NCBI GenBank assembly: GCA_902517455.1
Contig: CABYCN010000006.1
Location: 1 to 46,106, forward strand
Reading direction: 5' to 3'
Origin: an uncultured Pelagibacteraceae bacterium
GTDB lineage: Bacteria; Pseudomonadota; Alphaproteobacteria; Pelagibacterales; Pelagibacteraceae
DNA length: 46,106 bases
Made by a program: the position numbers and the translations under genes. The notes under the pieces are model-generated. The model had not been told where the DNA came from. It ran no database searches and saw only the letters and a program-made list of their open reading frames with translations. Positions 1 to 46,106 of this stretch are shown here, piece after piece (position 1 is the first letter of the stretch; each line of letters starts with the position of its first letter).

Positions 1-780
1 AATAAATCAAATTCAAATATTTTCGTTACAGAAAATAAAAAAAGTTATCTATTTGATTTTGCAAAAGAACTTAAATCTGAAATTATTAATCACAATAATT
101 TTATTGGAGGAAGATACTCAGTTTTGTCGGAAGTTGGAATGTTGCCTGCCACCTTAATGGGCTTGAATGTCCAGAAATTTAGAAAATTTAATGACCTTGT
201 TAAAAATAAAAATTTTATTAATTCTTTAGTTCTAAATATTGCAAATACGTTACATCTTATAAAAAAAAAAAAATTTAATTCTATAATTTTGAATTATGAT
301 TCTAATTCAAATGACTTATTTTATTGGTATCAACAACTAATTGCAGAAAGTTTAGGAAAAAAAGGTAAAGGCTTACTTCCAATAATTTCAAATATGCCAA
401 AAGATAATCACAGTTTGATGCAGTTATATCTCGATGGTACAAAAAACAACTTTTTCACTTTTTTTTTTACAGAGAATAATTCCTCAAGAAAAATTAATAA
501 AAAAAATTTATTAAAAACTCATTATTATTTAAAAAATAAAAAAATTGGAGATGTTAAGTATTCACAGTATGCAGCCACCCTGAGAGCATTTAGCGAAAAG
601 AATATTCCTTTTAGATCTTTTGAGATTAAGAAGAAGAATGAGGAGACATTAGGAGAATTATTTACTTTTTTTATTTTAGAGACAATTTTATTGGGGAAAG
701 CATTAAAAATTAACCCTTATGATCAACCAGCTGTTGAATTAATAAAAAAAAATACCAAAAGAATTTTAATTAATCATTAA
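1..780 (+). CDS. pgi: Glucose-6-phosphate isomerase, 3' part (5' end outside window)
   Basis: This is the C-terminal 259 residues of phosphoglucose isomerase, which interconverts glucose-6-phosphate and fructose-6-phosphate in the cytosol. The frame is open from base 1, so the gene enters from the left and its start is not visible. Two family signatures can be seen: GGRYS followed by a Ser and Gly near residues 36-47, and close to the C-terminus YDQPAVE with a following Lys, where the family usually has Gly instead of Ala. A run of 13 A at 261-273 encodes a lysine stretch and stays in frame. Its TAA overlaps the stop of the converging rsmD by 4 bases. Identity is secure. Activity cannot be judged because the N-terminal half is missing. 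Confidence 0.93.
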   Translation, partial: NKSNSNIFVTENKKSYLFDFAKELKSEIINHNNFIGGRYSVLSEVGMLPATLMGLNVQKFRKFNDLVKNKNFINSLVLNIANTLHLIKKKKFNSIILNYDSNSNDLFYWYQQLIAESLGKKGKGLLPIISNMPKDNHSLMQLYLDGTKNNFFTFFFTENNSSRKINKKNLLKTHYYLKNKKIGDVKYSQYAATLRAFSEKNIPFRSFEIKKKNEETLGELFTFFILETILLGKALKINPYDQPAVELIKKNTKRILINH

Positions 781-1337
781 TTTCCTATTATAATCTTAGA
801 TATCCCATAATCCCGGGTATCTAAAATTTCAAGTTTGTTACTTAATTCTAAGTTATCTAATTTGTGTCTATGAATTATTATTATCCCATTTTTATTTAAA
901 ATTTTATTATCCTTTATTTCATTAATTACATTATTAATTTTTTGTTCTTTGTAAGGTGGATCTATAAAAATAATTTCAAATTTTTCAGAATTTTTTTTTT
1001 GATTACGCAAAAATTCAAAACAGTCTTCATTCAGTACCTTACTTTGCTTGCGGACTTTTAGATGAAGAATATTGTTATTTAATATTTTTGAAGCTTTTGG
1101 ATAGTTCTCTATGAACAAAACTTTTTGAGCCTTTCTTGATATACACTCAAGGCCAAAAGAACCAGATCCTGAAAATAAATCTAAAACTTTTGAATTTTCG
1201 ACTTTAATTTTAATTTTTTGAGAGTGTTCTAGGATATTAAAGATTGATTCTTTAACCATATCTCTTAAGGGCCTGGTATTTTTATCAATTGGGAGGTATA
1301 TTTTTTTTCCTTTTAAATTTCCACCAATAATTCTCAT
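777..1337 (-). CDS. rsmD: 16S rRNA (guanine966-N2)-methyltransferase RsmD
   Basis: SAM-dependent methyltransferase that modifies G966 of 16S rRNA during 30S assembly. The N-terminus reads MRIIGGNLKG, followed by the TRPLRD..KESIFNIL element typical of RsmD. The SAM-binding loop VLDLFSGSGSFGLE and the catalytic FIDPPY motif (N6/N2-type DPPY) are both present. Its 186 residues match the family length. I chose the ATG at 1337 rather than the in-frame TTG at 1340, because the ATG overlaps the purD stop (TGATG) and gives the standard N-terminus. It is probably co-transcribed with and translationally coupled to purD. Its stop overlaps that of pgi on the other strand. Confidence 0.93.
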   Translation of the reverse strand: MRIIGGNLKGKKIYLPIDKNTRPLRDMVKESIFNILEHSQKIKIKVENSKVLDLFSGSGSFGLECISRKAQKVLFIENYPKASKILNNNILHLKVRKQSKVLNEDCFEFLRNQKKNSEKFEIIFIDPPYKEQKINNVINEIKDNKILNKNGIIIIHRHKLDNLELSNKLEILDTRDYGISKIIIGN

Positions 1338-2599
1338 CAATCTATAACTTTGTATCCAATGTCTTTTCTATAAAATCCATTATTCCAATCAATCTTATTT
1401 ATTAATTCTATTGCCGCGTTTCGTGAAAATTGGAAATCCCCAGATCTGACTACAAAATTTAAAACTCTTCCTCCGTTAGATAAAATTTGATTATTTTTTT
1501 TTAAAGTTCCAGCGTGGAAAATAAATTCATTATCTTTCAAATTTATTTTATTTAAATTTTTAATTTCTTCATTCTTTTTATAAACTTCTGGATAACCTTT
1601 TGCACAGAGTACTATACAAAGACATTTATCCTCATACCATTCTATATCAATAGATTTCAAATCTTTATTAACGCTAGCCAAAATTATTTGTAAAAAATCA
1701 GTTTTTAGTTTGGGAAGAATAGTTTGACACTCTGGATCTCCCATTCTGACATTATATTCAATTAAAAATGGCTCATCGTTTATAATCATTAAACCAGCAT
1801 ACAAGAACCCTTTATAAGTTGTATTTAATTCTTTTAGGCCTTTAAGAGTAGGATTAATAATTTTATTTAAAATTTTTTTGTTTAATTCAGAACTCTCCAA
1901 TCTTGATGGAGAGTAAGCACCCATGCCACCAGTGTTTTTTCCTTTATCTCCCTCAAGAACTCTTTTGTGATCTTGAGCAGTGCCAAAAATCTTATAATTT
2001 TCCCCATCACATATAACAAAAAAACTCATTTCCTCACCTTTTAAAAATTCCTCAACCAATATTTTTTCTGCTTTACCAAATTTACCTCCAAAAATTTCAT
2101 TTACTGCTATCGTGTACTCTTCCTTATTATTACATATATAAACGCCTTTACCCGATGCCAATCCATCAGCTTTTATAACAGTTGGAAAATTGCAATCTTT
2201 TAAAAAGTTTATAGTATCCTTAGAATTTTCAAAAATACCAAATTTTGCAGTAGGTATTTGATATTTTTTACACAAGTTTTTTGTAAAAGTTTTAGATCCC
2301 TCAAGCTGTGAAGCAATTTTATTTGGTCCAAATACTTTTATTTTATAACTTTCTAAGTAATCAACTATCCCATCAACCAAAGGTTTTTCTGGCCCAATCA
2401 AAACAAGATCAAGCTTGTTTGATGTTATAAAATCCTTGATCTTTTCAAAATCTTCAAGATCTATTTTTATATTTTCTGCTATAGAACTTGTACCGGCATT
2501 CCCTGGCATGCAATAAATTTTGCTGACTTTACTGGATTTTTTAAGAGTTTTACAGATTGCGTGTTCTCTACCACCACTTCCTATTACTACTACTTTCAT
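1337..2599 (-). CDS. purD: Phosphoribosylamine-glycine ligase (GAR synthetase)
   Basis: Second step of de novo purine synthesis: ATP-dependent joining of glycine to 5-phosphoribosylamine. At 420 residues it is full length. Visible motifs are the N-terminal glycine-rich VVVIGSGGREHAI, GNAGTSS, IGPEKPLVDG, the ATP-grasp loop KADGLASGKGVYI near residue 145, and the PurD signature NVRMGDPECQ near residue 285. The ATG at 2599 is divergent from a DUF2093 gene starting at 2621, leaving only 21 bases for both 5' regions. Its stop overlaps the rsmD start. Nothing about the protein is odd. Confidence 0.96.
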   Translation of the reverse strand: MKVVVIGSGGREHAICKTLKKSSKVSKIYCMPGNAGTSSIAENIKIDLEDFEKIKDFITSNKLDLVLIGPEKPLVDGIVDYLESYKIKVFGPNKIASQLEGSKTFTKNLCKKYQIPTAKFGIFENSKDTINFLKDCNFPTVIKADGLASGKGVYICNNKEEYTIAVNEIFGGKFGKAEKILVEEFLKGEEMSFFVICDGENYKIFGTAQDHKRVLEGDKGKNTGGMGAYSPSRLESSELNKKILNKIINPTLKGLKELNTTYKGFLYAGLMIINDEPFLIEYNVRMGDPECQTILPKLKTDFLQIILASVNKDLKSIDIEWYEDKCLCIVLCAKGYPEVYKKNEEIKNLNKINLKDNEFIFHAGTLKKNNQILSNGGRVLNFVVRSGDFQFSRNAAIELINKIDWNNGFYRKDIGYKVID

Positions 2600-2620
2600 A
2601 TAATAATTTATAAACTAAAA

Positions 2621-2809
2621 ATGTTAAAAAAATTAGCTAAAATAAAATATTTGCCCAATAATTTTGAGGTTATTCAAGATGGAGATCATGTAATTTGTGC
2701 AATTTCAGGAAAAAAAATTCCATTAGAGAGTCTTACTTATTGGAATGTTGATCTACAAGAAGCTTATTTTTCTTATGTTGAAGCATCAATAAAAAGAGAA
2801 AAAAACTAA
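2621..2809 (+). CDS. DUF2093 family small protein
   Basis: A 62-residue protein of the DUF2093 family, which as far as I know is found in alphaproteobacteria and has no established function. I placed the start at the ATG at 2621 (MLKKLAKIKYLP), which gives the usual short family length and lies outside purD. The frame stays open upstream to 2561, but that extension would overlap purD and reads as low-complexity Ser/Thr/Tyr. Recognisable family features are the segment NNFEVIQDGDHVICAISGK, the following PLESLTYWNVDLQEAY, and the absence of membrane or signal segments, so it is likely cytosolic. Its TAA directly abuts the stop of the converging lpxL gene. Confidence 0.82.
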   Translation: MLKKLAKIKYLPNNFEVIQDGDHVICAISGKKIPLESLTYWNVDLQEAYFSYVEASIKREKN

Positions 2810-3673
2810 TTATTTCCAACGATTGTGAGTCCAAATCCATTGCTCAGGATTTTTGATAATCATTTTTTCTAAAATTTTATTCAACTTAATTGTAATCGAA
2901 GCAATTGACTCATTTTTTGAAAATTCTAAATAATCATAAAATTTTAATTTGAATTTGTGTTCATCAATTCTCTCGATGTGTACGGGAACAATTTTAGTCT
3001 GAAATTTTTTTACAAATTGAGCGGGTATTGTTGTTGTTAAAGCTGATTGATTAAAAAAATTACATCTTATTCCCTCAGAAACTCTTTGATCTATCATAAG
3101 TGCAATTGAAGTTCCATTTCTGAAATGTGCTAAAAGTTCTTTAGTTCCTGAAATACCTTTTTTAACCTGTTTTTTACAAATATATTTTTTTCTAATATTT
3201 TCCATGATTGGATTAAGGAATTTATTATTAAGAGGCCTATAAATTGCAGCTAAATCAACACCTGACTTTTCTATAAACATTGCCATTAACTCAAAATTGT
3301 TAAAATGACCCGATACAAAAATTACCGGTTTATTATCTTTTTTTATTTGTTCAAGTATTGTTTGGTTTTCAATATCTATGTATTTAATAAATTTTTCTGA
3401 ATATCTGAAATCTTTAATGAAGACATATTCTGATAATATCTTTCCATAGTTAAACCACATCTTTTGAATAATTTGTTTTTTTTTTGACTGTGTAATATTT
3501 GGAAAAGCTTTTAATAAATTTTTATAACTAGTTTCATTTGATCTAAATATAGGCCCTAAAAAGGATAAAATTTTACCTGAAATTATAGAAGAGTTTTTCA
3601 ATCCCAAAATCTTAAATATTAAAAACAAAAAATAAATAAATATAAACTGAGTGAAATATTTCAAATTATTCAT
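2810..3673 (-). CDS. Lipid A late acyltransferase (LpxL/HtrB family)
   Basis: Inner-membrane acyltransferase of the LpxL/LpxM family, expected to add a secondary acyl chain to Kdo-lipid A. It has an N-terminal hydrophobic anchor (residues about 8-28) and the family catalytic motif H-x4-D/E, here H123-FNNF-E128. A DQRVSEGI segment lies further downstream. Its 287 residues are normal for the family. It overlaps lpxK by 8 bases, and together with msbA, waaA and lpxK upstream it completes a lipid A-Kdo assembly and export block. Which acyl position or chain length it uses cannot be read from the sequence, so no LpxL versus LpxM symbol is given. Confidence 0.88.
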   Translation of the reverse strand: MNNLKYFTQFIFIYFLFLIFKILGLKNSSIISGKILSFLGPIFRSNETSYKNLLKAFPNITQSKKKQIIQKMWFNYGKILSEYVFIKDFRYSEKFIKYIDIENQTILEQIKKDNKPVIFVSGHFNNFELMAMFIEKSGVDLAAIYRPLNNKFLNPIMENIRKKYICKKQVKKGISGTKELLAHFRNGTSIALMIDQRVSEGIRCNFFNQSALTTTIPAQFVKKFQTKIVPVHIERIDEHKFKLKFYDYLEFSKNESIASITIKLNKILEKMIIKNPEQWIWTHNRWK

Positions 3674-4610
3674 GAATTTTCGATTTAAGATAATTAATTA
3701 ATTTATCCTCATCTTCAACTTCTAGATTAATTTCTAAAAAATTAATATTTTCTCTATGATTTTCAGGAATTTTGACGAAATCTTTTTCTGTAGTAATTAT
3801 TTTAGCATTAAGGATACTTGCCTTTTTTTTGATTTTATAAAAATCATTTTTATTATAATTATGATGATCTGGATAAATGATTTCACCAATAATATTGAAG
3901 TTATTTTTTGACAAAATAGTTCTAAAATCATTTGGGTTTCCTATTCCACAAAACATTAAGTATTTCTCTGAAATATCAAATTTTTTAAGGTTTGTTGGAT
4001 AATAGTAAGTTCTAAAAATAAGCATTTCTTTGTTTTGTTTTTTTATTTGTGAAATTATCTCACTTATATTTCCATCCTCACCTTTTAAGAATACCCCATC
4101 ATATTTTTTTAAACTATTTAGTTTTTCTCTTAAGGGTCCTGACGGTATTAAGCTCCCGTTACCTATCCATTTTACACTATCAAAACAAACAAACTCCAAG
4201 TCATATTTAATCTTTTTATCTTGGAGACCATCATCGAAAATTATGATTTTTTTTTTATTTTCTAAGTTTTTAATTAAAATTTCGTTTCTTGAATTACCAG
4301 TTATTAAATGAGTTTTTTCTTCTAAAATTATTTTTTCATCAATATGAGAGTCATAAAGTTTTTTCGCAGTTGAAACATTTAAATTTAATTTTTTAAGTAT
4401 TTGATATATCTTAATTGTTGTTGGTGTTTTTCCTGTTCCGCCTAGGTAAATATTACCAATGCATATAGTTATAATTTTGTCATATTTTTTTTTCGTTTTT
4501 ATATTTAATAATAAATTGTTAATACTAATAAAAAAGGTCAGTGGATAAAGTAAATATGATAGTAAGCTTTGTTTCTTATAGTCCCAAAATTTCGGTTTTT
4601 TTAATTTCAT
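3666..4610 (-). CDS. lpxK: Tetraacyldisaccharide 4'-kinase
   Basis: Phosphorylates the 4' position of the tetraacyl-disaccharide precursor to make lipid IVA at the inner membrane. The P-loop NIYLGGTGKTP is at residues 53-63, after an N-terminal membrane-associated segment (about 17-35). Later family elements include FDDGLQDKKI and the GIGNP and PDHH segments. I chose the ATG at 4610, which gives the family-typical start MKLKKPKFWDY (314 residues) one base after the waaA stop. An in-frame ATG at 4637 would add nine residues and overlap waaA. It is translationally linked to waaA upstream and the acyltransferase downstream. Confidence 0.93.
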   Translation of the reverse strand: MKLKKPKFWDYKKQSLLSYLLYPLTFFISINNLLLNIKTKKKYDKIITICIGNIYLGGTGKTPTTIKIYQILKKLNLNVSTAKKLYDSHIDEKIILEEKTHLITGNSRNEILIKNLENKKKIIIFDDGLQDKKIKYDLEFVCFDSVKWIGNGSLIPSGPLREKLNSLKKYDGVFLKGEDGNISEIISQIKKQNKEMLIFRTYYYPTNLKKFDISEKYLMFCGIGNPNDFRTILSKNNFNIIGEIIYPDHHNYNKNDFYKIKKKASILNAKIITTEKDFVKIPENHRENINFLEINLEVEDEDKLINYLKSKIHE

Positions 4611-4611
4611 C

Positions 4612-5853
4612 TTAAAAAACTGATTTGACCTCATCATATGTTTTTTCTAAAACTTTATTTCCAATTTGTTTCATTCTTTTTTCTAAACCTCTAGATGGAG
4701 TCTTTTTTAAAAATAATTTATTTAATGTGTTATAAGTTTTATTTTCACTAGTTATCTTTTTAGAAATACCGCACTTTTTGAGGAATTCATAAATTTCTTT
4801 AAAATTTGATATATTTGGCCCATGTAAAATATTACAACCATATCTTGTTGCTTCTAGAGGATTCTGTCCACCTCTTTTTGCTATAGAACCACCTAAAAAA
4901 ACATTTTTACATTCAAGAAAAAAAGACTTTGTTTTACCATATGAGTTAACTAAATAAATATCTATCTTTTTCTTAATTTTTTTCTTTGGTTCACTTGTAT
5001 GAACATTTAGATTTAATTTTTTCAGTTGATTAGAGATTTCTTGAGTTCTCTCTATATGCCTTGGAATTATTATAGTTAATAGATTTTTGTATTTTTTTTT
5101 TAATTTTTTATGAACTAATCCACAAAAAATTTCTTCTGGTTCATGGGTACTAGATGCACACCACAGCTTTTTATTCGAGATGAATTTCTTAAAATTATTA
5201 TCTAAAAAATTTTTTTCATTTTCTGATTGGGAAAATTTTAAATTACCGAAAAATTTTACTTTATTGGCACCAAGTTTTCTTAAATAATTTTTCGACTCTA
5301 AACTAGATGATAAACAAATATCTATTTTTCCAAAAATTGTTTTAGTAAAATTTTTGAAAATATTCCAATTTTTAAAGGATCTATTTGTAATACGTCCATT
5401 AAGTAAAAAAATTGGTATATTATTTTTTTTCAAATTCAAGATCATATTGGGCCAAATTTCTGAGTCTATAAAAAATGCTGAAGAAGGTTTCCAATAATTT
5501 ATGAATTTTAGAGAAAGATAGTTAGTATCTATTGGAAAAAACTGATGAATAACTTTTTTTAATTTTATTTTTCGAACTATTTTTGAAGAACTTAAAGTAT
5601 TAGAAGTAACTAATATTTGTTTAATATTTTTGTTTTTTTCAATTTTTTCTAAGAGAGGGACAATACTTTGTAATTCACCAACACTTGCACCATGAAACCA
5701 AACAATCTTCCCCTTTCTCCTTTGTATTGAAAAAAAACATAATTTCTCTTTAAATCTTTTAAGACTTTCTTTTTTTTTTAATAATCTGATAATTATAATA
5801 ATTGGAGAAAAAATAAAAATGAAATTAATTAATACCCTATAAAGAAAAATCAT
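4612..5853 (-). CDS. waaA: 3-deoxy-D-manno-octulosonic acid (Kdo) transferase
   Basis: GT30 glycosyltransferase that transfers Kdo from CMP-Kdo to lipid IVA on the cytosolic face of the inner membrane. An N-terminal membrane anchor covers residues about 5-24. The conserved HGASVGE loop at 54-60 includes the Glu (E60) that serves as catalytic base in this family. GGSIAKRGGQNPLEA in the C-terminal half is the CMP-Kdo-binding signature. Length is 413 residues, as expected. Its ATG shares one base with the msbA stop. Whether it adds one or two Kdo residues is not decidable from sequence by eye. Confidence 0.94.
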   Translation of the reverse strand: MIFLYRVLINFIFIFSPIIIIIRLLKKKESLKRFKEKLCFFSIQRRKGKIVWFHGASVGELQSIVPLLEKIEKNKNIKQILVTSNTLSSSKIVRKIKLKKVIHQFFPIDTNYLSLKFINYWKPSSAFFIDSEIWPNMILNLKKNNIPIFLLNGRITNRSFKNWNIFKNFTKTIFGKIDICLSSSLESKNYLRKLGANKVKFFGNLKFSQSENEKNFLDNNFKKFISNKKLWCASSTHEPEEIFCGLVHKKLKKKYKNLLTIIIPRHIERTQEISNQLKKLNLNVHTSEPKKKIKKKIDIYLVNSYGKTKSFFLECKNVFLGGSIAKRGGQNPLEATRYGCNILHGPNISNFKEIYEFLKKCGISKKITSENKTYNTLNKLFLKKTPSRGLEKRMKQIGNKVLEKTYDEVKSVF

Positions 5854-7592
5854 TATGATTTTTTAATCTGTTTTTCATAAAAGTTTTTATATATCTCAGA
5901 AGAATTCAATAATTCTTCGTGCTTGCCTTCACCTACAGCTTGCCCTTTGTTTATCACATATATTTTATCAGAGTTTAGTATCGTTGAAAGTCTATGAGCA
6001 ATAACTATAGTTGTTCTTCCTTTAGTTAAAAAATTAATTGCTTCTTGGATTTTACTCTCAGTTTCTGCGTCTAAGGACGAAGTTGCTTCATCTAATAATA
6101 TAATTGGAGTTTTTTTAAGAATAGCCCGAGCAATAGATATTCTTTGTTTTTCACCACCAGACAATCTCACTCCATCTTCACCAATCACAGTATCAAATTT
6201 ATTAGGCAGTTGGTCTATAAAATCATTTGCGAATGAATGCTGAGCCGCTTTATATATTTCTTGATCTGAAGCATCAGGATTTGCATATAATATGTTATTT
6301 TTGATAGTGTCATCAAAGAGAGTTGTGTCTTGACTTACTAAAGATATTTTTTTTCTTAGTGAATAAATTGTGGTTTCGTAAATAGATTGGTTATCTATTT
6401 TAATATTTCCGGATCCAGCATCGTAAAATCTAGGTATTAAATTTAATATTGTTGATTTACCCGCCCCGCTTTGGCCTACCAATGCTGTCATTTGTCCTGA
6501 AGGAATATTTAAATTTATTGATTTTAAAATTTCTTCGTCATCCTTTAAATATTTAAATTTAACATTCTCAAAAACAATTTGACCTTTTGGAACAGATAAT
6601 TCTTTTGCATTAGCTTCTTCTTGAATTTCATGTTTTTTATCTATTATCGGAAGAACTCTTCTAGCACCTGCTATTCCTTGTTGGACTGTTATATTTAATG
6701 TAGCCAATGATCTAACAGGCTGATAAGCAAGCATCATTGCTGCTAAAAATGAGAAAAAGTTATTTACCTCTAATTCATTTGAAATAACTAGTTTTGCAGA
6801 AATAAAAATTAAAATTGCAATCATGATACCAGTTAAGAATTCCATAATTGGAGAAGCTCTTACAAAAATAACATTTATTTTTTTGTTAAGTTCTTTTAAA
6901 TTATGAATAAATTCTTTGGCCCTGTTTTTTTCATATTTTTCTCTTTGAAAAATTTTCATTAATCTATGATTTTTGAATATTTCGATTAAATAAGAGGTAA
7001 GAGTAGCAGCTTTTTGCATTTGCTGTGTAGATACTTTGCTGATTCTTTTCCCTAACGACTTTGATGCAAAGCTTGCAAGAGGAATCATTATTAACGCTAT
7101 CAATGATAATTTCCAATTTTGATAAAACATCACCGATAATAATCCAATTAATGTTAAACTATCTTTGAATAAATTTAATATAGCCGTACTAACTAAACCT
7201 GTGATCATACTTACATCATTATTTAAATTTGTGATAAATTTTCCTGAGTGTTCTTTATCAATTAGTTGAGTATCAGCATGAATTAATTTAGAAAACATGT
7301 CAGTTTGGATATCTCGTCTGACTTCTTCAGAAACATTTATCATTATTATTTTTGCAAAATATAATGATAGTCCTTTCATAGAAAAAGCAAGGACTATACA
7401 TATTGGTATAATGTAGACTAGTGTACTAGACTGTTTTATAAAAAGCTCATTTATTGCTGGATCTAATAAATATGCAATTGAAGAAGTGCTTCCAGCTAAA
7501 ATGATTGAAAAAAGAATTGAAATTAAGATTTTTTTTAAGTACTTTTTTGTATAATTTAAATACAATCTTTTTAAAATTTGAAAACTGTCCAT
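5853..7592 (-). CDS. msbA: ABC exporter, lipid A flippase MsbA type
   Basis: A 579-residue half-transporter: an N-terminal six-helix exporter domain (about 1-310) fused to a nucleotide-binding domain. Walker A is GQSGAGKST at 373-381, the Q-loop Gln is near 421, the ABC signature LSGGEKQR is at 477-484, and Walker B with the catalytic Glu is ILLDE at 498-502. MsbA homodimers flip lipid A-core from the inner to the outer leaflet. The sequence alone could fit other exporters, but its place directly upstream of waaA, lpxK and the lipid A acyltransferase strongly favours MsbA. It starts 4 bases after ubiA ends, so the envelope block is probably one transcript from ubiA onward. Confidence 0.9.
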   Translation of the reverse strand: MDSFQILKRLYLNYTKKYLKKILISILFSIILAGSTSSIAYLLDPAINELFIKQSSTLVYIIPICIVLAFSMKGLSLYFAKIIMINVSEEVRRDIQTDMFSKLIHADTQLIDKEHSGKFITNLNNDVSMITGLVSTAILNLFKDSLTLIGLLSVMFYQNWKLSLIALIMIPLASFASKSLGKRISKVSTQQMQKAATLTSYLIEIFKNHRLMKIFQREKYEKNRAKEFIHNLKELNKKINVIFVRASPIMEFLTGIMIAILIFISAKLVISNELEVNNFFSFLAAMMLAYQPVRSLATLNITVQQGIAGARRVLPIIDKKHEIQEEANAKELSVPKGQIVFENVKFKYLKDDEEILKSINLNIPSGQMTALVGQSGAGKSTILNLIPRFYDAGSGNIKIDNQSIYETTIYSLRKKISLVSQDTTLFDDTIKNNILYANPDASDQEIYKAAQHSFANDFIDQLPNKFDTVIGEDGVRLSGGEKQRISIARAILKKTPIILLDEATSSLDAETESKIQEAINFLTKGRTTIVIAHRLSTILNSDKIYVINKGQAVGEGKHEELLNSSEIYKNFYEKQIKKS

Positions 7593-7596
7593 AATA

Positions 7597-8460
7597 CTAA
7601 ATTTTACTTATTAACAAGCTTACAAAAACTAAAAAGCCTAGATAGTTGTTAGATTTAAAAATATCTAGACAATTTTTTGGATTATCAATTTTTAATTTTT
7701 TAAGTTGAAAATAAAATAATTGTATAAAAATAAAAATCAAAGAAAAAAAATAAAATATATTAAATTTTAAAAAAAAACCTATAATTATCAGAGATATAAA
7801 AAAAAATAAGTATGACATATAAAGAAAAGCTAGTGGAGATTTTTTAAATTTTATAGAAGTTGATTTTAAGCCTATTATTTCATCATCTTTGATATCTTGG
7901 AACCCATATATAGTGTCGTACCCAAGTGTCCAAAATATGGCTCCAAAGTAAAATATAATTGGAATAACAGAGATTTCGTTATTTATAGAGACCCATCCTA
8001 GAATCAATCCATAATTAAAAGTAATTCCTAAAAAAAGTTGTGGCCAATAAGTATATCTCTTCATTAACGGGTAAGTAAAAGCAAGAGGCATTGAAGCTAA
8101 AGCCATCAAAATAGTTAAATTATTAAAATTGACAAGTACCAAGAAAGCTAAACTACAAAGTATGATCACATAAAATAATCCAACTTGAACTGAAACTTTT
8201 TTTGAGGCAATCGGTCTGTTTTTAGTTCTTGAAACTTTATTATCAAATTTTCTATCTAAAATATCATTTACTATACATCCCGCAGATCTCATTAATATTG
8301 CTCCAAGAAAAAAAAGTAGTAGATAAAACAGATAAAGATTTAAGTTTTTTGAAAAATCAATAACAAGCGTTAATCCCCATGCACAAGGCCAAAAAAGTAA
8401 CATATACCCTATAGGTTTTTTAAGTCTTGTAAGTTCTACAAATAAGTTAAATTGGTTCAT
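7597..8460 (-). CDS. ubiA: 4-hydroxybenzoate polyprenyltransferase
   Basis: Integral-membrane prenyltransferase that attaches the polyprenyl tail to 4-hydroxybenzoate in ubiquinone synthesis. It has about eight to nine hydrophobic helices over 287 residues. The first Mg-diphosphate motif is NDILDRKFD (N65, D66, D69, D73) followed by SRTKNRPI, and the second Asp-rich motif is DIKDDEIIG near residue 190. It opens a minus-strand block with msbA 4 bases downstream. The upstream neighbour is a divergent DUF2721 gene. Other UbiA-superfamily roles exist (heme o synthase is present separately as ctaB), but the N-terminal ELTRLKKPIGYMLLFWPCAW pattern is that of 4HB prenyltransferases. Confidence 0.93.
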   Translation of the reverse strand: MNQFNLFVELTRLKKPIGYMLLFWPCAWGLTLVIDFSKNLNLYLFYLLLFFLGAILMRSAGCIVNDILDRKFDNKVSRTKNRPIASKKVSVQVGLFYVIILCSLAFLVLVNFNNLTILMALASMPLAFTYPLMKRYTYWPQLFLGITFNYGLILGWVSINNEISVIPIIFYFGAIFWTLGYDTIYGFQDIKDDEIIGLKSTSIKFKKSPLAFLYMSYLFFFISLIIIGFFLKFNIFYFFSLIFIFIQLFYFQLKKLKIDNPKNCLDIFKSNNYLGFLVFVSLLISKI

Positions 8461-8511
8461 AAATTTTACTTGTAAATAACAAAGGCAAGATTGATAATCA
8501 AACTGATTCGT

Positions 8512-8916
8512 ATGAATATAGATTACACTGTTACAGCTTTAATGTTTCCCGCAATTCCACTGATAATGGGAGTTTATAGTAATAGGTTTCATTCTTTAAG
8601 TGCCCTTATTAGAGAATTACATGATGAACATGTTTATGAAAAACATGTCCCGCCTGAATGGAAAAAACAATTTATCAACTTGAGTAGAAGAATTACCCTA
8701 TTAAGATGGTCAATATTGTTTGGAGCATTTGGTTTTTTATTCAACATGCTAACAGTGCTAGGGCTTTATTTGGATGAAGTTTTTATAGCAAGACTAATTT
8801 TTGGATCTTGTTGTTTATCAATGATGATTTCAATACTTTTTTTTATTAGAGAAATTCACATCTCTACTAATGCCCTTAGATTACATATGTCAGATATGGA
8901 TGTTAAAGTTGATTAG
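8512..8916 (+). CDS. DUF2721 family membrane protein
   Basis: A 134-residue inner-membrane protein that I assign to DUF2721, a family of unknown function. It starts with MNIDYTVTALMFPAIPLIMG, an N-terminal hydrophobic stretch. A charged cytosolic segment with SALIRELHDEH and RRITLLR follows, then two hydrophobic helices (about residues 63-85 and 91-112). I chose the ATG at 8512. An in-frame TTG at 8491, preceded by an AAGGC-like sequence, would add seven residues and cannot be excluded. The gene is divergent from ubiA and its TAG overlaps the stop of the converging quinone oxidoreductase by 4 bases. Confidence 0.75.
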   Translation: MNIDYTVTALMFPAIPLIMGVYSNRFHSLSALIRELHDEHVYEKHVPPEWKKQFINLSRRITLLRWSILFGAFGFLFNMLTVLGLYLDEVFIARLIFGSCCLSMMISILFFIREIHISTNALRLHMSDMDVKVD

Positions 8917-9884
8917 GGAATAATAACTGCTGGACCAGTGAGTATCCTTGCTTCTAAATCTTTGTGAGCTTGAGCAGCATTTTTAAGAGAATATTTTTTT
9001 GAAATTTCAACTACAAATTTCTTTGATAAAATAGCATCAAAAACTTTTTTTGCCGACTCTACAAGCTCTTCTCTTTTTACAGTATAGTGTGCTATTGACG
9101 GACGTGTAAAAAATAGACCTTTGGCGTTAATGTCTTTTTTAATATCTAATGTATCTACATAACCAGAGGCGTTTCCAAATGCTACCATCATACCTCGAAT
9201 TTTTAATGTCTCGATCGAACCTTTAAATGTTTTAGTGCCAACACCGTCATAGACAACATCAATACCATTTTTTCCAACTATTTTTTCTACTTCTTTAACA
9301 AAATCTTTTTCAGAGTAATTGATAACATGATGACAACCATTTTTTTTCGCAATCTCCTCCTTTGCTTTTGAGCCGACTGTCCCAATTACCTCTGCCCCTA
9401 GAGAATTTGCCCACGGGCATAAAATTTGACCCAAAGCGCCAGCTGCAGCATGATATAAAACTTTATCACCCTTCTTTAAAGGATAAGCTCTATGTAATAA
9501 ATACTCTGCAGTAATTCCTTTTAAAGTAATGCATGATGCAACCTCATCAGAAACACCATCTGGAACAGAAATTAGTTTACTTTCTGGCATAATTTGTTTT
9601 TCTGAATAAGCACCAATTGGCATCGATGCATGAGTTACTCTATCACCAATTTTGAATAAATTTACCTCAGAACCGATTTCTTCTATTATTCCACAAGCTT
9701 CAAGACCAATACCGCTAGGCAGTGGTATGGGGTAAAGACCTGTTCTGTGATAAATATCAATAAAATTTAAACCTATAGATTTATTTTTAATTAAAACTTC
9801 TTTAGGTCCAGGTTTACCAATTTCTATATCTTGAATTTTAAGAACTTCTGGTCCGCCAAATTTTTCAATCTTTATCGATTTCAT
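8913..9884 (-). CDS. qor: Quinone oxidoreductase (zinc-independent MDR family)
   Basis: NADPH-dependent quinone reductase of the medium-chain dehydrogenase/reductase superfamily, 323 residues, cytosolic. It has the N-terminal substrate domain with the FIDIYHRTGLYP segment. The Rossmann cofactor segment contains AAAGALGQILCPWA, where the usual GGVG-type turn is AAGALG, and the family element VVYDGVGTKTF is present. The catalytic-zinc Cys/His/Glu set of alcohol dehydrogenases is absent, as expected for Qor. It lies three bases downstream of a pirin gene, in a run with a CDGSH protein and an HAD dehalogenase, suggesting a redox or detoxification transcript. The physiological substrate is unknown. 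Confidence 0.88.
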   Translation of the reverse strand: MKSIKIEKFGGPEVLKIQDIEIGKPGPKEVLIKNKSIGLNFIDIYHRTGLYPIPLPSGIGLEACGIIEEIGSEVNLFKIGDRVTHASMPIGAYSEKQIMPESKLISVPDGVSDEVASCITLKGITAEYLLHRAYPLKKGDKVLYHAAAGALGQILCPWANSLGAEVIGTVGSKAKEEIAKKNGCHHVINYSEKDFVKEVEKIVGKNGIDVVYDGVGTKTFKGSIETLKIRGMMVAFGNASGYVDTLDIKKDINAKGLFFTRPSIAHYTVKREELVESAKKVFDAILSKKFVVEISKKYSLKNAAQAHKDLEARILTGPAVIIP

Positions 9885-9887
9885 TCT

Positions 9888-10721
9888 TTATTTTACAAAA
9901 GTACCATTATGATAATCCTGAACTGCTTGCAAGATTTCAGCTTTGGTATTCATTACAAATGGGCCACCCCTAGCTATTTCCTCATTAATAGGTTTTCCTG
10001 AAATAACCAGGAATTTTGAATCAGTGTGAGCCATGACTTTTAAAGACTCACCTTTTGAAAGTAAAATTAAAGTACTATCTTTAACTTTATCGTGTTTTTT
10101 TTCACCAATTTTTATTTCACCATTAATTAAGTAGATAAATGTGTTGTGATTAGAGGGCAGTCTGTAATTAAATTCTTTTTCTTTTTTTAATTCAACATCA
10201 AAATAAGTGGGTTCAATATTATGTTCTTTAACAGGACCTTCAGCTTTTTCAAATTTACCAGCAATAATTTTTACCTGCTTATCATTATCTTTGTGAACAC
10301 TCATTTTATCTGCATCAATATAAATGTATTCAGGCTTACTCATCTTTAATTTAGCTGGCATATTTATCCATAATTGAAATCCATGAAGTTTACCTTCTTT
10401 CATCGCTGGCATTTCGGAGTGAATTATTCCACTTCCAGTTTTCATCCACTGTACATCACCAGCAGTCATTCTTCCTTTGCCACCAGTGCTATCTTTGTGT
10501 TCAAATTCACCTGCTAGCATATAAGTAACAGTTTCAATACCCCTATGAGGATGAGGAGGAAAGCCTGCAATGTAATCTTCACTATTTTCAGAACCAAATT
10601 CATCTAGCATCAAAAAAGGATCAAAATAATTTGGTTCAACACCAATACTTCTTTTTAGCTTAACTCCTGCTCCGTCAGATGCTGGAATCGGGTCTATAAT
10701 TTTATCTACTTCAATTATCAT
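9888..10721 (-). CDS. Pirin family protein
   Basis: A 277-residue bicupin of the pirin family. The N-terminal cupin carries the metal-binding signature PHPHRGIETVTYML and, further on, GSGIIHSEMP with the second His and Glu ligands. Family members bind iron, and some have quercetin 2,3-dioxygenase activity while others act in regulation; I cannot tell which applies here. The C-terminal cupin (about 160-277) is more degenerate, as usual. The gene sits between the CDGSH gene and qor on the minus strand, only 3 bases before qor, so co-expression with the quinone reductase is likely. Confidence 0.9.
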   Translation of the reverse strand: MIIEVDKIIDPIPASDGAGVKLKRSIGVEPNYFDPFLMLDEFGSENSEDYIAGFPPHPHRGIETVTYMLAGEFEHKDSTGGKGRMTAGDVQWMKTGSGIIHSEMPAMKEGKLHGFQLWINMPAKLKMSKPEYIYIDADKMSVHKDNDKQVKIIAGKFEKAEGPVKEHNIEPTYFDVELKKEKEFNYRLPSNHNTFIYLINGEIKIGEKKHDKVKDSTLILLSKGESLKVMAHTDSKFLVISGKPINEEIARGGPFVMNTKAEILQAVQDYHNGTFVK

Positions 10722-10759
10722 ATTTGATCAGAGTAATTCTTAAATCAGAATTTTCAATG

Positions 10760-10999
10760 TTACTTTTTGTTATGTGAACCGTCACAAAAGGGTTGATTGT
10801 TAGTCTGTTTACAAGCACAAAAAAACATTTTTTTGGTTAATTCAGCTTTATATACCACAGGATTAAATTCACTTCCTTTATGTGAGCCATCACAGAATGG
10901 TTGTTTAGAGATCTTACCACAACTGCACCAATAATAAGACTTTCCTTGTTCAACGTTTATTGCAATTGCTCCTTCTCCCGCTCTTTGTCCTTTGATCAT
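10760..10999 (-). CDS. Double CDGSH-type iron-sulfur protein
   Basis: A 79-residue protein made of two complete CDGSH [2Fe-2S] motifs. The first is C25-x-C27 ... C36-D-G-S-H40 and the second C61-x-C63 ... C72-D-G-S-H76, each giving the 3-Cys/1-His ligand set. There is no membrane anchor, unlike mitoNEET, so it is probably soluble. Such proteins are linked to iron-sulfur or electron transfer and redox sensing, but function is not established for this type. A good Shine-Dalgarno AAGGAAG (complement of 11004-11010) lies before the ATG. It is 9 bases downstream of the HAD gene and 38 bases upstream of pirin. Confidence 0.92.
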   Translation of the reverse strand: MIKGQRAGEGAIAINVEQGKSYYWCSCGKISKQPFCDGSHKGSEFNPVVYKAELTKKMFFCACKQTNNQPFCDGSHNKK

Positions 11000-11008
11000 G
11001 ATTCTTCC

Positions 11009-11671
11009 TTAAATTAATTTTGTTAGTTCACTTAAATTTTTAATTTCATTTTGAGGCTTATAATCCAAATTATCAAAAATACTATTATTCCTATTTAGCC
11101 AAATCGAGTTAAAACCATAATTTCCTCCACCTGAGACATCCCATGTATTTGCACTCAAGAAAGCAACTTCATTTTTTTCAATTTTATATTTTTTAATAGG
11201 CAGGTCATAGACTTTTGAATCTGGCTTATAAATTCCTACTTCCTCTATAGAAAATAAATCATCAAATAAATCATCTAAATCATTACTTTTAACCAACTCA
11301 TTTAAGAGAGATGGAGTCCCATTTGAAAGTATAGCTAATTTTAAATTTTTTTCTTTTAATATTTTTAGAGTTTCTGGAACTTCTTTATAGGTAGAGAGAA
11401 CTTTATATAAATTTAACAATTCATTTTTCATTGAAGGATCAATATTAAAAGCTTTCATTGATTTATCTAAACTGTCTTTTGTAATGTGCCAAAAATCTTT
11501 GTGTCTTTTCATTAAACTTCTTAGCCAAGTATATTCTAATTGAGTAGTTCTCCAATAATTTGCAAAACCTTCCCACTTATCTCCAATTTTATCTTTACAT
11601 TTCTCAGCAGCTGAATTGACATCAAACAACGTCCCATAGGCATCAAAAATTATTGCTTTAATATTTTTCAT
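11009..11671 (-). CDS. HAD-superfamily hydrolase, haloacid dehalogenase type II-like
   Basis: A 220-residue hydrolase resembling (S)-2-haloacid dehalogenases. The HAD motifs in order are FDAYGTLFDV with the nucleophilic Asp (D10), LSNGTPS (motif II), Lys in the KPDSKVY segment (motif III), and the dehalogenase-type motif IV FLSANTWDVSGGGNYGF. The Asn/Trp-Asp pattern of the last motif is what suggests the type II dehalogenase branch rather than a phosphatase. The natural substrate is uncertain. Its start is divergent from rsmE with 17 bases between the ATGs, and it leads the run towards the CDGSH, pirin and qor genes. Confidence 0.87.
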   Translation of the reverse strand: MKNIKAIIFDAYGTLFDVNSAAEKCKDKIGDKWEGFANYWRTTQLEYTWLRSLMKRHKDFWHITKDSLDKSMKAFNIDPSMKNELLNLYKVLSTYKEVPETLKILKEKNLKLAILSNGTPSLLNELVKSNDLDDLFDDLFSIEEVGIYKPDSKVYDLPIKKYKIEKNEVAFLSANTWDVSGGGNYGFNSIWLNRNNSIFDNLDYKPQNEIKNLSELTKLI

Positions 11672-11688
11672 AAACTAACTTAACACAA

Positions 11689-12390
11689 ATGAGCATTATT
11701 AGATTATTTTTTTCGGAGACATTATCTGCTGACATGATTGACAAATTAGATAAGTCTCAATCTCATTATTTAACTAAAGTGATGAGAATAAAAGAAAATG
11801 AGGTTTTTTCTTTATTTAATGAAAATGGAGAATGGGAAGCAAAAGTTTTAGGAATATCAAAAAATATTGTTGAATTTAAAACAATTAAACAATTAAGACA
11901 AAAAGAAAATTTTAAAGAATTATGGTTAGCTTTTTCTCCTATTAAATCAAATTTTCAAAACTTTATGATTCAAAAAGCAACAGAGTTAGGTGTTACAAGA
12001 TTTTTACCAATTATTTTTGACAGGACAGTGGTTAGAAAAATAAATAAAGAACGTTTAGAAAAAATTGTAATTGAAGCAAGTGAACAATCAAACCGTATTA
12101 ATGTACCTATAGTTGAAGAGTCTCAAAACTTAAATGATTTCTTAAAAACCACCTCAATTGATTTAATTTTTACAGATTTAAATTCGAATAATAATAAAAT
12201 TGATAAATCTAAGCTTACAGATAAACCAGTTTGCATTATTGTAGGTCCAGAGGGTGATTTTTCAGAAGCTGAAAGACAGAAGATTCTTTCATTTAAAGGT
12301 GTTCAGCCAATAAAGATTAATGAAAATATTTTAAGGTCAGAAACAGCAGTCATATCTGCAATTTCGATCATAAATTATGTGATTAATTGA
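11689..12390 (+). CDS. rsmE: 16S rRNA (uracil1498-N3)-methyltransferase RsmE
   Basis: SPOUT-class methyltransferase that modifies U1498 of 16S rRNA. At 233 residues it has an N-terminal PUA-like segment and a C-terminal trefoil-knot domain. Visible landmarks are QKATELGVTRFLPI, VEASEQSNRINVP, the SAM-binding IIVGPEGDFSEAE, and the knot motif LRSETAVISAIS. The ATG at 11689 is separated from the divergent HAD gene by only 17 bases, so the mRNA is probably leaderless or nearly so. The oxidase operon starts 59 bases downstream. Confidence 0.93.
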   Translation: MSIIRLFFSETLSADMIDKLDKSQSHYLTKVMRIKENEVFSLFNENGEWEAKVLGISKNIVEFKTIKQLRQKENFKELWLAFSPIKSNFQNFMIQKATELGVTRFLPIIFDRTVVRKINKERLEKIVIEASEQSNRINVPIVEESQNLNDFLKTTSIDLIFTDLNSNNNKIDKSKLTDKPVCIIVGPEGDFSEAERQKILSFKGVQPIKINENILRSETAVISAISIINYVIN

Positions 12391-12449
12391 TAAATTGTCG
12401 CGAAAACTAAAGTGTAATTTTTATAAAAGAGCTTTATATAGCTAAGTAA
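12391..12449 (+). promoter_or_regulatory. Candidate promoter region of the cytochrome oxidase operon
   Basis: This 59-base gap is the only space before ctaC and so the likely site of the oxidase operon promoter. It holds a TTGTCG (12395-12400) and TTATAA/TATAAA (12421-12427), but these are about 20 bases apart, wider than the usual 17, so assignment as -35/-10 is weak. A small inexact dyad AGCT-N6-AGCT lies at about 12430-12443. No Shine-Dalgarno is visible before the ATG at 12450. It could equally be a plain spacer if rsmE reads through. Confidence 0.3.
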
Positions 12450-14899
<2,450 letters not shown>

Positions 14900-14919
14900 T
14901 ATAATAGCTAAAAAAATAA

Positions 14920-15831
14920 ATGAGTAGTTCTAAGGCGAAAAAAAGAAATTTAAGTCAGGAAGATTTATTTAATTTTTCCGAATTATTTAAATTAATGAAA
15001 CCAAGAGTGATGTCATTGGTAGTCTTTACTTGTGCAGTTGGTTTATTGACATCACCAAATCTTGTTTCAACTAAAGATGCTATAATTGGAATTTTGTTAG
15101 TTTCTTTAGGAGCAGGAGCTGCTGGTGCATTAAACATGTGGTACGAGTCAGACCTAGATGCTTTAATGTCAAGAACCTGTCTAAGACCAATACCAACTGG
15201 CAAGGTAAATAGAAATCAAGCGCTTATTTTAGGTGTTACTCTATCTATAATTTCTGTTTTAGCGCTAGATTATTTCACAAATAGGATTTCAGCTGCAATA
15301 TTGCTTTTAACAATTTTATTTTATGTTTTTGTATACACAATTTGGTTAAAAAGAAGAACGCCTCAAAATATCGTAATAGGCGGAGCAGCAGGAGCTTTTC
15401 CTCCAGTTATTGGATGGACTATTGCTACAGGCTCTTTATCAATTGAACCATTAAGTTTTTTTTTAATAATATTCTTTTGGACTCCATCTCATTTTTGGGC
15501 TTTGAGTTTATACAAATCTGATGATTACAAAAAAGCCAAAATACCTATGCTTCCGTTAACTAATGGTGTGGAAAGTACAAAAATTAATATTTTTATTTAT
15601 TCACTATTAATGCTTCCTGTGATTATCTTTCCATATTCTATAGATTTTGTAGGATTAGCATTCTTAATACCTTCATTGTTATTAACTCTTTACTATAATT
15701 TTTTATGTTTTGAACTTTACAATTTTAAGAAAAATAAGTTTAATCCTAAAAAAGCAAAAGGAATATTTGGGTATTCTATCTTATATTTATTTTTGGTTTT
15801 TGTTCTTTTTCTGATAGATAAGATTTTATGA
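14920..15831 (+). CDS. ctaB: Heme o synthase (protoheme IX farnesyltransferase)
   Basis: Membrane prenyltransferase that farnesylates heme b to heme o, the precursor of heme a for the oxidase encoded beside it. The 303-residue protein has about eight to nine helices. The UbiA-superfamily motif NMWYESDLDALMSRT and the following RPIPTGKV are diagnostic of CtaB/CyoE, and a DDYKKAKIPMLP segment provides the second loop. The gene follows ctaD after 20 bases. A TATAAT lies at 14900-14905 in that gap, but no -35 match is visible, so I do not call a promoter. Its TGA overlaps the next small gene in an ATGA junction. Confidence 0.95.
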   Translation: MSSSKAKKRNLSQEDLFNFSELFKLMKPRVMSLVVFTCAVGLLTSPNLVSTKDAIIGILLVSLGAGAAGALNMWYESDLDALMSRTCLRPIPTGKVNRNQALILGVTLSIISVLALDYFTNRISAAILLLTILFYVFVYTIWLKRRTPQNIVIGGAAGAFPPVIGWTIATGSLSIEPLSFFLIIFFWTPSHFWALSLYKSDDYKKAKIPMLPLTNGVESTKINIFIYSLLMLPVIIFPYSIDFVGLAFLIPSLLLTLYYNFLCFELYNFKKNKFNPKKAKGIFGYSILYLFLVFVLFLIDKIL

Positions 15832-15953
15832 TAACACCTGATAAAAAAACTAAAAAAAAAAATATTTTAACGGCTTTAGCAATCATCGCCTTTATGATTT
15901 TTCTTTTCTTTTTTACCTTATATAACACAGGAGTGTTCGACAGAGCATTATGA
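15828..15953 (+). CDS. Small single-helix protein in oxidase operon (CoxF-like)
   Basis: A 41-residue reading frame wedged between ctaB and ctaG, overlapping each by four bases (ATGA at both ends). The product starts MITPDKKTKKKN, a lysine-rich cytosolic tail. One hydrophobic helix (about 14-33) follows, with a short periplasmic end containing TGVFDRAL. Small one-helix proteins occupy this same ctaB-ctaG slot in other alphaproteobacteria and are sometimes annotated CoxF, presumed to help oxidase assembly or to be an accessory subunit. The double stop-start overlap is strong evidence that it is translated. The name is by position and shape only. Confidence 0.8.
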   Translation: MITPDKKTKKKNILTALAIIAFMIFLFFFTLYNTGVFDRAL

Positions 15954-16483
15954 TACAAAAAAAAAACTTAACACCTTTAATACTAGCTGGAATTTTTGTT
16001 TTAATGTTAGGGTTGTCTTATGCAGCAGTTCCTCTGTATGACTTATTTTGTAGAGTGACAGGTTTTGGTGGAACCACTCAGGTATCTAAAGATGCTCCAA
16101 AAATAGTATTAAACAAAATAGTAAGTGTGAGGTTTGATACCAATGTTAATAATTTACCATGGGATTTTAAGGCTAAGTCAAATGTTATTGATGTGAAAGT
16201 TGGTCAAGTAAACAAAATAGAATTTGAAGTAGAAAATTATAGCAATGAGCCTACTGCTGGAGTAGCAACATTTAATGTTTCTCCATCTAGTTTTGGTAAG
16301 TATTACAGTAAGTTAGGTTGTTTTTGTTTTGAGAAACAAGAACTAAAAGCTGGAGAAAAAGCAACATATGTAATGACTTTTTACTTAGATCCTGAAATGG
16401 TTAATGATCCAACAACAAAAAATTTACAAGACGTAACTATGTCGTATACTTTTTTCTCGACAGACTATTATAAACAATCATAA
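15950..16483 (+). CDS. ctaG: Cytochrome c oxidase assembly protein CtaG (Cox11 family)
   Basis: Membrane-anchored copper chaperone needed for formation of the CuB site of subunit I. In 177 residues it has an N-terminal transmembrane helix (about 9-27), then the family signature YDLFCRVTGFGGTTQ just outside the membrane. An immunoglobulin-like copper domain follows, with the copper-binding CFCF motif in KLGCFCFEKQEL and the later DVTMSYTFF strand. Its start overlaps the preceding small gene (ATGA) and ctaE follows after 8 bases. Length and motifs are standard for the alphaproteobacterial Cox11 type. Confidence 0.96.
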   Translation: MIQKKNLTPLILAGIFVLMLGLSYAAVPLYDLFCRVTGFGGTTQVSKDAPKIVLNKIVSVRFDTNVNNLPWDFKAKSNVIDVKVGQVNKIEFEVENYSNEPTAGVATFNVSPSSFGKYYSKLGCFCFEKQELKAGEKATYVMTFYLDPEMVNDPTTKNLQDVTMSYTFFSTDYYKQS

Positions 16484-16491
16484 TTAAAAAA

Positions 16492-17280
16492 ATGTCAGCT
16501 GAAAAAAAACATGATTATCACTTAGTGGACCCAAGTCCTTGGCCTATTTACGTTTCATTCTCATGTTTAGTATTGGCATTAGGATCAGTTTATTATCTTC
16601 ATGCGGATGTTTCATGGGGAATGTATCTTGGTTTTGCTCTTTTGATTTATGGGGCCTACATGTGGTTTAGAGACGTTGTTATTGAAGCCGAACATCAAGG
16701 TCATCATACACCTGTAGTTCAAATTCACCACAGATATGGAATGACATTATTTATTGCATCTGAAGTAATGTTTTTTGTTGCATGGTTTTGGGCATATTTC
16801 GATGTAAGTTTATTTCCAAACGAATTTGTGGGAAATGTTTGGCCTCCAAAAGATATTGAAACTTTTGACCCTTGGGATATTCCATTAATTAACACATTAA
16901 TTTTATTATTATCAGGAACAACAGTTACATGGTCTCATCATGCTCTTTTAGAAGATGATAGAAAAAGTTTTATTCAAGGTTTATGGTTAACTGTTATTTT
17001 AGGGTTTTGTTTCACTCTTTTGCAAATATATGAGTATCAGCACGCATCATTTTCTTTTTCAGACCATATTTATGGATCAGTATTTTATATGGCAACAGGA
17101 TTTCACGGCTTTCATGTGCTTGTTGGGACTATATTTTTAGCCGTATGTTTATTCAGAGGAAAAAGAGGTCATTTTAATAAAGATCACCATTTTGGATTTG
17201 AAGCTGCAGCTTGGTATTGGCATTTTGTAGATGTAGTATGGCTATTTTTGTTTGCTGCAATATACATTTGGGGAAGTTAA
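16492..17280 (+). CDS. ctaE: Cytochrome c oxidase subunit III
   Basis: Subunit III of the aa3 oxidase, 262 residues with seven helices. It stabilises the active site during turnover and may guide oxygen and protons. Recognisable segments are HDYHLVDPSPWPIYVS at the N-terminus, the Glu in FIASEVMFFVAWFWAYF, LLLSGTTVTWSHHAL, and the C-terminal WYWHFVDVVWLFLF. No Shine-Dalgarno is visible before the ATG; the upstream sequence is an A-rich leader. The gene ends at 17280, and the SURF1 gene follows with no clear spacer. Confidence 0.97.
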   Translation: MSAEKKHDYHLVDPSPWPIYVSFSCLVLALGSVYYLHADVSWGMYLGFALLIYGAYMWFRDVVIEAEHQGHHTPVVQIHHRYGMTLFIASEVMFFVAWFWAYFDVSLFPNEFVGNVWPPKDIETFDPWDIPLINTLILLLSGTTVTWSHHALLEDDRKSFIQGLWLTVILGFCFTLLQIYEYQHASFSFSDHIYGSVFYMATGFHGFHVLVGTIFLAVCLFRGKRGHFNKDHHFGFEAAAWYWHFVDVVWLFLFAAIYIWGS

Positions 17281-17290
17281 TTTTATATTT

Positions 17291-17944
17291 TTGAAACATA
17301 AGTTCTTATTTTCAGTATTTATAATTTTTTTTATTTTAGTGTTTATTGCTTTAGGTTCATGGCAAATTATTCGTTTAAATTGGAAGAATAATTTAATTTT
17401 CGAAATTGAAAGTTCTTTAAAAAATCCCCCAGTAGAACTAACCAACACTAATATCAAAAATTTTTTAAAGATTAAAACATCAGGTTTGATAGATTTAGAT
17501 AAACAAATTTACTTATATAGTCTAAACGATGCAGGGACACCTGGTTTTGAAGTTATAAATCCAATTTTAATAAATGATATAAATTATCTGATTAATAGAG
17601 GGTGGATACCATTTGAAAAAAAAAATTCTAAAGAAATAAATTTAATTAATGAAAATGACATAATTGGAACTTTGAAATTACAGGGAAGAAAAAATATTTT
17701 TAAGCCAGATAATGATTTAAAAGAAAATTATTGGTTTAGTCTAAATAGAGAAGATATATTAAAATTTACTGGAAAAGAATTCTCTAAATATATTATTTAT
17801 TTAGATGGAAACTACCAATTCCCTCAACCAAAAAAAATTACTGCCAATATTTCTAATAATCATCTAAAATATGCCCTTACATGGTTTTCATTAGCGATTT
17901 CAATTCTTTTGTTATATTTATATTTTAGAAAAAAGAATTATTAA
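17291..17944 (+). CDS. SURF1 family oxidase assembly protein
   Basis: A protein of about 217 residues of the SURF1/Shy1 family, involved in heme a insertion into oxidase subunit I. It has an N-terminal helix followed by the family GSWQIIRLNWKN, a periplasmic domain with the INRGWIPF segment, and a second helix near the C-terminus (ALTWFSLAISILLLYLYF). The start is uncertain. No ATG is available near the N-terminus, so I chose the TTG at 17291. A TTG at 17252 inside ctaE would add 13 residues. The stop is immediately followed by the thrC ATG (TAAATG), so the pair is probably coupled. Confidence 0.85.
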   Translation: MKHKFLFSVFIIFFILVFIALGSWQIIRLNWKNNLIFEIESSLKNPPVELTNTNIKNFLKIKTSGLIDLDKQIYLYSLNDAGTPGFEVINPILINDINYLINRGWIPFEKKNSKEINLINENDIIGTLKLQGRKNIFKPDNDLKENYWFSLNREDILKFTGKEFSKYIIYLDGNYQFPQPKKITANISNNHLKYALTWFSLAISILLLYLYFRKKNY

Positions 17945-19318
17945 ATGAATTATATTAGCACAAGAAATAATCAGAAAAACTTTACTTTTAAAGATGTTTT
18001 CCTCAAAGGTTTGGCAGATGATGGGGGTCTTTTTGTTCCTAAATCAATTAAACAATTTAAAAAAGAGGAATTAGAAAAGCTCAAAAGCCTTAGTTACAAT
18101 GATTTAGCTGTTGAAATAATTTATCCGTTTATAGGAGATTTTATGTCTAAAGATGAGCTAATCTCCATCATTTCAAAATCGTACTCAAATTTTAGATCTA
18201 ATGATGTTGTAAAAATCTCAGACCTAGGAAATCTAAAAGTCTTAGAACTATTTCATGGTCCAACTCTTGCGTTTAAAGATATCGCTATGCAATTAATAGG
18301 TAATTTTTATCAATATCATTTAGTACGTAATAAAAAAAAAATTAATATTATAGTAGCAACTTCAGGTGATACTGGTGCGGCTGCTATAGACGCTCTAAAA
18401 GGAAAAAGTAATTTAAATGTTTTTGTATTGCACCCAAATAATAAAATTTCACCAATACAAAGAAGACTAATGACAATACATGAGGAGAGTAACGTATTTA
18501 ACATTGCAGTAGAAGGTAATTTTGATGATTGTCAAAATTTAGTAAAAGCAATGTTTAATGACGAAAAATTTTCCAAAACAATTAATATGTCAGGTGTAAA
18601 TTCAATTAATTGGGCAAGAATTATTACCCAATCGGTGTACTATTTTTATGCTTATTTCAAAGTTGGAAATGGTCAACCTTTATCATTTTCTGTTCCAACA
18701 GGTAACTTTGGTGATATTTATGCAGGTTACTTAGCAAAAAAACTAGGTCTTCCAATTGATAAACTAATCGTAGCCACAAATAAAAATGACATACTTCATA
18801 GAGCAATATCGGGAGGTGACTATACTCAAAAGAAAGTTAAAGAGACAAATACACCAAGTATGGATATACAAATAGCAAGTAATTTTGAAAGGCTCTTATA
18901 TGACGTAAAAGATTGTAACTCAGAAGTTACAAAAGATATAATGGCTGAAATAAAAAATAATACTTATAAAATTGATAAAAATGATCTAGATAAAATTAAA
19001 AAGAATTTTATATCTGAAATGCTTGACGAAAACGAAACTGTAGAAATGATAAAGAAAATTAATAATGAGTATCAGATGGTAGTTGATCCACATACTGCCG
19101 TAGGCATTGGCGTAGTAAGAAAATTGAGATTAGAAAAAAATTGTATTGTATTATCAACAGCGCACCCGTGTAAATTTCCAAAAGCAATAGAAGATGCAAT
19201 CTCAAAAACTGAAAATTTACCAGATAATCTTAAATATATTAACGAAAGAAAAGAAAAATTTGAACTTTTATCAAATAATATTGAGAAAATTAAAAAATTT
19301 GTGATGAAATCAATATGA
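17945..19318 (+). CDS. thrC: Threonine synthase
   Basis: PLP enzyme converting O-phosphohomoserine to threonine. At 457 residues it belongs to the longer class with an N-terminal extension starting MNYISTRNN and GLADDGGLFVP. The PLP-binding lysine is K111 in GPTLAFKDIAMQ, and the phosphate-binding SGDTGAAAIDAL lies at about 136-147. It is fused by zero spacing to the SURF1 gene upstream and overlaps the peroxiredoxin by ATGA. The homoserine kinase gene thrB, the preceding pathway step, is also in this window on the other strand. Nothing attenuator-like is visible upstream. Confidence 0.96.
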   Translation: MNYISTRNNQKNFTFKDVFLKGLADDGGLFVPKSIKQFKKEELEKLKSLSYNDLAVEIIYPFIGDFMSKDELISIISKSYSNFRSNDVVKISDLGNLKVLELFHGPTLAFKDIAMQLIGNFYQYHLVRNKKKINIIVATSGDTGAAAIDALKGKSNLNVFVLHPNNKISPIQRRLMTIHEESNVFNIAVEGNFDDCQNLVKAMFNDEKFSKTINMSGVNSINWARIITQSVYYFYAYFKVGNGQPLSFSVPTGNFGDIYAGYLAKKLGLPIDKLIVATNKNDILHRAISGGDYTQKKVKETNTPSMDIQIASNFERLLYDVKDCNSEVTKDIMAEIKNNTYKIDKNDLDKIKKNFISEMLDENETVEMIKKINNEYQMVVDPHTAVGIGVVRKLRLEKNCIVLSTAHPCKFPKAIEDAISKTENLPDNLKYINERKEKFELLSNNIEKIKKFVMKSI

Positions 19319-19803
19319 AACTCAAAATAAAAGATCAAATACCAGATACAGAGATTTTTCAACTTGTTAATGGAGAACCACAAAAAAGCAAATTAAGAGA
19401 AATCATAGGTGATAAAAAAATTGTTTTGTTTGGTTTGCCAGGGGCATTTACATCAACTTGTTCAAAACTTCACTTACCAGGCTTTGTTGCAAATGCAGAT
19501 AAAATCAAATCAAAAGGAATAAAAAACATATTTTGTTTATCAGTAAATGATCCTTATGTAATGAATGGTTGGGGAGAGATTAACAATACTGGAAATAGCA
19601 TAAAAATGTTATCGGATCCGTATTTATTGTTCACGAGAGCGATTGGTGCAGAAGTTGATCGGAATGCAAAAGGAATGGGAATTAGATCAAATCGTTATTT
19701 AATGATTATTGAAAATTTCACAGTTGTTAATATTCATGTTGAAAAAGAAACTAAGGAATGTGGCTTAACCTCAGCGGAGAATTTATTGAATAATTTAATA
19801 TAG
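19315..19803 (+). CDS. Peroxiredoxin, Prx5-type
   Basis: A 162-residue thiol peroxidase. The Prx5-subfamily active site LPGAFTSTCSKLHLPGF holds the peroxidatic cysteine C49 with Thr46 and Pro42 in their usual places; the family's second active-site Arg probably lies in the later GAEVDRNAKGMG segment. Two further cysteines are present (near residue 77 and near the C-terminus), so a resolving Cys is possible but not demonstrated. It reduces hydroperoxides with a thioredoxin or glutaredoxin-like partner in the cytosol. Its start overlaps thrC by four bases. Coupling to the oxidase run may reflect protection from respiratory peroxide, which is inference. Confidence 0.92.
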   Translation: MKLKIKDQIPDTEIFQLVNGEPQKSKLREIIGDKKIVLFGLPGAFTSTCSKLHLPGFVANADKIKSKGIKNIFCLSVNDPYVMNGWGEINNTGNSIKMLSDPYLLFTRAIGAEVDRNAKGMGIRSNRYLMIIENFTVVNIHVEKETKECGLTSAENLLNNLI

Positions 19804-19812
19804 CATTTATAA

Positions 19813-20220
19813 ATGGCATCTAAAAAAAAAGTAGATTTAGTTAAGTGGTTTAACAGCAGCGGACTGAGACCAATCTTAGGTCCAGAACCTAATACATTAG
19901 TATTTTTAAATATTTTTGCATTTTTAGTTCCACATCTCCACTTTGATGCTGGGATGCGAATTCTGCATTGGTATACCACCCTAGGATTTTGCTTAGTTTT
20001 ATTAAGCTCATATTCTTATCTTAAAAAAAAATTTTCAATTCTTGTATTGACTCTATCAATATCAATTATTTTATTCACTTTGCCAGTTAATACGTGGATT
20101 GCATATAACGGAATGGGTATTCCATATGGAAGATTATTTCATTTATTTATGGCTATACAGTTTATCTTTACTTATTTAGCTTTGATAGATTTTAAGATAA
20201 AAAAAAATGAGAATTTTTAG
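19813..20220 (+). CDS. Unknown integral membrane protein, 135 residues
   Basis: I do not recognise this family. The protein begins with a basic, soluble stretch (MASKKKVDLVKWFNSSG). About four hydrophobic helices follow (roughly 29-45, 49-68, 74-92 and 105-125), and it ends in a charged KIKKNENF tail. Notable residues are HLHFDAG and RILHW around positions 41-54, and an Asn/Tyr-rich loop (NTWIAYNGMGIPYGRLFH) between helices 3 and 4. The His residues near membrane boundaries could bind metal or heme, but this is speculation. It follows the peroxiredoxin after 9 bases and closes the oxidase-led run. Confidence 0.7.
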   Translation: MASKKKVDLVKWFNSSGLRPILGPEPNTLVFLNIFAFLVPHLHFDAGMRILHWYTTLGFCLVLLSSYSYLKKKFSILVLTLSISIILFTLPVNTWIAYNGMGIPYGRLFHLFMAIQFIFTYLALIDFKIKKNENF

Positions 20221-20224
20221 ATTA

Positions 20225-20244
20225 AATAGAAGAGGCGTTCTATT
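20225..20244. terminator. Weak bidirectional hairpin between converging transcripts
   Basis: A perfect 7-base inverted repeat AATAGAA / TTCTATT encloses the loop GAGGCG. It lies in the only convergent junction of the window with real space, between the unknown membrane protein and rnhA (38 bases). The stem is AT-rich and no strong T-run follows on either strand, so as an intrinsic terminator it would be weak. Position is the main argument for it. Confidence 0.3.
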
Positions 20245-20258
20245 GCTAGGTGGACTAA

Positions 20259-20681
20259 TTATAAGTTTGCAGCATTTCTAGCAAGTAAATCTACTTCATT
20301 ATTTAATTTATCTGTTGAATGTGCTTTTACCCAATTCCAACTTACTTCAAATTCATTATTTAGCAGATCTAATTCTGTCCAAAGTTTTTTATTACTCACC
20401 TCTTTTTTATTTGCAGTTTTCCATCCATTTTTTTTCCAATTATGTATCCATTCTGTTATTCCAGACTTTACGTATTTAGAGTCTGTAAAAATTTCAACTT
20501 TGCTACCTTTTGGAATTTCTTTAAGAGCCTTAATAGGTGCTAATAATTCCATCTGATTATTTGTAGTATCTTTTTCACTTCCTTTTAGTTCAGTTTTTTT
20601 TCCATCATTTAATATAATTGCTGCCCAACCACCTTTACCTGGATTTCCAAGACATGAACCGTCAGTATATATTTTAATCAT
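20259..20681 (-). CDS. rnhA: Ribonuclease HI
   Basis: Degrades the RNA strand of RNA-DNA hybrids. All four acidic catalytic residues are in place: D7 (IYTDGSCLGNPG), E45 (NNQMELLA), D67 (IFTDSKYV) and D131 (NNEVDLLARNAA), with H121 in the flexible loop (KAHS). Its 140 residues are slightly shorter than the E. coli enzyme but complete. It ends the long minus-strand run and its ATG overlaps the thrB stop by one base. An RNase HII gene is present at 36 kb, so both RNase H types occur in this genome. Confidence 0.95.
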   Translation of the reverse strand: MIKIYTDGSCLGNPGKGGWAAIILNDGKKTELKGSEKDTTNNQMELLAPIKALKEIPKGSKVEIFTDSKYVKSGITEWIHNWKKNGWKTANKKEVSNKKLWTELDLLNNEFEVSWNWVKAHSTDKLNNEVDLLARNAANL

Positions 20682-21646
20682 TACCTTAAATAATCTTTAT
20701 AAGTTTTCAAATTATTGTGTATTAGGAGTTTTTGATAATATTCTCTTGGATCCTTTATTTTTATAAGTGCTGTTTTAGGTGTATTCGAGTAGTCATAAAG
20801 TCTAGTTAGAAAATATCTTATTGCTGCGCCACGACATAGAATATTTAACGATTTTTTTTCTTTAGTTGAAATTTTTTTAATACTTTCATAACCTTTAATT
20901 AAATTTTTTACCTTTTTTTTATTTATCAAAAATTCTGATTTTTTTTTATCAAAACACAGCGCATTTATACATATAGCAATTTCATACATAAAGAAGTCAT
21001 TTGCAGCGAAATAAAAATCAATAATCCCTGATAGTTTATTGTTTTTAAAAAAAATATTATCTAAAAATAAATCTCCATGAATTATTCCACTAGGTAATTT
21101 TTTTGGCCATCGTATTTTTATATCTTTAAAATTTGTTTTTAAAAATTTTTCTAAATTTACATATTTTTTAGATTTAAATTTAATGCTGTTTAGTAATGGA
21201 TTAAGATATTTAATGCCCATAGAGTTTTTTCTAGAAAGATTAATTTTTTTTGTAGATAAATGCATCTCAGCAATTATTTTACCAATGTCATAGCAATTTT
21301 TTAAATTAAGTAATTTTTTATCTTTTCCTTCAAGAAAAGAAACAACACAGGCTGTTTTATTTTTCATTCTGATAAGATATCTGCCATTTTTATTTTTTTG
21401 GGGTTTTGGACAATTAATTTTTGAGTCATTTAATTGATCCATTAATTTCATAAAAAATGGTATTTCTTTTTGAGAAACTCTTTTTTCAAAAATTGTAAGA
21501 ATAAATTTTTTATTTTTTGATCTTAATAAATAATTAGTATTTTCAATGCCTTGTTTTATACCTCTAAAATCTATAATTTTTTCAATTTCAAATTTTTTAT
21601 TAATGTAAGAAATATCTTTTTTATTTATTTTGGTATAAACAGCCAT
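20681..21646 (-). CDS. thrB: Homoserine kinase (APH-fold ThrB)
   Basis: ATP-dependent phosphorylation of homoserine in threonine synthesis. This is the alphaproteobacterial ThrB type with an aminoglycoside phosphotransferase fold, not the GHMP type. It is 321 residues and starts MAVYTKINKKDISYI. The kinase core has GIENTNYLL in the N-lobe, the catalytic loop HGDLFLDNIFF, and the metal-binding Asp in GIIDFYFAANDF. It lies between ispH (one base upstream) and rnhA (one-base overlap). Its pathway partner thrC lies upstream on the plus strand. Confidence 0.93.
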   Translation of the reverse strand: MAVYTKINKKDISYINKKFEIEKIIDFRGIKQGIENTNYLLRSKNKKFILTIFEKRVSQKEIPFFMKLMDQLNDSKINCPKPQKNKNGRYLIRMKNKTACVVSFLEGKDKKLLNLKNCYDIGKIIAEMHLSTKKINLSRKNSMGIKYLNPLLNSIKFKSKKYVNLEKFLKTNFKDIKIRWPKKLPSGIIHGDLFLDNIFFKNNKLSGIIDFYFAANDFFMYEIAICINALCFDKKKSEFLINKKKVKNLIKGYESIKKISTKEKKSLNILCRGAAIRYFLTRLYDYSNTPKTALIKIKDPREYYQKLLIHNNLKTYKDYLR

Positions 21647-21647
21647 T

Positions 21648-22592
21648 TTAATTTAATTTATTTGGAGCTTTGAAAACAACGTTTTCTTTGACGATTTCTA
21701 CTTCATCTATACTTACTGTAAATCTAATTTTTAACTCATTTATAAAATTATCAACTAAAATTTCAGGAGCAGAAGCTCCAGAAGATATACCTATAGTATT
21801 TGCCGCTTCAATTAAATCGAATGGGATTTCACTTTGTGAATGAATTAACTGGGAATTAGAGCAACCTGATTTTTTAGCAACCTCTACTAATCTAACAGAA
21901 TTCGATGAATTTCTACTACCTATTACAAAAAATAAATCACATTTCTTTGCAATATTCTTTACCGCCATCTGTCTATTTGTTGTGGCATAACAAATATCCT
22001 CTTTTAAGGGCGCTTTTATATCAGGAAATCTATCTTTTAAGATCTGGATTATATCTTTCGTATCGTCAACAGATAAGGTTGTTTGTGTAACATAAGAAAT
22101 TTTTTTGTTATTTGGAGGTTGATACTCCTTAGCTTCATTTTCATTTTGAATAAGATCTATTGATCCTTTGGATAACTGGCCCATAGTACCAATTACCTCA
22201 GGGTGGTTCTGATGTCCTATTAAAATTAAATGATAACCAGCTTTATTAAGATTTTCAGCCTCTCTGTGAACTTTGGACACTAAAGGGCATGTAGCATCAA
22301 CATAAGTCATATTATAATTTCTTGCATCCTCTGGTATTTTTTTTGGTACACCGTGTGCTGAAAAAATGACTGGTCGAGTTTTGTCTTTAATCTCCTCAAG
22401 TTCTTCTACAAAAATAGCTCCCTTATTTTTTAAATCATCTACTACATATTTATTATGCACTATTTCATGTCGAACATAAACTGGAGCGCCATATTTTAAA
22501 ATTGATTTTTCGACAATTTCAATTGCTCTTTCAACACCAGCACAAAATCCTCTTGGCGCAGATAATAAAATTTTTAATTCCTTATTTTTCAT
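21648..22592 (-). CDS. ispH: 4-hydroxy-3-methylbut-2-enyl diphosphate reductase
   Basis: Last enzyme of the MEP pathway, producing IPP and DMAPP with a [4Fe-4S] cluster. The three cluster cysteines are visible as C17 (PRGFCAG), C102 (DATCPLV) and C201 (DICYATTNRQ). Other landmarks are the His in RHEIVHN and the catalytic Glu region of the NHPEVIG loop. I chose the ATG at 22592 (314 residues). The frame extends to a TTG at 22601 that only adds MKK. It overlaps the end of blh by 11 bases, physically coupling precursor supply to the carotenoid/retinal genes upstream. Downstream are thrB and rnhA. Confidence 0.96.
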   Translation of the reverse strand: MKNKELKILLSAPRGFCAGVERAIEIVEKSILKYGAPVYVRHEIVHNKYVVDDLKNKGAIFVEELEEIKDKTRPVIFSAHGVPKKIPEDARNYNMTYVDATCPLVSKVHREAENLNKAGYHLILIGHQNHPEVIGTMGQLSKGSIDLIQNENEAKEYQPPNNKKISYVTQTTLSVDDTKDIIQILKDRFPDIKAPLKEDICYATTNRQMAVKNIAKKCDLFFVIGSRNSSNSVRLVEVAKKSGCSNSQLIHSQSEIPFDLIEAANTIGISSGASAPEILVDNFINELKIRFTVSIDEVEIVKENVVFKAPNKLN

Positions 22593-23517
22593 TTTTTTCA
22601 ATTAAGTACTCAAGCAATATATGTGGAAAGGTCAAAGACGCCAAACCTATAAATATAATTTTGAGAACTGAACTATCAAAATTGTAAGTATAATTAAGTA
22701 AAAAAAGCCCTAAAAAACTAAACGTAGCAGTGAGAATTGTTAGTGGAAAAGCTTTTTTTGTAAATATTTTTAATCCATTAGTTAGGTCATTATTATCTAA
22801 TTCATACATTAATGAAATACTGTGCCTTACAGAATGTAAAAAACAGAAGTAAATTGTAAATGCTACTAATGGAGAAAAAAAATAATTTATTATTAGTATT
22901 GAAAAATAATCTAAAAAAATAGTAAATTTTTTTAGTTCAAAATTTTTAGCAAACAATATTATACTTGATAAGGTTGATAAAATAAGGGCGTAAGGTAAAA
23001 CTTTATTTGTTTCAAGCAAATTTAAGAATTCATAGAAGGTCTCATTTTCAATTAGTAATAATTTAAATATGGATATTGTCTCATCGAAATGAAAATACAT
23101 TGGGGCAAAAATTATCAATGAACCCTTTAAGAAAAACAATAATTGATTATTATATGAATTTTTAACTATTAAAAATTGAGTATCTTCTTTACCAAAGTGA
23201 TGAGAGGCTATTATCAAAAAAATTGCTAAAGAAATGGATGGTATAATAATCCACAAAATTATTACTACTATGGAGATTGAAATATATGATAAATAAAAAA
23301 TAAATAAATTACTGATTCCAAAAATTTGAAAAAGTTTTCTTCCTTTAAGATTATCTAGTGAGCCATGAGATACGCCTATACTTAAAATTAAGAATAAACA
23401 AATTAATGGAGAAATTGTAAAATAAGAAATTTTAAATACTATTATAGAAAAAAAGTTACAAAGAAAAAAAAAGATTAAAGAATGATTTAAATTTATTTTT
23501 TTAATATGATTATTCAT
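22582..23517 (-). CDS. blh: Beta-carotene 15,15'-dioxygenase, Brp/Blh family
   Basis: Membrane-embedded, iron-dependent enzyme that cleaves beta-carotene into two retinal molecules. It is 311 residues with about eight to nine hydrophobic helices. The histidines that ligate iron in this family are all present: H51 in GVSHGSLDN, H106/H107 in ASHHFGKED, H228 and H232 in HSVRHS, and H299 in FPHILLEY. It is preceded by crtY (12-base gap), and its 3' end overlaps ispH. Presence with crtI, crtB and crtY indicates retinal rather than a final carotenoid pigment as product. No rhodopsin gene is in the window, so its user lies elsewhere. Confidence 0.93.
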   Translation of the reverse strand: MNNHIKKINLNHSLIFFFLCNFFSIIVFKISYFTISPLICLFLILSIGVSHGSLDNLKGRKLFQIFGISNLFIFYLSYISISIVVIILWIIIPSISLAIFLIIASHHFGKEDTQFLIVKNSYNNQLLFFLKGSLIIFAPMYFHFDETISIFKLLLIENETFYEFLNLLETNKVLPYALILSTLSSIILFAKNFELKKFTIFLDYFSILIINYFFSPLVAFTIYFCFLHSVRHSISLMYELDNNDLTNGLKIFTKKAFPLTILTATFSFLGLFLLNYTYNFDSSVLKIIFIGLASLTFPHILLEYLIEKNEK

Positions 23518-23529
23518 ATTTTCATATCA

Positions 23530-24597
23530 CTAATAAAACAAAGCTTTTATAAAAGTTGTTTTTGGCATTTTAAATATTATAGATAAATCCTCAAAAAAAT
23601 TACTTTTGTTAGATAAAAATTTTATAATAGTTTTTGGGGGACTCTTAAACATTTTAAAAAAAATTTCAGGCATTTTTTCAGGATGTTTTTCAAGAACTTT
23701 TAAAAAGATATTATCTAAAAATTGATATTTTTTACTTATCTCAAATCTTTTAGTTTTAGAAATGTTTTCAATATTTTTACATATATACTTACTGTGTTCT
23801 TGTATATTTAAAAAAGTGTAGCCCGTGCTTAATCTTGTCATACCCCCAGCAGTTCCAATATTTATTTTATTTTTCTCTATTTTATATGACGGGTAGAATA
23901 GAGGTATCGCACCTTCCTCTTTATAAATTATTCTGTAATTTCTTAAATTTAAATTATTTTCAATATAATTTTTAATTTGTATATCATAATCTTTTTGAGA
24001 ATTATCATTTATTTTAGATAACCATGTGGTTTCAATTAAAGCCTTATTTTTTGAATAAGGAAGTGTGTAAAAAAAATGAACACTTTCTCTTTGATCACAG
24101 TTAAAATCCATAAGATTAAAAATTTCATCATCAAAAAAATTATTTTGTGTTTCAATTTCTACACCACAAAAATGTTGCCAAAGGTTGTGGTCATTTTCTT
24201 TAATAGATGGCACACTATTAAAAACAAATGAATTTTCTGAATTAATTTCACTTATATTTTTGAAGATAGAAATGTTTTTATTTTCTTTTAATTTATTGTT
24301 AATTTTTTCATAGAACAAACCACTATCAACACTTTGATAAGGATAATTTATACATTCTAAATGATTAGTTTCTTGTGGTATATGGATTGAAAAATTTTCC
24401 CAACTTTTTTTAACACAATCATTAAAGTTATGTGATGTTGTTTTCCAAAAAGACCAAGTTTTATCTTTTTTATATTTTGCTCTTGGCTCAATAATAGCTA
24501 AGGTTTTATTTCTTAGTTTTTCGTTGATTTCGAGTTCATATGCCAGTGATAACCCTGCACAACCGCCACCAATAATAATATAATCAAATTCTTTCAT
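23530..24597 (-). CDS. crtY: Lycopene beta-cyclase
   Basis: Flavoprotein that cyclises both ends of lycopene to beta-carotene. At 355 residues it has an N-terminal dinucleotide-binding motif IIGGGCAGLSLAYEL (about 8-22) and the conserved C-terminal GTAGGMTRLSTGYTF. A KTWSFW segment corresponds to the family's TWSFH-like motif. It overlaps crtB by 14 bases and is followed by blh. This is the bacterial CrtY type, not the heterodimeric CrtYcd type. No sign of damage is seen. Confidence 0.93.
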   Translation of the reverse strand: MKEFDYIIIGGGCAGLSLAYELEINEKLRNKTLAIIEPRAKYKKDKTWSFWKTTSHNFNDCVKKSWENFSIHIPQETNHLECINYPYQSVDSGLFYEKINNKLKENKNISIFKNISEINSENSFVFNSVPSIKENDHNLWQHFCGVEIETQNNFFDDEIFNLMDFNCDQRESVHFFYTLPYSKNKALIETTWLSKINDNSQKDYDIQIKNYIENNLNLRNYRIIYKEEGAIPLFYPSYKIEKNKINIGTAGGMTRLSTGYTFLNIQEHSKYICKNIENISKTKRFEISKKYQFLDNIFLKVLEKHPEKMPEIFFKMFKSPPKTIIKFLSNKSNFFEDLSIIFKMPKTTFIKALFY

Positions 24598-25435
24598 TTA
24601 AATTTATTTCTTCGTTAATTAACTTATGATTATGTTGTATCTGATCATCTTTTTTTTTACTTAATGATAATTTAATTAAGTCGAAAATTGAAAGAAAAGT
24701 CTCTAATATCTTTTCCACGTTTGAAACATATATTTTTCCTGAACTTTGGTAATTATTAAAGTTTTTTTTTGTTAGAATTTTATGTCCTATTTTTCTGTAA
24801 ACTCTTCTAGCAACTAAAATAGAAAATCGCAGATTTATTGGTATATCTTTAATTGAATAGAATGAATTTTCATAAAAAGAATCAGCTAGATTTATAGTTG
24901 AAGAAATTTCTCCAAAATTTTTATTTATATAAAATCGATTATTTTTAGAATCTTCAATTACATCTCTAGATATATTAGTAAGCTGCATTGCAATTCCAAG
25001 ATCGATTGCTGACTTTAATGAGCTTTTTTTATTTACTTTTAAAATTTTCGCCATCATCAAGCCAACTGTTCCAGCTACTCTGTATGAGTAAATCAAAAGA
25101 TCTTTTTCTGAATTAAATTTAACTCTATCTTTAATATCTGATTTGATTCCAATTAATAAATCTTGAACTATTTCTAAAGATATATTGAACTCTTCAATGA
25201 GGCTCCACATGTTTCTTATAGTAGGGTTATCAAAGTTTTTTTGATTAAAATCATTTTCAAAATGATTAAATTTTTTTTTTTTATTTTCTATTTTTTCATC
25301 ATCATCTGCAATGTTATCTGCAATCCTACAAAAATCATATAAAGCAGAGCATTTTTTTAATGTTTCTTTAGGCAAAAAAAAACCTGCCCAACTGAATGAC
25401 TTGGCGTAAACTGACAAGTAACTTCTATTAGACAT
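24584..25435 (-). CDS. crtB: Phytoene synthase
   Basis: Head-to-head condensation of two GGPP molecules into phytoene. The first Asp-rich motif is DNIADD (D40-D45) within FCRIADNIADDDE. The second is NISRDVIED (N154-D162), and both are needed for Mg-diphosphate binding. The 283 residues are at the short end of the family but complete. Its ATG shares a base with the crtI stop and it overlaps crtY, indicating a tightly coupled operon. GGPP synthase (crtE) is not in this window, so substrate supply must come from an enzyme encoded elsewhere. Confidence 0.94.
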   Translation of the reverse strand: MSNRSYLSVYAKSFSWAGFFLPKETLKKCSALYDFCRIADNIADDDEKIENKKKKFNHFENDFNQKNFDNPTIRNMWSLIEEFNISLEIVQDLLIGIKSDIKDRVKFNSEKDLLIYSYRVAGTVGLMMAKILKVNKKSSLKSAIDLGIAMQLTNISRDVIEDSKNNRFYINKNFGEISSTINLADSFYENSFYSIKDIPINLRFSILVARRVYRKIGHKILTKKNFNNYQSSGKIYVSNVEKILETFLSIFDLIKLSLSKKKDDQIQHNHKLINEEINLNERI

Positions 25436-26901
25436 TACAAAATTTTATCTAAAACCTTTGCCGATGAAAGTACTCCGGGTACCCCAGCTCCCGGATGCGT
25501 GCCTGCTCCAACAAAATAAAGTCCATCGTATATTTCGGACTTATTATGAAATCTAAAATAAGCCGATTGAGAAAATTTTGGTTGAACTGAAAAGCCAGAG
25601 CCATATTTTGTATTTAATTCTTTTTCGAAATAATCAGGCGTTAAGTAAAAATCTGCAACAATATTTTCTTTGAGATTTGGCATTAAATCTTTTTGCATTT
25701 TATGAATTACTAAATCTTTCATTTTTTCTCCTTCAATAGACCAATCAATTTCTGACTGATTGTTTGGCACTGGAACGAGAACGTAAAAACAATCTTGCCC
25801 TTCTGGAGCCATAGATGTGTCCGTAGCTGATGGTCTGTGAAGATAATAACTAATATCACTATTTAATTTTTTATTATTGAATATGTCATCAAGATGCTCT
25901 TTGTATTTATTTCCAAATTTAATAGTATGGTGCTCTACATTATTATATTTTTCTTTTGTGCCAAAATAATACACAAATAATCCCATAGAATACTCCATTC
26001 TATTTTTTTTCCATTCAAACATGAGTGAGTTAATTGAATTTCCATTTAACATTTTTTCATAGACAGCAGGTGGGTCTGCATTACAAATAACATTATTAGT
26101 TTCAATGTTAGTTTGATTGTCTAATTGGACTCCAGTTATTTTATTACCACTAGAAATAATTTTTTTAACTTCGCGACCTTTAATTATTTCTATACCAACT
26201 TCATTCATTAACTTTTCAAAACCCTTTATGATATTTCCAGTTCCACCCATTGAATAATGTATTCCCCATTTTTTTTCTAGATATAAAATAAGCCCATAAA
26301 TAGAAGTTGTAGTAAAAGGATTCCCACCTACTAAAAGTGGATGCATACTTAACATTCTTCTTAATTTTTCATTTTTTATGTAAGATGAAACTAATGAATA
26401 GACTGATTTATAACTTTTAAGTTTTAATAAAGCTGGTAGTTGTTGCATCATTACTAAAGGTTTATCAAATGGAACATCAGCTAGTTCTGTAAATCCCTTA
26501 TCAAAAATCTTTTTTGTAAAGTTAACTAATTCTTCATAACCTTTTACGTCATCTTTATTTATTTCTGCAATTTGTCTTTTCATCTCATTTTCATTCCCTG
26601 AATAATTAAATTTTGAATTATCCTCAAAAATAAATTGGTACCAGATCTTTAAAGGAGATAATTCAATATAATCTTTTGGATTTCTTTTAAATAATTCAAA
26701 CAATTCATTAATCAAATAAGGCGCAGTTATTACGGTTGGGCCACCATCATAAATAAACCCATTTTTACTAAACACTCTTGCTCTCCCACCAAGATCAGGG
26801 TGTTTTTCAATTAAGATAACATTATGGTTTTTGGCTTTAAGACGTAGAGCTGCGGCTATACCACCAAAACCAGAACCTATCACTACAGAATTCATTTTCA
26901 T
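25435..26901 (-). CDS. crtI: Phytoene desaturase
   Basis: FAD-dependent desaturase converting phytoene to lycopene. The N-terminal FAD motif VVIGSGFGGIAAALRL has its glycines at 9-14, followed by HPDLGGRARVF and GFIYDGGPTVI. The C-terminal family signature FVGAGTHPGAGVPGV is intact. At 488 residues it is full length. An ATG two codons downstream (26895) is an equally good start. It begins the crt cluster 33 bases after atpF ends, on the same strand and with no obvious terminator between. A CTATAGATT just before the ATG could be part of a local promoter, but I see no convincing -35. Confidence 0.95.
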   Translation of the reverse strand: MKMNSVVIGSGFGGIAAALRLKAKNHNVILIEKHPDLGGRARVFSKNGFIYDGGPTVITAPYLINELFELFKRNPKDYIELSPLKIWYQFIFEDNSKFNYSGNENEMKRQIAEINKDDVKGYEELVNFTKKIFDKGFTELADVPFDKPLVMMQQLPALLKLKSYKSVYSLVSSYIKNEKLRRMLSMHPLLVGGNPFTTTSIYGLILYLEKKWGIHYSMGGTGNIIKGFEKLMNEVGIEIIKGREVKKIISSGNKITGVQLDNQTNIETNNVICNADPPAVYEKMLNGNSINSLMFEWKKNRMEYSMGLFVYYFGTKEKYNNVEHHTIKFGNKYKEHLDDIFNNKKLNSDISYYLHRPSATDTSMAPEGQDCFYVLVPVPNNQSEIDWSIEGEKMKDLVIHKMQKDLMPNLKENIVADFYLTPDYFEKELNTKYGSGFSVQPKFSQSAYFRFHNKSEIYDGLYFVGAGTHPGAGVPGVLSSAKVLDKIL

Positions 26902-26934
26902 AATCTATAGTTTTTTTAAAAAATTGTAAGCGTA

Positions 26935-27432
26935 TTATGAGTTAATTTTTTTTAACTCTTCTTTAGTCTCATCTAAATTTTTTTGAAATAGTGTATCTAG
27001 TTTAGACTTATCAATAGATTTTGTAATTATTCTTTTTACCGAATTTATAGCAATTTTAACTGATGTATCTTTAATTTCTTTGATTGTGGCCTCTTTCATC
27101 TGGCTAATTTTATTTTCTGCAAGATTTTTTTTAATTTCGGATGATTTATGAAATCTATCGTTGAGTTCTATTATAAGCTTATCGCTATCTTTTTTTGCTT
27201 GCTCTAATATTTCATCACTTACTTTTTGAGCAGTGTCTAGTTTTTTCTGCGCGTTATCTAACAGAGTTTTAGCCTCTTTTCTCAGTTTTTCACTTTCATC
27301 AATTTCATTTTTAATATCAGAGATTAATTTATTAAGAATTACTGTGATTTTTTGAGGAATCTTCAAATATATCAATCCTCCAAAAAATATTACGAATGAA
27401 ACAGCTACCCAAAATGTTGAATCAATTGTCAT
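26935..27432 (-). CDS. atpF: ATP synthase F0 subunit b
   Basis: Peripheral-stalk subunit of the F1F0 ATP synthase: one N-terminal membrane helix (FWVAVSFVIFFGGLIYL) and a long charged coiled coil reaching towards F1. I chose the ATG at 27432 (MTIDSTFW, 165 residues). It has a clear GGAG at the right spacing and overlaps b' by 11 bases. The upstream in-frame start at 27471 would add 13 residues inside atpF' and precede the helix unnaturally. Together with the next gene it gives the b/b' pair typical of alphaproteobacteria. The F1 genes are not in this window. Confidence 0.93.
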   Translation of the reverse strand: MTIDSTFWVAVSFVIFFGGLIYLKIPQKITVILNKLISDIKNEIDESEKLRKEAKTLLDNAQKKLDTAQKVSDEILEQAKKDSDKLIIELNDRFHKSSEIKKNLAENKISQMKEATIKEIKDTSVKIAINSVKRIITKSIDKSKLDTLFQKNLDETKEELKKINS

Positions 27433-28012
27433 GATACTTTTCTCCATTTCTTTTAGATAAATCTTCAACAATCGCTGAAATACTACTGTTATTTACCTCC
27501 GCACCAATTAATTTTTTTAATAGTTCCGAGGATGTTTCAATTGCTATTCTATTAATTTTTTCAGGAGCACTTTTTTTAAGTAAATTGATTTCTCCCTCTG
27601 CTTTTTTGATCTCTTCATCTATTTGTTTGTCTAGAGCCTGTTTTTTAGAATTAATATTTTTTAGTGTTTTTTCCTTAAAATCTTTTAAAATATTTTTGGC
27701 CTCTAATTTACTTTTAAAAACAATCTCTTCATATTCTTTAATTTTTTGCTCACTACTCTTTCTTTGTTTTTCTGCTGCCTCAATATTTTCTTGTATTTTT
27801 GATTTACGCAATTCTAAGTTTGAACTTATTTTCGGTAGAATTAATTTTGATAAAGCTAAATATAAAATACCAAATGTAAGTGTGAGCCAAAATATTTGTG
27901 AAATCCAAAACTCAGGGTTTAATTGAGGCATACCTCCACTTTCAGCTGTAAAAACTTCTTTAATAAAAAAGAAATAAAAAAAAATTGACTGAAAAAGTAC
28001 TTTTTTTTTCAT
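27422..28012 (-). CDS. atpF': ATP synthase F0 subunit b'
   Basis: Second, divergent peripheral-stalk subunit (b') of the F0 sector, 196 residues. An N-terminal extension (MKKKVLFQSIFFYFFFIKEVFTA) looks like a signal sequence. Next comes GGMPQLNPEFW and the membrane helix ISQIFWLTLTFGILYLALSK, then a highly charged coiled coil to the C-terminus. The PQLNPEFWISQIFWL pattern is typical of b' subunits in alphaproteobacteria and cyanobacteria. It lies 4 bases after atpE and overlaps atpF. The signal-like leader before the helix is common in this subfamily. Confidence 0.9.
   Translation of the reverse strand: MKKKVLFQSIFFYFFFIKEVFTAESGGMPQLNPEFWISQIFWLTLTFGILYLALSKLILPKISSNLELRKSKIQENIEAAEKQRKSSEQKIKEYEEIVFKSKLEAKNILKDFKEKTLKNINSKKQALDKQIDEEIKKAEGEINLLKKSAPEKINRIAIETSSELLKKLIGAEVNNSSISAIVEDLSKRNGEKYHDN
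27442..27445 (-). promoter_or_regulatory. Ribosome binding site that fixes the atpF start
   Basis: On the minus strand GGAG lies 9 bases before the ATG at 27432, inside the end of atpF'. No comparable site precedes the longer in-frame start at 27471. This supports the 165-residue b subunit. Confidence 0.7.
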
Positions 28013-28016
28013 TTAT

Positions 28017-28244
28017 TTAAAATGCAAAAAGTATAATTAATGCAACCACTAATCCAAACAATCCTGTTGCCTCCGCAAGCGCAAAGCCTAAAAGTAAGTT
28101 TGGAAATTGTTTTTGTGCTGCTGAGGGATTTCTCATTGCTCCTGATAAATAATTCCCAAAGATTATACCAATACCAACTCCAGCACCAGCTAGTGCAATT
28201 GCTGCTAAACCAGCTCCGATCATTTTTGCTGCTTCTAATTCCAT
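28017..28244 (-). CDS. atpE: ATP synthase F0 subunit c
   Basis: Proteolipid that forms the rotating c-ring, 75 residues in two helices. The glycine-rich first helix contains AGAGVGIGIIFGNY and the second carries the proton-binding Glu in FALAEATGLFGLVVAL. The motif has no extra sodium-type ligand signature that I can see, consistent with proton coupling. A perfect AGGAGG Shine-Dalgarno stands 5 bases before the ATG, unusual in this stretch and fitting the many c copies needed per enzyme. It is 18 bases after atpB. Confidence 0.97.
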   Translation of the reverse strand: MELEAAKMIGAGLAAIALAGAGVGIGIIFGNYLSGAMRNPSAAQKQFPNLLLGFALAEATGLFGLVVALIILFAF

Positions 28245-28249
28245 TATAT

Positions 28250-28255
28250 CCTCCT
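28250..28255 (-). promoter_or_regulatory. Strong Shine-Dalgarno of atpE
   Basis: Minus-strand AGGAGG is placed 5 bases before the atpE ATG (CATAGGAGGATATAATG). Neighbouring genes atpI, atpB and atpF' show no such sequence before their starts. High translation of atpE within the operon would supply the multi-copy c-ring. Confidence 0.85.
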
Positions 28256-28262
28256 ATGTTAA

Positions 28263-28997
28263 TTAATGGTGTAAATTTAATGCATCATTCAAATAAATGC
28301 ATGTTAAGATTGCGAAAACATACGCCTGAAGAAAAGCAACTAAGATCTCCAAACCAGTTAAAGCAACCGAGAAACTCAGTGGAAGCCATCCACCGACTAT
28401 TCCAAGACTTATCACAAAGCCTCCGAAAACTTTCATCATTGTGTGACCTGCCATCATATTGGCAAAAAGCCTTACTGATAGGCTGATAGGTCTACTTAAA
28501 TATGATATAATTTCAATAACAACTATCAAAGGAAGCAATACAATTGGCACTCCACTTGGTACAAACAATTTTAAATAACCAAAACCATGTTTGATAAATC
28601 CTATGATTGTAACTCCAATAAAAATAAATGAAGCAAGAACAAAAGTCACAATAATATGACTAGTAACAGTAAAGGTATAGGGAATCATGCCAAGCATGTT
28701 ACAAAAAAGAACAAACATAAATAATGAAAATATAAATGAAAAATAAGGCTTGGCTTTAGAACCAGCGGTATCACTAATCATTTTTGATACAAATGTATAA
28801 CTTAACTCAGCTAAAAGCTGAATTTTATTTGGTATTATTAAATTTTTTTTAGACCCCAAATTAAAAATTATTAAAATAGCCAATGAACTGACTACCATAA
28901 ATAAACTCGCATTAGTAAATGAGATATCAAAAGTACCTATTTTTATTTCAGGACCAATTCTATAAACTTCGAATTGAGTCATTGGATTTGCTGCCAT
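28263..28997 (-). CDS. atpB: ATP synthase F0 subunit a
   Basis: Stator subunit that forms the two proton half-channels next to the c-ring. It is 244 residues with about six helices. The essential arginine is in the conserved LSVRLFANMMAGH helix, and the last helix contains the family ALTGLEILVAFLQAYVFAIL pattern. The N-terminal NPMTQFEVYRIGPEI segment is typical for alphaproteobacteria. It follows atpI after 8 bases and precedes atpE. No Shine-Dalgarno is seen before the ATG. Confidence 0.97.
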   Translation of the reverse strand: MAANPMTQFEVYRIGPEIKIGTFDISFTNASLFMVVSSLAILIIFNLGSKKNLIIPNKIQLLAELSYTFVSKMISDTAGSKAKPYFSFIFSLFMFVLFCNMLGMIPYTFTVTSHIIVTFVLASFIFIGVTIIGFIKHGFGYLKLFVPSGVPIVLLPLIVVIEIISYLSRPISLSVRLFANMMAGHTMMKVFGGFVISLGIVGGWLPLSFSVALTGLEILVAFLQAYVFAILTCIYLNDALNLHH

Positions 28998-29005
28998 AAA
29001 TTTAT

Positions 29006-29281
29006 CTATTTTTGCATATTTTTTGCAGATCTAATCACATTGGTTATGCCAGCAACCACACCTACAAAAAAAAATATTAATATTAACCAAGGTTTAGTAC
29101 CAAAGGTATTATCTAAAATAAACCCAATAATTGTCCCTACAGCAACAGCAGCTACAAGTTCTGTGCTAAGCTTAAAAGCATTGCCAATTGGGGAGGAATT
29201 GTGTTTTTTGTTATCTAAATTTCTTTTTAAAAGCTTCTTTTTTGCAATCTCTAAGCGAGTTTTGAAAGGATCTTTAGACAT
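29006..29281 (-). CDS. atpI: ATP synthase accessory protein AtpI (AtpZ/AtpI family)
   Basis: A 91-residue membrane protein heading the F0 operon. A lysine-rich cytosolic N-terminus is followed by two helices (about 40-60 and 66-84), with the conserved GxxxGxxLD-like segment VGTIIGFILDNTFGTKPW between them. AtpI proteins assist assembly of the c-ring or act as a small Mg/Ca channel in some species; the role here is by family only. It starts 15 bases after the smc stop, so the ATP synthase genes may be transcribed from upstream of smc. Confidence 0.88.
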   Translation of the reverse strand: MSKDPFKTRLEIAKKKLLKRNLDNKKHNSSPIGNAFKLSTELVAAVAVGTIIGFILDNTFGTKPWLILIFFFVGVVAGITNVIRSAKNMQK

Positions 29282-29296
29282 ACTATTTTGGCGTAT

Positions 29297-31693
29297 TTAA
29301 GCAACCATACTTTCTGCTTTTTGTAAATCAACCGCAACTAACTGGCTAATACCTTTCTCAGGCATGGTAACACCGTATAGTCTATTCATTTTTGACATGG
29401 TTAAAGCGTGATGAGTGACAATGATAAATTTAGTGTTAGTAATTTTTGTGAGTTCTTCAAGTAAACTGCAGAACCTTGTAACGTTTGCATCGTCCAGTGG
29501 TGCATCTACCTCATCTAAAACGCAAATTGGCGACGGGTTTGTTAAGAAAACTGCAAAAATAAGAGACAGTGCTGTCAAGGCTTGCTCCCCACCAGATAGT
29601 AACGTTATTGATTGAAGTCTTTTTCCTGGAGGGCTTACTAACATTTCTAAACCAGCTTCAAGAGGATCATCATTATCGACGAGCTCTAGTTTGGCATTTC
29701 CACCATTGAATAACTTAGTATAAACTTCATTAAATTTTCTATTAACTTTATCGAAAGCTTCAATTAATCTCTCTCTTCCTTTTTGATTAAGCTCATTAAT
29801 ACTATTTTTCAATTTTATAATTGCAGTAAATAAATCTTCTCGATCTTGCTCCATTTTTTTAATCTCCATTTCATATTTATTTGTTTCTTCATCTGCCTTT
29901 AGATTTACTGAGCCTAATCTTTCTCTTTCTTGTTTTTTTTTATCCAACAAATCCTCTTGATTGACAGCGTCGGGGAGATCTTCTTTTCCAAACAAATTCG
30001 AATTTTCTAAAATATTTCCTTCATTTAAACTAAGTTCTGAATTGATTCTATCGATTAAATCATCTTTTCTTTTTTTAAGCCCTTCAATAGTTGCACTTGA
30101 ACTTGCTTTTCTTTCTCTAATTTGTATTGACGTTTCTTGAATCTCATTTAATTGGGACCTAAGATTATCTATTTTTTCATCTGTTATATTAATAATGTTC
30201 TCATTTTCCTCTTTCTCTTGTCCAGAAATTCTTAAACCTTCAGTAATTTGACCTTTTTTTTCAGCTTGCAGTTTTGGTTTATTATCTAAATTATCTAATT
30301 GCAAATTTAGTTTATTTTTTCTTTCAGTCAACTCAGCTAACATTTTTTCTGAATTTGATAATAAATTTTTCCAACTTTCTATCTCTTTCGCTATTATGTT
30401 TATTCTTTCATTCCTTTTAATTGAGTCATTCTTTATATTTTGATTTTTACTATAGCTGTCAGCATATTCCTCTATAATTTTTTTACAATTATCTAGGACT
30501 ACTATTGCATCATCATTTTTTTTTAAATTGATAAGCTCTTTGACTTTATTTATTTCTTTTTCAAGATTACTTTTGGAGTTATCCAAATCATTATTTGATT
30601 GCTTCTCAGTTTCATAATATTTTGAGTCGATTTCAATAAGTTCATTTTTTTCTTCTTTAAGCCTTTTTTCATTTGAATTTGCATCTATCACTATTCCTTT
30701 TTCTCTTATGATATCGTCGTCAAATGTTTGTAGGGATTTCTTTATATTTTCTATTTCATCTTGAATTCTGATATTTTCCTCGTCTAATCCTTGAAGTTCT
30801 AAATTAAGTCTTTGTATCTTAGATAGATTTTCAATATTCTTTTCCCTTAATGGAGAAATTTTATCAGTTTCGAACTTAATTAAATTTTCAATTTCAGATA
30901 TCTTGTTGTTAAATCCAATTACTTCACCCTCTGCTTCAGCATTGATTTCATTTTCAATATTAATTTCTTTGTCAATCTCTAGTAATTTTAAATAATACAA
31001 TCCTGCTTCAATTTTTTTTATTTCATCTGATATATTTTTGTATTTAGTTGCTTCTTCTGCTTGTTTTTTTAGACTCGCAAGTTGTTTTTCTTGTTGTCTT
31101 CTTAATTCATCTGCTCTTTTTAAGTTATTTTCTGCAGCACTTAACCTTAATTCTGCTTCATGTCTTCGAACATGTAAACCAGATATTCCTGCCGCCTCCT
31201 CTAAAATTGCTCTTCTGTCAGTAGGTTTTGCTGTGACAAGTGCACCAATGCGACCCTGACTGATGATAGATGGCGAATGTGCACCAGTTGATAAATCTGC
31301 AAAAAACATTTGGGCATCTCGCGCTCTAACCTCTTTATCGTTAATATAAAATTTTGATCCTTTATCTTTCTCAATTTTTCTTCTGATATTTATTTCTTCA
31401 AGTTCTCTGAATTGAACGGGTCCCTCGTTATTTTTATTCTCAACTGTGACTGAGACCTCAGCAATATTTTTCGATGATTTGTTCGAAGTACCAGAAAATA
31501 TTACATCTTCCATTCCAGATCCTCTCATACTTTTAGCTGATGTTTCTCCCATCGCCCATTTAAGAGACTCTACAATGTTAGACTTTCCGCACCCGTTGGG
31601 TCCAACAATTCCGGTTAAACCTTTTTCAATTAAAAAATTAGTTTTGTCTGCAAAAGATTTAAACCCATTTAGTTGGATTTTTTTGAACTCCAT
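29297..31693 (-). CDS. smc: SMC-like chromosome segregation ATPase, short and apparently hingeless
   Basis: A 798-residue SMC-family protein. The N-terminal head has Walker A GPNGCGKSN at 31-39. The C-terminal head has the signature LSGGEQALTALSLIF and Walker B ICVLDEVDAPLDD, followed by the D-loop and TTHH-like switch. Between them lies continuous charged coiled coil with no recognisable globular hinge. Only about 420 residues separate the N-head from the LGSVN element, where canonical bacterial SMC (about 1150-1200 residues) has roughly 800. So this protein probably lacks the hinge dimerisation domain. Residues 380-420 (a less charged stretch containing DDAIVVLDNCKKIIEEYA) may form the turn. 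It is preceded by a DsbA-like gene and followed by atpI. Confidence 0.88.
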   Translation of the reverse strand: MEFKKIQLNGFKSFADKTNFLIEKGLTGIVGPNGCGKSNIVESLKWAMGETSAKSMRGSGMEDVIFSGTSNKSSKNIAEVSVTVENKNNEGPVQFRELEEINIRRKIEKDKGSKFYINDKEVRARDAQMFFADLSTGAHSPSIISQGRIGALVTAKPTDRRAILEEAAGISGLHVRRHEAELRLSAAENNLKRADELRRQQEKQLASLKKQAEEATKYKNISDEIKKIEAGLYYLKLLEIDKEINIENEINAEAEGEVIGFNNKISEIENLIKFETDKISPLREKNIENLSKIQRLNLELQGLDEENIRIQDEIENIKKSLQTFDDDIIREKGIVIDANSNEKRLKEEKNELIEIDSKYYETEKQSNNDLDNSKSNLEKEINKVKELINLKKNDDAIVVLDNCKKIIEEYADSYSKNQNIKNDSIKRNERINIIAKEIESWKNLLSNSEKMLAELTERKNKLNLQLDNLDNKPKLQAEKKGQITEGLRISGQEKEENENIINITDEKIDNLRSQLNEIQETSIQIRERKASSSATIEGLKKRKDDLIDRINSELSLNEGNILENSNLFGKEDLPDAVNQEDLLDKKKQERERLGSVNLKADEETNKYEMEIKKMEQDREDLFTAIIKLKNSINELNQKGRERLIEAFDKVNRKFNEVYTKLFNGGNAKLELVDNDDPLEAGLEMLVSPPGKRLQSITLLSGGEQALTALSLIFAVFLTNPSPICVLDEVDAPLDDANVTRFCSLLEELTKITNTKFIIVTHHALTMSKMNRLYGVTMPEKGISQLVAVDLQKAESMVA

Positions 31694-31701
31694 AAATTTA
31701 A

Positions 31702-32277
31702 TTATATCAGTTTTTCAAGGGATTTTTTTAAATTTTTATAATTGAGTGATTTTTCGAACTTTTTGTTATTAATTATTATCGTAGGGGTAGCATTTATTTT
31801 AAAGTTTTTGGTTCCTTCGATTCGATCATTTAAAACAAAATCCTCAATTTCCTTATTATTGATGCATTTATTATAATCTATTTTAAAGCCCTCTTTTTTT
31901 AAAAATTCGCTAAGATTATAATTAACTTCTTCAACTGAACTTCCCTTAACCCAAGCTTGTTGGTTTGCATATAAACTTTTTAAAACTTCTAATCCATTAT
32001 CCTTTTTGCATTGAGCAATTTTTGAGGCGTTTAAAGCAGCAATATCTAATGGAAAGTGCCTGAATTCTATTTTAACTAAACCAGTATCAATGTATTCTTT
32101 CTTAAGAAGAGGATAAACATCATTATGGAAATTTGCGCAATGACTGCAAGTCAATGATTCATAAGCAATAATTGTAATCTTAGCATTTTGATTTCCTGAG
32201 ACAATCCTTTTTGTTTCTGCATTAATATTGGTTATTAATCCAAAAAATATAATTAAGATTATTAATATATTTTTCAT
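31702..32277 (-). CDS. DsbA-like periplasmic thiol-disulfide oxidoreductase
   Basis: A 191-residue exported thioredoxin-fold protein. The signal peptide covers about residues 1-20 (hydrophobic core, ending INA). The active site is C44-S-H-C47 in ESLTCSHCANFH, and the cis-proline loop is NATPTIIIN near the C-terminus. CxHC with an inserted helical domain places it in the DsbA/BdbD group that oxidises cysteines in exported proteins, though an isomerase-like role is possible. It overlaps the upstream DUF721 gene by four bases and is followed by smc after 8 bases. No DsbB partner is in the window. Confidence 0.9.
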   Translation of the reverse strand: MKNILIILIIFFGLITNINAETKRIVSGNQNAKITIIAYESLTCSHCANFHNDVYPLLKKEYIDTGLVKIEFRHFPLDIAALNASKIAQCKKDNGLEVLKSLYANQQAWVKGSSVEEVNYNLSEFLKKEGFKIDYNKCINNKEIEDFVLNDRIEGTKNFKINATPTIIINNKKFEKSLNYKNLKKSLEKLI

Positions 32278-32762
32278 TTATTCTTAAAAACTTTTGTTAG
32301 TTCGAGCAAAGATTTTTTAATTTTTTCATTTTTAACATTATCAATTTTTTTTAAATATTTATTGTTTATTAAATTTTCCCCTATTTCCTTTTTGCTAAAA
32401 AAAATTTTTTCTTCCTGATCAAAACTAATGAATTTGAGTTTTTCAACAACTGGATAGCCAAAAAAACTATTCATCTTATCCATTATTTCTCTTTTTGAAT
32501 ATTCTAAATCGATCTCATGACCCCTTTTAACTATTATTATTAAAGTACTTACACCAAATTTGTTTGAATTTTTGAAAGATCTTGGAAAACAAATTTTGAA
32601 TAAATTTTCACCCACTATGTATTTCCAATTACTTAATGTTTCGGAATAAATATGACCTTTTTTACTGATTACCTTTTTAATATTCTTTGGCAAAGTGTCT
32701 TTGAAAGATCTTAAGCCTTGAATGCTACGATTTCTCTGCTTAGTATATTTTTTAAATTGCAT
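32274..32762 (-). CDS. DUF721 (DciA-like) protein
   Basis: A 162-residue protein matching DUF721. In other bacteria DciA, the helicase-loading factor for DnaB, belongs to this family. The core NWKYIVGENLFKICFPRSF and the following strand region (GVSTLIIIVKRGHEIDLEY) give the KH-like DUF721 fold. Start: the ATG at 32762 gives MQFKKYTKQ; an ATG at 32774 would add four residues and overlap mutY. At 32762 its start abuts the divergent mutY start within the palindrome CATATG. Replicative helicase loading is inference from family. Confidence 0.75.
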   Translation of the reverse strand: MQFKKYTKQRNRSIQGLRSFKDTLPKNIKKVISKKGHIYSETLSNWKYIVGENLFKICFPRSFKNSNKFGVSTLIIIVKRGHEIDLEYSKREIMDKMNSFFGYPVVEKLKFISFDQEEKIFFSKKEIGENLINNKYLKKIDNVKNEKIKKSLLELTKVFKNK

Positions 32763-33743
32763 ATGAAAGAACAATTAGTAACAAAAAAAATTCTTAAATG
32801 GTATAATTTAAATAAAAGATCTTTGCCTTGGCGAAAAAAGACTGTATTACAAAAAAGACAATATTACACATTAGTGAGTGAATTTATGCTACAACAAACT
32901 CAAGTTGTAACAGTAATTCCATATTTTAACCGATTTATAAAAAATATACCTAACTTAAAATCTTTAGCTAAAGTTCAAGATAAAAAGTTAATTAAACTTT
33001 GGGAAGGTCTTGGGTACTATTCTCGAGTACGAAATTTAAAAAAAACTGCACAAAAAATCGTTGAAAATTTTAATGGAAAATTGCCTGATAATTTTAGAGA
33101 TCTGATATCTCTTCCTGGAGTAGGCAACTATACTGCAGGAGCAATTTTATCAATTGCATTTAATAAACCTTATATTCCATTGGATGGAAATATAGAAAGA
33201 GTTTTAAAAAGATATTTGTACTTAAAAAAAGATAAAGAGATACATAAAGAAAATCTTATAAAAAAAAAATCTATATTTGGGATGTCATCAAGACCAAGTG
33301 ATTACACTCAAGCTTTAATGGAATTAGGTGCATTAATTTGTAAACCAACAAATCCCTTATGTCATCAATGTCCTATTTCAAACAAGTGTAAGTCATTCCT
33401 CAAGAAAGATTTTGAATTAACAAAAAAAAAAAAGAAAAATAACAATAAGTATTACCTCTTAAAAGTTTATAAAAAAGATCAAAGATATTTATTGATTAAA
33501 AATAATAAATTTAATTTTTTAAAAAATTTAACAATATTTCCTATGGAAGAACTATCAAATCCAAAAAATTTTAATAAAAACTTAAGCTTTAAAATGTCAA
33601 ATATGAACATGAACATAAAAATTAAATATATGAAAAATATTAGAAAATTTCAGACACCATATTGGATAAATGAAAAAAAATTAGATGATTATATGCTACC
33701 ATCATTTACAAAAAAAATTGTTAAATATTTGGAAAGAAGTTAA
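32763..33743 (+). CDS. mutY: A/G-specific adenine glycosylase
   Basis: Removes adenine mispaired with 8-oxoguanine. From the ATG at 32763 it is 326 residues. The substrate-binding EFMLQQTQVVTVIP carries the catalytic Glu. The helix-hairpin-helix LPGVGNYTAGAI is followed by the catalytic Asp in IPLDGNIERV, and the [4Fe-4S] loop C-x6-C-x2-C-x5-C is intact (CKPTNPLCHQCPISNKC). A lysine-rich linker encoded by a 12-A run (33422-33433) joins to a short C-terminal NUDIX-like domain for 8-oxoG recognition. The frame extends 15 codons upstream into the opposite-strand gene, but I prefer the ATG that abuts it. The TAA overlaps the next gene's ATG (TAATG). Confidence 0.93.
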   Translation: MKEQLVTKKILKWYNLNKRSLPWRKKTVLQKRQYYTLVSEFMLQQTQVVTVIPYFNRFIKNIPNLKSLAKVQDKKLIKLWEGLGYYSRVRNLKKTAQKIVENFNGKLPDNFRDLISLPGVGNYTAGAILSIAFNKPYIPLDGNIERVLKRYLYLKKDKEIHKENLIKKKSIFGMSSRPSDYTQALMELGALICKPTNPLCHQCPISNKCKSFLKKDFELTKKKKKNNNKYYLLKVYKKDQRYLLIKNNKFNFLKNLTIFPMEELSNPKNFNKNLSFKMSNMNMNIKIKYMKNIRKFQTPYWINEKKLDDYMLPSFTKKIVKYLERS

Positions 33744-34888
33744 TGAAAAAAGTAGCAATAATTGGAGCTGGAATTTCTGGATTATTTATAGCTAATCTGT
33801 TCAAAAAAAATCCAAATTATCAAATCACGATATATGAAAAAAATACTTCAATTTATTTAGATGAGGGTTATGGCGTACAATTATCAGTAAACAGTATCAA
33901 ACTTTTAAATAAAATTGGATTTGAAAAATTTCATAATGATGAAAAATTTAATCCTGAAAAAATTAATTTTTATTTAAGTAAAAGCTTAGATAAAATATGT
34001 GAGTTAGATATCTCAAATTTTAATTCAGTTGACTGTAGGTATACTACTTTAAAAAGATCTTCTCTAATTAATTTTTTAAAAAAAGATTTAGGTAACTTAA
34101 TAAAAACTGGCTATAAAATTTCTGAGATAGATCAATATCATAAACAAATCAAATTAACTTTTGAAAACAATGAAATTAAAGAATATGATTATTTAATTAT
34201 TTCTGATGGAGTTTTTTCAAAAAACAAAAGCCTTATTTCAAATAACCAAAATCAACCTAAATACAATGACACTTTAGCGATAAGAGGTATACTAACGAAA
34301 TCTTTTAAGAATATTGACAATAAAAACATTTGTCTATTTTTAGGTTCAGACTTTCATCAAGTGATTTATCCGACAAACCCCCATGGAGACTTAAATTTTA
34401 TAGCCATAATGAAATATCAACTGAATACTGAGGAGCAAAAAAATTACTCATTATTTAGTGAGAATTCTTTTATCAAAAAAGTTTTTAAAAAAATTCCATC
34501 AGAAAATAAAGAGTTTTTAGACAATCTAAAGGAACCAAAAATTTTTCCAGTATTTGTCAGTAATAGTTTCAATAAATTACAATATGACAATATTCATTTA
34601 ATTGGTGATGCTTTTTTTGCTTTTCCACCATCATTTGCTCAAGGTGCATCACAGTCAATTGAAGGTGCTTACGAGTTATATAAAAGTATTGAAAATAAGA
34701 TAGGAAATAATTTTTTAAAGAATAGAGTTGATAAAACAAAAATGGTTAATATCAGATCAAAAATTAATCAGTTTGTTTTCCATTTATCAAATCCATTAGG
34801 CGTTTTTATTAGAAATATTCTTTTAAAAAGATTAGTGAAAAATAAAAAATTTTTAGAATTTTATTTAGGAAAGATTTATAAGAATTAG
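33743..34888 (+). CDS. FAD-dependent monooxygenase (UbiH/salicylate hydroxylase-like)
   Basis: A 381-residue flavoprotein of the aromatic hydroxylase superfamily. The N-terminal FAD motif is [19 protein letters not shown] motif ([12 protein letters not shown]) lies in the middle, with Lys where the family often has Arg. The second FAD motif is [27 protein letters not shown]. Homologues hydroxylate ubiquinone precursors or small aromatics. The strongest guess is a ubiquinone ring hydroxylase, but sequence by eye cannot separate this from salicylate-type enzymes. It overlaps mutY by one base and its TAG overlaps the ccrM stop by four. Confidence 0.78.
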
Positions 34889-35955
34889 CTATTATTAACT
34901 AATCTTTGTCTTAAACGATCAATAGGAACTACTGATCCATTAAAATTGTAATGCCAATAAGTCCAGCCATTACAACTTTCAGCTCCAAGTATTGCAGCTG
35001 CTACTTTGTGAATTGAGCCTTCTGTTTGAGCATGTTTAATACTGCCATCAGCCATAATTTTTGCGCTTATTTTCTTTTGATTATCAAAAATAGTTGTTCC
35101 TGGCTTTATTATTCCCAATTCAACCAATGAACCAAAAGGTATTCTTGGTTTTGATCTATTATTTTTTAGTGTATCCAGACAATCATCCTCTAAAACTTTT
35201 GTATTTTTTAATCTTTTTTCAGCAGCTTTAAAATAAGCCTTTTCTTTTTCTATACCATAATAATTTCTGCTTAATTTTTTTGCAACCGTTGCAGTTGTTC
35301 CAGAGCCTAAAAAAGGGTCTAAAACCAAATCATTTTTATTTGAAGTCGCTAATAAAATTCTATGAAGTAAAGCTTCAGGTTTTTGGGTTGAATGAACTTT
35401 TTTACCTTTCTTTTTAAGTCTTTCAGATCCATTACAAATTGATAGATCCCAATTTGATCTCATTTGAAGATCATCATTTAAACATTTTAAAGACTGATAG
35501 TTAAAGGTGTATTTTGATTTATCTGATTTTGATGCCCAGATTAAAGTTTCATGAGCATTAGTAAATCGAGTTCCTTTAAAGTTTGGCATTGGATTCTTTT
35601 TATTCCAAATAACGTCATTTAAAATCCAAAAGCCCAAATTTTGAATTGCTGTACCAACTCTAAAAATATTGTGATAACTACCAATTACCCAAATCGCCCC
35701 GTCTTTTTTTAAAACTCTTTTACATTCACTTAGCCAAGCGTAAGTAAAATCATCGTATCTTTTAAAACTCTCAAATTGATCCCACTTATCATTTACTGCA
35801 CTTATTTTTGATCTATCAGGTCTTGTTAATTCCCTTTTTAACTGTAAGTTGTAAGGAGGATCGGCAAAGATTAAATTAAAGGTTTCGTCAGGGATTTTTT
35901 TTAATTCCTTTAGGCTGTCTCCATTAATTAATCTATCTTTAATATTAATAGTCAT
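34885..35955 (-). CDS. ccrM: CcrM-type adenine DNA methyltransferase (GANTC)
   Basis: Orphan beta-class N6-adenine methyltransferase of the cell-cycle CcrM family, 356 residues. The catalytic DPPY is at 32-35 and precedes the SAM-binding DPFLGSGT (213-220), the beta-class order. The C-terminal 90 residues form the CcrM-specific DNA-recognition domain, with [13 protein letters not shown], an [10 protein letters not shown] segment and the terminal DRLRQRL. In alphaproteobacteria the target is GANTC and activity is tied to replication. No restriction endonuclease gene is adjacent. The leader upstream carries three GANTC sites around an inverted repeat (separate entry), suggesting self-regulation by methylation. 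Confidence 0.94.
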
Positions 35956-36073
35956 TTATAAAAAATAATTAGACTCCAAAAAGATTCTACGGTCAACCTG
36001 GGATTGAACTTTTTGGATTCAATTTGTGCAAAAATTTTTTAAAATAACTATATCTAGTGTCTCTTGGTGAAAC
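35956..36073 (-). promoter_or_regulatory. ccrM leader with three GANTC sites on an inverted repeat
   Basis: This 118-base gap between rnhB and ccrM is the largest fully bounded non-coding stretch in the window. It contains GACTC (35972-35976), GATTC (35983-35987) and GATTC (36016-36020), all matching GANTC, the target expected for the downstream enzyme. A perfect 9-base inverted repeat TCCAAAAAG / CTTTTTGGA (35975-35983 and 36009-36017) overlaps all three. The arms enclose 25 bases. At the low GC content here a GANTC is expected roughly once per few hundred bases, so three in 49 bases is a cluster. A methylation-sensitive operator or promoter is likely. No T-run follows, so it is not a terminator. 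Confidence 0.6.
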
Positions 36074-36634
36074 CTATTTTATTTTGTTCATAGGTGAAAA
36101 ATTTTTTCTGTGGTGCCTTGTAATTCCCAATTTTTTTATTGCTTTAAAATGTGACTGAGTTCCGTAACCATAATTTTTATCCCAATTGTAACCTTTAAAT
36201 TTTTTTCCTAGATTAGTTATCATTTTATCACGTGTCACTTTTGCAATTATTGATGCCGCAGAAATTGAGGGAATTTTTTCGTCTCCTTTTATAATTGATT
36301 TAAGTTTATAATCTTTTATTTTTAGTAATTGATTCCCATCAATTAGGACAATTGTAGGTTTTTTTTTTAGTTTTTTTATAGCCCTTTTCATTGCAAGAAG
36401 ACTCGCCTGTAGAATATTGATTTTTTCTATTTCTTTTAAAGAAGCTTTCCCTACAGCCCATATAGAATTTTCTTTAATATATTTTGATAAAGTTTCTCTT
36501 TTGATTTTTGTTAATTTTTTAGAGTCTTTTAATAATTTTTGATTAATCGATCTTTTTAAAATTACTGCAGCTGCGTAAACTGGTCCTACTAAACTGCCTC
36601 TCCCCACTTCGTCAACACCAGCAATTAATTTCAT
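36074..36634 (-). CDS. rnhB: Ribonuclease HII
   Basis: Cleaves RNA-DNA junctions and starts removal of misincorporated ribonucleotides. The catalytic acids are D8 and E9 in GVDEVGRG, D99 in VLIDGNQ and D118 in GDEKIPSISAASIIAKV. The GRG motif that senses the ribonucleotide junction is present (11-13). At 186 residues it is on the short side but complete. Its ATG overlaps the stop of the uracil-DNA glycosylase by one base, forming a small DNA-repair pair. ccrM lies downstream on the same strand. Confidence 0.95.
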   Translation of the reverse strand: MKLIAGVDEVGRGSLVGPVYAAAVILKRSINQKLLKDSKKLTKIKRETLSKYIKENSIWAVGKASLKEIEKINILQASLLAMKRAIKKLKKKPTIVLIDGNQLLKIKDYKLKSIIKGDEKIPSISAASIIAKVTRDKMITNLGKKFKGYNWDKNYGYGTQSHFKAIKKLGITRHHRKNFSPMNKIK

Positions 36635-37353
36635 TAAATTTTTATATTCAGTTCTTGAATTTTTTGTCTAATTTTTTTTAAATCTTCCCAAGAATATTTT
36701 TTATTTTCAGGAAACCTTATCAAGTAAGAGGGGCTTAAAGTAATCATAATTGGGAATGTTAAGTTTTTTAAAATAATTTCTTTCCATTCTCCTCTTTCAC
36801 TTAAAATCTTATTATTTGAACCTGTGACGGCCTCCATAGCAGTACTACCCATCAGCATGACAATTTTCGGGTTTATAATTGATATATGTTCTTTCAAAAA
36901 TATTGAATAGCGTTTTATTTCTTGAGATGTTGGTTTTCTGTCCTCTGGAGTTCTGAAGTTAATAGTATACGTTGAATAAATTTTATTTCGTTTTATATTA
37001 ATAGCTAAAAGCATTTTATCTAGTAAAGATCCAACTTCCCCCTGGAAAGGTAAACCTGACTTCTCTTCAGCTTCACTAGGTGCCTCCCCAATAAGCATGA
37101 TAGGCCCATCAATATCTCCGCCACCTAAAATAAGATTTTTTGAATTATCTTTCAATTTACAATTTTCAATTGAATTAATTTTATTTTTAAGATTTAGTAA
37201 TTTTTTGTTTTTATCTGAATTGTTAACAGTTTCATTTTTCCTAACATTTTTAAATCTATTAATTGGCTTGTTGCTAAAAACAAATTCGGGTTCTATTGTG
37301 TCAATTAATTCTTTAGCATAATTAGCGTTTTGATTTAAATCACTTTTAGTCAT
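36634..37353 (-). CDS. Family-4-like uracil-DNA glycosylase without iron-sulfur cysteines
   Basis: A 239-residue protein with the family 4/5 uracil-DNA glycosylase fold: motif A GEAPSEAEEKSGLPFQG (89-105) followed by GSLLDKML, and a motif B region LSPSYLIR (206-213). Two departures are visible. The protein contains a single cysteine (C65), so the four ligands of the [4Fe-4S] cluster of classical family 4 enzymes are missing. The motif B histidine position holds Ser207. The Cys loss resembles what I recall for other alphaproteobacterial members. The first 60 residues are low-complexity and Asn/Lys-rich. It starts 11 bases from the divergent TPR gene and overlaps rnhB. Confidence 0.8.
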   Translation of the reverse strand: MTKSDLNQNANYAKELIDTIEPEFVFSNKPINRFKNVRKNETVNNSDKNKKLLNLKNKINSIENCKLKDNSKNLILGGGDIDGPIMLIGEAPSEAEEKSGLPFQGEVGSLLDKMLLAINIKRNKIYSTYTINFRTPEDRKPTSQEIKRYSIFLKEHISIINPKIVMLMGSTAMEAVTGSNNKILSERGEWKEIILKNLTFPIMITLSPSYLIRFPENKKYSWEDLKKIRQKIQELNIKI

Positions 37354-37364
37354 AAAGTATATAT

Positions 37365-39063
37365 ATGTTTGTAAAAAAAATTAAAATCATTTTATTCATA
37401 TTATTAGTCTATCAAAATCCTCTTTATTCTAAAAGTGATAGTTTTGATGACTTTAACTCTAGGAATTTATCAAAATATTTTTCAGGACTTGTCGCTTTTG
37501 AAAACAAGGATAACTCATCTGCATTAAATTTTTTTAATTCCTCTAAAATTCTAATTGATAGGCACGATCCATATTTAAAAAAATACGTTTATTCTTTAGT
37601 TTTAGAGAATAAGATTTCTCAAGCTATAAATGTAATTAAAAGAAATAAAGATAAAAAAAATTCAAATTTTTTTGATGCTCATTTATTGTTAATTCTGGAC
37701 AGTCTTAAAAAAAATAATTTGAATCAGGCTTACATTCATCTAAAAAAAACTCAGAGACTAGCTAAAAAGGATAGATTTAACTCTGCAATATTGGAAAGCT
37801 TAAAACAGTATTTATATGTTTTCCAGGAAAATAAGATTTTAAATGATAAAAAAAATTTCGGTCAACTTTCAATAATTTCAGAAACTTTTCAGAGATGTTA
37901 TCTAAATGATAAAGATACTAGTATCTATTTTTCTAATTTAATTAACAATACTGAGGCTGATTATACCAGATATACCTTTTTTTATTTAAATTATCTGATT
38001 GAGAATAATAAAATTAGTGAAGCTCAAAAAATATCAGGAAATATAAAGTACATTAATAGCACATTATTATTATCCCAAGCTAAAAACTGGATAGAAAGTG
38101 ATGATTTGGAAAAATTTTCTAGTGTCTTTTCTTGTAAAAACTATAACGACGTAATAAGTGAATTCTTATTCCTGATTTCAAATTTGTACTCATCTCAGGA
38201 TAATTTTGAAAAGTCAAATTTTTATTTAAACTTATCTGATTTTCTTAATCCAAAATTCATCTTCAATTTATCTTTAGTGGCAGAGAATTACTATTTTAAT
38301 GGACAGTATAAAAAAACCAAGAAAATCCTAAAAAAACTTTAAAAAGGATAACAATTTTTATTTTTGGTACAGAATTAAAAAGGAAGCACAAATAATTGAT
38401 AAAATAAACAATAAAGATGCGTCTCTAAATTTCATTACGACGGAGTTCAATAAAATTAATCAGCCTAATATTAAGATGTTATTTGATATTGCAAATTTTT
38501 ACAAAAATGCCAAGGAATATAAGAAAGCTATTATGTATTACACTAAAATTATATCTTCGATTAATGACGATAATCAAATTAAATCTGATTTACTTTACCG
38601 GAGGGGAGGTAGTTTTGAAAGATTAGGTGAATATGAAAACGCAGACAAAGATTTACTTCTATCGTTAAAAATAAATCCGCAAGACGCTTATGTTTTAAAT
38701 TATCTTGCTTATTCCTGGCTTGAAAGGGATTATAAAATAAACGAGGCAATTAAAATGCTTGAAAATGCTTATGCTTCAAAAAATAATGACCCTTATATAA
38801 TCGACTCTATTGGTTGGGCTTATTATCTTATTGATGACTATGTTAAGGCTGAGAAATTTCTTAAAAGAGCAGTCGAATTAATGCCTGATGATCCAATAGT
38901 TAACGATCATTACGGAGACATTTTGTGGAAATTAGATAGAAAAATACAAGCAAGATATTTTTGGGAAAATGTTCTTAAAATGGATGATGCTGAAAAAGAA
39001 ATGTTAGAAAAAATTAATATAAAATTAATTGAAGGTCTTGAAAATTTTAAAAATGATATTTAA
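37365..39063 (+). pseudogene. TPR-repeat exported protein, interrupted by a frameshift
   Basis: A tetratricopeptide protein of about 565 residues when the two parts are joined. It has a signal peptide (about 1-22, ending LYS) and many helical TPR-like repeats; the C-terminal half has clear TPRs such as YVLNYLAYSWLERD and IIDSIGWAYYLIDDYVKA. The first frame stops at TAA 38340-38342. The second frame is open from 38332 with no start before 38476. Removing one base from the A7 run at 38330-38336 joins them without a gap (ILKNFKKDNNFYFWYR). So this is a recent mutation, a sequencing error, or slippage on A7. It may be a periplasmic or outer-membrane-associated scaffold. ispE overlaps its end by 11 bases. 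Confidence 0.75.
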
Positions 39064-39898
39064 AAAAGTTAAATCTTATGCCAAAATTAATCTAGCACTC
39101 AACATAACCGGTAAAACTCTATTTCTGCATAAAATTGAAAGTATTATAGCATTTGCTTTGTTGCATGATGTTATTTTTATTAAAAGAATTAAATCTAATA
39201 AACATAATATTTCGTTTAGTGGAAAGTTTTCAAATAAAATAGGTGATAAAAATACCGTCTCTAAATTATTAGAGATTTTGGATAAAAAAAAAATCTTAAA
39301 AAATAAAAAATTTAGAATCAAAATTAACAAAAATATTCCTTTTAAAGCAGGTTTAGGTGGCGGTTCCATGAATGCCGCAAATATTCTAAAATATTTTATT
39401 GAAAAGAAAGTAGCTAAAATAAAAAAAAAGGATATTCCAAAAATTTGTAAACTAGTTGGATCTGATGTAATTCTTGGTCTAAATTCTTCTAACTCAATTC
39501 TTACCTCAAAAAACCAGATAAAATATGTCAATAATAGTAAAAAATATCATATTTTATTGGTTAAACCTGATTTTGGTTGTAGCACTAAAAAAATATTCTC
39601 TAAAGTAAGGAAATTTAATAAACCGTATTTAAATAAACCCCATAAAAGAATGTTTGATATTAATTTTTTAAAAAAACTTGGTAATTCTCTTGAGTCTATT
39701 GTCTTTAATAAATATCCAAAGTTGAAAAAAATTAAATTATATTTAGAAAATATAACTGACCCAATTTTTGTAAGAATGTCCGGTTCAGGATCAGTTTTAG
39801 TTGGGTATTATCAATCAAAAAAAAGATGTGAAAATGCAAAAAAGAAATTTAAAAGAAAATATAAAAATTACTGGTGTATATCTTCAAAAACTATATAA
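39053..39898 (+). CDS. ispE: 4-diphosphocytidyl-2-C-methyl-D-erythritol kinase
   Basis: GHMP kinase of the MEP isoprenoid pathway. It has an N-terminal SYAKINLALNITG with the substrate Lys/Asn, and the ATP-binding loop PFKAGLGGGSMNAA at 96-109. The C-terminal MSGSGSVLVGYY stabilises the phosphates. I chose the ATG at 39053 (281 residues), which overlaps the TPR gene by 11 bases. The frame runs upstream to 39029 but that adds only MKVLKILK. It is very lysine-rich, as are most proteins here. With ispH it contributes IPP for ubiquinone, heme o and retinal. A tRNA gene follows after 33 bases. Confidence 0.93.
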   Translation: MIFKKVKSYAKINLALNITGKTLFLHKIESIIAFALLHDVIFIKRIKSNKHNISFSGKFSNKIGDKNTVSKLLEILDKKKILKNKKFRIKINKNIPFKAGLGGGSMNAANILKYFIEKKVAKIKKKDIPKICKLVGSDVILGLNSSNSILTSKNQIKYVNNSKKYHILLVKPDFGCSTKKIFSKVRKFNKPYLNKPHKRMFDINFLKKLGNSLESIVFNKYPKLKKIKLYLENITDPIFVRMSGSGSVLVGYYQSKKRCENAKKKFKRKYKNYWCISSKTI

Positions 39899-39931
39899 AT
39901 TTTACTTTTTTATGTTATACGGACTTATTAT

Positions 39932-40005
39932 TGGGGCGTAGCCAAGCGGTAAGGCACGGGTTTTTGGTACCTGCATCCTAGGTTCGAATCCTAGCGCCCC
40001 AGCCA
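39932..40005 (+). tRNA. tRNA-Gln (anticodon TTG), CCA encoded
   Basis: A full cloverleaf can be drawn: acceptor TGGGGCG/CGCCCCA (39932-39938 with 39995-40001), D-arm GCC..GGC, anticodon stem CGGGT/ACCTG with loop TTTTGGT and anticodon TTG at 39964-39966, and T-arm CTAGG-TTCGAAT-CCTAG (39978-39994). Discriminator G40002 is followed by encoded CCA (40003-40005). TTG reads CAA/CAG glutamine. A TTATAC at 39915-39920, 12 bases before the 5' end, may be its -10 element. Only three bases separate the CCA from the start codon of the CCA-adding enzyme. Confidence 0.96.
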
Positions 40006-40008
40006 CTT

Positions 40009-41283
40009 ATGAAAAACTTTTTTGATAAAATATTTTTTAGATCAAATAACTTAAATAATATTAGTCAAAATATTGAAAACCTTACTAACAAAACACCCGC
40101 TCATAAAATTTTTACTCTAATCAATTCTTATTCTTCAGATAGCGAAATCAGATATGTTGGAGGATGTATAAGAAAAATAATTAATGAAGAAAAAGTAGAT
40201 GATATTGATTTAGCAACTAATTTAGAACCAAAAGAAGTTTGTGAAATTTTTAAAAAAGCAAAAATTAATTTTTATGAGACCGGTATTGATCATGGAACTA
40301 TTACTGCTGTAATTGAGGATTTTAAATTTGAAATAACTTCTCTTAGAAAGGATGTATCCTCTGACGGGAGACATGCTAAAGTAGAGTTTTCAAAAAATTG
40401 GAAGGAGGATGCTTCGAGGAGAGATTTCACAATCAATTCAATTTACTCTGATAGTGATGGAAATTTATTTGACCCTTATAATGGCAAAAACGACCTAGAA
40501 AAAGGATATGTAAATTTTATAGGTGATACTGATAAAAGAATTAAAGAAGATTATTTAAGAATATTAAGATACATAAGATTTTTTTTAAATTATTCAAAAC
40601 ATCCCCACAATTTAGAGATTATAAGAAAATTAAAAATTAATATTGGTGGAGTAGCAAAATTATCCAAAGAAAGATTAATAGATGAATTAAAAAAAATTAT
40701 AAAATTAGATACAATGGAAAAATTGTCTAAAGATAGATTGAGTATGGATTTAATTTTGATGATTTTTCCTGAACTTAAAAACATAGAAATCTTTTCTAAG
40801 CTAAATGCAACTCAAATAGAAACTTTAAAAAATACAGATTTTATTTTTTTACTGTCTTTATTAATAGTAGATGAAACAGACAATAGTGAATATTTTTTAT
40901 ATAAATACAATATGTCTAATAAAGATCAAAAAAGGATAAAAATTCTTATTAATTTTTATAAAGATAAAATTGATAAAAAAAAATTTACAGAAAATAATTT
41001 AAACAAAATTTTGTATTACCATGGGCGGGAATCTGTAATTGATATTTTAAATTTTGGGATAATAAAACTAAAAAGACTCGACAAGAAATTAATTGAATTA
41101 ATTAGTCTTTACAGAGATAAAATAATCCCAGCTATGCCTATAGGAGCAAAATTATTAATGACTAAATATAAGATACCCGAGGGAAAACAATTAGGTTCGA
41201 AGCTTAAGATGATTGAAGAAGAATGGATTAAGAATAACTTTCAAATTTCTGATAATCAAATTGATAATATAATAAATAACTAA
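40009..41283 (+). CDS. cca: CCA tRNA nucleotidyltransferase / poly(A) polymerase family
   Basis: Class II nucleotidyltransferase, 424 residues, adding or repairing the 3' CCA of tRNAs. The catalytic head has RYVGGCIRK (49-56) and the metal-binding DxD (D65, D67 in VDDIDLAT). The ribose motif follows in DHGTITAVI, and the nucleotide-binding RRDFTINSIY supplies the template residues. No C-terminal HD domain is seen. The shape fits the alphaproteobacterial CCA enzyme; a poly(A) polymerase role cannot be excluded. It begins 3 bases after tRNA-Gln with no Shine-Dalgarno, so tRNA 3' processing would leave a leaderless mRNA. Its TAA overlaps the greA stop by 4 bases. Confidence 0.9.
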   Translation: MKNFFDKIFFRSNNLNNISQNIENLTNKTPAHKIFTLINSYSSDSEIRYVGGCIRKIINEEKVDDIDLATNLEPKEVCEIFKKAKINFYETGIDHGTITAVIEDFKFEITSLRKDVSSDGRHAKVEFSKNWKEDASRRDFTINSIYSDSDGNLFDPYNGKNDLEKGYVNFIGDTDKRIKEDYLRILRYIRFFLNYSKHPHNLEIIRKLKINIGGVAKLSKERLIDELKKIIKLDTMEKLSKDRLSMDLILMIFPELKNIEIFSKLNATQIETLKNTDFIFLLSLLIVDETDNSEYFLYKYNMSNKDQKRIKILINFYKDKIDKKKFTENNLNKILYYHGRESVIDILNFGIIKLKRLDKKLIELISLYRDKIIPAMPIGAKLLMTKYKIPEGKQLGSKLKMIEEEWIKNNFQISDNQIDNIINN

Positions 41284-41756
41284 ACATATTTAACATCTTT
41301 AATTTCAAAGTTTTTAACACCTGCAGGTGTATTAATCTCAACTAAGCTATTTTTCTTTTTTCCAATCAGTCCTCTACCAATAGGAGATTGAAAATAAATT
41401 AATTTTTCTTTGAGATCTGCCTCATCTTTACCTACAATTTTATAGCTAATCTTTTCACCATTATCTAAATTTTCTAAAAAAACTGTCGAACCAAAAATTA
41501 CTTTGCCATCATTGCTCAATTTCGTAACATCAATTACGTTTGCTCTTGTAATTATATCATTAATTTCATTTATCCGACCCTCATTGTGTGATTGTTCCTC
41601 CTTTGCGGCATGATATTCTGCATTCTCTTTTAAATCTCCATGCGATCTTGCTTCAGCGATAGCAGTTACAATTTCAGGCCTTTTTTTTTCTTTTAAAAAA
41701 ACCAACTCATCTTTTAATTTCTTTAGACCATTCAAAGTAATTGGTTCTTTATCCAT
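41280..41756 (-). CDS. greA: Transcription elongation factor GreA
   Basis: Binds the RNA polymerase secondary channel and stimulates cleavage of backtracked transcripts. At 158 residues it has the N-terminal coiled coil with the acidic tip (the family DxxENAEY-type segment is visible as GDLKENAEYHAAKEEQ) and a C-terminal FKBP-like domain ending in FEIKDVKYV. The N-terminal PITLNGLKKLKDEL is typical. It starts one base after hemF ends and converges with cca, sharing 4 bases of stop codon. Confidence 0.96.
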   Translation of the reverse strand: MDKEPITLNGLKKLKDELVFLKEKKRPEIVTAIAEARSHGDLKENAEYHAAKEEQSHNEGRINEINDIITRANVIDVTKLSNDGKVIFGSTVFLENLDNGEKISYKIVGKDEADLKEKLIYFQSPIGRGLIGKKKNSLVEINTPAGVKNFEIKDVKYV

Positions 41757-41757
41757 T

Positions 41758-42585
41758 TTATTTCCATTTTGCTATTGGTGGTAATGACATTAATATACCT
41801 TCAACATTTCCACCGGTTTGTAATCCAAATTTAGTACCCCTGTCATACAATAGATTAAACTCTGCGTATCTGCCTCTTTTAATGTATTGCATCTCCTTAT
41901 CTTTAACAGTCCATTTCTTTTTAATTTTTTTTTGAATAATCTTATTAAATATTAATTGAAAAGTTATACCTACATCTCTTACAAATTTAAAATCTTTATC
42001 AAAGTTATCATTTTTATAGTCAAAAAAAATTCCTCCTATACCCCTTTGTTCTTTTCTATGAGGTAAATAAAAGTATTCATCACACCATTTTTTGTATTTT
42101 TTATAATATTTTTTATTATGTCTGTTACACATATTTTTTAAAATCTTATGAATTTTTTTTTTTTCATTGAGATCGATCTTTGAGGGCGTTACATCCATCC
42201 CACCCCCAAACCATTCTCTGGTCGTGCAAATATATCTTGTATTAAAATGCATTGCTGGAATAAATGGATTTTTCATATGCATAACTACTGAAATTCCAGA
42301 TGCCCAGAATCTCGGATCTTTTTGTGCGCCAGGTATGTTTTTTTGAAATTCTTTTGGAAACTTACCATAGACTTTTGAAAAGTTTACGCCAACTTTTTCA
42401 AAAATTTTACCGTTTTGTAATATTCTATACTCACCGCCACCTTCATCTGTTTTAGAATTTCTTGTCCAAGTCTTTGATTTAAAGTTGATTTTATTTTTCT
42501 CAATTTTACAAATATCATTACAAAATGCTTCTTGAAGGGTTTTAAACCAATTACTTGTTAAATCTTTTTTAATTTCTAAGTTCAT
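41758..42585 (-). CDS. hemF: Oxygen-dependent coproporphyrinogen III oxidase
   Basis: Aerobic oxidative decarboxylation of coproporphyrinogen III to protoporphyrinogen IX in heme synthesis, feeding the oxidase encoded in this window. Its 275 residues are near the family's lower range but complete. Conserved segments are SVVMHMKNPFIPAMHFNTRY with the catalytic-site His, WFGGGMDVTPSKID, and the C-terminal RGRYAEFNLLYDRGTKFGLQTGG with the signature Arg residues. It overlaps trmL by four bases (ATGA). The enzyme needs oxygen, in line with an aerobic lifestyle. Confidence 0.96.
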   Translation of the reverse strand: MNLEIKKDLTSNWFKTLQEAFCNDICKIEKNKINFKSKTWTRNSKTDEGGGEYRILQNGKIFEKVGVNFSKVYGKFPKEFQKNIPGAQKDPRFWASGISVVMHMKNPFIPAMHFNTRYICTTREWFGGGMDVTPSKIDLNEKKKIHKILKNMCNRHNKKYYKKYKKWCDEYFYLPHRKEQRGIGGIFFDYKNDNFDKDFKFVRDVGITFQLIFNKIIQKKIKKKWTVKDKEMQYIKRGRYAEFNLLYDRGTKFGLQTGGNVEGILMSLPPIAKWK

Positions 42586-43055
42586 ATCAATTTCATTTGT
42601 TTTAAACTTTCAGCTAATATTATCGCTACAGACGATGCAATATTAAGTGAACGTTTATTAACTTTCATTGGTATTTTTAATCTATCTTTGATTAACTTGT
42701 GAATACTTTCAGGTACCCCAGCACTTTCCCTTCCAAATAAAATTGTATCATTTTCATCAAATTTAAATTTTGTATAAGATATAGATGCTTTAGTAGTCAT
42801 CAATATAATTCTTTGACTTTCTTTATATTTAAAAAAATCATTTGAACTTTTGTAAAATTTGATGTCTTTCTCCTCCATATAATCCATTACAACTCTTTTA
42901 AATCTTTTATCACTTAATAAAAATCCACAGGGCTCTATAATTTCTAATTGTGCTCCTAGACAAGCGCATGTTCTAATTATTGCAGCCGTATTTTGTGGAA
43001 TATCTGGCTCGTAGAGAGCAATTTTTAAACCTCCATTAGAATTAATATTTTTCAT
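42582..43055 (-). CDS. trmL: tRNA (cytidine34/uridine34-2'-O)-methyltransferase
   Basis: SPOUT methyltransferase that 2'-O-methylates the wobble base of certain tRNAs. At 157 residues it has IALYEPDIPQNTAAIIRTCA in the N-terminal half. The knot motifs are ILFGRESAGVPE (SAM binding), IPMKVNKRSLNIASSVAIIL and a short C-terminus. The first ten residues (MKNINSNGGL) are a small extension before the usual start of the fold. It is the first gene of a minus-strand trmL-hemF-greA run and diverges from the TPR-barrel gene over a 50-base gap. Confidence 0.92.
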   Translation of the reverse strand: MKNINSNGGLKIALYEPDIPQNTAAIIRTCACLGAQLEIIEPCGFLLSDKRFKRVVMDYMEEKDIKFYKSSNDFFKYKESQRIILMTTKASISYTKFKFDENDTILFGRESAGVPESIHKLIKDRLKIPMKVNKRSLNIASSVAIILAESLKQMKLI

Positions 43056-43105
43056 ATTTTAACTATAAATATAAATTCTATTGGGGTAAATATTCAAACA
43101 ATAAA

Positions 43106-44983
43106 ATGTCTATTTCTAAAAAAAAGTCCAATCTAAAAAGAAAAAGATATAATCATAAGAGAAAAAAATCTAATCAAAAAAGAGTAAAAACCAATTCTAT
43201 CGGGATATTATTTGCCTTTATTGCCTTCATATCCTTATTTGTAGAGATAACAAAACCTGTTCCAGTATTGTCAGAAGAAGAAAAGCTGATCACTCAAAAT
43301 CAAATTTTAGAAAACCCGAACGATATAAAGTTAAATTATAAGTATGCTAGGCAACAGTTTGCTGCAAAAAATATAGATGAAGGTATTAATACAATAGAAA
43401 AATTAGCTCAAATTTATCCTAATAATATACAGATTAAATTAGACCTCCTCGCAATTTATAAAGAAGCAAATTTAGAGGAGAAGGCTTTAGCAATAATTGA
43501 TGAAATTAAAAAAAATGAAAATACTACAGAAAACAATCTAAAATTCGTTGAGAAATTTGAGTCGACATTTAAGAAAGAAGAAGAGAGCAAAACTCTTCTT
43601 TCCCATATGACAGGTATATTTAAACATCAAGTAAAATCCTCACCTAGTCTTCTTGCTAATATGGAGGAAATTGGCAAAATTTCAGAAAGTATTCTTAAAA
43701 ATAGAAGTATTAAGAATGAATATGTTGCAAAAAAAAATGTGACTTGGAGTCAGATTTTACAAAATCCGAAAGATATGAAGCTTAATTATCAATTTGCAAG
43801 ACAACAATTTAAAGCAGGACATGTAAAAGAGGGCATATCTGCAATAAAGAGAATGAGTAAAATTTATCCAGATAATATTAAGATTAAATTAGATTTACTT
43901 GGTGTTTATAAACAAACCGACATGAAAAAGGAAGCATATGCTTTGATTAAAGAGATAAAGCAAAATCAAAACACAACTGACATACAACTTGATTTTGTAA
44001 AACAAATAGAATCCTCTTTTAATTTTATTCATAGCGAACCAGTAGCACCTCCGGAATGGATGATATCTGCTTTGATATCCTACGGATACAATCAAGACAA
44101 CAACGTTAGCAATGTGACCAAGGACAATAAACAGATCAGTAACAATGAAGTTATTTCTTTCGCAGATCCAAAATTTGACAACACTTCAACCAAAAATATA
44201 GGAGTCACAGCTTTTAAATTCTTTGGGGAAAAATCATCTTTTATGATAAATGCTAATTTAGGTAATTCAGATCAACATCAAGGTACTTCGGGTGATTATG
44301 ATAATTACGGGATGGTTTTTTCGATGGATACGTATTTAGGAGATTTCAATTTTGCTCCATTCTTAATGATGAGTAAATATGAAAATAAATATAGTGCAGA
44401 AATGTTATCAAATCTTGTTGGAATAAATGGATCATTTTTAAAAGGAGAAAAACATAAATTTAGTTATGGATATTCATTGACTGACACCAAGTATAATCAA
44501 AATTCATCTTATGATGCTATTAGAGACTTTAATTCAACAACAGATAGTTTTTCTTTAGGATATAATTTTTATAAAAATGATAAAATCTCTTTTACTACTG
44601 GATTAACTTATGCAGACTCAGATGTACTAGTTGATGCTGGAAATGATTATTCATCTTATGATATAGATTTGAGAGCTAATTTTTCTCTCCCTTGGGCTTA
44701 CTTTTCAATTGGGGAAAGTTTAACTTTTACAGATTACAAAAATGCTGACACTTCTTTAAGTACAAATAAAAGATCTGATACTGTAAATACTGTTGATTTA
44801 TCAATTAGTAAAGCCCTAGGTGACTTTATAACATCGCTTGATCCAAACAAAAACTTAGTTATGAATTTAGCTTTTGAAAGAACATTTTCTGAGTCCAATA
44901 TAATGAATTATGACTATATTTCTGACGCAGTCTCATTTGGACTTTCAAAGTCTTTCGATTTAAGCAAGATGTTTGCAAAATAA
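43106..44983 (+). CDS. TPR plus C-terminal beta-barrel outer-membrane candidate
   Basis: I do not recognise a named family for this 625-residue protein. It starts with about 29 highly basic residues, then one hydrophobic segment (31-48) that is either a long-n-region signal or an anchor. Residues 65-155 and 215-305 are two TPR-like units, about half identical and exactly 150 residues apart. From about 315 to 625 the sequence alternates polar and aromatic strands (ISALISYGYNQDNNVSN, YGMVFSMDTYLGDFNF, AYFSIGESLTFTDY), as in a beta-barrel of 12-14 strands. TPR plus barrel occurs in Slam-type surface lipoprotein modifiers and in polysaccharide exporters such as BcsC. A repetitive exported protein is encoded next. 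Confidence 0.7.
   Translation: MSISKKKSNLKRKRYNHKRKKSNQKRVKTNSIGILFAFIAFISLFVEITKPVPVLSEEEKLITQNQILENPNDIKLNYKYARQQFAAKNIDEGINTIEKLAQIYPNNIQIKLDLLAIYKEANLEEKALAIIDEIKKNENTTENNLKFVEKFESTFKKEEESKTLLSHMTGIFKHQVKSSPSLLANMEEIGKISESILKNRSIKNEYVAKKNVTWSQILQNPKDMKLNYQFARQQFKAGHVKEGISAIKRMSKIYPDNIKIKLDLLGVYKQTDMKKEAYALIKEIKQNQNTTDIQLDFVKQIESSFNFIHSEPVAPPEWMISALISYGYNQDNNVSNVTKDNKQISNNEVISFADPKFDNTSTKNIGVTAFKFFGEKSSFMINANLGNSDQHQGTSGDYDNYGMVFSMDTYLGDFNFAPFLMMSKYENKYSAEMLSNLVGINGSFLKGEKHKFSYGYSLTDTKYNQNSSYDAIRDFNSTTDSFSLGYNFYKNDKISFTTGLTYADSDVLVDAGNDYSSYDIDLRANFSLPWAYFSIGESLTFTDYKNADTSLSTNKRSDTVNTVDLSISKALGDFITSLDPNKNLVMNLAFERTFSESNIMNYDYISDAVSFGLSKSFDLSKMFAK
43298..44020 (+). repeat. Internal duplication in the TPR-barrel gene
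   Basis: Two copies of an about 91-codon unit lie at 43298-43570 and 43748-44020, offset by exactly 450 bases with no gaps between the translated copies. Both read x-QIL-x-NP-x-D-x-KLNY and end near ESxF. About half of the residues are identical and most changes are conservative. The 59-residue spacer between the copies is unrelated, with a possible amphipathic character. Confidence 0.88.
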
Positions 44984-45086
44984 TAGAAAGTTTTTATTTC
45001 AATCAAAGGTTGAAGATATTTCTACGACATTTAAAAATTCAGAAGTATATTTTCATATTAAAGTATGGAATAAGAAAAATACTTTA
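44984..45086 (+). promoter_or_regulatory. Intergenic region before the repetitive exoprotein gene
   Basis: This 103-base gap is long for this window and suggests that the exoprotein has its own promoter. It contains a TAGAAA / TTTCTA inverted repeat near its left half and several A/T-rich -10-like hexamers, but I see no -35/-10 pair that I would defend. No T-run terminator hairpin follows the TPR-barrel gene. No Shine-Dalgarno precedes the ATG at 45087. Confidence 0.25.
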
Positions 45087-46106
45087 ATGAAAAACTTTAT
45101 AATATTTATTTCTAGTTTCATCTTTTTAATCAACACTGATGTTAAAGCATTTGTAATTCCAGCTCTTGAAGCTGATAAAATGATCGATTTTTCAACTTCA
45201 AGTGAAACAAAAGTTGGAGACCAAACAAGTCAATCAATCTCTGTAATAATTGAAACGAACTCAGAGGCGAGTACAGAAGTAGAAACATCAACATCAGTAG
45301 AAATTGATAACTCAAATGTTTCAGCAGAAGCTGGTGCCTCAGTTGGAGCGGATGCAGGAGCAAGTACTGAGATAGGGGGAGTAACTGCCGAAGTAGAGGC
45401 CTCAGTTGGAGCAGAAGCTGGTGCATCAGCAGAAGCAGAGGTAACGGACACAGCAGTAGTCGCTGAAGGAAGTGTAGGTGCCTCAGTTAGTGCAGAAGCA
45501 TCAATAGGAGTTTCAGGAAATTTAGACGGTAATACAGAGGGAAGTGCAACTGGTGGAGTTTCAGCAACAGCCGGAGTTGGAGCAGAAGCATCGGGATTTG
45601 TAGGATACAACGATGATCAAGTTGGTGCTGAGGGAGGCGCCTCAGCCTACGCAGGTGCCGCAGTGGAAGCTACCGGTGAAGCTGGTGTTGAAGGAGCATA
45701 TGGAGGAGCCTCTACAAGCGCAGGAGTTTCTGCAGGTACATCAGTTGGTGGTGAAGTAGGCGGAGGAGCTTCTGTTGGAACTGATGGAACATTATCAGCT
45801 TCTGTAGACATAGGCGCAAGACTAGGGTTAGGTGCTGAAGTAAGTTTAGATCTTGAAATTGATACATTCGCTATTGCAAAAGACGTTTATGCTGCAAAAC
45901 CATCAGATGAGGCAAAAGCTGTTAAAAGTGTAATTGATGATCAAGCAAAACTTGTTAGTTCTAACGTCAATGTTAATAATGTTAAGGGATTAGCAAAAGA
46001 GGCATCTGCCAAAGCTCAAAGACAAACAGAAATCGCAACCCAGACGGCAAAGGAAGCTCAATTAAAAGCTGAAAGAATAGCAAAAAAAACTGCAGCAGCA
46101 GCTGAA
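45087..46106 (+). CDS. Secreted Ala/Gly/Ser/Val/Glu-rich repetitive protein (3' end outside window)
   Basis: An open frame of 340 codons without a stop up to the window edge. It begins with a Sec signal peptide (hydrophobic 4-16, likely cut after VKA at 21). Residues about 55-260 are low complexity: short irregular repeats such as ASVGAEAGAS, GGASAYAGA and GVSAGTSVGGEVGGG, with almost no bulky or basic residues and regular Glu/Asp. After about 275 the sequence changes to a lysine-containing Ala/Gln-rich helix (AKEASAKAQRQTEIA), probably coiled coil. I recognise no family. A fibrous, adhesin-like or amyloid-like surface protein is plausible. The gene is richer in G and C than its surroundings. 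It may be a client of the TPR-barrel protein upstream. Confidence 0.75.
   Translation, partial: MKNFIIFISSFIFLINTDVKAFVIPALEADKMIDFSTSSETKVGDQTSQSISVIIETNSEASTEVETSTSVEIDNSNVSAEAGASVGADAGASTEIGGVTAEVEASVGAEAGASAEAEVTDTAVVAEGSVGASVSAEASIGVSGNLDGNTEGSATGGVSATAGVGAEASGFVGYNDDQVGAEGGASAYAGAAVEATGEAGVEGAYGGASTSAGVSAGTSVGGEVGGGASVGTDGTLSASVDIGARLGLGAEVSLDLEIDTFAIAKDVYAAKPSDEAKAVKSVIDDQAKLVSSNVNVNNVKGLAKEASAKAQRQTEIATQTAKEAQLKAERIAKKTAAAAE
45336..45503 (+). repeat. Short imperfect repeats in the exoprotein gene
   Basis: Near-identical 27-base units begin GCCTCAGTTGGAGC at 45336 and 45399, and a diverged copy begins GCCTCAGTTAGTGC at 45480. All are in the same frame and encode ASVGA(D/E)AGA-type peptides. 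Spacings of 63 and 81 bases are multiples of three, so the array can expand or contract without breaking the frame. Confidence 0.7.

Follow-up and report, generated by a model that had tools for sequence, protein, structure and literature searches.

The window analysed here, 46,106 nucleotides from an uncultured marine Pelagibacteraceae (SAR11) bacterium, closes with two forward-strand genes whose products may act together in the cell envelope. The left border of the site is formed by a coproporphyrinogen oxidase gene (hemF, 41758..42585) and a divergently oriented SpoU methylase gene (trmL-like, 42582..43055), both on the reverse strand and both assigned by Pfam and locus comparison. To their right lie a gene for a 625-residue protein (43106..44983) and a gene for an exported, Ala/Gly/Ser-rich partner (45087..46106) that runs into the end of the contig. 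A promoter scan at the site scored below the shuffle mean, and a single terminator-like site was found, within the gene but on the opposite strand.

The 625-residue protein combines an N-terminal segment, TPR units and a predicted outer-membrane barrel. By eye, in the translation and in its relatives, about 30 very basic residues precede a hydrophobic stretch (43106..43273), which would be a long signal peptide or an anchor. Pfam detects TPR_19 at 36.8 bits and TPR_20 at 26.1 bits (cut-off 25 for each), and the AlphaFold2 model (25-row alignment, mean pLDDT 77.6, pTM 0.48), read together with the alignments, places TPR modules at residues 64-136 (43295..43513) and 214-304 (43745..44017), followed by 14 long strands within residues 319-618 (44060..44959) that form a barrel. 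The second module is common to all 25 aligned relatives; the first resembles it and is missing in most of the FecR-paired relatives aligned. The best rows of a structure comparison are CymA (Z 23.2, 268 residues, 2.7 Å) and OmpG (Z 22.2, 261 residues, 3.0 Å), both 14-strand pores. The preliminary description had proposed a membrane or signal segment, TPR-like units and a strand-rich C-terminus and had left the barrel to structure prediction; the translation, Pfam and AlphaFold2 bear out this layout, and a barrel is indeed predicted.

To which family does this barrel belong? On sequence grounds, the protein is a divergent relative of the SlipAM outer-membrane proteins of Slam/type 11 secretion (DUF560, PF04575). 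A SAR11 barrel profile, built from 25 of the 29 barrel sequences of the window, L019-L030 and L033-L048 (two fragments and two near-copies dropped), matches seven SlipAM proteins (7 of 14 SlipAM loci) at E 8.9e-14, with homology spanning the TPR region and the barrel, and matches a 28-row alphaproteobacterial alignment at E 2.4e-39. The latter contains 26 of the 27 class loci (those given as loci, from 49 matching genomes outside the window's own family) together with L202 and L205 from the SlipAM search; PF04575 is matched by 11 and TPR_Slam by 8 of these 28 relatives (E up to 0.001). Restricted to the barrel, the profile still matches the seven SlipAM proteins (96.7%, E 4.6e-10), whereas FadL, likewise a 14-strand family, reaches 5.4% and reversed rows stay under 1%. 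FadL is itself weakly matched by the SlipAM barrels (74.9%, E 2.6e-5, 125 columns) and by the intermediate barrels (83.7%, E 8e-6, 91 columns), so that general barrel likeness contributes something to the profile match. Within the barrel, R556 and D558 are invariant and align with the RxD stretch of SlipAM proteins, and the alignment of relatives shows an SNIxNYxY stretch close to the C-terminus. PF04575 fails to match the window protein even with E allowed up to 1, has no match in the window's genome and is absent from the 25 of 36 families listed for the 25 SAR11 members, among which other barrel models do occur (OMP_b-brl in 5, Autotransporter in 3, DUF2860 in 1 at 6.1e-8). Because the window protein lies below Pfam detection, canonical SlipAM membership by direct match was rejected and the protein is filed as a divergent relative. 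A PDB sequence search with the barrel-protein profile returned TPR-region matches only (E 0.088 or worse), and no Slam structure is among the Foldseek and structure-comparison matches listed, which has no bearing either way.

The second gene encodes, as described earlier, a signal-bearing, low-complexity Ala/Gly/Ser/Val/Glu protein on the same strand, as judged by composition and, for the signal, by eye. The listed reading frame opens at TTG 44973, an unlikely start given that near relatives begin at the ATG equivalent to 45087, about 104 bp past the barrel stop. From this ATG, a 21-residue signal peptide (45087..45149, INTDVKA/F by eye) leads into an Ala/Gly/Ser/Val/Glu region defined by composition (45150..45899; for the relative L036, strands are predicted with no more than low confidence) and then into the start of an Ala/Lys/Glu helical region (45900..46106), recognised from an 11-residue repeat in complete relatives. 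The window and contig C6 end together, so 340 codons of the gene are present and its C-terminus is missing. For the fibre, AlphaFold gives a low-confidence model (pLDDT 46.4). Pfam finds no FecR domain in the window's protein, and a FecR remnant in the fibre proteins is not credible (best 5.6 bits, E 0.0095, SAR11 FecR profile against a set of ten sequences). Against 61 genomes the fibre sequence of the window matched itself only, a search in which low complexity may mask weaker kin.

What usually follows such a barrel gene? Among 90 non-redundant SAR11 barrel genes, the next gene on the same strand encodes a FecR-domain exported protein in 79 cases and an Ala/Gly/Ser-rich protein in 6 (A, G, S, V and E above 50% and length above 200 aa), while 5 reach the contig end and none has another neighbour; this count leaves out L031 and L032, order-level loci with TPR-only matches, and L161 (G243), which gave no barrel. 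FecR is also downstream in 16 of the 27 loci elsewhere in Alphaproteobacteria, and as most of these have 1.5-kb flanks, the 11 others may include misses. The FecR profile of the locus survey was built from these same loci; with Pfam's own FecR model, 73 of the 81 above-cut-off domains in 300 genus genomes lie at most 700 bp after a same-strand barrel gene, and one of the remaining 8, in G016, sits at a contig start. Counted per genome in the same set, 63 have both genes, 9 the barrel only and 5 FecR only, after removal of a weak barrel match in G243 (72 of 73 kept) and of three under-cut-off FecR matches. On these counts the adjacency is more than chance, and conserved neighbourhood of the two genes holds in a modified form: a barrel gene with an exported-protein gene is the rule (85 of 85 loci with downstream sequence), its usual partner is FecR, and the fibre, following 6 of the 90 barrels and hence not adjacent in this genome alone, belongs to one clade.

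The six fibre-paired barrels form a single clade among FecR-paired barrels, with 100% SH-aLRT and one change on the tree, which points to a single partner swap. This tree holds 84 of the 90 clusters (six shorter than 380 aa were dropped) and 7 outgroup rows, was made by a quick method without a mixture model, and its checks flag long outgroup branches. As far as the sequences tell, the repetitive fibre is a replacement of the FecR partner, confined to one SAR11 clade among the fetched loci.

The complete relatives L036 and L037 reveal how such a fibre ends. In both, an Ala/Gly/Ser region is followed by a cationic helix of 11-residue Ala/Lys/Glu repeats (identity at lag 11 of 0.60 versus 0.26 expected) and by a C-terminal Peptidase_S74 domain (26.6 and 26.3 bits, cut-off 22). 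In PMC3742443 this domain belongs to phage tailspikes and MYRF, with S578/K583 as the Ser-Lys pair of MYRF; the matching pair, with the same spacing of five residues (SDIRLK, SDVRLK), is present in all three fibre ends read (L036, L037 and L091). The third end is detached: in genome G171, whose barrel contig matches L034 (97.9% to the window) in length and scores, the fibre repeats are broken off by the end of one contig, and a second, L091, opens with an S74 end, after which come genes recognised by eye as cytochrome bc1. The S74 assignment is based solely on these three ends, two from complete genes and one detached. The Pfam model finds S74 in 0 of 61 relatives and the L036 end, used as query, matches in 2 of 300 genomes; with 20 of 85 partners truncated by a contig end (all copies counted), some S74 ends must be hidden. 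The window's genome, 65.7% complete, yielded neither S74 nor petA. We infer that the window's own copy also ends in S74. The fibre ends share up to 70% identity with ends in viral contigs, and a strict S[DE]xRLKxNI motif occurs in reading frames of at least 60 aa in 11 of 80 viral loci. An ion-channel-like gene comes after the fibre in both complete loci and was considered as a third member; it was rejected, as in L091 the bc1 genes come after the S74 end without it, and in the window's genome its homologue lies behind what looks to be a TRAP transporter gene (by eye).

How might barrel and partner work together? In our best reading, held with moderate confidence, the SlipAM-type barrel is an exporter or surface anchor and the product of the directly downstream gene is its client. 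The partner would be exported by Sec and received by the periplasmic TPR arm, and the 14-strand barrel would hand it to the cell surface or retain it there; gene adjacency alone is no proof of transport, and both the export step and the surface location are our suggestions. The client would be a FecR-domain protein for most of the SAR11 relatives seen and for many Alphaproteobacteria outside them, exchanged once, in the window's clade, for a fibre composed of a signal peptide, an Ala/Gly/Ser-rich region and the cationic repeat helix, with the S74 end of the complete relatives. By analogy with phage tailspikes, this end would bring the fibre into a trimer and could release itself by self-cleavage. 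A broader and more tentative proposal is that a SlipAM-type exporter lineage widespread among Alphaproteobacteria uses FecR cargo, from which one SAR11 clade switched to a fibre with a chaperone end acquired from a marine phage. The FecR partners are often strongly cationic (40 of 63 complete proteins carry a net charge of +78 to +166) and might retain phosphate or other anions close to the cell; an extracellular phosphate buffer is reported for SAR11 in PMC4525184, a paper that supports no link to CHASE2.

Like Slam/type 11 systems, the window pair joins an N-terminal TPR arm and a predicted 14-strand barrel to a nearby exported-protein gene. Unlike type 11 cargo, the partners here are FecR or S74-fibre proteins without a C-terminal eight-stranded barrel by Pfam: at the sequence level, four complete partners (L036, L037, L048 and L030) show S74 or FecR only, apart from a weak Apolipoprotein match in L037. 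PMC12282271 names TbpB-like and DUF1194 proteins as neighbours and does not count FecR in its text, and its main text mentions neither CHASE2, SAR11 nor S74. The fibre, in turn, resembles the phage tailspike/endosialidase chaperones (Peptidase_S74, ICA) in its C-terminal domain, which passes the cut-off in two relatives, and in its Ser-Lys spacing, but the domain stands here on a bacterial exported protein beside an outer-membrane barrel and not on a virion protein.

Other explanations of the pair were weighed. The TPR-plus-barrel layout is also that of the exopolysaccharide outlets BcsC, PgaA and PelB, and the earlier reading named Slam and BcsC together; its Slam half is upheld by the profiles and their negative controls, while BcsC membership falls, the NCBIfam score being 22.2 bits where the cut-off is 858. 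PgaA fares no better (14.9 against 366.65), and on these scores and the differing predicted strand number, 14, a BcsC/PgaA filing was rejected. The first Foldseek row is BcsC (9b8a, E 3.1e-11), but at a TM of 0.27, and PelB aligns with the barrel protein at Z 16.5; given that Pfam identifies none of the seven window proteins scanned as a polysaccharide synthase and that a protein gene lies downstream in all 85 non-redundant loci with sequence there, we regard an outlet function as very improbable. The long cationic helix, which we take to resemble TolA, could alternatively be a spacer docking on the barrel from inside, as part of a periplasmic or envelope-spanning scaffold. Its 11-residue repeat would suit that role; the C-terminal S74 domain, otherwise placed in phage tailspikes and MYRF by PMC3742443, and its relatives in viral contigs speak against it and make a scaffold quite unlikely.

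Less easily set aside, though still unlikely, is an envelope signalling unit without export, in which TPR barrel and FecR would sense at the outer membrane and report to a neighbouring CHASE2-SpoIIE phosphatase. In L048 the gene after FecR encodes CHASE2 (184 bits) and SpoIIE (106.9 bits), and CHASE2 genes flank the FecR pair on one or both sides in many loci. As described in PMC5192318, a LysM-FecR gene and the CHASE2 kinase gene after it form a biofilm-regulating operon in Burkholderia, so that FecR and CHASE2 proteins are encoded together there as in the SAR11 FecR loci; in the latter, by contrast, a barrel gene precedes FecR, and the L048 CHASE2 protein has SpoIIE and not a kinase. Moreover, the barrel is SlipAM-like by profile, and the fibre clade keeps the barrel and an exported protein with no CHASE2 gene in its fetched loci, of which only L036 and L037 (= L090) have at least 6 kb downstream.

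In conclusion, the near-fixed barrel-FecR pairing and its single swap single out particular proteins that can be tested as cargo in a branch of Alphaproteobacteria to which SAR11 belongs. According to the abstract of PMC12282271, cargo had been verified by experiment for only seven type 11 outer-membrane proteins, all in one of ten clusters, and the fibre swap suggests a candidate for exporters whose cargo is mostly unknown. Among the papers listed by our literature searches, none describes a bacterial fibre with a phage-type chaperone end next to such a barrel, an observation that stands on the complete L036 and L037 genes and the detached L091 end. If FecR cargo and the switch to a fibre are both real, clients would be recognised without the eight-stranded barrel that known type 11 cargo carries, and phage-style, self-processing surface fibres would be built by cells that are among the smallest free-living ones.

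The barrel gene of the window (43106-44983, + strand) encodes a 625-residue protein in which Pfam TPR models score over their cut-offs. AlphaFold2, given an alignment of 25 rows, predicts two TPR blocks, followed by 14 long strands between residues 319 and 618 (mean pLDDT 77.6). By structure comparison, the C-terminal half of this model matches CymA (Z 23.2, 268 residues, 2.7 Å) and OmpG (Z 22.2, 261 residues, 3.0 Å), and the top Foldseek row for the model is BcsC (E 3.1e-11, TM 0.27). The two TPR modules are similar to each other, whereas most aligned relatives have one. The window covers all of contig C6 in a 745-kb assembly that is 65.7% complete; the locus L033 of isolate AG-325-L02, one of the AG isolates that we take to be single-cell genomes, matches the window at 100% in its best segment.

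The SlipAM model PF04575 finds no match in the window protein at E up to 1, and for 25 SAR11 members SlipAM is absent among the matches listed (best 25 of 36 Pfam families), which include OMP_b-brl (5), Autotransporter (3) and DUF2860 (1). With a profile built from these 25 members, 52 of 385 alphaproteobacterial genomes yield TPR-barrel proteins. In a set of 28 such proteins, which includes 2 drawn in by the SlipAM search itself, the SlipAM and Slam TPR models match 11 and 8, respectively (E up to 0.001). Profile-profile comparison links the SAR11 profile to this set (E 2.4e-39) and to seven SlipAM proteins (E 8.9e-14), and the SAR11 barrel part alone to SlipAM (96.7%, E 4.6e-10), with RxD and SNI-Y-Y stretches lining up. 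To control for a likeness shared by all 14-strand barrels, the same SAR11 part was set against 14 FadL proteins (5.4%) and against reversed rows (less than 1%); part of such profile scores is nevertheless general barrel likeness, because SlipAM (74.9% over 125 columns) and the 28-protein intermediate set (83.7% over 91 columns) also score against FadL. The preliminary description had proposed a Slam- or BcsC-like transporter with its client, and with a profile-level match to SlipAM and a low FadL control the Slam lead was right in kind. On sequence grounds we would call the window protein a divergent SlipAM relative and keep it out of the canonical type 11 proteins, because it falls short of the Pfam cut-off and comes without the known cargo type.

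What accompanies the barrel? The 99 barrel ORFs in the fetched SAR11 loci reduce to 90 at 98% non-redundancy. In 79 of these, the same-strand gene directly 3' encodes a FecR-domain protein; in 6 it encodes one rich in Ala/Gly/Ser. Offsets are -35 to 167 bp (median 100). The remaining 5 barrels are cut off by a contig end, and no other class of downstream neighbour occurs among the 90. The proposed pair of barrel and exported-protein gene proves to be a real, conserved two-gene unit. The FecR profile behind the count of 79 was derived from these same loci; with the Pfam FecR model, across 300 genomes of the genus, 73 of 81 above-cut-off domains lie at most 700 bp after a same-strand barrel. Per genome, 63 have both, 9 only the barrel and 5 only FecR. 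Among the nine, four belong to the fibre clade, in which the Ala/Gly/Ser-rich "fibre" replaces FecR (G000, G171, G179, G290), in four the barrel itself runs off the end of its contig (G133, G151, G214, G295), and in G009 the FecR gene is truncated after 98 codons. Outside the window's own bacterial family, FecR stands downstream in 16 of 27 loci, within the DNA fetched per locus. FecR domains also occur in long open frames (725-1838 aa) of genomes free of barrel matches (G001, G085, G176, G198, G263). Of 63 complete FecR partners, 40 contain 26-38% Lys, with a net charge of +78 to +166 (e.g. L048 7390-8874, L045 7386-8633), and others have no net charge or a negative one, as low as -131. In a neighbouring case, pelagiphages are reported to have FecR adjoining curli secretion genes (PMC9599517).

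The barrel tree, with 84 SAR11 rows and 7 from the outgroup, unites all six Ala/Gly/Ser-paired barrels in a single clade (100% SH-aLRT). FecR-paired barrels are sister to it and also lie outside that sister group; the fibre clade is nested among them, which indicates one change of partner. The pair adjoins trmL-hemF in the window, L033-L036 and L130, with bc1 genes downstream in L036; neither trmL nor hemF is seen in the L037 and L038 loci, so there the pair lies elsewhere or further from these genes. A ligand-gated-ion-channel-like gene follows the fibre gene by 20 bp in L036 (10038-11279; NCBIfam LGIC_1 E 4.1e-10, below its cut-off) and L037 (8647-9897), and the window's genome carries a homologue (L050) where its contig C3 ends. 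About 1.8 kb past this gene, L037 11697-12311 encodes the first part of an exported, highly repetitive protein with FNDINGDGSGFD repeats. The window TPR ORFs 37365-38342 and 38476-39063 match one continuous ORF in L036; in the window this gene is interrupted, either by a true break in the cell's genome or by an assembly artefact.

The window's fibre gene most likely starts at ATG 45087 and is truncated by the contig end. Complete copies (L036, 743 aa; L037, 750 aa with the start codon as listed or 744 with the likely ATG) run from a signal peptide through an Ala/Gly/Ser/Val/Glu region (net charge -30) and a helical region (+68) to a Peptidase_S74 domain (26.6 and 26.3 bits, cut-off 22). The helical region carries an 11-residue repeat (lag-11 identity 0.60, expected 0.26; 95% of shuffled maxima under 0.335); the AlphaFold model of the fibre is of low confidence. 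In G171, whose barrel contig equals L034 (97.9% to the window) in length and scores, one contig stops within the fibre repeat (L130), and another opens with an S74 end, then petA, cytochrome b and cytochrome c1 (named by eye). Contig ends truncate every copy of 20 of the 85 partner genes, as at the window's end at 46106; assemblies break inside these low-complexity genes, and the partner C-termini are lost with the break.

In all three S74 ends found, Ser and Lys stand five residues from each other (SDIRLK, SDVRLK), as in the S578/K583 dyad of MYRF, which has been equated with phage endosialidases (PMC3742443). The fibre end matched 188 stretches of viral contigs, 164 of which encode a relative; the 80 kept are 57-70% identical, 11 of them have the strict motif, and no barrel was found in any of the 80 loci. 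Fifteen annotated phage records hold a relative, all below 60%. The Pfam S74 model matches 0 of 61 relatives, and with the L036 end as query S74 is found in 2 of 300 genomes. The S74 end may well derive from phage, which would be the natural reading. The viral contigs L271 (763-3222) and L287 (778-3222) encode proteins of 814-819 aa that by eye resemble a baseplate hub and whose S74-like ends share 60-62% identity with that of the fibre.

For type 11 proteins, which transport Sec-exported cargo through the outer membrane, two papers describe cluster 1 cargo that ends in an eight-stranded barrel, and a marine cluster 3 with DUF1194 genes nearby and unsettled cargo (PMC8406197; PMC12282271). Judged from sequence, the barrel is most likely the exporter or anchor of its downstream partner, because its pairing with one exported gene is fixed and the single swap was to an unrelated exported protein. 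Alternatively, barrel and partner could form a signalling unit with the CHASE2 gene that comes next in many SAR11 barrel-FecR loci and in L048 also encodes SpoIIE. Such a unit would be expected to retain CHASE2, yet none turned up in the two loci of the fibre clade whose length allows a judgement, and we consider signalling less likely than export. CHASE2 genes flank the barrel-FecR pair on both sides in L045, L047, L095, L103 and others.

Titles and abstracts among the matches listed for SAR11, S74, FecR-CHASE2 and type 11 topics, with most subscription journals outside coverage, do not describe the pairing. What is new is that the barrel pairs with FecR and switched once to an S74-ended fibre, a trace that an exporter or anchor with a changeable client would leave.
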